From contig DZAZ01000011.1 of assembly GCA_022729755.1 (NCBI GenBank), forward strand, positions 1 to 36,491: a stretch of 36,491 bases of DNA, read 5' to 3'. This document shows, piece after piece, positions 1 through 36,491 of the stretch; the stretch's first letter is position 1, and every line of letters begins with the position of its first letter. Origin of the DNA: Helicobacter cetorum (GTDB lineage Bacteria > Campylobacterota > Campylobacteria > Campylobacterales > BB28). The notes beneath the pieces were generated by a model that ran no database searches, had not been told where the DNA came from, and worked only from the letters and a program-made list of their open reading frames with translations. A program made the translations under genes and the position numbers.

Positions 1-1
1 T

Positions 2-505
2 CATACAACTATGCCTTATACGGCTTCAAGTGGTCCTCACGGAATGCACTCTACTAATCAAGATTGGGTTAATAAACACGAAGATATTGCTGAAAAATCA
101 CTAGAAAATTGTAAATCTTGCCACGGTGTTGATTTAAAAGGTTCTGATTTATCTAAAACTTTTGTTGATAGAACTTTTTCAACAAAGTGGGGAACTAAAA
201 CATTTGCAAAAGGAAGTAAGATAGGTTGTGATAGTTGTCACGGAGGTATAGTTTCAGGAAGCACTAGTACTATAAGTAGTGATATGCACGCAACTACTCA
301 AACTTGGGTTGATAAACACAAACGTTCTGCTAAAAATCCAGAGAGTTGTAAATCTTGTCACGGTTCTGATTTAAGAGGTTCAGCTTTATCAACAACTTCA
401 AGTGATAGAACTTTTTCAACAGACTGGGGAACTAAAAAATTTCCAAAAGGTACACAAATAGGTTGTTATAATTGTCACAATGGTCCAGATGACGATGATG
501 ATTAA
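2..505 (+). CDS. Multihaem c-type cytochrome, C-terminal part (5' truncated by window)
   Basis: The reading frame is open to the window edge. The first ATG at 11 is unlikely to be the start because no signal peptide follows it. Four CxxCH haem-binding motifs are seen (counting from the ATG at 11: C34/C37/H38, C73/C76/H77, C113/C116/H117, C152/C155/H156). They fall in two homologous units of about 79 residues; each unit has a pre-haem MH and a KH that could supply distal ligands, a CKSCHG haem, an RTFST-WGTK segment and then a second haem. The protein ends in a short poly-Asp tail. C-type cytochromes with this motif are exported and loaded with haem in the periplasm, so a signal peptide is expected upstream, outside the window. 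The likely role is electron transfer; partner and substrate cannot be told. The downstream response regulator starts 11 bp after the stop, so they may be co-transcribed. Confidence 0.85.
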   Translation, partial: HTTMPYTASSGPHGMHSTNQDWVNKHEDIAEKSLENCKSCHGVDLKGSDLSKTFVDRTFSTKWGTKTFAKGSKIGCDSCHGGIVSGSTSTISSDMHATTQTWVDKHKRSAKNPESCKSCHGSDLRGSALSTTSSDRTFSTDWGTKKFPKGTQIGCYNCHNGPDDDDD

Positions 506-516
506 GGAGTAACTCA

Positions 517-1179
517 ATGCACATTTTAATTGTAGAAGATGATAAAAATTTAGCAAATAATCTTAAAAATATATTAGAAAAAGAGAGGTATATTTGTGAT
601 TTAGCACTTAGTAAAGAGAGTGGCTTTAATGCTCTCTTTGCTAAAAATTATGATATAGCTCTATTTGACTGGATGCTTCCAGATGGGAGTGGTTATGAAC
701 TTTTAAAAGAGATAAGAGATGAGAAATTAAATTTACCAATTATAATATTAACTGCAAAAAATGAGATAGATTTAAAAATTGATGCACTAGATAGTGGAGC
801 TGATGATTATATTACTAAACCTTTTTCAAATAGAGAACTCTTAGCTAGAATTAGAGCTTTACTTAGACGAAAAAGCAATGAAATTACAAATAAAATTACA
901 ATAAAAAATATTACATTAGATTTGCAAAAGCGAGAAGTTTTAAAAGATAATATAGCCATAAATTTAACAAATAAAGAGTTTGAATTATTAGAGTATTTAA
1001 TAATTAATAAAAACTTAATTTTAACAAGAACACAGATATCTGAATATATTTCAAAAGAGCTAGAGTTTGGATTTAGTAGTAATGTGGTTGATGTGCATAT
1101 AAAAAATATTCGTAAAAAATTAAATAGCGATATTATAGAAACGATTAGAGGTATCGGATTTATTGTGAGAGAGGGTTAA
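517..1179 (+). CDS. OmpR/PhoB-family DNA-binding response regulator
   Basis: This is a 220-residue protein with an N-terminal receiver domain (acidic pair D8/D9, phospho-acceptor D51, T78, K100 followed by PF) and a C-terminal winged-helix DNA-binding domain (about 125-218, with the VDVHIKNIRKKL recognition-helix region and the terminal RGIGF motif). Length is normal for the family. A GGAG ribosome site lies just before the ATG. The stop overlaps the start of the next gene, a histidine kinase (TAATG), so the two are translationally coupled and very likely a cognate pair. Its targets are unknown; the cytochrome immediately upstream is a candidate by context only. Confidence 0.93.
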   Translation: MHILIVEDDKNLANNLKNILEKERYICDLALSKESGFNALFAKNYDIALFDWMLPDGSGYELLKEIRDEKLNLPIIILTAKNEIDLKIDALDSGADDYITKPFSNRELLARIRALLRRKSNEITNKITIKNITLDLQKREVLKDNIAINLTNKEFELLEYLIINKNLILTRTQISEYISKELEFGFSSNVVDVHIKNIRKKLNSDIIETIRGIGFIVREG

Positions 1180-1925
1180 TGGAATATTTTTTTTTACTAA
1201 TCATAATTTTACTAATTTTTTATATAATCTTTCAACATAGAAAAATTTCACAAATAAAAAAACAAAACCGAAAAATCATCTCTATATTATCTCACGAAAT
1301 AAAAAACCCACTAACCGTACTTAGAAGTCATTTAGAAGATGAAATATCAAACGAAGCTCTACCTTTAACACTAAGACAAGGTTTTGTAAATGATGTTGAT
1401 GAAATTTCAAGATTAACAAATTTAGTAAATAGATTTTTAAGTTTAATGAAATTTGAATTGACAGATATAAAATTAAAATTAGAAATTGTCAATTTAACAG
1501 AAATAGTTATGGATATTGTGGATATTTTAGGATTAGTTGCCGAAGATAAAGGTGTAAAATTATCTTTTATTTGTAAAGATAATTTATTTGTGGAGGCTGA
1601 TAAAACAATGCTGTATCAAGCAATATTTAATATTATTGAAAATGCAATAAAATATACTAAAGATGGCGATAAAGTTATGATAATTATAGAAAAAAGAAGT
1701 AATTTAGCAATTATTCAAATTAGCGATAGTGGAATTGGAATAGAACCTCATAAATTAAATAAAATATTTGATATTTTCGTGCAAGTAAATAAGCATTACA
1801 GCGGAATTGGACTTGGTTTAGCATTAGCAAATCTAATAATCAAAGCACATAAAGGAAGTATCAAAGTTGAAAGTGAAGTTGGAAATGGAAGTAAATTTGA
1901 AATAGAGTTAAAAAAGGTTAATTAA
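1179..1925 (+). CDS. Sensor histidine kinase with one membrane anchor and no periplasmic sensor
   Basis: A 248-residue kinase. Residues 4-18 form one hydrophobic membrane segment, followed almost at once by the dimerisation/phosphoacceptor helix (LSHEIKNP, H39). The ATPase domain has an N box (NIIENAIKYT), a G1/D box (SDSGIGI) and a G2 box (SGIGLGLALA). There is no HAMP, PAS or periplasmic sensing domain, so any signal must come through the membrane segment or a partner protein. It overlaps the preceding regulator and the following one by one base each (TAATG junctions), which points to a RR-HK-RR signalling unit. Confidence 0.92.
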   Translation: MEYFFLLIIILLIFYIIFQHRKISQIKKQNRKIISILSHEIKNPLTVLRSHLEDEISNEALPLTLRQGFVNDVDEISRLTNLVNRFLSLMKFELTDIKLKLEIVNLTEIVMDIVDILGLVAEDKGVKLSFICKDNLFVEADKTMLYQAIFNIIENAIKYTKDGDKVMIIIEKRSNLAIIQISDSGIGIEPHKLNKIFDIFVQVNKHYSGIGLGLALANLIIKAHKGSIKVESEVGNGSKFEIELKKVN

Positions 1926-2581
1926 TGGAAAAAATTTTAATTGTAGATGATAAAAAAATGAATTTAGATTTAGCTGAAGCTATTTTAAAAAAAGAACCTT
2001 ATAAATTAATCTTTGCAAATAATGGACAAGAAGCTATAGATATAATACAAAAAGAGATAGTTTCATTAATTATTTTAGATATTATGATGCCTATTATGGA
2101 CGGTTTTGAAGTTTTGAAATATTTAAAAGAGAAAGAAGAGTTTAAAAATATTCCAATTATTGTAGTAAGTGCATTATCAGATAAAGATGCAATTATGAAT
2201 GCCGTTAATTTGGGTGCTGATGAGTATTTAATTAAACCATTTGATATTATAGATTTAAAACTTAGAGTTAAAAATTTAATCAAAATAAATCGTTTTAATT
2301 TATTAATGCAAAATCAAAACAGTGAAAATACTAAAGCATCAAAGTCGATGGAAGATTGTTTTAGTTTGATTATTAGCAAAATGTTAAACTTTAATAGTGA
2401 TGAGGTAATAACTATTTCTAAAAATTTATTGGATATATTAAAAACTTTAGAAAATTATAAAAATTTAAATTTAAAAGATTTTTATATTTTTTTTGAAAAT
2501 AGATTTTCGACAAAAGAGTATTTTAAAATTTTAAAAGAAAATTTAAAAATATTTTTTGATATTTATTTAATTCTTAAATAA
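1925..2581 (+). CDS. Response regulator with receiver domain and uncharacterised C-terminal region
   Basis: Residues 1-122 are a canonical receiver domain (acidic D8/D9, phospho-acceptor D52 in the LDIMMP context, S82, K104 followed by PF). Residues 123-218 are lysine-, asparagine- and phenylalanine-rich, predicted mostly helical, and match no output domain I recognise; I see no helix-turn-helix, GGDEF, EAL or HD-GYP motif. It could act through protein contacts, for example on the adenylate cyclase encoded next. The start overlaps the kinase stop (TAATG). A 68-bp gap, if the cyclase starts at 2650, follows it. Confidence 0.88.
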   Translation: MEKILIVDDKKMNLDLAEAILKKEPYKLIFANNGQEAIDIIQKEIVSLIILDIMMPIMDGFEVLKYLKEKEEFKNIPIIVVSALSDKDAIMNAVNLGADEYLIKPFDIIDLKLRVKNLIKINRFNLLMQNQNSENTKASKSMEDCFSLIISKMLNFNSDEVITISKNLLDILKTLENYKNLNLKDFYIFFENRFSTKEYFKILKENLKIFFDIYLILK

Positions 2582-2649
2582 TATTAATAGCTAATTTTAA
2601 CGATTAAGTGTGTAAAATAAAGACAAAAAATTTAATCAGAAAGTTATAT

Positions 2650-4401
2650 ATGAGTTTTAAATTAAAGACAATATTACTATTTATTTTAACAAGTTTAATT
2701 CCATATTTGATTTTAATCTCTTATATTATTTATAAGACACAAGAACAAATTGTAAATGAGGTTAGAGAAAATTTAAATTTCGATTTAGAACTGATAATAG
2801 ATAGAATTGATAATAAAATTGAAGAGATTTACAAAGATTTTGTTTTTATATCAAAGCTTGATATTATGGACGATATTATAAGTAGTGATATTGATAAACG
2901 AATTACAAATGCACTTCTTAGCAAAAAAAAAGATATAAACTTAATGGGTGATTATTTTGTAACTGATTTAAACGGTAAAATTGTGGCTTCTTCAAATCTT
3001 TTAGAGATGGGAAAAGAGTTAAATGTAACTAATACAAAATTTAAAATAGATGTTATTTCATCATTTAATAATAAAAAAATTGGTGAATTTTATTTAAATT
3101 ATGAGATTGATAACTTAAAACAGTATTTAAAGACTAGAGAGGGTAAAGTAGCATTTTTATATGATTTTAAACTTAATAAATATTTTTTTAAAAAAGATGA
3201 AATAATTGAGCAAATTAGTTTATCAAAAAAATTAAAAACTCTTGAAAATTTTGAAGTTTTTGTCTCTATTAATAAAGATTTTGCTCTAAAAGAGATAAAT
3301 GCAATTTTATTAGCGATTATTTTAGCGATAGTTGGAGGAGTTGCCTTAATTACGTTAGTTTCAATTTATTTTGCTTCAAAAATTATTTCACCAATTAAAT
3401 ATCTTTCAGACACTGCAATAAAAATAGCTGATACAAAAGATTACTCTCAAAGAGTGCTTATTAGCTCAAGTGATGAAATAGGAAAGTTGGGAGTTGCATT
3501 TAATAAAATGGTTGAGAGTGTTGAAGATGGACTTAAAAAACTTCAATTAGAGAGTGAGAATCAAATAAAATTAAGTGAAGAGAAAGCAAAAAGTAAAATG
3601 CTTGAAAACCTCTCAACAAAATTATCAAAATATTTATCTCCTCAAATATATGATTCAATCTTTACAGGCAAACAAGATGTAAAGCTTGAATCCAAAAGAA
3701 AAAAATTAACTATCTTTTTTTCTGATATTGTAGGTTTTACTGAAACAACTGACACTATGGAATCTGAAGATTTAGCCGAACTTTTAAATCACTATTTAAA
3801 TGAAATGAGTTTAATCGGGCTTGAATCTGGTGCTACTATTGATAAATTTATTGGTGATGCTATTTTGGCTTTTTTTGGAGACCCAGAGAGTAAAGGAATA
3901 AAAGAAGATGCTTTGCTTTGTGTTGATATGGCAATAAAAATGCAAAAAAAAGTTTTAGAATTAGAAAAATATTGGCAAAATAAAGGTTTTTCAAAACCAT
4001 TTAAAGTGAGAATGGGCATAAATACAGGCTATTTGACAGTTGGAAATTTTGGCAGTGAAAATCGAATGGATTACACTATTATCGGTGGTGCTGTGAATTT
4101 AGCAAGTAGAATTGAGAGTATTGCAACACCAAATGAAATTTGGATTTCAGAGGAAACATATTTGCTTATCAAAGATAAAATATATTGTGAAAAGATGGAA
4201 GAGATTAGTGTTAAAGGAATAAAACATTCAATAAAAGTTTATAAAGTAATTGATTATTTTGAAAATTTAAAAAATAATTTAATTATTGATAGTGATTTAA
4301 ATGGTTTATTGATTGAAAATTCAAAAATAAAAATAGAAAATAAAGAAGTTGCTATCAACACTTTAGAGAAATTACTCAAAGAACTTAAATTGTTGGAGTA
4401 A
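2650..4401 (+). CDS. Membrane-bound class III adenylate cyclase with HAMP domain
   Basis: Likely makes cAMP from ATP. Layout from the ATG at 2650 (583 aa): N-terminal membrane helix (about 5-25), periplasmic sensing region (about 26-215) of unclear fold, second membrane helix (about 220-245), HAMP linker, short coiled linker, class III cyclase domain (about 340-545). Catalytic residues are present: metal-binding D359 (FFSDIVGFT) and D403 (FIGDAIL), purine-selecting K399 and D474, and transition-state N483 and R487. The K/D pair predicts ATP rather than GTP as substrate. An in-frame GTG at 2608 would add 14 residues but has no ribosome site and would precede the membrane helix with a charged extension, so I prefer 2650. 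The stop is 2 bp before the KAP ATPase ATG, whose ribosome site GGAG lies inside this gene. Confidence 0.9.
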   Translation: MSFKLKTILLFILTSLIPYLILISYIIYKTQEQIVNEVRENLNFDLELIIDRIDNKIEEIYKDFVFISKLDIMDDIISSDIDKRITNALLSKKKDINLMGDYFVTDLNGKIVASSNLLEMGKELNVTNTKFKIDVISSFNNKKIGEFYLNYEIDNLKQYLKTREGKVAFLYDFKLNKYFFKKDEIIEQISLSKKLKTLENFEVFVSINKDFALKEINAILLAIILAIVGGVALITLVSIYFASKIISPIKYLSDTAIKIADTKDYSQRVLISSSDEIGKLGVAFNKMVESVEDGLKKLQLESENQIKLSEEKAKSKMLENLSTKLSKYLSPQIYDSIFTGKQDVKLESKRKKLTIFFSDIVGFTETTDTMESEDLAELLNHYLNEMSLIGLESGATIDKFIGDAILAFFGDPESKGIKEDALLCVDMAIKMQKKVLELEKYWQNKGFSKPFKVRMGINTGYLTVGNFGSENRMDYTIIGGAVNLASRIESIATPNEIWISEETYLLIKDKIYCEKMEEISVKGIKHSIKVYKVIDYFENLKNNLIIDSDLNGLLIENSKIKIENKEVAINTLEKLLKELKLLE

Positions 4402-4403
4402 AA

Positions 4404-5831
4404 ATGTTTTTAAATGATGAGTACACACTTAGTATTGATGATTTAGGGTATGCAAAACAAGCAAGTGTCATAAGAAATTTGATAATAAATGCTGATACTC
4501 CATTTTCTGTTGGTGTTTCTGGTCGTTGGGGAAGTGGTAAAACATCAATGATGAAATATTTAATGGCTTCGCTTGGTGGTAAGCCTTTAAAACATCGGCT
4601 TAATTTTCATACTAAAATGATTGAAGAAAAAAATATTTTTAAAGATGTAACAGATGATTTTGATAAAAAAGAGTTTGAAAATATAGAGACTATTTGGTTT
4701 AATCCTTGGGAGTATGAAAATCATAATGAACCGATAGTTGGGCTTTTACAGGAAATACATAATCACTTTTCTTTTTTAACTCAAAGTTTTAGAGAATCAA
4801 AAAAACTTCTCTCTGTTGCATTTGAAAGTGCTTTAAATTCTATTGGTTCATTTTTTTCACTTGCTGAAAATCAAGCAAATAAACTTAAAGTTATTGGAGA
4901 AAATTATGAGTATGATAATTTTAGTTATTTAGATAGAAATCAAAAATTTAAATTTATATTTCAAGAAGCATTAGAAACTTTACTTTTAAAAGATGAAACA
5001 AGAAGTGAGCCTGAAGATAGTGCTAGAATAGTTATTTTTATTGATGACCTTGATAGATGTGAAGATGAAACCATCGCAAAACTACTAAAAGAGATAAAGC
5101 AGTATTTATCAACTAAAAGATGTGTTTTTGTATTTGGATATGATAGACACCATATTGAAAAATCACTCTCAAAAAGTGCAACCAAAACAAATAAAGAGAC
5201 AAGAGCATATTTAGAAAAGCTATTTCAAACTACATTTTATATCAAAGAGCCAAGTGAAAAGAAATTAAAAACTTTTGTAAAAGATATTTTGAAACAATAT
5301 GAACTTAACAATAGAGATGATTTAACAAATTTTATTATCTCAATAATTGACCCAAATCCAAGAAGACTTAAAAGCTTTTTAGTCACTTTTTACTTTCATA
5401 TTAAAAATTCCAGTTTTAGCGAAAATGAAAATATAAAAATAGATGATTTAAAAAAATTAGCTTTAATTACATATTTAAAGCTTTTTTATGAAAGTGTGTA
5501 CTCTGTACTTGAAAATCAAAATAATGTTTTAAAAAATATATTAACTATTTTTAAACATAAAGATAAATTTAAAACAACACATCCAACTGAATATTTTATC
5601 TATCTTGAATTTATAAACTATATTCATTCTACTGAAATATTATCTTTTAATGATGAAGAGTTAAAAAAAGAGATAATAAAAAATGATAAAAATTTGGAAG
5701 AAAAATTTTTAAATGAAGTTTATGAAATGCAAGGCAAATATAGGAGTTTTGAAAATTTTACAAATGAGTTTCAAAAACATTTTGAAAATTTTGTATCTAA
5801 CAATACTAAAAAAATCAGCAAATATCTCTAA
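4404..5831 (+). CDS. KAP-family P-loop NTPase
   Basis: A 475-residue protein with the hallmarks of KAP ATPases: Walker A GRWGSGKTS at residues 40-48, the family motif with FNPWEYEN about 60 residues later, and a Walker B of the form IVIFIDDLDRC near residues 208-219, followed by a KxIKQYL helix and a VFGYDR sensor-like segment. Many KAP proteins have membrane helices inserted between Walker A and B; none is evident here, so it is probably cytosolic. The C-terminal half is lysine-rich and helical with no recognised domain. It sits 2 bp after the adenylate cyclase and 10 bp before the NACHT gene. KAP ATPases occur in several phage-defence and mobile contexts, but a defence role here is inference. 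Confidence 0.88.
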   Translation: MFLNDEYTLSIDDLGYAKQASVIRNLIINADTPFSVGVSGRWGSGKTSMMKYLMASLGGKPLKHRLNFHTKMIEEKNIFKDVTDDFDKKEFENIETIWFNPWEYENHNEPIVGLLQEIHNHFSFLTQSFRESKKLLSVAFESALNSIGSFFSLAENQANKLKVIGENYEYDNFSYLDRNQKFKFIFQEALETLLLKDETRSEPEDSARIVIFIDDLDRCEDETIAKLLKEIKQYLSTKRCVFVFGYDRHHIEKSLSKSATKTNKETRAYLEKLFQTTFYIKEPSEKKLKTFVKDILKQYELNNRDDLTNFIISIIDPNPRRLKSFLVTFYFHIKNSSFSENENIKIDDLKKLALITYLKLFYESVYSVLENQNNVLKNILTIFKHKDKFKTTHPTEYFIYLEFINYIHSTEILSFNDEELKKEIIKNDKNLEEKFLNEVYEMQGKYRSFENFTNEFQKHFENFVSNNTKKISKYL

Positions 5832-5841
5832 AGGATAAAGT

Positions 5842-8625
5842 GTGCAAATAGAAGCCCCTTTTTATGAAGAAAAAGAGTTTTATAATTTAAAAATAAAATA
5901 TCAAAGTAAATTAAACAAACTATTTAATAATGAAGATGCCCTAAAAGTTTTGGAAAGTAGTGAGGATATACCAGTATCACTAAAAGATATATATGTGCCA
6001 TTGAGAGTTGATAAAAAAGAGTTAAGTGTTATTGAAAATAGCCAAGATGTAGAAGAGATAGAAGGTAAAAGTATAGATACAGTTATCAAAGAATATCAAT
6101 TTATCATATTTTCAGGATTGGCTGGAAGTGGAAAATCTACTTTGACAAAATATCTATCTCAAGCACTATCTGAAACTATAATAAATAAAGATATACAAAA
6201 TTTAGGACGAAAATTAGTTTTACCATTTATATTAAGAGAGTTAGACTTTTCAAAAATAGATAGTTTAAATGATTTATGGAAAGCTTGGATAAAAGATTTT
6301 TCTAAAAGATTGGATATAGAACTAAATAGAGAATTTTTTGAATACTATATCTCTAAAGGGTGGGCAATAGTTATATTTGATGGTTTTGATGAACTTGGCG
6401 AAGAAAAAAATAGACAATTAATAAAATGGCTAACAGCTTGGGCAAATAATCTCAAAAATGAAAATATAAAGACAAATATAATTTTAACATCAAGACCTAC
6501 AGGTATATTAAAAGATACAAATTATGATACGTTTGAACTTTTTCATATTCAACCATTTAATCAAAACGAAATAAAAGAGTTTGTAGAGAAGTTTTTTGCG
6601 ATTAGATATAGTTATGACAAAATATTGAAACAGCAAAAAATAGAGAGTTTTTTAGATAAATTAGAAAATTTTAAAGGTTTAATAGAGTTAAAACATAGAC
6701 CCATCTATCTTGCAATGCTTGGATATATATCCGAAGTTGATGGAGAGATACCAAATAGCAGGGCATTAGCTTATAAAAAAATGGTAGAAGCTTATGTACA
6801 TCAACTAGATTTACAAAAAAACTTAGACCATAAAAAAGGACATTATCAACTTCCAACTTGGAATAGAAGTGATAGGATAGAATTTTTAGAAGAGTTTGCT
6901 TATAAAGTTCACACTTTAGCAAGTCAAAATGGTGCAAAAGAGTCAAAACAACTACAAATTCAAATCTCAAGAGAGCAACTTATAGCACTTTTCAAAGAGA
7001 TATTAGACAATACAGAATTTACAACTATTTCAAAAGAGACAAATGTAAAAGATTTAGAGAAATACTTTTTAGCAAGAACAGGACTTTTGATAGAACCAAA
7101 AGAGGGATTTATACAATTTTCTCATTTATCATTTCAAGAGTTTTTGGTAGCTAAAAGAATACATAGAAAACAGCCAAAACGAAGAGTAGAAGATTATTTA
7201 AAAAAAGAGATTTTTGATAAGCTTTATAGTGTCGGTTGGGCAGAAATTGCACAACTATACTTTGGAATTGATACATTAGAACAAGGTGAAGGACAATCAG
7301 AAATACTACATTTTCTAATAGATGAAAACAACAACTCACATATAGAATTTTTCTATAACTTGATTTTTATAACAGATAATAAATTAAATGATGAAGATAA
7401 AACAAGATGGCTTAAAACTTTACTTTTTCTGATTATAAATAATCAACATAGTTATAATTTTAGAGATTTAATAATCAAGTTTGAAGATAATCTAAAAAAG
7501 CTAAATATAGATTTAACAGAGTATTTAATAAATATTGCAGATGATATTTTAAAAAAACGACCTATAAATCAAGATGAGTTGATTCAAGTTATGGAAAAAA
7601 ATGATAACGATTTAGCTTTTAGGTTAAAAAATTCAAATGCTGATTATTTCAAACAGTTAGAAAATATCCTCCACATTGGATTTTATTTTGAAAACTTTCA
7701 AAAAAATTATTTAACAAAAGAGAGCTTGAAGTTTTTTCCTCAAAATGAGAGAGATAAAAATTTTATTTTTATACTTGATAAATATATTCCTTATAATAAA
7801 AACTTAAAAGAAGAGATTGCAGATATAGTTGTAAGCAATATTTCACCTTATCTATTTATTGAATTAAATGGAAGTTACTATTTAACTTTATCGTCTCTAT
7901 TTACAACAGATAATTTTTATAGAGAATTATTAAAAATTCAGCTTACAGTAAATAACAAGTCACTTTTTATAATAAAAAAAGATATGTTAAGTAGTAATGT
8001 TAAAACTATGGCTAGGGATATGGCTAGGAATAGGGATATGGCTAGGGATATGGCTAGGGACATGGCTAGGGATATGGCTAGGAATATGGATATGGATATG
8101 GATATAGATATGGTTATGGATATAGATATGGTTATAGATATGAATATGGTTATGGTTATGGATATGGATATGGATATGAATATGAATATGGTTATGAATA
8201 TAGTTATGGATATGGATATGGATATAAGTATGGCTATAAGTATTATGTGGGATAATAAAGCAAAAAAAGAAGATATAATCAATTTAAGCTTAAAAGCTTG
8301 GTTATTTTCGCTTTATGCCTCTTCTAAAAGATATGCTGAAAAAGTAGATATTAATATAAATATTTCAAAACAAGAATTTATAAATTTATACAATCAACTT
8401 GAAACTAATCCAATTGAGTATTTTGAAAACAAAGGTTTTAAACTTACACAACAACAAAAAGATGAGATAAAAGAGCTTTTTGAAAAAAGTTATCTTTTAA
8501 AAACTATGGAGTATATTATTAATGAGAGTGAGTATGAGGAGTTTGATGAAAACAAAGCAATAGAGGATTTTCATAAAGCAATTAAAGAGTTTAATGAAAA
8601 GTATAAAGATGGTGTTAAGCAATAA
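5842..8625 (+). CDS. NACHT-domain (STAND) ATPase with an internal tandem-repeat segment
   Basis: A 927-residue protein starting at a GTG preceded by AAGGAT. A short N-terminal region ending in the typical pre-NACHT phrase LKDIYVPLRV leads to Walker A (GLAGSGKST, about residues 93-101), Walker B with the NACHT signature (VIFDGFDEL, about 177-185) and a sensor strand ending in TSRP (about 213-220). A helical part follows, including the FxHLSFQEFLVA phrase typical after NACHT (about 425-436). Residues 723-801 are a near-perfect repeat, first of M-A-R-D units and then two-residue units beginning with M or I. The remaining 125 residues are helical and charged. No classical effector domain (TIR, nuclease, protease, membrane pore) is recognisable at either end. 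NACHT proteins of this shape include antiphage sensors; here that is inference. Isoleucine codon use is strongly ATA, unlike core genes in the window. Confidence 0.9.
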   Translation: MQIEAPFYEEKEFYNLKIKYQSKLNKLFNNEDALKVLESSEDIPVSLKDIYVPLRVDKKELSVIENSQDVEEIEGKSIDTVIKEYQFIIFSGLAGSGKSTLTKYLSQALSETIINKDIQNLGRKLVLPFILRELDFSKIDSLNDLWKAWIKDFSKRLDIELNREFFEYYISKGWAIVIFDGFDELGEEKNRQLIKWLTAWANNLKNENIKTNIILTSRPTGILKDTNYDTFELFHIQPFNQNEIKEFVEKFFAIRYSYDKILKQQKIESFLDKLENFKGLIELKHRPIYLAMLGYISEVDGEIPNSRALAYKKMVEAYVHQLDLQKNLDHKKGHYQLPTWNRSDRIEFLEEFAYKVHTLASQNGAKESKQLQIQISREQLIALFKEILDNTEFTTISKETNVKDLEKYFLARTGLLIEPKEGFIQFSHLSFQEFLVAKRIHRKQPKRRVEDYLKKEIFDKLYSVGWAEIAQLYFGIDTLEQGEGQSEILHFLIDENNNSHIEFFYNLIFITDNKLNDEDKTRWLKTLLFLIINNQHSYNFRDLIIKFEDNLKKLNIDLTEYLINIADDILKKRPINQDELIQVMEKNDNDLAFRLKNSNADYFKQLENILHIGFYFENFQKNYLTKESLKFFPQNERDKNFIFILDKYIPYNKNLKEEIADIVVSNISPYLFIELNGSYYLTLSSLFTTDNFYRELLKIQLTVNNKSLFIIKKDMLSSNVKTMARDMARNRDMARDMARDMARDMARNMDMDMDIDMVMDIDMVIDMNMVMVMDMDMDMNMNMVMNIVMDMDMDISMAISIMWDNKAKKEDIINLSLKAWLFSLYASSKRYAEKVDININISKQEFINLYNQLETNPIEYFENKGFKLTQQQKDEIKELFEKSYLLKTMEYIINESEYEEFDENKAIEDFHKAIKEFNEKYKDGVKQ
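8008..8247 (+). repeat. In-frame 12-nt and 6-nt tandem repeat inside the NACHT gene
   Basis: ATGGCTAGG occurs at 8008, 8020, 8038, 8050, 8062 and 8074, that is every 12 nt with one 18-nt step, giving M-A-R-D/N units. From 8086 to about 8247 the pattern becomes a degenerate 6-nt unit (ATG or ATA followed by GAT, GTT, AAT, AGT or GCT), giving alternating M/I with D, V, N, S or A. Every step is a multiple of 6 nt, so copy-number change would keep the frame. It lies wholly within codons 723-801 of the NACHT gene. Confidence 0.95.
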
Positions 8626-8640
8626 TTAAAAGGTTGAAAA

Positions 8641-8724
8641 TGAAAAAAGTTATATTTTTCAATCCTCGTCCCACTCTTCAATATAAAATAAAAACTTTTC
8701 TCTTTGATTTTTATTTAAAATAGA
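8641..8724 (+). other. Orphan start with ribosome site after the NACHT gene; possible gene remnant
   Basis: Fifteen bases after the NACHT stop, AAAGG precedes an ATG that opens MKKVIFF and continues for 27 codons to a TAG at 8722-8724. From about 8659 onward the frame is simply the antisense of the Spy-like gene's 3' end, so only about seven codons look like a native gene start. It may be the remains of a third gene of the KAP-NACHT operon, cut off where accessory DNA joins the older chromosome, or it may be chance. I do not propose a functional peptide. Confidence 0.3.
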
Positions 8725-9021
8725 GTGAATTTTTATTAATAACTCCAATTTTATTTGATTAAACTCTTTTGCTAAATTTAAATCAATTTCATTTAAAAAC
8801 TCTAAATTTAAATCATCTTTTAAAAACTCTTGTTGTTTTTTAATTAAAGAATCTCTCTTTTTTTGTCTAAACTTTTTCATTTGATGTTTATATGATTTTA
8901 ATAGTTTTTTTATACTCTCATATTGAATTTGATTTAAATTTAAATTAGTTAAATCCTTTGGAATAGAATGGTCAGCCAAAAGATTTAAAGTTAATAAAAT
9001 TATTAATATGAATTTTACCAT
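8659..9021 (-). CDS. Spy/CpxP-like small periplasmic protein
   Basis: A 120-residue protein with a signal peptide (hydrophobic 4-15, likely cleavage after LLA near residue 16). The rest is charged and helical, with two LTxxQ-like motifs (LNLNQIQ near residue 29 and LNKNQREKF near 102), as in the Spy/CpxP/LTXXQ family of periplasmic chaperone or metal-stress proteins. Family identity rests on pattern and length, not on a strong signature. Its start overlaps the end of the cytochrome b gene by 7 bp, so it is the last gene of the SHP cytochrome operon. It may protect or sense folding of the exported cytochromes; that is inference. Confidence 0.65.
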   Translation of the reverse strand: MVKFILIILLTLNLLADHSIPKDLTNLNLNQIQYESIKKLLKSYKHQMKKFRQKKRDSLIKKQQEFLKDDLNLEFLNEIDLNLAKEFNQIKLELLIKIHSILNKNQREKFLFYIEEWDED

Positions 9022-10133
9022 AAGATTTTTAGGCTTTCTATCATAGTTAAATTTGGTATTTTAATCTCATCGATTAATCCTTTTTCTATGTTTTTATGAC
9101 AAGCTTTACAATTTGCCCTACTTTTAACTTTTTCATTTTTAAATATTTCATTTGGAATTTTTTTATGTTTTTTCTTCCAAAAAGAACTTTCACTTATGCT
9201 GATTTTATCATTGTTTAAGTCATAAAAAGCCTCTTTTTTGGTTGAATTTTCAGCTGAATTTTTGATTAAATACTCTGTAATTTCAACTCTATCTTTTTCA
9301 TCAATACTCGCATCATCTCCAAAATGCTCACTTAAATTACTCATCATTTTTTCCCACGATTTTGCTGGAAGCAGATGAGGAGGATAAATTATATGACAAC
9401 TTGCACACTCTTTTACAAATAATGGAGATTCTTTTGCATAAAAAATTTCTTTATTTACATTTGAAGTTAATATATTATTTGAAGTAAAAGCATAAAAAAA
9501 GATGGCAATTGAGAGAATTAGCCAAATTAAACCAAAAATTTTATGAGTAAAATTTAATTTTAAATTTTTGCCATCTATTGATGATTTATATCCATTAATT
9601 ATTGAATTTAATGTATCGCTTTTGTGAATAAATTTATCAACTAAAACTCCAATAATATGGGCAAAAATTAAAAACATAAATAGATTTGAAAAAAATTCGT
9701 GAATCTCTTTGAATAATTTCATTTCTTTAAATATACTAAAATTTAAAAAGCTTAAAACTCCTCTACCTTCTTGCACACCATAAACCACAAATCCGCTAAT
9801 TACAGCTAATATTCCAACGATTATCATCGCAATCATTACATAACTTGCAATTGGATTGTGTCCGATATAAGCTTTTTTTTCTCCAAAAATATTAAATAAA
9901 TACTCTTTTACTTCAATTAAATTAAAATTAAAATCAGAAAATTTCGAGTATTTTATATCCATAAAACCCCAAAAAACCCTAAAAAGTAATAAAACTCCAA
10001 CACTTATACCACTTGCAATATGCAAAGTCAAAAGAATATCAAAATCACTACTTAAAAATGCAATCAATACAAAAAGAGCTAAAAAGAGGTGAAAAGCCCT
10101 TGTATAGATTGACCAAACAAAAACCCTAATCAT
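9015..10133 (-). CDS. Cytochrome b561 fused to a diheme cytochrome c domain
   Basis: Residues 1-170 form a four-helix cytochrome b561 domain of the bacterial type, with candidate haem b ligands H15, H38, H145 and H159. A fifth membrane helix (about 199-217) leads to a periplasmic diheme cytochrome c domain with CASCH (C243/C246/H247) and CKACH (C342/C345/H346). The c domain is clearly paralogous to the separate diheme protein encoded just upstream: both share a long stretch around SWEKMM-NLSEHFG-DAS. The protein would pass electrons between the quinone pool and periplasmic haem proteins. It overlaps the diheme gene by 8 bp and the Spy-like gene by 7 bp. In better-known SHP operons the b561 and diheme proteins are usually separate, so this fusion beside a stand-alone copy is a duplication variant. 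Confidence 0.88.
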   Translation of the reverse strand: MIRVFVWSIYTRAFHLFLALFVLIAFLSSDFDILLTLHIASGISVGVLLLFRVFWGFMDIKYSKFSDFNFNLIEVKEYLFNIFGEKKAYIGHNPIASYVMIAMIIVGILAVISGFVVYGVQEGRGVLSFLNFSIFKEMKLFKEIHEFFSNLFMFLIFAHIIGVLVDKFIHKSDTLNSIINGYKSSIDGKNLKLNFTHKIFGLIWLILSIAIFFYAFTSNNILTSNVNKEIFYAKESPLFVKECASCHIIYPPHLLPAKSWEKMMSNLSEHFGDDASIDEKDRVEITEYLIKNSAENSTKKEAFYDLNNDKISISESSFWKKKHKKIPNEIFKNEKVKSRANCKACHKNIEKGLIDEIKIPNLTMIESLKILW

Positions 10134-10593
10134 CCCATTTTCCGTAATTTGGAATATTTATATATCGCTCACCATACAAAGCTTTATCAGCACTTTGATG
10201 ACAAGCATTACAATTTGCAATTGAGCCAACCTCTTTTTGAGTTATTAATTTTTGTTGAATTCCACGATGCTCTTTTATAAAATATGGTGTTTCGCTTATT
10301 CTAAGTGGTGTTTGATTACTCGCAATTGAACTGTTAAGCTTTTTAAAATGCTTATGAGTAGTGTTTTCTCCTGAATTTGCACTTAAATAATCCCTCAATG
10401 TTTTTATATCACTCTCATCAAGCGAAGCATCAACCCCAAAATGCTCACTCAAATTCACCATCATTTTTTCCCACGACCTTTTTGGCAAAAGCTCACTTTG
10501 ATATGCAAAATGACAAGCTCCACACTCTTTTTGATAAAGCTCATTCGCATTTAAACTAACTAAAGCAATTAAAATTAATGTAACTTTTTTCAT
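10126..10593 (-). CDS. Diheme cytochrome c (DHC), partner of SHP
   Basis: A 155-residue exported protein with a signal peptide (1-16, ending SLNA) and two haem sites, CGACH (C24/C27/H28) and CNACH (C128/C131/H132). The spacing and the KRSWEKMM-NLSEHFG segment match the diheme cytochrome that accompanies Sphaeroides haem protein. In characterised systems DHC reduces SHP in the periplasm. It lies 9 bp downstream of the SHP-like gene and overlaps the cytochrome b561 fusion gene, so the three form an operon. Confidence 0.88.
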   Translation of the reverse strand: MKKVTLILIALVSLNANELYQKECGACHFAYQSELLPKRSWEKMMVNLSEHFGVDASLDESDIKTLRDYLSANSGENTTHKHFKKLNSSIASNQTPLRISETPYFIKEHRGIQQKLITQKEVGSIANCNACHQSADKALYGERYINIPNYGKWDD

Positions 10594-10602
10594 AAAAACT
10601 CC

Positions 10603-11013
10603 CTATTTACTTAATATATAAACTAAAACATCACCTTTTTCAAGTGAGCTTCCTTCACGATTATAAACATCTCCAAAGTTTCTTTTAAGCCACTTTTGTA
10701 CCTCTTTTACATCGCTAATTCTATTTGAATTTACACTTGGTGCTAAAGGTTCAATGATTTTAGATGTATTTACATTTTTGCCACTTGTGGTTAAATCACT
10801 ATTGTGACAACTTATACAAGCTATTTCACTTCCCTTTTTACCGATATGTTTTGAAGTAAAAATTTGCTCACCTCTTTTAACATCAAAATTTTTAAAGTTT
10901 GGATTTTCTTTTTTGACTTCAGTTGCCAAAGTCTCTAAATAAGCCTTTACTTCAGTGTTTGGCTCTTTTGCAAAAGCTACTAAAGTTATTAAAACTAAAG
11001 TGTATCTTCTCAT
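10603..11013 (-). CDS. SHP-like monohaem cytochrome c (DUF1924 family)
   Basis: A 136-residue protein with a signal peptide (1-15) and a single haem site CISCH (C66/C69/H70). The sequence EPLAPSVNSNR (residues 88-98) matches the conserved region of DUF1924/SHP proteins, where an asparagine acts as the unusual second axial haem ligand that swings away on reduction; N95 or N97 is the candidate here. SHPs bind O2, NO and other small ligands and are reduced by DHC. It is first in the operon SHP-DHC-cyt b561/DHC-Spy-like, and a strong promoter with a tandem repeat lies directly upstream. Confidence 0.85.
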   Translation of the reverse strand: MRRYTLVLITLVAFAKEPNTEVKAYLETLATEVKKENPNFKNFDVKRGEQIFTSKHIGKKGSEIACISCHNSDLTTSGKNVNTSKIIEPLAPSVNSNRISDVKEVQKWLKRNFGDVYNREGSSLEKGDVLVYILSK

Positions 11014-11031
11014 TTTCTATCCTTTTTTTGA

Positions 11032-11060
11032 TTTATAAAAGTATAGAAAAAAAGTGTCAA
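11032..11060 (-). promoter_or_regulatory. Near-consensus sigma-70 promoter for the SHP cytochrome operon
   Basis: Read on the minus strand, TTGACA (11055-11060) is followed by exactly 17 bp and then TATAAA (11032-11037), with AAAGGAT as ribosome site before the ATG at 11013. Five of six -10 bases and all -35 bases fit consensus. A perfect -35 box is notable because promoters in this phylum usually lack one. Confidence 0.7.
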
Positions 11061-11077
11061 GATTGGGTTTATATCTC

Positions 11078-11099
11078 TTTACAATTTATTTACAATTTA
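11078..11099 (-). promoter_or_regulatory. Perfect 11-bp tandem repeat upstream of the SHP promoter, probable OmpR-type operator
   Basis: TTTACAATTTA occurs twice back to back (11078-11088 and 11089-11099, plus-strand reading). It begins 17 bp upstream of the -35 box, on one face of the helix, and covers the last codons of the sensor kinase gene. OmpR/PhoB-type regulators bind direct repeats spaced 10-11 bp, so this is a candidate activator site. The bound regulator is not known. Confidence 0.6.
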
Positions 11100-12306
11100 G
11101 GAAAAAAATTTCAAAACTATTAAATCCATTTTCATATTCATAAGTTAATTTAAAATTATGTTTATCTAAAATTGTTTTTACTATATTAAGCCCTAAACCA
11201 TAGCCTTTTGTGGTTTTATGCTCTTCTCTATTAAACTCTTTTAAATAAAATTCAAGTGGTTTTGTAAGTTTTTCTCCTTTGCTTTTGAGCATAATTTTTT
11301 GCTCTTTTGAAATTATAAAAATTGGATAAGAAGTAGTATATTTTAAACCATTGTCTATTAAGTTTTTAAGGGCAATTGAAAGATAATTAATATCTCCATA
11401 AATCAAAAAATTATCACTTATTTCAATTTTTATTAACTCTTCATCTTCAATGAAAAGTTTTGAAAGTGCTTCAAGTATCAATCTTTCACTTCCGAATTTT
11501 TCAAAATTTAAGTTTTGATTTACATTTAATTTTTCTAAACTTAAAATTTCACTACTAAGCATATCTAATTCATTAAAAGCTTTTTTTAAAAGTAATTTAT
11601 ATTTTGAATTTTCAATCATTTCAAGAGCTAATTTACCTTTTGAAATTGGAGTTTTAAGCTCGTGAGAAATATCTCTTAAAAGTCTTTCTCTTGCTTTTAT
11701 TAAATTATCCAAATTTTCAGCCATTAAATTAAAAGTTTGGCCAAGAACTCCTATTTCATCATTAGCATTTATTTTCACTCTTATTGAATAGTTGCCATCA
11801 CCAAAAGATTTCAACTCTTTTACAATATATTTTATTGGTAATAAAAGTTTAATCAAAATTATAAATATAACTATCAACATAGAAATATCAATAACTACTA
11901 AAAAATTTAAAAAACTTCTCTTGCTAAATTCACTCTCTTGAGATAAATCAAGTGCTAAAATTTCATCATCTAAATATTTCATATACAAAAAATATCTATT
12001 ATCATCGTGTTTTAATATTTTAATAGCCCCAAAAGTACTATTTACTTCATAAATATTTATTGAATTTTTCAAATAGTGTTCTATCTCTTTTAATTTTATA
12101 AAACCAAATTCATTTAAATTTTTATCCAAAAGTTCATAATTTGCACTTGAGAGATTTTTAAATAACTCTTTTGAGTTTTGTAAATATTTTTCTTTTAATA
12201 TCAATTCTATTTTTTCGTTAGTAATTGAATTTATCTCTCTTGCAACAATTAGCATTACAATAAAACTAACAATAAATAAAATAGTAACTTTTTTAAAAAT
12301 TGACAT
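11086..12306 (-). CDS. Sensor histidine kinase, ArsS-like
   Basis: A 406-residue membrane kinase: N-terminal helix (7-24), periplasmic sensor (about 25-130), second helix (about 132-155), HAMP, then a phosphoacceptor helix with RDISHELKTPISKGK (H215) and an ATPase domain with N box LIDNGLKYT and a G2 box GYGLGLNIVKTIL. In place of the usual DxGxG G1 box it has LKSKGEKL, a variant I associate with the ArsS group of Campylobacterota. It lies upstream of the SHP operon on the same strand, with the kinase stop inside the probable operator. No response regulator gene flanks it: upstream there are 470 bp of non-coding DNA. Its partner must be encoded elsewhere or has been lost. Confidence 0.85.
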   Translation of the reverse strand: MSIFKKVTILFIVSFIVMLIVAREINSITNEKIELILKEKYLQNSKELFKNLSSANYELLDKNLNEFGFIKLKEIEHYLKNSINIYEVNSTFGAIKILKHDDNRYFLYMKYLDDEILALDLSQESEFSKRSFLNFLVVIDISMLIVIFIILIKLLLPIKYIVKELKSFGDGNYSIRVKINANDEIGVLGQTFNLMAENLDNLIKARERLLRDISHELKTPISKGKLALEMIENSKYKLLLKKAFNELDMLSSEILSLEKLNVNQNLNFEKFGSERLILEALSKLFIEDEELIKIEISDNFLIYGDINYLSIALKNLIDNGLKYTTSYPIFIISKEQKIMLKSKGEKLTKPLEFYLKEFNREEHKTTKGYGLGLNIVKTILDKHNFKLTYEYENGFNSFEIFFLNCK

Positions 12307-12413
12307 ATTTATCCAATAAATTTATATGAAAATAGAGATAAGAATATCTTTATTTTTTAAATATTCACTTAATTTTTGATTTAATCAAATCAAAAAAATT
12401 TTATATCAATCAT

Positions 12414-12538
12414 ATAACACCAAAGCCAATACAAAAACAATGATTTTAAATTAATAGCTTTGCCGTAAATAGATAGAAGCTCAATATTGTAAATTATAAA
12501 AATTAAAAACCATTATTTTGAGTTAGCTTTGGTATAAC
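12414..12538. mobile_element. Probable miniature inverted-repeat element (about 115 bp) with 5-bp direct repeats
   Basis: The segment 12419-12533 begins and ends with imperfect terminal inverted repeats of about 32 bp. The left end reads ACCAAAGCCAATACAAAAAC and the right end, complemented, ACCAAAGCTAACTCAAAATA; with one gap about 25 of 32 positions match, including the first eight. ATAAC flanks both sides exactly (12414-12418 and 12534-12538), as expected of a target duplication. The 50-odd bp between the arms do not code. It could also fold as one long hairpin RNA. Confidence 0.55.
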
Positions 12539-12578
12539 CTATTCCTTATTTATACTTACATTTAGCTTAATATTTGTA

Positions 12579-12715
12579 TTATATTTTAACTTTTTTTTCA
12601 ATTTTGGCTATTTGAGAATAACGATTTTCAAAATTTTGTTTTATTTGCTTGGGGTATTATATTTGTTTAGATTTCGTTCAATGATTGTTTTTTTAACAAA
12701 AAAGCAAAAATCCAT
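12579..12715 (-). pseudogene. Decayed small reading frame with intact ribosome site, possible transposase remnant
   Basis: On the minus strand AGGAG (12723-12727) is correctly spaced before an ATG at 12715 that opens 24 codons (MDFCFFVKKTIIERNLNKY...) and stops at 12641. A single frameshift in the CCCC run near 12655 would extend the frame through a lysine-rich stretch (NFENRYSQIAKIEKKVKI) to a stop at 12579. The good ribosome site, the frameshift and the adjoining inverted-repeat element suggest the 5' end of a dead insertion-sequence gene. I cannot name a family. Confidence 0.3.
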
Positions 12716-12778
12716 AATTAAACTCCTAGATTGACATTGATTTGAAATGAAAGTGGAAGTAAAAGAAAAAAAAAGGGG

Positions 12779-13156
12779 TTACTTTTCAACTAAATTAAAT
12801 GTTAAATTTTCAAAATCCTCTGCAAACTCTTCTCCATATTCAAGTGCTGCATCATTATCTTTATTGTATAGCCAATTTACCGTGATTTTTTTACCTTCTG
12901 TGGTTGCTTCTTCAAACATATCAAAAATATCCATTAAAATTTTTGAAGTACTACTATTAAAATAAAACATTTCAATATTAAAAATTGCTTCTTGATTTAA
13001 ATTTTGAAGATACTCCTCAATCCATTTAATAATAGGTTCATAAAATTCTGAACTATTTTCAGGATACGATTCGCCACTAATTTCGTGAATATTTGTATTT
13101 GGATTTAAAGTAATTTTTGGTGAACTTTTTGTTGGTTCTATCTGTAACATTTCCAT
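12779..13156 (-). CDS. siaC: SiaC-family regulatory phosphoprotein (DUF1987)
   Basis: A 125-residue protein matching DUF1987/SiaC in length and layout. The conserved phospho-site region is FYFNSSTSK (residues 64-72); one of S68, S69, T70 or S71 would be the residue phosphorylated by SiaB. In Pseudomonas, unphosphorylated SiaC binds and activates the diguanylate cyclase SiaD, and the phosphatase SiaA resets it. It lies 12 bp downstream of siaB. No SiaA or SiaD homologue is in the window, so the output is unknown. A T-rich run directly after the stop on the minus strand may end transcription. Confidence 0.8.
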   Translation of the reverse strand: MEMLQIEPTKSSPKITLNPNTNIHEISGESYPENSSEFYEPIIKWIEEYLQNLNQEAIFNIEMFYFNSSTSKILMDIFDMFEEATTEGKKITVNWLYNKDNDAALEYGEEFAEDFENLTFNLVEK

Positions 13157-13168
13157 CTTCCTTCCCTT

Positions 13169-13714
13169 TTAAACTATTGTTTTTATGGTAAAGTAAAAAT
13201 TATTATTATCAATAAATTCAAAATTATACTCTATTGGTTCACTTGATTTTTTAGCCATTTCGATTAATCCAAGCCCTGCACCTTTACTATGCTCATCTGA
13301 AGTTAATTTTCTTTTTTGTTTGTAATACTCTTTTAATTCATCTTTGCTCATTTTTGAAATTTTTTCCAAACTTCCTTCTAATCTCTCTTTTTGCTCTTTT
13401 GTAACTTTATTTCCACCGATAATAAAATATTTACTCTCTTTTTGTCCAACTATTATCATTCCAAAACTAATTTCACTATTAACATCATTTTGTAAAGGCT
13501 TATCAACCGAATAGTTAATAACATTTTGCATCTGTTCTACAAATATAGAGAAAACTTTTAATGAAGTGTTTGTATTTAGGTCATCTGTTTGCATTTTATT
13601 TCTTAAAACTGAACCAATTCCTTCCACAACATTGTGCGATATTGGTCCAATAAAACTAAAAATAATTCCATCATTTTCTAAATCTGTTTTGAATTTATAC
13701 AACTCTTTTAACAT
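13169..13714 (-). CDS. siaB: SiaB-family protein kinase
   Basis: A 181-residue single-domain GHKL-type kinase. The N-box region EQMQNVINYS (60-69) supplies the ATP-Mg contacts and GAGLGLIEMAKKS (145-157) is the glycine lid, both as in SiaB. There is no DHp helix or receiver domain, so it is not a two-component kinase. Its expected substrate is SiaC, encoded 12 bp downstream. It starts 13 bp after the stop of bamA, so both may ride on bamA transcription. Confidence 0.8.
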   Translation of the reverse strand: MLKELYKFKTDLENDGIIFSFIGPISHNVVEGIGSVLRNKMQTDDLNTNTSLKVFSIFVEQMQNVINYSVDKPLQNDVNSEISFGMIIVGQKESKYFIIGGNKVTKEQKERLEGSLEKISKMSKDELKEYYKQKRKLTSDEHSKGAGLGLIEMAKKSSEPIEYNFEFIDNNNFYFTIKTIV

Positions 13715-13727
13715 TTTTTATCCTTTT

Positions 13728-15968
13728 TTAAAATCTAGTTCCCATTGTAAACTCAAATGTAGAAGTTCTATCATCAGCTTCTGCATTTAATGCTTTTGCA
13801 AAAATTAATTGAATCGGTCCAACAGGTGAAATCCACTCAAGGGCAACTCCAGTCCCACTTCTTGTCATTTCATTAAATTCATCTTCACCAATCATTCCAT
13901 AATCATAGAAAAATGCTAATCTCATTTTTGCCGACTCAATCAAAGGAATACTAGCTTCAATTGAGTTTGAAAAAGTGCTTTTTGCACCTAAGAGTTTATA
14001 TCTTTTTTTGCCCTCGTGGTCAATGTAATACTCTTTTGGCGAAATAGAACTTGACTCATAACCTCTTACACTTTTTATACCACCCATATAAAATTTTTCA
14101 TTGATAGGAAGATAACCGTTATCCTCGATATATCCAAGTCTTGCTTTGTATCGCAAAATTAAATCATAATCGATTAACTCTTTTAAACCATAAAAATAGT
14201 TAAAACTATCATAATTTTTAATAAATTCAGCCTCTCCTCCAACTCCTGCAAACTCTAAACTTGAACTAGCTATAAATCCACTTCGAGGATTGTAATAATC
14301 ATCTGTGTTATTAAATGTAATCGATGGAATGATTGAACTTTTTTTGAATTTTTCATCATAAATATAATAACTTGTTGAATTTTCATCTAAATTTTCAAGT
14401 TGACTATCTACATATTGATAAGCTAAAGCCCCTTTTAAGTGTCTTGTGAAATATTTTCCAAGTGTAATTCCACCACCTTTTCTATTGTCAATATAATCAT
14501 AAGCTTCATATTCACTGTTATATAAATCAACTCCTAGCGAATAATCACTATCAAAAACTCTTTGATTATAAACTCCTGTGTTAAATCGTAAATATTTTGA
14601 AGAGTAATCAATCGTGAAATCAAGCTCAATTCCACTTCCAAAAATATTTTTATCACTTACACTAGCATTAACTAAAATACCACCATAACTACCATATCCA
14701 CCACCAAGCATAACATTTCCTGTCGGGGCTTCTTTAACTTCAACTACCAAATCCATCTCATTAGTTGAAACTCTTTTTTCTTTAATGTCAACTGCCTCAA
14801 AATAACTTGTTCTTTTGAGTGCATTTTTTGAATCTGTCAAATCGGTTAAATTATATAAATCTTTTGGAGCTAAAAATACTTCTCTTCTAATTACTTTATC
14901 AAGTGTTTTTATATTTCCACTAACAATTACATCTCTAATGTAAACTTTATCGCCAACATCGACTTTATAGACAACTTCAACACTTTTTTTCTCTTCATTT
15001 TTAATAAAATCAGGCATAATATCTACATAAGCATAACCTAAGTTTGCAATTTTTTCTTTAATTTTTTCCATATCTTTTCTAAAAACATCTATATTAAAAA
15101 CTTGATTTACTTTTAATTTTAAATCCTCTTGCAACTTATTTTTATCTACAACATTTTCGCTCAAATCTATTTTAATATCACTCACACTATAAGGATTTCC
15201 CTCTTCAATTTGATAATTTAAAGTAGCTTCATAATTGGTAAAATCAACTTTTAAAAATGGTTTTGAAACCTTTGTATCTAAAAAACCTTTTTGCATATAT
15301 AAATTTTTTATTCTCGAATTATCAACTTCAATCTCATTTAATTTAAGTTTTCCATCATTCCTACCCCAAAGCCAACCTAAAAAATCCTCTTCTTTATTTG
15401 CAATTACATCTTCAATTTCTTCTTTTTTAAACTCTTTTTTACCACAAAAACTAAGCTCTTTTATAAAGATATTTTCGCCTTTATTTACTAAAAATTTAAC
15501 TTCAACACTTTTTTCATTTAAATTTTTACTCTCAACCTCAACAACAGTATCAAAATAACCTTCAGCTTCAATCGCTTCCATTATATTTAATTTTGATTGC
15601 GCTATTTTTTTGCTATTAAATATATCACCTTTTTTAATATCTAAAATCTCTTTTCTTTTATCCAAATTCCCATCACCTTCAAGATAACCCTCAATAGTTA
15701 TTTTTGCAACAATTGGTTTTTCTTTGAAGTGATAAGTTAAAACTCCATCTTTTTCATCAACCCAAATATCCTCAAAATAGCCTTGCTTAAAAAATAATTT
15801 TATAGATTCGTCAATAGTTTCAATATTTATTTTATCGCCCTTATCAAGTTTTATCATTTCCAAAGCACTATCTTTTGAAATTTGATTTAATCCCTCAAGT
15901 TTTATCTCTTTTATTTCAGCTAAAAGCGAAGTTGAGATTAAAAGCAAAGTAGCAATCTTTTTTTTCAT
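13728..15968 (-). CDS. bamA: Outer-membrane protein assembly factor BamA (Omp85)
   Basis: A 746-residue Omp85 protein that inserts beta-barrel proteins into the outer membrane. It has a signal peptide (1-17, ending SLLA), a run of POTRA domains (about 18-380, five expected) and a C-terminal 16-stranded barrel ending in phenylalanine (TFEFTMGTRF). The conserved lid-loop motif VRGY is at about residue 631. Length is a little under that of the E. coli protein (810). AGGA lies 8 bp before the ATG. siaB and siaC follow closely on the same strand. An Omp85 of the TamA type is excluded by the number of POTRA domains. Confidence 0.93.
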   Translation of the reverse strand: MKKKIATLLLISTSLLAEIKEIKLEGLNQISKDSALEMIKLDKGDKINIETIDESIKLFFKQGYFEDIWVDEKDGVLTYHFKEKPIVAKITIEGYLEGDGNLDKRKEILDIKKGDIFNSKKIAQSKLNIMEAIEAEGYFDTVVEVESKNLNEKSVEVKFLVNKGENIFIKELSFCGKKEFKKEEIEDVIANKEEDFLGWLWGRNDGKLKLNEIEVDNSRIKNLYMQKGFLDTKVSKPFLKVDFTNYEATLNYQIEEGNPYSVSDIKIDLSENVVDKNKLQEDLKLKVNQVFNIDVFRKDMEKIKEKIANLGYAYVDIMPDFIKNEEKKSVEVVYKVDVGDKVYIRDVIVSGNIKTLDKVIRREVFLAPKDLYNLTDLTDSKNALKRTSYFEAVDIKEKRVSTNEMDLVVEVKEAPTGNVMLGGGYGSYGGILVNASVSDKNIFGSGIELDFTIDYSSKYLRFNTGVYNQRVFDSDYSLGVDLYNSEYEAYDYIDNRKGGGITLGKYFTRHLKGALAYQYVDSQLENLDENSTSYYIYDEKFKKSSIIPSITFNNTDDYYNPRSGFIASSSLEFAGVGGEAEFIKNYDSFNYFYGLKELIDYDLILRYKARLGYIEDNGYLPINEKFYMGGIKSVRGYESSSISPKEYYIDHEGKKRYKLLGAKSTFSNSIEASIPLIESAKMRLAFFYDYGMIGEDEFNEMTRSGTGVALEWISPVGPIQLIFAKALNAEADDRTSTFEFTMGTRF

Positions 15969-16042
15969 CTATATTTCCTAATAATTTTGGGGGTATGTTA
16001 ACAATTTTTTAATTAATGTTGATTAAAAGAGTTAAAAGAGAT

Positions 16043-16070
16043 GAGGTTTAAAGTGTTAACTTTTAAACTC
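16043..16070 (-). terminator. Imperfect hairpin at the 3' end of the chemoreceptor gene
   Basis: GAGGTTTAAAGT and ACTTTTAAACTC form a stem of 12 pairs with two mismatches around a GTTA loop, spanning the chemoreceptor stop codon. It is A/T-rich with only a weak U-tract beyond, so it is a poor intrinsic terminator at best. Confidence 0.3.
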
Positions 16071-18086
16071 ATTTAATTTTAAATTAAGTAGTTCCATCAT
16101 TTTGTGTGAACTTTCGATTGCACTAACCATCTCTTCAACTGCTCTTGCATTTGAGCTTGAGAGTTTGTTAATCTCGTTTAATTTATTAATTGTAGCTTGA
16201 AAACTTTGTGCTATTTTTTGAGTATCGTTGAAAGATTCTTGAGCTATTTTTGCACTACCACTCATCACTAATGATGTTTCATTGATTTTATGTTCTACTT
16301 CGCTTGAATTATTTGATAACTCTTCAATTGTTGCTGAATTTTTATTCATTTGTTCACTTGCATCAATGATAGATTGCACAATTATCGAAATTGTAGAGTT
16401 TATTTCAGTTAAACTTTTTTGAGTTCGCTCTGCTAATTTTCTAACCTCATCAGCTACAACTGCAAAACCTCGTCCGTGTTCACCAGCTCTGGCTGCTTCA
16501 ATTGCCGCATTTAATGCTAAGAGGTTTGTTTGGTCAGCAATATCTCCAATTACAGTTAAAACACCCTTAACTGCTTCAGCATCAGAACTTAATTGATTTA
16601 ATTTGAGAGCCAATTCAGATTCAACCTTTGAACTAACTTGAATTTTGTGAATCATATTTAAAATTTTTCCTCTTGCTTCTTCTAAATTCTTATTTGCATT
16701 TAAAATATCTTTTTGAGTATTTTCTGCTTTTGAAATTGAATTATCGAGCAAATATACCATACTTTCACTACTTTTGACTGTATCAGTTACTATTTTTGCT
16801 TCATCTTCAACTCTTTGACCAATTTGCACTGCACTTGAAGATAATTCATTTGAAATTGTGGCATTTTCATAAGAGTTATCTTTAATCACCAAAATAGTAG
16901 TTTGAACTTTTTCTATAAATTTATTAATATATAAACTCACTCTTGCAATTTCATCTTCACCTTTTATCATAAGTCGTTTAGTTAAATCCCCATTTCCACT
17001 AGAAAGCTCTTTTGCCATTAATTCGAGTTTTTCAAGTGGTTTTATAATATTAAATAAAATTGCTAAATAAACTAAAATAACAATTAAAATAATAAAAATT
17101 GTACTTATAAGTGTTAAATATTCCATTAATTTTTTAGTATCTTGTAAGAATTCATCTTTATAACTACTTGCAATTATAATCCAATCCCACTCATCAAAGT
17201 ACTCAAAAACAGCCACTTTTTCTCTTGAAGTTGTATCATTTTCATTTTTCCATTTATAAAAAATAGTTCCATTTTTTTGAGCAACTATTTTTTGAACAAA
17301 CATTTCTCCATCAGCATCAGTACTATTATATAAATTTTTACCCTCAATTAATGGATGAAGTAGCAATTTACCTCTATTATCTCCATTAGTTCCAAATGCA
17401 AAGAGATAACCACTTTCGCCTATTTTTATCTCTTTTATTTTATCTTTTAATAAATTCAACTCTTTTGTAATTTCATAACCTATAAATATTATTCCTATAA
17501 CTTGATTATTTTCAAAAATAGGTGCATATTTACTCATATACTCTTTCCCAAAAAGAGTAACTCTTCCAATATACTCTTTACCTTCCATAATATGTTTATA
17601 TGCAGGTGCTTTGTTGGTTAAAAAAGTACCTATTGCACGTTCACCATTCTCGTTTTTAAGTGAAGTTGTAATTCGTAAAAAATCATCATCTTTTTTAACA
17701 AAAATCGTAGCTACTGAATTTGTCAATTTACTAAATTTATCCACATCTTCAAAATTTAAATTAATAGCTTTATTTGAGTGCATTAATACGGGTGCTAAAA
17801 CACCATTAATATCAATTTGTTGGTCTTTAGTTAAAGTAATATTTTCTGTAAAAAGAGATTTAAAAATATTAAAATAACCTTCAGCTGAAGATTTTAAATT
17901 ATTATTTTCAAGTTCAACAGTTTTTTTAACTAAATTTACCACTTTTTCTAAATTTTCAAACTCTTTTTTTTCAGAAGAATTTGATAAAAAATTAAATAAA
18001 AAAAGTATAAAGCCACTAAGTGCAACAAAAATAATAAATCCTTGTATAAAAGATAGCCGTAAACCTATCGATTTTTTAAAAAGCAT
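16056..18086 (-). CDS. Methyl-accepting chemotaxis protein with periplasmic cache sensor
   Basis: A 676-residue chemoreceptor. N-terminal membrane helix (about 11-32), large periplasmic sensor (about 35-318) with the Cache_3/Cache_2 type layout ([15 protein letters not shown] near its end), second helix (about 322-350), HAMP, and a cytoplasmic signalling domain with the strongly conserved hairpin tip around residues 514-549 ([37 protein letters not shown]). It would relay ligand binding to CheA/CheW. The ligand is not predictable. It is transcribed alone, divergently from tyrA. Confidence 0.93.
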
Positions 18087-18130
18087 TTTAACTTCCCTTT
18101 CTTTTGTAATTATGAATTATATAATATCAA

Positions 18131-18159
18131 ATTATAAAACTTAATTAATTTTATTTCAA
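18131..18159 (-). promoter_or_regulatory. Sigma-70-type promoter for the minus-strand chemoreceptor
   Basis: On the minus strand TTGAAA (18154-18159) is followed by exactly 17 bp and a perfect TATAAT (18131-18136), about 45 bp before the ATG at 18086. The ribosome site is GGGAAG. Confidence 0.6.
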
Positions 18160-18200
18160 AGTAGATTAAGGCATAATCGAAATTAAAAAAAGGTTTTTTT

Positions 18201-19028
18201 ATGGTAGCTGGAATAATAGGTTTAGGTTTAATTGGTGGTTCTCTTGGAATTGCCCTAAAAGAGATAAAGTATTTCTCTAAAATTTTGGGATATGATAAAA
18301 ATAAAGAACATCAACAAGAGGCACTAACATTAAATTTAATTGATGAAATTGTAGATTTTGAAACAATTCAAAAAGTAGATGTATTATTTCTAGCAGTTCC
18401 AGTTGATGGTATTATTAATATATTAAAAAATATAAAAAATATAAAAAGCGATATGACAATTATAGATTTAGGAAGTACTAAAAATAAAATAGTTAAAAAT
18501 TGTCCACCAGAAATTAGAAAAAACTTTATTCCAGCTCACCCTATGACGGGAACAGAAAAATTTGGTCCAAAAGCTTCAATAAAAGGACTTTATAAAAATA
18601 AAATAGTAGTTTTATGTGATTTAAATGACTCTGGAGTTAAACAAATAGAGTTAGCACTTGATTTATTTTATAAATTAAATATGAAAATAGTTAAAATGGA
18701 CTCGCTTTCGCACGATGTTCACGCAGCTTTTATTAGCCATTTACCTCACGCAATTAGTTATGCTCTAGCAAATACAGTTTTATCTCAAGAAGATGCAAAA
18801 AGTATTTTAACACTTGCAGCAGGTGGATTTAGAGATATGAGTAGAATTGCTAAGAGTAACCCAGATATGTGGACAGATATATTTAAACAAAATAGAAAAT
18901 TTTTATTAAAATCAATTGATGCTTTTGAAAAAGAACTTTCTAAAATAAAAAAAGCCATAAAAAAACAAAAATGGACAAAAGTGCATAAATACACAACTGA
19001 AGCGGGGAAATTACACGAAATATTGTAA
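18201..19028 (+). CDS. tyrA: Prephenate dehydrogenase
   Basis: A 275-residue enzyme that oxidises and decarboxylates prephenate to 4-hydroxyphenylpyruvate in tyrosine synthesis. An N-terminal Rossmann fold has the dinucleotide motif GLGLIGGSLG (7-16). The substrate-site signature PAHPMTGTEKFGP (about residues 112-124) and the HDVHAAFISHLPHAISYAL helix (about 173-191) follow. There is no chorismate mutase or ACT domain, so it is the monofunctional short form. Its stop is 21 bp before the next gene, a chemoreceptor, which would share its transcript. Confidence 0.92.
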   Translation: MVAGIIGLGLIGGSLGIALKEIKYFSKILGYDKNKEHQQEALTLNLIDEIVDFETIQKVDVLFLAVPVDGIINILKNIKNIKSDMTIIDLGSTKNKIVKNCPPEIRKNFIPAHPMTGTEKFGPKASIKGLYKNKIVVLCDLNDSGVKQIELALDLFYKLNMKIVKMDSLSHDVHAAFISHLPHAISYALANTVLSQEDAKSILTLAAGGFRDMSRIAKSNPDMWTDIFKQNRKFLLKSIDAFEKELSKIKKAIKKQKWTKVHKYTTEAGKLHEIL

Positions 19029-19049
19029 ATCTTATTTAAAGGAGATGTA

Positions 19050-20927
19050 GTGGGAAAAATGAATTTAAAAAAACAGTTGATTTTTACTCTATTGTTTGTT
19101 GGCTTAATACCATTTTTAATAATGGGAATAAGCTCTTACATAAGTGCAAGTAATGCACTAGAAAAAGAGGTAACCGATAAATTAGAGACGATTAGAGAGC
19201 TAAAAAAGGAAACTTTGCAAAATTATGCTGATACGATAAATAGCACTTTAGTAGCTTTTTCAAATCGAAGAGTTTTAATTGATATGATTAAAGAACTTGT
19301 GACACATCATAATAATCACGGTATTAAAGGGGATGAAAATTATCACATTACTGATAGCGAAGATGTAAAAATAACTTATGCAAAATACGAAAAGTACTAT
19401 AAAGAAATGATTGAATTAAACGATGGTATGAAGGATGTTTATTTACTTTGCAAAGCACACGGACACATAATGTACTCTTATCAAAAGGGAAAAGATTTAG
19501 GTGAAAATGTGAGTGTTGGAAAATTAAAAGATAGTGCAATAGGTGAAGTTTGGAGAAAAGTTTTAGAAACTGGCAAAAATGTTTTTGTAGATATGCAATA
19601 CTATGAGCCTGTTGGTGAGCCTGTTATGTTTTATGGGGCTCCAATAAAAGAGGATAATCAAATTAAAGGTGTCGTTGTCGCTATGCTTAATTCGGCTAAA
19701 ATAAACTCTATTGCAAATAATGAACAAGGATTAGGAGAAACTGGCGAAATAATCCTATTTGCACAAGATGGATTGATGCGTTCAGACAGTAGAAGAAGTA
19801 AAACTCACTCAATAAAAAACTCTTTTGAAAATCCACAAAATGCAATTAAAACAGATTTAGCAAAAAGAATTTTTTCAGGTGAAGTTGCAACTACAAAAGC
19901 TACAACTTATTTAGGAAATTATGCTTATGTGAGTTTTTCAACTATTAGTTTTTTTGGCAATAAATGGGCGATGATACTTGAAGTTGATGTAAATGAAATA
20001 TTAAAACCACTTTATGATTTGAGAAATATAGCCATCTTGATGGGAATTATCTTTTTGATAATTATTTTTATAATTGCTTTTTGGCTCTCAAATTTTATCT
20101 CTACTCCAATTGTTAGTGCCGTAAAAATTATTTCAGATGGAAATGCGCAAATAGTTTCAGCTTCAACTGAAATTGCCTCTTCAGCTTCAGCTTTAGCTGA
20201 TGGTGCGACAAAACAAGCAAGTGGAATTGAAGAGGTGAGTGCTACAATTGAGCAATCAAGTACTATCAATATTCATAATGCCCAAAATTCAAAAGAAGCC
20301 GATACTTTGGCAAAAGAGGCAAATATTTCAGCTAGTAAAGGAAATGCTAAAGTAGAAGCTTTGATGGAAAAAATGAGTGCAATTAGTACATCTTCTGATA
20401 AAATTGCAAAAATCATTAAAACAATTGATGAGATTGCATTTCAAACAAATTTATTAGCACTTAATGCCGCAGTTGAGGCAGCAAGAGCTGGAGAACACGG
20501 ACTTGGATTTGCTGTTGTGGCTGAAGAGGTTAAAACTCTTGCAAATCGCTCGGCTAATGCGGCAAAAGAGACGGCAGATATAATTGAAAGCTCAATTGAG
20601 CAAATTAAATCAGGAAATAAAATAGCGACTGAAACAAATGAGAGTTTTAAAGAAATTGTAATAAAAATTCAAAAAACTTCAGCTTTGATTAGTGAAATTT
20701 CAGTTTCAGCAAATGAACAAGCTAGTGGTATGAGCCAAATTGCCACAGCAATGGGACAAATTGATGAAGTAACACAACAAAATGCAGCCGTTAGCGAACA
20801 AGCAGCAGCAGCGGCTGAAGAGCTTAATGCTCAAGCAATTTCAATGATGGAGAGTGTAAGAGCAGTTGCGAAAATCGTTGGTGTTGAAGTCAAAAATATA
20901 GAAATAGATAAAAAATTAATTAAATAA
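19050..20927 (+). CDS. Methyl-accepting chemotaxis protein with double-cache-like sensor
   Basis: A 625-residue chemoreceptor. A GTG start is chosen because AAAGGAG lies 5 bp before it; the ATG three codons on is too far from that site. First membrane helix about 10-30; periplasmic sensor about 31-320 with a double-cache-like pattern ([20 protein letters not shown], then [13 protein letters not shown]); second helix about 327-349. A full HAMP is not obvious: the signalling domain follows quickly. The hairpin tip is at about 463-495 ([21 protein letters not shown]). Adaptation sites would be the glutamine/glutamate pairs in the AS-A-EE heptads on either side. Ligand unknown. Confidence 0.92.
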
Positions 20928-20935
20928 GAGGAAAA

Positions 20936-21985
20936 ATGAGATTATTTCACTTAAGTCACACAGATTTAGATGGCTATGGATGCCAAATGATTTTGGATAA
21001 TTATAAAGAAAATTTTGAAGAAGTAAGCTTTTTTAATGCAAATTATGGGGTTGAAATTTTAGCAAGATTAAACGAAATTATAAATTGTATAAAAAATACA
21101 AATTATTTAAATTCGATGATTTTAATTACAGATTTAAATTTAAATTTAGATGAGTGTAATTTTTTAGAAAATGAAGTTAAAACTTTAAGAGAAAATGGCT
21201 TTAATATCGAGTTAAAACTTTTGGACCATCATATTTCTGGAAAAGAGAGTGAAGCTCAATTTAGTTGGTATTATTTGGATATTGAAAAATCGGCAACACT
21301 GATAACTTATGAGTATTTTTCAAATATTTATGCAAAACTTACACATTTAGAAAAACTTATAGAAACTATAAATGCGATTGATTTATGGATTGAAAATTCG
21401 GCTTATTTTGAATTTGGAAAAGTTTTACTTAGAATTATAAATGTGGATACAAAAGAAGTAAGTTCAACTCTATTTCCAAATGAAGCGAGAAATTATCGGT
21501 TATTTATGCTTTATGAATCGCTAAATTTTATCGATAAAGAAAATCCTCATATTCTTTTAGATGAAAATATCCATTTACTTAAAAAGAGTTTTTTGGGAGA
21601 TGGTATAAAAAACAATACTTTAGATAATCTTTCATCGCACTATTTAGTTAATTTATTAGGTATTAAAAAAGATGAAATGAGCGTCTATTATAAAAATTCA
21701 AAGGGACTTTTAACTTTTTGTTTAGGAAATATTTCAGTTATTGCAAATGAGTTTTTAAAAAAGTTTGATGATGAGTTTGATTTTTTTATGGATGTTGGTT
21801 TTCGTGGAATTGTTGGAATGAGAGCAAACAATAAAGTTGATGTAAGTGCAATTGCAAAAGAGCTTTTTGATGGTGGTGGACATTTGAATGCAAGTGGTGG
21901 AAAAATCAAAGATTTTAAAGAAAGTCATAATTATGCTGAATTAAAACATTTAATTGAAGAGTTGATAAAAGAAAAAACTCCATAA
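20936..21985 (+). CDS. DHH-family phosphoesterase
   Basis: A 349-residue protein with the DHH metal-binding motifs: HTDLDGYG (D10, D12), D66 in ITDLNL, and LLDHH (D97-H98-H99). A C-terminal DHHA1-like part contains GGGHLNASGG near residue 313. Family members cleave phosphodiester or oligonucleotide substrates such as nanoRNA or cyclic dinucleotides; the substrate here cannot be told from sequence. There is no GGDEF or PAS region, so it is not a GdpP. It lies 8 bp after the chemoreceptor stop with GAGG as ribosome site. Confidence 0.85.
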   Translation: MRLFHLSHTDLDGYGCQMILDNYKENFEEVSFFNANYGVEILARLNEIINCIKNTNYLNSMILITDLNLNLDECNFLENEVKTLRENGFNIELKLLDHHISGKESEAQFSWYYLDIEKSATLITYEYFSNIYAKLTHLEKLIETINAIDLWIENSAYFEFGKVLLRIINVDTKEVSSTLFPNEARNYRLFMLYESLNFIDKENPHILLDENIHLLKKSFLGDGIKNNTLDNLSSHYLVNLLGIKKDEMSVYYKNSKGLLTFCLGNISVIANEFLKKFDDEFDFFMDVGFRGIVGMRANNKVDVSAIAKELFDGGGHLNASGGKIKDFKESHNYAELKHLIEELIKEKTP

Positions 21986-21993
21986 TTATCTTG

Positions 21994-21999
21994 TATAAT
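21994..21999 (+). promoter_or_regulatory. -10 element of a probable ccdA promoter
   Basis: TATAAT preceded directly by TTG lies 24 bp before the ccdA ATG, with AAAAGGAG between as ribosome site. No -35 box is apparent, which is usual in this phylum. Confidence 0.45.
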
Positions 22000-22022
22000 A
22001 AAGCAAAAATAAAAGGAGCGAA

Positions 22023-22781
22023 ATGGAAGAGAGTTTAATTTCACTATTTGAGAGTGCACCATATTTAGTAAGTTTTTTAGCTGGTCTTTTAACTTTTTTT
22101 AGCCCTTGTGTACTTCCTTTAATTCCAGCTTATCTATCTTATATTTCTGGACTTTCAGTAAAAGAATTGACAAACGAAGATAGCAAATTTCAAGATAAAT
22201 TAAAAGTTTTAAAAGCTTCACTTTTATTTATTGGCGGATTTGGATTGATTTTTATTTTACTTGGAGCTTCAATGGCTCATATAATGGGCGATATATTCGC
22301 TTATCAGTGGGTTAATTATGTAGCGGGTGGAATTATTATCGTATTTGGTTTACATATGATGAGGCTTATTACTATCACATTTTTGAATTTTGAAGCTAGA
22401 ACCACTTTTGGAGGAACATCAAAAGGTGAAGCTGTATCGTTTTGGCAAAAATTACTTAAAATTTTTGCTCCATTTTTATTAGGTGTCTCTTTTGCTCTTG
22501 GTTGGAGTCCTTGTATTGGTCCTATTTTTGCAGGTATTATTTCAATGGCGGCACAAGAAGAGGCAAAGGGATTAAGTTTAATGGTGGTTTATACTGTTGG
22601 TTTAGCCGTTCCTTTTATACTTTCAGCCCTACTTACAAGCAAAGCTATGGAAGTTTTCAAAAAAATTAAACAAAACTTCAGAGTTATTGAGTATATTTCA
22701 GGTGGACTTTTAGTATTAATTGGTATTGCAATTGCAACTGGTGGACTTGGTAAAATTTCGGCATTTTTAACATTTGAATAA
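22023..22781 (+). CDS. ccdA: Cytochrome c biogenesis protein CcdA
   Basis: A 252-residue polytopic inner-membrane protein that carries reducing equivalents from cytoplasmic thioredoxin to the periplasm. Six hydrophobic segments are visible. The two redox cysteines sit in matching FSPCVLPLIPAY (C29) and WSPCIGPIFAG (C164) motifs. It supports haem attachment to c-type cytochromes, several of which are in this window. The next gene, 18 bp on, is an exported thioredoxin-like protein that is a natural partner. Confidence 0.92.
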   Translation: MEESLISLFESAPYLVSFLAGLLTFFSPCVLPLIPAYLSYISGLSVKELTNEDSKFQDKLKVLKASLLFIGGFGLIFILLGASMAHIMGDIFAYQWVNYVAGGIIIVFGLHMMRLITITFLNFEARTTFGGTSKGEAVSFWQKLLKIFAPFLLGVSFALGWSPCIGPIFAGIISMAAQEEAKGLSLMVVYTVGLAVPFILSALLTSKAMEVFKKIKQNFRVIEYISGGLLVLIGIAIATGGLGKISAFLTFE

Positions 22782-22799
22782 AATAAATAAAGGAAAAAA

Positions 22800-23189
22800 T
22801 TGAAAAAATTATTTTTATTAGCTAGTGTAACTTTTAGTTTAATTGCAGCTGATGTGAAGTGGTCAAGTTTAAATGATGGAATAGATTTAGCACAAAAAGA
22901 TAATAAATTGATGCTCATTATGATGACATCGCCTACTTGTGGCTATTGTGTTAAAATGGAAAATCAAGTTTTAAAAGATGATAAAGTAGCAGAAAGTTTA
23001 AATAAATTTTTTATACCTATCAAAATTGATATGTCAAAAAAAGATTATCCACCGAGTTTAAGTGTTAAAGGTACTCCTACATTTTTCTTTTCTACAAAAG
23101 ATAATGTGATTGTTGAAAAAGTTGTAGGTTATAGAGAAGTTCCTGAATTTTTGGATATTTTAACAAAAGCTATGATGAGAAGAGAGTAA
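22800..23189 (+). CDS. Exported thioredoxin-like protein, CcdA-linked
   Basis: A 129-residue protein beginning at TTG after AAAGGA. A signal peptide (1-17, ending LIAA) is followed by a thioredoxin fold with active site CGYC (C47/C50) and the cis-proline loop KGTPTFFF. It resembles the SoxW/DsbD-gamma-like thioredoxins. Encoded just after ccdA, it probably takes electrons from CcdA to reduce periplasmic disulphides, for instance on apocytochromes. It has a paralogue at 24040-24441. Confidence 0.85.
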   Translation: MKKLFLLASVTFSLIAADVKWSSLNDGIDLAQKDNKLMLIMMTSPTCGYCVKMENQVLKDDKVAESLNKFFIPIKIDMSKKDYPPSLSVKGTPTFFFSTKDNVIVEKVVGYREVPEFLDILTKAMMRRE

Positions 23190-23203
23190 ATTAAACTCTT
23201 TTT
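23181..23203 (+). terminator. Possible intrinsic terminator between the convergent thioredoxin-like and galU genes
   Basis: AGAGAGT and ACTCTTT pair across a 7-base AAATTAA loop, followed by a short T run. The stem begins in the last codons of the thioredoxin-like gene. It is short and contains a G-U pair. Confidence 0.4.
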
Positions 23204-23209
23204 CTCTAG

Positions 23210-24028
23210 CTACAATATATTATAAAAGTGGTTTGTAGCCTCCACAAAACCATCGATACTTCCGCAATCAAATCGTTTACCTTTGAATTTATATGCTAAA
23301 ACCATCCCTTTTTTTGCTTGAGATAAAAGTGCATCGGTAATTTGTATCTCTCCACCAACTCCAGCTTTAGTTGTTTTTAAGATTTCAAATATATCAGGAG
23401 TTAAAATATATCTTCCTATTATTGCCAAATTTGATGGAGCATCTTCAGGATTTGGCTTTTCAACCATATTTGAAACAATATAAACTCCATCTTCAATTAA
23501 CTTTCCATCAACTATTCCATATCTATTAGTTTCACTTTTATCAATCTCTTCAATTGCTACAATTGAACACTTATATTTTTCATAAATTTTTATCATTTGC
23601 GATAAAACTCCAATTGATGCACTATTTATACACAAATCATCAGCTAAAATAACACCAAAAGGCTTATTTCCAATCAAAGTTTCACCCGTCAAAATAGCGT
23701 GACCTAAACCTTTCATTTCAATTTGTCTAGTATAAGAAAAAGTGCATTTCTCAATTATTTTGTTTATCTCTTTCAAATAAAGCTCTTTTGAAGTTCCCTC
23801 AATTTGATGTTCTAACTCATAACTTTTATCGAAGTGGTCTTCAATAGCTCTTTTGCCTCGCCCTGTGACAAAAGCAATATCACTAATTCCAGCTTCCATT
23901 GCTTCTTCCACACCATATTGAATTAAAGGTTTATTTAAAATAGGTAACATCTCTTTTGGCATCGCTTTTGTAGCAGGTAAAAACCTTGTTCCATAACCAG
24001 CTGCTGGAAATAAACACTTTTTAATCAT
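23210..24028 (-). CDS. galU: UTP-glucose-1-phosphate uridylyltransferase
   Basis: A 272-residue nucleotidyltransferase that makes UDP-glucose from UTP and glucose-1-phosphate, for surface glycans. The N-terminal signature FPAAGYGTRFLPATKAMPKE (residues 7-26) contains the catalytic Arg and Lys. Later motifs include VILADDLC (about 125-132), VEKPNPEDAPS and the C-terminal KGKRFDCG. Length is typical. It starts 11 bp after the stop of the thioredoxin-like gene, with AAGGAT as ribosome site, so the two form an operon. Confidence 0.93.
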   Translation of the reverse strand: MIKKCLFPAAGYGTRFLPATKAMPKEMLPILNKPLIQYGVEEAMEAGISDIAFVTGRGKRAIEDHFDKSYELEHQIEGTSKELYLKEINKIIEKCTFSYTRQIEMKGLGHAILTGETLIGNKPFGVILADDLCINSASIGVLSQMIKIYEKYKCSIVAIEEIDKSETNRYGIVDGKLIEDGVYIVSNMVEKPNPEDAPSNLAIIGRYILTPDIFEILKTTKAGVGGEIQITDALLSQAKKGMVLAYKFKGKRFDCGSIDGFVEATNHFYNIL

Positions 24029-24039
24029 TTTAACTATCC

Positions 24040-24441
24040 TTAATTCCCCTCATTCTTTAAATAATCCATTCTAAATCTTGTAAGTTGAAATAAAAGTTGA
24101 TTTTTATCTCTTGAACCTATTAATCTATCAATTTTTTCACCATAAGAATTTAAAAAGAAAAATGTCGGAGAAACCCTTGTTTTTAAGTAGTTTGGATAAG
24201 TTTCATTTTCACCATCTATTTTTACACTTAAATAATATTTATTAAGTGTATTTATAATTTTTTCATCTACAAAAGTAGACTTCTCCATCTCTTTACAATA
24301 GCCACAATAAGGACTATACATATAAATAAACACTAATTTATTTTGTGTTTTAACACTTTGTAATGCTTCATCTAAACTAACCCAATTAATACTAGCAACT
24401 AAAGAAATAGTTGTAACTATAAGTAAAAAAAAATTTTTCAT
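24040..24441 (-). CDS. Exported thioredoxin-like protein, second copy
   Basis: A 133-residue protein with a signal peptide (1-16), active site CGYC (C46/C49) and cis-proline loop RVSPTFFF. It is the same type and size as the protein at 22800-23189 and clearly paralogous. A periplasmic thiol reductase role is likely. Its pairing with galU looks incidental. Confidence 0.83.
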   Translation of the reverse strand: MKNFFLLIVTTISLVASINWVSLDEALQSVKTQNKLVFIYMYSPYCGYCKEMEKSTFVDEKIINTLNKYYLSVKIDGENETYPNYLKTRVSPTFFFLNSYGEKIDRLIGSRDKNQLLFQLTRFRMDYLKNEGN

Positions 24442-24533
24442 AACTCACTCCATATAATTGATTTTAATAAAAGCTCGTTTTGTATTTTAACACATTTTTT
24501 AAAAAATTTGGATTTTTATTCTTGAAGTTTCAA

Positions 24534-24623
24534 TGGCGGACAAGGAGGGATTTGAACCCTCGGTACACTTGCGCATACGACACCTTAGCAGGGTGCTGGT
24601 TTAAGCCACTCACCCACCTGTCC
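24534..24623 (-). tRNA. tRNA-Ser(GCU)
   Basis: Read on the minus strand the segment folds as a 90-nt tRNA: seven-pair acceptor stem starting GGACAGG (one G-U pair), anticodon stem GCACC/GGTGT with loop CTGCTAA giving anticodon GCT, a long variable arm as in serine tRNAs, a TTCAAAT T-loop, G73 and an encoded CCA. It reads AGC and AGU. Confidence 0.97.
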
Positions 24624-24716
24624 ATTCTATAAAATACCATTCATGAAGTGCGAAAGTATATCAAATTTAACTTAAATTTAGCTTACTTAAGTGAAAAAAA
24701 ATAGAGTAAATAAAAC

Positions 24717-24989
24717 TTATTTATCTCTAATTTTTAATTCAGCGATTAATTTAGTATAAGATGGATAATTTGTTCTTTTTAAGTATCTTAAAAGTCTTTT
24801 TCTTTGTCCAACTAATTTTAAAAGTCCAAGTCTTGAAGAGTGGTCTTTAGTAAAACTTTTTAAATGTTCAGTTAAATCTTTAATTCTTTCACTTAAAAGT
24901 GCGATTTGAACTTCACTAGAACCTGTGTCTTTTTCGTTTTTTGAAAACTTTTTGATAATTTCAGCTTTTTTCGCCATATCTAAAGCCAT
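24717..24989 (-). CDS. rpsO: 30S ribosomal protein S15
   Basis: A 90-residue ribosomal protein of normal length that binds the central domain of 16S rRNA. The conserved segments [16 protein letters not shown], [25 protein letters not shown] and the C-terminal YxxLI are present. A GGAGG ribosome site lies upstream. TAAAAT at about 25030-25035 (minus strand) within a T-rich context is a plausible -10 box. The tRNA-Ser gene lies 93 bp downstream on the same strand, with its own TATACT box at about 24655-24660. Confidence 0.97.
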
Positions 24990-25054
24990 TGCCTTAGCCT
25001 CCTGATTGGTAATTTTTTTTAAAGAAGTGCGATTTTACCCTAAAAAAGCAAAAA

Positions 25055-25084
25055 TTTACATTAAATTTTGTAGAATAGTATAAT
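25055..25084 (+). promoter_or_regulatory. Sigma-70-type promoter for the Rrf2-flhA operon
   Basis: TTTACA (25055-25060), 18 bp, then a perfect TATAAT (25079-25084), 22 bp before the Rrf2 ATG. The region upstream is shared with the divergent rpsO promoter. Confidence 0.55.
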
Positions 25085-25106
25085 TTAAATTTAATAAGGG
25101 ATTTTG

Positions 25107-25508
25107 ATGCTATTTACAAAAGCTAGTGAGTATGCACTACTTTCTGTTGCTATTTTAGCTAAAAGCAATACTCCTAAAAATGTAGAGGCATTGGCAAAAG
25201 ATTTAAATATATCTAAAAGTTTTTTGGCAAAAATATTACAAAATTTAGCGAAAAATAGTATTTTAATTTCACATAAAGGTGTGAATGGTGGATTTAGTTT
25301 ACAAAAAAATGCAAAAAATATATCAATTTTAGAAATAATTTCAACCGTAGAAAATAAACCAATTCAAGTACTAGAGTGTACTTTAGATATAAGTTGTTGT
25401 CCAAACAATCCAAATAGTTGTATAGTTCTTCCATTTTTTAATAGACTTCAAAATAAAATAGATAATTTTTTAAAAGAACTTACAATAGATGATTTAATTC
25501 AATATTAA
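25107..25508 (+). CDS. Rrf2-family transcriptional regulator with four cysteines
   Basis: A 133-residue Rrf2 protein. The winged helix covers about 1-75, with KNVEALAKDLNISKSFLAKIL as the recognition region and GVNGGFSL as the wing. Four cysteines (C91, C97, C98, C105) are arranged as in Rrf2 proteins that bind an Fe-S cluster, such as IscR and NsrR, so it may sense redox state, NO or iron. A TTG directly before the ATG could also initiate, but AAGGG is better spaced for the ATG. It lies 11 bp upstream of flhA. Confidence 0.88.
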   Translation: MLFTKASEYALLSVAILAKSNTPKNVEALAKDLNISKSFLAKILQNLAKNSILISHKGVNGGFSLQKNAKNISILEIISTVENKPIQVLECTLDISCCPNNPNSCIVLPFFNRLQNKIDNFLKELTIDDLIQY

Positions 25509-25519
25509 AAGGTATTTAA

Positions 25520-27709
25520 TTGGCCAAAGCAGAAGTTTTAAATAGATTAAAGCCATTAATGGGGTTTATCGCTGGTTCCAAAGATTTAGCAGTTGTAGTT
25601 TTTGTTATTGCAATTGTTGCAATTATCATTGTTCCACTTCCAAGTGGAATACTTGACTTTTTCTTAACTATATCTTTAGCTATTGCTGTTTTAATTTTAC
25701 TTATATCTATTTATGTACCTCGTCCTACTGATTTAACCACATTTCCAACACTTTTATTAATTGTAACTCTATTTAGGCTTAGCTTAAATATCGCTACAAC
25801 TAGAATGATTTTAAGTGAAGGACATCAAGGTCCTGAAGCTGTAAGTGATATCGTTACAAGTTTTGGGCAATTCGTTGTTGGTGGAAATTATGTGCTTGGG
25901 ATTATTGTTTTTGTTATTTTAGTTTTAGTCAATTTTATGGTAATAACTAAAGGTGCTACAAGGGTTGCTGAGGTTGCAGCTAGATTTACACTTGATGCGA
26001 TGCCTGGAAAACAAATGGCAATTGATGCTGATTTAAATTCAGGTTTTATCGACGATAAAGAAGCTCAAAAAAGAAGAAGATATATTTTACAAGAAGCAAG
26101 TTTTTATGGAGCAATGGATGGTTCGAGTAAATTTGTAAAAGGTGATGCCGTTGCTGGTATTATTATTACTTTAATTAATATTATAGGTGGTTTTTTAATT
26201 GGCTCATTTCAACACGATATGGAATTAGCTGATAGTGCAAAAACTTTTACACTTTTAACAATCGGTGATGGACTTGTTTCGCAAATTCCAGCTCTGTTAA
26301 TTTCTACTGCAACAGGTATTATTATTACTCGTGCAAGTCAAAATGAAGAGGGTAGCAAAAATTTTGCTGAAGGTGTTGTAAATCAACTTGTAAGCGATTA
26401 TAAAGTTTTAATTATCATTGGATTTATTTTAATTATGTTTGCACTAGTTCCAGGTCTTCCAACTTTTTCACTTGCATTTGTTGGAATTATTTTCCTTTTA
26501 ATGGGTGTTTTAATTAAACACTCTCGTGATGGTTCGCTTCTTGAACTATTTGATTTAAAACTTTTCCAAAGAACTCCTCACATTGAAGATAGTGATGAAA
26601 TTAAGCCTAAAATTAGAGAAGAAAAACCTAGACAAAAATCTAATGAAGAGATAAGAGAAGAAGAACAAAAAGCATTAGAAGATATTTTAAAAGTTGAAAT
26701 ACTTGAGCTTGATTTAGGCTATCAACTTATAAAATTAGCTGATATTAATCAAGGTGGGGATTTACTTGAGCGAATTAGAGGAATTAGGCGAAAAATAGCA
26801 AGTGATTATGGTTTTGTTGTACCACAAGTGAGAATTAGAGATAATTTACAACTTCAACCAAATAATTACCAAATTCTATTAAAAGGTGTTGAAATTGGTG
26901 AGGGTGAAATTTATCCTGATAAATTTATGGCTATGAATAGTGGGCTTGTTAGCGAAGAGTTAACAGGCATTGCTACAAAAGAACCTGCTTTTGGACTTGA
27001 TGCTCTTTGGATTGATGGAAATTTAAAAGAAGAGGCGATTATGAGAGGCTATACAACAGTTGACCCTGCGACAGTTATTTCAACTCATATTAGCGAACTT
27101 GTCAAAAAGTATGCTGAAGATTTAATTACTCGTCAAGATGTTCAAGAGTTAATTGAAAAAATTAGAAAAGATTATCCTATCATAGTTGAGGGAGTTTTAC
27201 ACTCTTCTAGTATTGGTTTAATTCAACAAGTTTTAAAATCACTTTTACACGAAAAAATCCCTATTAAAGATATGTTAACAATACTTGAAACAATTTCTGA
27301 ACTCACCGAACGAGGTGTAAAAGATGTCATTATTATTACTGAATATGTAAGAGCAAAATTATCTAGAGTTATTACAAATATATTTAAAAGTGATGATGGG
27401 GCGCTTAAAATATTAACTTTCACAGCTCAAAGCGAACAAACTTTAATAGATAAACTTCAAGATAATCAAGGTGTACGGCAATTAATGCTCAATGTAACCG
27501 AAGCAAATGCATTAATCGAAGCTACAAGTACAAGTGTAAGCCAAGTGCTACAAAGAGGGATTGCTCCTGCTGTAATTATAGTTGACCCTTTAATTAGAAA
27601 AGCATTAGCCGAAAGATTTGAACAATTTGGACTTGATGTTGTGGTTTTAAGTCATGCCGAAATTGACCCGACTGTTCAATTTGAAGTTATGGGAACAATT
27701 GAATTTTAA
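25520..27709 (+). CDS. flhA: Flagellar export gate protein FlhA
   Basis: A 729-residue component of the flagellar type III export gate. The N-terminal half (about 20-340) holds eight predicted membrane helices and the conserved cytoplasmic loop [19 protein letters not shown] (about 152-170), which contains the ion-coupling Asp. The C-terminal half is the cytosolic ring domain that docks chaperone-substrate complexes. Translation starts at TTG, preceded by AAAAGG at 7 bp. Length is typical of flhA. The non-flagellar homologue (SctV) is unlikely given the sequence and the absence of other secretion genes. Confidence 0.95.
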
Positions 27710-27751
27710 ACTCTTCTTTTTAAAGTGTTACTGTAAGCTACATTTTTAAAC

Positions 27752-27771
27752 TTACACTTTTTTAAGTGTAA
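27752..27771. repeat. Perfect 8-bp palindrome between flhA and icd
   Basis: TTACACTT and AAGTGTAA flank TTTT. A related AAGTGTTA lies at 27723-27730. It may be a weak terminator for flhA or an operator; there is no good U-tract on the + strand. The remaining bases of this 183-bp gap hold an extended -10 element for icd. Confidence 0.5.
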
Positions 27772-27841
27772 CTTATAGAAACAATATAATCAAAAAAAAA
27801 GTACTATTTATATCTTTATTTACTACAAAGTCTAAAAAAAC

Positions 27842-27850
27842 TGTTACAAT
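27842..27850 (+). promoter_or_regulatory. Extended -10 element for icd
   Basis: TGTTACAAT (TG, one base, then TACAAT at 27845-27850) lies 42 bp before the icd ATG; TAAGGATG is the ribosome site. No -35 box is evident. Confidence 0.4.
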
Positions 27851-27892
27851 TATTCTTGAAACCAAAAATTAACTTTAAATTAAGGATGAGAA

Positions 27893-30091
27893 ATGTCAAT
27901 AATTATATGGTCAAAAATTGATGAAGCTCCAGCTTTAGCAACATACTCGTTTTTGCCAATTGTAAAAAAGTTTTGTAGTGCAGGTGGAGTTGATGTTGAA
28001 CTTAGCGATATCTCACTTTCAGGAAGAGTTATTGCAACTTTTCCAGAGTATTTAACTGATAATCAAAAAATAGAAGATGAGTTGGCAAAACTAGGTCAAG
28101 TTGTATTAGAGCCTGAAGGTAATATTATAAAACTTCCTAATATTTCAGCTTCAATTACTCAACTTAAAGAGTGTATTGCTGAACTTCAATCACAAGGTTA
28201 TAAATTACCAGATTATCCTGAAAATCCAAAAAATGATGAAGAGAAAGCAATCAAAGAGAAATATTCTACTTGCTTAGGAAGTGCGGTTAATCCAGTTCTT
28301 AGAGAAGGAAACTCTGATAGAAGAGCAGCGATAGCGGTTAAAAATTTCGCTAAAAAAAATCCACATAAATTAAGAGCATTTGAAAATCCAAGCAAAGCAT
28401 ATGTAACACATATGGATGGCGATGGCGATTTTTATGGAAATGAAAAATCTGTTATAGTAAGTGGAAATCAAAAAGTTACAATTAATTTAAATGGCAAATG
28501 TTTAAAAGAGATAAATGCAGTTGATAAAGAGGTTCTTGATGGCACATTTATGAGTGCTAAAAAACTTCAAGCATTTTATCAAAAAACACTTGATGATGCT
28601 AAAGAAAATGGTGTTTTATGGTCACTTCACTTAAAAGCTACTATGATGAAAATCTCTGACCCTATTATGTTTGGATATGCGATTAAAGTTTTCTTTAAAG
28701 ATGTATTTAGCAAATATGCAGCTGAATTTGCTGAAATTGGAGTAAATTCAAATCTTGGACTTGGTGATTTATATAAAAAGTTAGAAAAACTTCCAACTGA
28801 TAAAAAAGCCGAAATTGAAACAGCTATTATGGCAACTTACGATAAACAACCACCAATTGCAATGGTTGATAGTGATAAAGGTATCACAAATTTACATGCT
28901 TCAAATGATATTATCATCGATGCCTCTATGCCAGTTGTGATTAGAGATGGTGGTAAAATGTGGAATAGAGATGGTAAAGTTCAAGAGTGTGTAGCTGTAA
29001 TTCCTGATAGCTCTTATGGAAGATTTCATCAAGGTATGGTTGATGATTGTGTTAAAAATGGTCAATATGATGTTACAACAATGGGTAATGTGGCAAATGT
29101 TGGGCTTATGGCTCAAAAAGCTGAAGAGTATGGAAGTCATCCAACAACATTTGAAATAGATGAAGATGGTGTAGTTGAAGTAAAAGATGCAAACGGTAAT
29201 GTTTTAATAAGCCATAATGTCGAAAAAGGAGACATTTGGAGAATGTCAAGGGCTAAAGATGTGCCGATTAAAGATTGGATTAGGCTTGCACTTGAGAGAG
29301 GAAAATTAACAGGAATTCCAGTTGTATTTTGGCTAGATGAGAAAAGAGCTCACGATGCAAATTTAATCAAAAAATTAAATGAGTGTATAGGTGAATTTGA
29401 TACAAATGGTGTTACTTGGTGTATCAAAAATGTTCAAGATGCGGTTGCTTATACAAATGATAGAGTTAGAAAAGGGCTTGATACAATTTCAGCAACAGGA
29501 AATGTTTTAAGAGACCACTTAACTGATATGTATCCAATTTTGGAACTAGGAACTAGTGCAAAAATGCTTTCAATTGTTCCATTATTAGCTGGTGGAGGAG
29601 TATTTGAAACTGGTGCTGGAGGTTCAGCACCAAAACATGTTGACCAATTCTTAGCTGAAGGGCATTTAAGATGGGATAGTTTAGGTGAATTTTTAGCACT
29701 TGCTGAGTCGCTAAGATATATCGAACAAAAACATCCAAGTGACAAATTAAAAGCGGTAACTGAAGCATTGGACAAAGCAAATCAAGGCTATCTTGATAAT
29801 AATAAAGCTCCAAGTAGAAAATGTGGTGAGCCTGATAATAAAGCAAGTCATTTTTATGTAGCTCAATATTGGGCTAGAGCATTGGCTAATAATGCTAATG
29901 CTGAACTTTCAGCAAAATTTACCCCAATTGCAAAAGCACTTGAGGAGAATGAAGCTAAAATTATCTCTGAACTTTTGGCAAGTGAGGGAAGTGCTAAAGA
30001 TATCGGTGGATATTATCATCCAGATGATGCAAAGGCTGAAGCAGCAATGCGACCAAGTGCTACATTAAATGCAATAATTGATGCTATTTAA
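27893..30091 (+). CDS. icd: Monomeric NADP-dependent isocitrate dehydrogenase
   Basis: A 732-residue enzyme converting isocitrate and NADP+ to 2-oxoglutarate, CO2 and NADPH. Length and motifs fit the monomeric IDH-II class, unrelated in size to the 40-45 kDa dimeric form: NLHASNDIIIDASMP (about 330-344), GSHPTTFEI, ETGAGGSAPKHVDQF (about 577-591) with LRWDSLGEF, and VAQYWARALA near the end. It is separated from mdh by 64 bp and a promoter but is on the same strand, in a TCA-cycle cluster. It supplies 2-oxoglutarate for OorDAB or, in a reductive cycle, works in reverse. Confidence 0.95.
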   Translation: MSIIIWSKIDEAPALATYSFLPIVKKFCSAGGVDVELSDISLSGRVIATFPEYLTDNQKIEDELAKLGQVVLEPEGNIIKLPNISASITQLKECIAELQSQGYKLPDYPENPKNDEEKAIKEKYSTCLGSAVNPVLREGNSDRRAAIAVKNFAKKNPHKLRAFENPSKAYVTHMDGDGDFYGNEKSVIVSGNQKVTINLNGKCLKEINAVDKEVLDGTFMSAKKLQAFYQKTLDDAKENGVLWSLHLKATMMKISDPIMFGYAIKVFFKDVFSKYAAEFAEIGVNSNLGLGDLYKKLEKLPTDKKAEIETAIMATYDKQPPIAMVDSDKGITNLHASNDIIIDASMPVVIRDGGKMWNRDGKVQECVAVIPDSSYGRFHQGMVDDCVKNGQYDVTTMGNVANVGLMAQKAEEYGSHPTTFEIDEDGVVEVKDANGNVLISHNVEKGDIWRMSRAKDVPIKDWIRLALERGKLTGIPVVFWLDEKRAHDANLIKKLNECIGEFDTNGVTWCIKNVQDAVAYTNDRVRKGLDTISATGNVLRDHLTDMYPILELGTSAKMLSIVPLLAGGGVFETGAGGSAPKHVDQFLAEGHLRWDSLGEFLALAESLRYIEQKHPSDKLKAVTEALDKANQGYLDNNKAPSRKCGEPDNKASHFYVAQYWARALANNANAELSAKFTPIAKALEENEAKIISELLASEGSAKDIGGYYHPDDAKAEAAMRPSATLNAIIDAI

Positions 30092-30114
30092 TTAAAATGG
30101 GAAATTAAAGAAAG

Positions 30115-30123
30115 TGCTATAAT
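30115..30123 (+). promoter_or_regulatory. Extended -10 promoter for the mdh-fumC-sucCD-oor operon
   Basis: TGCTATAAT is a perfect extended -10 box (TG, one base, TATAAT), 32 bp before the mdh ATG with AAAGGA as ribosome site. No -35 box is needed for this class. Confidence 0.6.
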
Positions 30124-30155
30124 ACACTTTTTTTATTCTCATATAAAGGATTTTT

Positions 30156-31115
30156 ATGTCAAAAGCTAGAAAAGTTGGAATTATTGGTGCTGGAAATGTT
30201 GGTAGTACCGTCGCATTTACATTGGCTATGAGTGGAAGTTGCCACGAAATAGTACTAAGAGATAATAAAAGCGACATTGCTAAAGGTAAAGCACTTGATA
30301 TGAGTCAAGCTGCTGCTGCTGCTAGAAGCCACACAATAGTTTCAGTTGCAGATACTCCAGAAAAACTACAAGGTTGTGATGTTATTGTAATTACAGCAGG
30401 AAGCCCTCGAAAACCAGGAATGAGCAGAGATGATTTATTATTAATCAATGCTGAAATTACAAAAGAGGTTATGACTGATATCAAAGAACATGCCCCAAAT
30501 TCGATAGTTATTACAGTTTCAAATCCACTTGATGTTATAACTTATGTTGCATTAAAAACTAGTGGTTTTAATAGAAGTAGAATTATTGGAATGGCAGGGA
30601 TTTTAGATAGTTCGAGAATGGCTAGTTTTATTCACGAAAAATTAGGTTATGGTGCAGGACAAATTAGAGCTAGTGTAATTGGAGGTCACGGTGATGATAT
30701 GGTGCCACTTCCAAGTTATTCAACGGTTGCAGGAGTGCCCCTAACTGACCTTTTAACTCAAAAAGAGATTGAAGAAATTGTAACTCGTACAAGACACGGT
30801 GGAGCTGAAATTGTAAGTTTTCTTCAGAGTGGTTCAGCCTATTATGCTCCAGCTAAAGCAACTGCAATTATGGTAGAAGCTGTCTTAAATGATACTAAAC
30901 AAATATTTCCTTGTGCTGCAATGCTTGAGGGTGAATATGGTTATTCAGATATTGTTTGTGGAGTGCCAATTATGTTAGGTGCTAATGGTGCTGAAAAAGT
31001 AATCGAAGTTACACTAAATCAGTGTGAGAAAAAAATGTTTGCTAAATCTGTTCAATCAGTACAAGATTTAATTGATGTTTTAAATAAAAATAAGTTTTTT
31101 GGAAATGGAAAATGA
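30156..31115 (+). CDS. mdh: Malate dehydrogenase
   Basis: A 319-residue LDH/MDH-fold enzyme interconverting malate and oxaloacetate. Nucleotide motif GAGNVG (11-16), with D36 at the end of the second strand favouring NAD over NADP. The substrate loop RKPGMSRDD carries the two arginines typical of malate (not lactate) enzymes, and the catalytic histidine is in GGHGDDMVP (about residues 177-185). It is the LDH-like type of MDH. It shares the ATGA overlap with fumC. Confidence 0.93.
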
Positions 31116-32503
31116 GAATAGAAAAAGACACAATGGGAGAAATTAAAGTCCCAAATGATAAATATTGGGGAGCTCAATCTCAAAGAAGTTATGAAAATTT
31201 TAAAATCGGCATTGAAAAAATGCCAATTGAAGTTGTGCGAGGTTTTGCATACTTAAAAAAAGCTTGTGCAATAGTAAATAATAAATTAAATAGACTTGAT
31301 GATAATAAAACTAAAGCAATATCACAGGCAAGTGAAGAGGTGATTGCTGGAAAATTTGATGATAATTTTCCTCTTGTGGTTTGGCAAACTGGAAGTGGAA
31401 CTCAATCAAATATGAATATTAATGAAGTTTTAGCAAATCGAGCAAGCGAAATTTTGGGTGGAGATTTTAGAAGCACAAAGTTAGTTCATCAAAATGATGA
31501 TGTAAATAAAGGTCAAAGTTCAAACGATACGTTTCCAACGGCAATGAGAATTGCAACAGTTATCGAAGTTGAAAATTTACTTTATCCTGCGATTGAACTA
31601 TTAACTAAAACACTAGATGAAAAATCAAAAAAATTTGCTGATATTGTAAAAATTGGTAGAACTCATCTTCAAGATGCAACTCCTCTAACACTAGGTCAAG
31701 AGTTAAGTGGATATGTGGCAATGCTAGAGAAATCTAAAAAACAAATTAAAGAAGCACTTGAAGATATTAAAGAGTTAGCTATTGGTGGAACGGCTGTTGG
31801 AACGGGACTTAATTCTCATCCAAAATTTTCGCAAATGGTAAGTGAAGTTTTAAATGAGATTGCACCAAAAAATTATGGTTTTAAATCAAATCCTAATAAA
31901 TTTCACGCATTAACTAGCCACGATGGAGAAGTTTATTTAAGTGGAGCGCTAACTTCACTTGCAAGTAATTTGATGAAAATTGCAAACGATATAAGATGGT
32001 TGGCAAGTGGACCTAGATGTGGGATTGGCGAAATTTCAATTCCAGAGAATGAACCAGGAAGTTCAATTATGCCAGGAAAAGTAAATCCAACTCAAGCTGA
32101 AGCTATGACGATGGTGGCAACTCAAGTTATGGGAAATAACACAACTATTTCAGTTGCAGCAAGTCAAGGGAATTTTGAGCTAAATGTTTTTAAACCAGTT
32201 ATAGTTTATAATTTAATTCAATCAATCAGACTTTTAGCAGATTCTATGGTTAGTTTTAATGATAATTGTGCCATTGGAATCGAGCCAAATTTAACAAATA
32301 TTAATAAAAATTTAAATGAATCACTAATGCTTGTAACAGCACTAAATCCTTATATTGGATATGAAAAAGCAGCAAAAATAGCAAAAACGGCTTATGTAGA
32401 TAATTCAACTCTAAAAGAAACAGCTATAAAACTTGGTTATTTAACAAGTGAAGAGTTTGATAAATATGTAATAGCAAAAGATATGATTTCACCTAAAGAG
32501 TAA
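31112..32503 (+). CDS. fumC: Fumarate hydratase, class II
   Basis: A 463-residue member of the fumarase/aspartase superfamily, interconverting fumarate and malate without an iron-sulphur cluster. Motifs include [13 protein letters not shown] (about 91-103), [16 protein letters not shown] (about 183-198) and the family signature [11 protein letters not shown] (about 316-326) on the catalytic loop. Aspartase is less likely because of the residues around the GTQSNMN motif and the operon context. The start overlaps the mdh stop (ATGA) and sucC follows after 9 bp. Confidence 0.93.
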
Positions 32504-32512
32504 AGGAATAAG

Positions 32513-33685
32513 ATGAATATACACGAATATCAAGCAAAAGAAATTTTCAAAAAATATGGAGTTCCAACCCCACGAGGTCACATTGCTTTCACACCTGATG
32601 AAGCGATAAAAGCAGCTCAAGAGTTAGGTGGAAATATTTGGGTAGTTAAAGCTCAAATTCACGCTGGAGGAAGAGGGCTTGGTGGTGGAGTTAAACTTGC
32701 TAAATCAACAGCCGAAGTTGGGGAATTAGCAAAACAAATTTTGGGTATGACGCTAGTAACTCACCAAACGGGAGCTGAAGGTAAGCTTGTGCAAAAAGTT
32801 TATATCGAGGAAGGTGCTGATATTAAAAAAGAGTACTATCTTGGAATGGTGCTTGATAGAGCCAAAGAAATGCCCGTAATGATGGCTTCAACTGAAGGTG
32901 GAATGGAGATTGAAGAAGTTGCACATAACTCTCCAGAAAAAATCGTAAAAGTAGCAATTGACCCAACTATTGGTTTTCAAGGCTTTCACGGCAGAGAGTT
33001 AGCTTTTGGATTAGGACTTGCAAAAGATGAGATTAACACTTTTATAAAATTTGCAAGTGCTTTATATAGAGTTTATATGGAAAATGATGCAGAAATGATA
33101 GAAATTAATCCACTTATCAAAACTGGAGATGGAAAATTTTTAGCACTTGACGCAAAAATGGGATTTGATAATAACGCACTTTATCGCCAAAATACAATTT
33201 CAGAAATGAGAGATTTAAGCGAAGAAGAGGCAACTGAAATTGAAGCAAGTAAATATGGCTTAAGTTATATAAAACTTGATGGAAGTGTTGGTTGTATGGT
33301 TAATGGTGCTGGACTTGCGATGGGAACGATGGATACAATCAATTATATGGGTGGAACTCCTGCAAACTTCCTTGATGTTGGGGGTTCGGCTAATCCTGAA
33401 ACAGTTGCAAAAGGATTTGAAATTATCCTAAAAGATAAAAATGTAAAATCGATTTTTGTAAATATTTTTGGTGGAATTGTAAGATGTGATAGAGTTGCAA
33501 ATGGAATACTTGAAGCTACAAAACTTACAAAAGTTGATGTGCCTATAATCGTTAGACTTGATGGTACAAATGCTACTGAAGCGGCTGAAATTTTAAACAA
33601 TGCTGGAATTTCAAATATTATCGCAGCAACAGATTTAGCTGATGGTGCAAAAAAAGCGGTTGAGGCTGCAAAGGGTAAAAAATGA
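32513..33685 (+). CDS. sucC: Succinyl-CoA synthetase beta subunit
   Basis: A 390-residue ATP-grasp subunit that binds nucleotide and succinate. The N-terminal [18 protein letters not shown], the [18 protein letters not shown] loop (about 44-61) and the C-terminal [18 protein letters not shown] (about 317-334) are family hallmarks. Length matches E. coli SucC (388). The stop overlaps the sucD start (ATGA). Confidence 0.96.
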
Positions 33686-34554
33686 GTATTTTAGTAAACA
33701 AAGATACATTAGTAATAGTTCAAGGTTTCACTGGCAAGGAGGGAACATTCCATTCTGAGCAGTGTTTAGCTTATGGAACTAAAATTGTTGGCGGTGTTAC
33801 TCCTGGTAAAGGTGGGAGTGAGCATTTAGGCAAACCAGTTTTTAATACAGTAAATGAAGCTGTAAAAGCTACAAAGGCAACTGTTAGTATGATTTTTGTG
33901 CCTCCAGCTTTTGTGGCTGATGCGGTTATGGAAGCGGCTGATGCTGGGATTGAACTTGCAGTTATTATCACAGAAGGAGCTCCTGTAAAAGATATGATGT
34001 TTGCAAAAGCTTATGCAACAAAAAAAGGTATGAAAACAATTGGACCAAATTGTCCAGGGATTATCACTTCAGAAGAGTGCAAGATTGGGATTATGCCAGG
34101 GATGATTTTCAAAAAAGGAAATATTGGGCTTATCTCAAAAAGTGGAACACTAACTTATGAAGCTAGTAATCAAGTTGTAAAAGAGGGCTTTGGAATTACA
34201 ACAGCGGTTGGAATTGGTGGAGACCCAATTATTGGACTTAGTTACAAACAACTTTTAGCAATGTTTGAAGCTGATAGTGAAACTGAAGCAATTGTTATGA
34301 TTGGTGAAATTGGTGGAGACCTTGAAATTCAAGCAGCTAGTTTTATTAAAGAGAATATTAAAAAGCCTGTTGTTGCTTTTATAGCTGGTCAGAGCGCTCC
34401 AAAAGGCAAAAGAATGGGTCACGCTGGAGCTATTATTAGCGGTGGTGCTGGAACGGCAGCTGAAAAGATGCAAGCCCTTCAAGCAGCTGGAGTAAAGGTT
34501 GTTGTCTCTCCTGCTGAAATAGGCAAAGCAGTAGCTGAAGTGTTAAAAAAGTAA
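33682..34554 (+). CDS. sucD: Succinyl-CoA synthetase alpha subunit
   Basis: A 290-residue CoA-binding subunit. The CoA-binding [13 protein letters not shown] (about 13-25) and the phosphohistidine loop [12 protein letters not shown], with catalytic H247, are present. With SucC it interconverts succinyl-CoA and succinate coupled to ATP. It overlaps the next small gene by one base (TAATG). Confidence 0.96.
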
Positions 34555-34838
34555 TGAAAAAAAGTTTTGAAGTCCTAAATATTCGATGTAATGGGTGTGC
34601 AAATAGCATAAAAAAAGCTCTTAGTGAGAAATTTAGTAACATAGAAGTTGATATAAATAGTAAAAAAGTAACACTCGATTTAGAATTTAGTGAAGATGAA
34701 GAGTATATAAGAAACACTTTAAGAAAACTAGGTTATCCTCTAAAGGATGAAAAGTTATCAACATTTCAAGATTTAGGATTAAAGGCTAAAAGTATAGCTT
34801 CTTGTAGTATAGGTAAATTTAGTGAAAAGGAGAATTAA
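34554..34838 (+). CDS. Small heavy-metal-associated (HMA) domain protein
   Basis: A 94-residue protein with an HMA fold: CNGC (C12-x-x-C15) after the first strand, a helix, and the beta-alpha-beta pattern up to about residue 62 (LRKLGYPL is typical). A short tail has a third cysteine (C83). HMA proteins bind Cu or other soft metals. Its position is striking: one-base TAATG overlaps couple it to sucD on one side and oorD on the other. Its function in this operon is not known; a role in metal or cluster handling for the Oor enzyme is only a guess. Confidence 0.83.
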   Translation: MKKSFEVLNIRCNGCANSIKKALSEKFSNIEVDINSKKVTLDLEFSEDEEYIRNTLRKLGYPLKDEKLSTFQDLGLKAKSIASCSIGKFSEKEN

Positions 34839-35155
34839 TGGGAATTTTATCAGCTCCAGCAAATACACCTGTTTGGGTAGATGAGAGTAGATGTAAAGCG
34901 TGTGATATTTGTGTTAGTTATTGTCCAGCGGGAACTTTAGCAATGAGACCTGCACCAGATTCAACACTAGGTTCAATGGTTGAAGTTGTAGCACCTGAAT
35001 CTTGTATTGGGTGCAAAGAGTGTGAACTACACTGTCCTGATTTTGCTATATATGTAGCTGAAAAAGAGGAGTATAAGTTTGCAAAATTAACAAGTGAAGC
35101 AAAAGAACAAGCTGAAAAAATAAAATCTAATAATTTTAGAAAACTTAGCGCATAA
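34838..35155 (+). CDS. oorD: 2-oxoglutarate:acceptor oxidoreductase delta subunit (ferredoxin-like)
   Basis: A 105-residue protein with two complete [4Fe-4S] motifs, C19/C22/C25/C29 and C56/C59/C62/C66, each ending in CP. It carries electrons between the Oor catalytic core and the external acceptor (ferredoxin or flavodoxin). The start is coupled to the HMA gene (TAATG). Confidence 0.92.
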   Translation: MGILSAPANTPVWVDESRCKACDICVSYCPAGTLAMRPAPDSTLGSMVEVVAPESCIGCKECELHCPDFAIYVAEKEEYKFAKLTSEAKEQAEKIKSNNFRKLSA

Positions 35156-35164
35156 GGAGAGTTG

Positions 35165-36307
35165 ATGCCAAGAGAAGTAATTTCAAGTGGTAATGATTTA
35201 GCTGCTATAGCGGCGGTCGATGCTGGATGTAGATTTTTTGGAGGGTATCCTATTACTCCTTCAAGTGAAGTAGCTCACACTTGTAGTGTTTTACTTCCAA
35301 AAGTTGGTGGAAAATTTATTCAAATGGAAGATGAAATTGCAGGAATTTCAGTAGCACTTGGAGCCTCAATGTCGGGTGTTAAATCACTAACAGCTACAAG
35401 TGGTCCTGGAATTAGCTTAAAAGCTGAACAAATTGGTTTAGCTTTTATTGCTGAAATTCCATTAGTAATTGTAAATGTTATGAGAGGTGGTCCATCAACT
35501 GGTCTTCCAACAAGGGTTTCTCAAGCTGATATCGGACAAGCAAAATATCCAACTCACGGTGATTATGCTTCAATTACACTTTGTCCTGGAAGTTTAGAAG
35601 AGGCTTATACTGAAACAGTTAGAGCTTTTAATTTAGCTGAAAAATATATGACACCTGTATTTGTGTTACTAGATGAAACACTTGGACATATGCACGGAAA
35701 AGCTATATTACCAGATTTAGCTGATGTTGAGAAATCAATCGTAAATAGAAAAGTATTTACTGGCTCTCCAAAAGATTATAGACCTTATGATGTACCAATG
35801 GATACTCCAGCTGTACTTAATCCTTTCTTTAAAGGTTATAAATACCACGTTACTGGACTTCATCACGGACCAACAGGTTTTCCAACTGAAGATGCTCAAA
35901 TGTGTCAATTTAATATTGAGCGATTAACTGGTAAAATCAATAATAATGCTGATGATATGGTAAGTTATGAAGAGTATAAACTTGATGATGCTGAAGTTTG
36001 TATTATAGCTTATGGCTCAATCAGTAGAGGTGCAAAAGAAGCTGTTCAAAAATTAAGAGCTGATGGAATTAAGGCTGGTTTATTTAGACCAATTACACTT
36101 TGGCCAAGTCCTGCAAAAAAATTAAAAGAGATTGGTAAAAAATTTGGTAATAAAATTTTTGTAACTGAACTTAATATGGGGCAATATTTAGAAGAGATTG
36201 AAAGAGTTATGCAAAAAGATAGAAGTGAATTTAAAACTCTTCATAAAGCAAATGGAAGACCAATAGCTCCACTTGAAATGGTTGCTAAAGTTAAGGAGAT
36301 GATGTAA
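35165..36307 (+). CDS. oorA: 2-oxoglutarate:acceptor oxidoreductase alpha subunit
   Basis: A 380-residue subunit of the ferredoxin-dependent enzyme that interconverts 2-oxoglutarate and succinyl-CoA plus CO2. The N-terminal pyrimidine-binding type domain has GGYPITPSSE (about 26-35) and QMEDEIAGISVALGASMSG; a transketolase-C-like domain follows (YGSISRGAKEAV, about 280-291). The ATG at 35165 is chosen over the preceding TTG because AAGGAGA ends only one base before the TTG. The stop overlaps the start of oorB by one base. Confidence 0.93.
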   Translation: MPREVISSGNDLAAIAAVDAGCRFFGGYPITPSSEVAHTCSVLLPKVGGKFIQMEDEIAGISVALGASMSGVKSLTATSGPGISLKAEQIGLAFIAEIPLVIVNVMRGGPSTGLPTRVSQADIGQAKYPTHGDYASITLCPGSLEEAYTETVRAFNLAEKYMTPVFVLLDETLGHMHGKAILPDLADVEKSIVNRKVFTGSPKDYRPYDVPMDTPAVLNPFFKGYKYHVTGLHHGPTGFPTEDAQMCQFNIERLTGKINNNADDMVSYEEYKLDDAEVCIIAYGSISRGAKEAVQKLRADGIKAGLFRPITLWPSPAKKLKEIGKKFGNKIFVTELNMGQYLEEIERVMQKDRSEFKTLHKANGRPIAPLEMVAKVKEMM

Positions 36308-36491
36308 TGGCTTTTAATTATGATGAATACTTAAGAACAGACAAAATGCCAACACTTTGGTGTTGGGGATGTGGTGATGGAGTTATCTTAAAGTCGGTAG
36401 TTAGAGCAATTGAAAAAATGGGTTGGAATATGGATGATGTGTGTGTTGTTTCAGGTATTGGATGTTCAGGAAGATTTTCCTCTTATGTGGA
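36307..36491 (+). CDS. oorB: 2-oxoglutarate:acceptor oxidoreductase beta subunit, N-terminal part (truncated by window)
   Basis: Sixty-one codons are visible. The opening PTLWCWGCGDGVIL and then SGIGCSGR are the conserved cysteine-containing start of the thiamine-diphosphate-binding beta subunits of this enzyme family. The start overlaps the oorA stop (TAATG). The rest, and an expected oorC, lie beyond the window. Confidence 0.93.
   Translation, partial: MAFNYDEYLRTDKMPTLWCWGCGDGVILKSVVRAIEKMGWNMDDVCVVSGIGCSGRFSSYV

Follow-up and report, generated by a model that had tools for sequence, protein, structure and literature searches.

How bacterial immune receptors without adaptive machinery match changing invaders is the wider question addressed by this study. 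Among fungal NLRs, the repeats of het-d and het-e are of the WD40 type. These highly alike tandem repeats (PMC12222747) share with the locus described here the concept of repeat turnover in an NLR sensor, but they consist of whole protein-repeat units, whereas the array described here is built of 6-bp units. In bacteria, bNACHT proteins such as bNACHT25 join a NACHT STAND ATPase core to a sensor-side region at the C-terminus (PMC12169576). C-type-lectin-fold domains in NACHT proteins are targets of diversity-generating retroelements (DGRs), in which diversity arises as a template is reverse-transcribed with errors (PMC10907252). NACHT receptors, their sensors and diversification by DGRs are already known; the new part, judged by the open-access literature, in which no description of hexanucleotide or dipeptide arrays in NACHT proteins was found, is the hexanucleotide arrays in NACHT receptors.

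The NACHT protein studied here has the core and the C-terminal sensor-side region of bNACHT proteins; unlike them, it has a dipeptide array encoded by hexanucleotides as its sensor-side region, searches for LRR and NCH domains found neither, and a separate KAP gene lies alongside. A fast-changing C-terminal sensor segment, as proposed below, would also liken it to the DGR-diversified NACHT/C-type-lectin sensors, but the array is a tandem repeat for which no template was found (PMC10907252). The gene comes second in a KAP-ATPase/NACHT pair in the window (the whole stretch of 36,491 nucleotides that was analysed), which is part of a 2.1-Mb draft assembly of 132 contigs that is 88% complete. The features of the pair are as follows.

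4404..5831, forward strand: gene for a KAP-family P-loop ATPase that ends 10 bp before the NACHT gene (Pfam PF07693, 117.8 bits)
5842..8625, forward strand: gene for the NACHT STAND ATPase with the array, 927 aa, GTG start (Pfam PF05729, 45.2 bits, cut-off 26.7, E 1.2e-11; Foldseek matches NLRC4, NLRP3 and NOD2)
6103..6600, forward strand: NACHT domain, residues 88-253, with Walker A GLAGSGKST and Walker B FDGFDE
7300..8007, forward strand: upstream flank, residues ~487-722, of which 606-703 are conserved in the Sulfurovum orthologue, to ~20 codons before the array
8008..8241, forward strand: hexanucleotide array of 39 in-phase units, consensus ATGGAT, residues 723-800 of the 927-aa NACHT protein
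8008..8085, forward strand: array sub-block 1, 13 units, mostly ATGGCT with AGGGAT or AGGAAT (MARD/MARN)
8086..8241, forward strand: array sub-block 2, 26 units of ATG or ATA with GAT, GTT, AAT, AGT or GCT (M/I alternating with D/V/N/S/A)
8248..8622, forward strand: C-terminal flank, residues 803-927, modelled as helical and homologous to the sequence after the array in the Sulfurovum orthologue, not NCH2

Codons 723-802 of the forward-strand ORF 5842-8625 read MARDMARNRDMARD...MDMDMDISMAISIM. The first-pass annotation had described 80 codons in a strict 6-nt rhythm; this holds for the 39 units at 8008-8241, while the final two codons (ATT ATG) are off-rhythm. Each unit joins ATG, AGG or ATA to GAT, GCT, GTT, AAT, AGT or, once, GAC. 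The six copies of ATGGCTAGG reported earlier were all counted in the array, and the later alternation of M/I with D, V, N, S and A is seen after unit 13. Tandem Repeats Finder placed a repeat at 8007-8225 (period 12, 18.2 copies, 83% matches, 0% indels). Identity within the array was 0.72, 0.82 and 0.76 at lags of 6, 12 and 18, respectively, and did not exceed 0.31 at any other lag up to 17. Across the NACHT gene, lag-6 identity over 240 bp peaked at 0.73, compared with a mean of 0.405 and a maximum of 0.479 in codon shuffles (n=2000). The coordinates, the reading frame and the in-frame nature of the repeat were thus borne out by the ORF reading, Tandem Repeats Finder and the comparison with shuffles. 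An assembly error, which the first-pass annotation had raised against itself, is unlikely, given that the reading frame is uninterrupted, that the same hexamers occur at this site in an independent assembly from Sulfurovum, and that analogous arrays are found on complete cyanobacterial plasmids. The window array is real. No second such array was found in the 2.1-Mb assembly. A second NACHT gene in this assembly (G000:C100:10777-11232, locus L075) has no array. The reverse-strand ORF 7938-8282 (114 aa), which overlaps the array, shows no sign of being a gene. A 27-bp tandem repeat (2.1 copies, 8772-8830) was reported by Tandem Repeats Finder inside the reverse-strand ORF 8659-9021.

The Pfam PF05729 score above the cut-off agrees with the earlier assignment of the protein to the NACHT STAND ATPases. 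Its AlphaFold model, built with 23 homologues, is good in the ATPase core and poor from ~residue 620 onward. Foldseek matched the model to NLRC4, NLRP3 and NOD2 (E 4e-11 to 1e-9, ~550 columns, modest TM-scores), and an NLR-like NBD-HD1-WHD-HD2 core fold is predicted on these matches. Because the model resembles these three proteins, the array is placed on the sensor side, C-terminal to the predicted NLR-like core. The first-pass annotation had located it in the sensor half, and this fits both the model and the nearest KAP-NACHT relatives, which have leucine-rich repeats (LRRs) there. Its suggestion of a beta ladder was not upheld by the structure prediction that it called for: the array was modelled as a helix of low confidence (pLDDT about 33-52) between helical flanks, and AlphaFold likewise draws a low-confidence helix for the array of an independent cyanobacterial protein (L127). 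Pfam found no LRRs in the window NACHT protein, so that it lacks the combination of NACHT and LRR expected of a bacterial NLR. A PDB sequence search gave no match. An NCH2 identity of the C-terminal tail was considered and rejected, as there was no Pfam NCH2 (PF22727) match and the hhalign probability was 0.1%.

Between 517 and 8625 of the window, genes for a response regulator, a histidine kinase, a response regulator, a HAMP + nucleotide cyclase protein, the KAP ATPase and the NACHT protein follow one another on the same strand, never more than 26 bp apart, and hence may constitute one operon. The window nucleotide cyclase matches PADLOC models of PycC, the Pycsar cyclase. No nucleotide cyclase was found beside the KAP-NACHT pair of the Sulfurovum locus (L081). 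The KAP gene precedes the NACHT gene there as well as in L083 (Isosphaeraceae, Planctomycetota) and L116 (Chitinophagales, Bacteroidota), with tblastn identities of 40, 29 and 27%, respectively.

In the Sulfurovum assembly, the KAP and NACHT homologues stand in the same order and are about 40-41% identical to those of the window. The NACHT gene carries an array of ATGGAT, ATGGCT and AGGGAT units at the same site as the window array. Between the two species the array length differs (39 units in the window and about 47 in L081, the latter approximate because that assembly is rich in indels and frameshifts and could be read in pieces only), and so does the order of units. The flanks were matched on both sides, upstream with 53.5 bits and downstream with 28.1 bits versus at most 20.0 in 100 tail shuffles. 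This is the outcome anticipated by the first-pass annotation, which had proposed comparing conserved flanks with a varying repeat. The KAP-NACHT pairs of L083 and L116 end in LRRs where the window protein and L081 have the array, which indicates that the array sits where those relatives keep a classical NLR sensor. In the NACHT tree both group with the window protein as its nearest relatives outside Campylobacterota (support 84); this grouping is tentative because the branch of the window protein is long. The LRR units within the C-termini of L116 and L083 are highly alike.

The best plasmid sequence matches of the window protein are cyanobacterial NACHT proteins. In several of these, a dipeptide array follows a conserved 'YKPAAIRAFY'-like motif and precedes a C-terminal NCH2 domain, and such arrays are present on complete plasmids; the cyanobacterial NACHT proteins with D/L/A/R arrays that the first-pass annotation had mentioned were found among them. 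Like the window protein, these NACHT-NCH2 proteins (Pfam PF22727; D/L/A/R, L/S/R, L/N/Y and A/T/F/K arrays) have an in-frame 6-bp array that encodes alternating residues and separates the NACHT/helical core from a helical domain at the C-terminus, but they belong to another NACHT lineage, have an N-terminal HTH in some cases and an NCH2 tail that the window protein lacks, and use other unit alphabets. The alphabets also differ among the cyanobacterial arrays, namely L/R with D/A, L/R with S/T/D, L with N/Y, and A/T with F/K/N. In L110 (Thiotrichaceae) and in L122 and L145 (Leptolyngbya types; Leptolyngbyaceae), the array is inside an FGE-sulfatase-like domain, before a final 'WEGIRIVRE'-like motif. 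In other NACHT proteins this place is taken by C-type-lectin domains diversified by DGRs (PMC10907252). The NACHT genes with arrays therefore have C-termini of three different kinds, and in every array the two-residue alternation is strict, with fillings that include MD/RD, LD/RV, LN/LY, LS/RS and FA/IT. A search of 339 cyanobacterial genomes for eight CKYGMY units, a pattern that was modelled on arrays first met in NACHT genes, covers one alphabet only and holds nothing NACHT-specific, gave 7 places. Six of them are NACHT genes in which the array precedes the domain at the C-terminus, and the seventh is a pure CGTGAT repeat outside NACHT genes.

Arrays were gained or lost repeatedly among NACHT genes. 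Mapped on a tree of 43 NACHT cores, their presence requires ten changes, with at least 5 forced by strong branches, and its clustering was not beyond chance. In the sister pair L264 (with an array) and L147 (without), identity is 56% in the stretches on either side, compared with 22% in the array stretch. Within arrays, entropy was higher at second than at third codon positions in 13 of 15 cases (Wilcoxon p = 6e-4, with units within one array not independent), and this direction recurs across alphabets; codon bias may partly account for the low third-position variation. In the 45 units of the L110 array, positions 1, 3, 4 and 6 are invariant and only the two second codon positions vary, yielding the dipeptides LD (19), RV (19), RD (7) and LV (0).

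A whole-protein search of 397 Campylobacterota genomes gave no orthologue of the window protein (two weak short matches), and no array was seen in 20 longer regions of other Campylobacterota NACHT genes, including one with masked sequence and some cut off by a contig edge. Protein and unit-pattern searches of IMG/VR found no relative and no array, tblastn of the array alone against plasmids gave no match with the low-complexity filter on, and, in a comparison of strains, the multi-strain NACHT plasmids examined (Tolypothrix/Fremyella) have no array. Other ATGGNT repeats in Campylobacterota (L177, L180, L181 and L182) are short and lie in a different context, at or near exopolysaccharide Wzz/BY-kinase-type genes.

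We propose, with about an even chance of being right, that the array is a fast-evolving, in-frame variable part of the C-terminal sensor region of an NLR-like NACHT receptor that works with the KAP ATPase. Because each unit is 6 bp long and in frame, unit gain or loss leaves the frame unbroken; together with point changes, it could remake the ~80-residue stretch. Selection would keep the alternating two-residue pattern and favour amino-acid change, and the array would alter what the receptor recognises, or how readily it fires, leaving the ATPase core and the helices at the C-terminus unchanged. Slippage is the putative process of change, recognition the putative role of the array, and defence presumably the purpose of the KAP-NACHT pair. 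However, the multi-unit block duplications expected from slippage were above chance in only 2 of 11 arrays, which counts against slippage. The main rival is that a loop following the HD2-like region tolerates inserts and carries a slippage-born hexamer array as a neutral, flexible linker with no part in recognition. Low model confidence across the array fits a disordered linker equally well, many homologues have no array, and no fixed array sequence is shared between lineages. Yet the same hexamers are kept in the Sulfurovum orthologue though the flanks have diverged to about 41% identity, variation falls at second and not third codon positions, and arrays of this kind recur among NACHT genes that differ at the C-terminus but are rare outside them. 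The neutral linker is weakened by the retained hexamers and by the recurrence in one protein class, and we consider it unlikely.

A fixed structural module, in which the alternating pattern builds a defined element, helical or beta, to fix the spacing or packing of the receptor, with variation only incidental, would explain why the alternation is strict in every array and why the window and L127 models draw helices between helical flanks. It is rather improbable, since the very different residues at the two positions are hard to fit into one packed fold, the array is modelled with low confidence, and L147 replaces the array region of its sister altogether. DGRs are reported to target NACHT proteins that have C-type-lectin sensors (PMC10907252), and the arrays of L110, L122 and L145 inside an FGE-like domain would suit a DGR variable region. 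That the window array is such a region is nevertheless extremely improbable: no second array copy that could serve as template exists in the genome assembly (88% complete), no reverse transcriptase was found among the 15 window ORFs scanned, and few-state changes at fixed positions (in L110, T/G and A/T only) are not the free substitution at template adenines of a DGR.

In sum, the variable sensor segment proposed for the window protein may have parallels: similar runs in the corresponding region of unrelated bacterial receptors suggest a simple way to reshape a sensor quickly. It is possible, though somewhat doubtful, that at least three lineages of bacterial NLR-like receptors convergently came to use hexanucleotide arrays, kept in frame, as a hypervariable segment for recognition. 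Such a source of diversity would differ both from DGRs and from large-repeat recombination, with selection favouring second-codon-position changes. Should the arrays turn out to be linkers, it would still call for an explanation that they recur at a single site in one class of proteins and that change is concentrated at second codon positions. If sensor arrays do alter by unit gain, loss and substitution, they would be a cheap generator of receptor diversity in several phyla.
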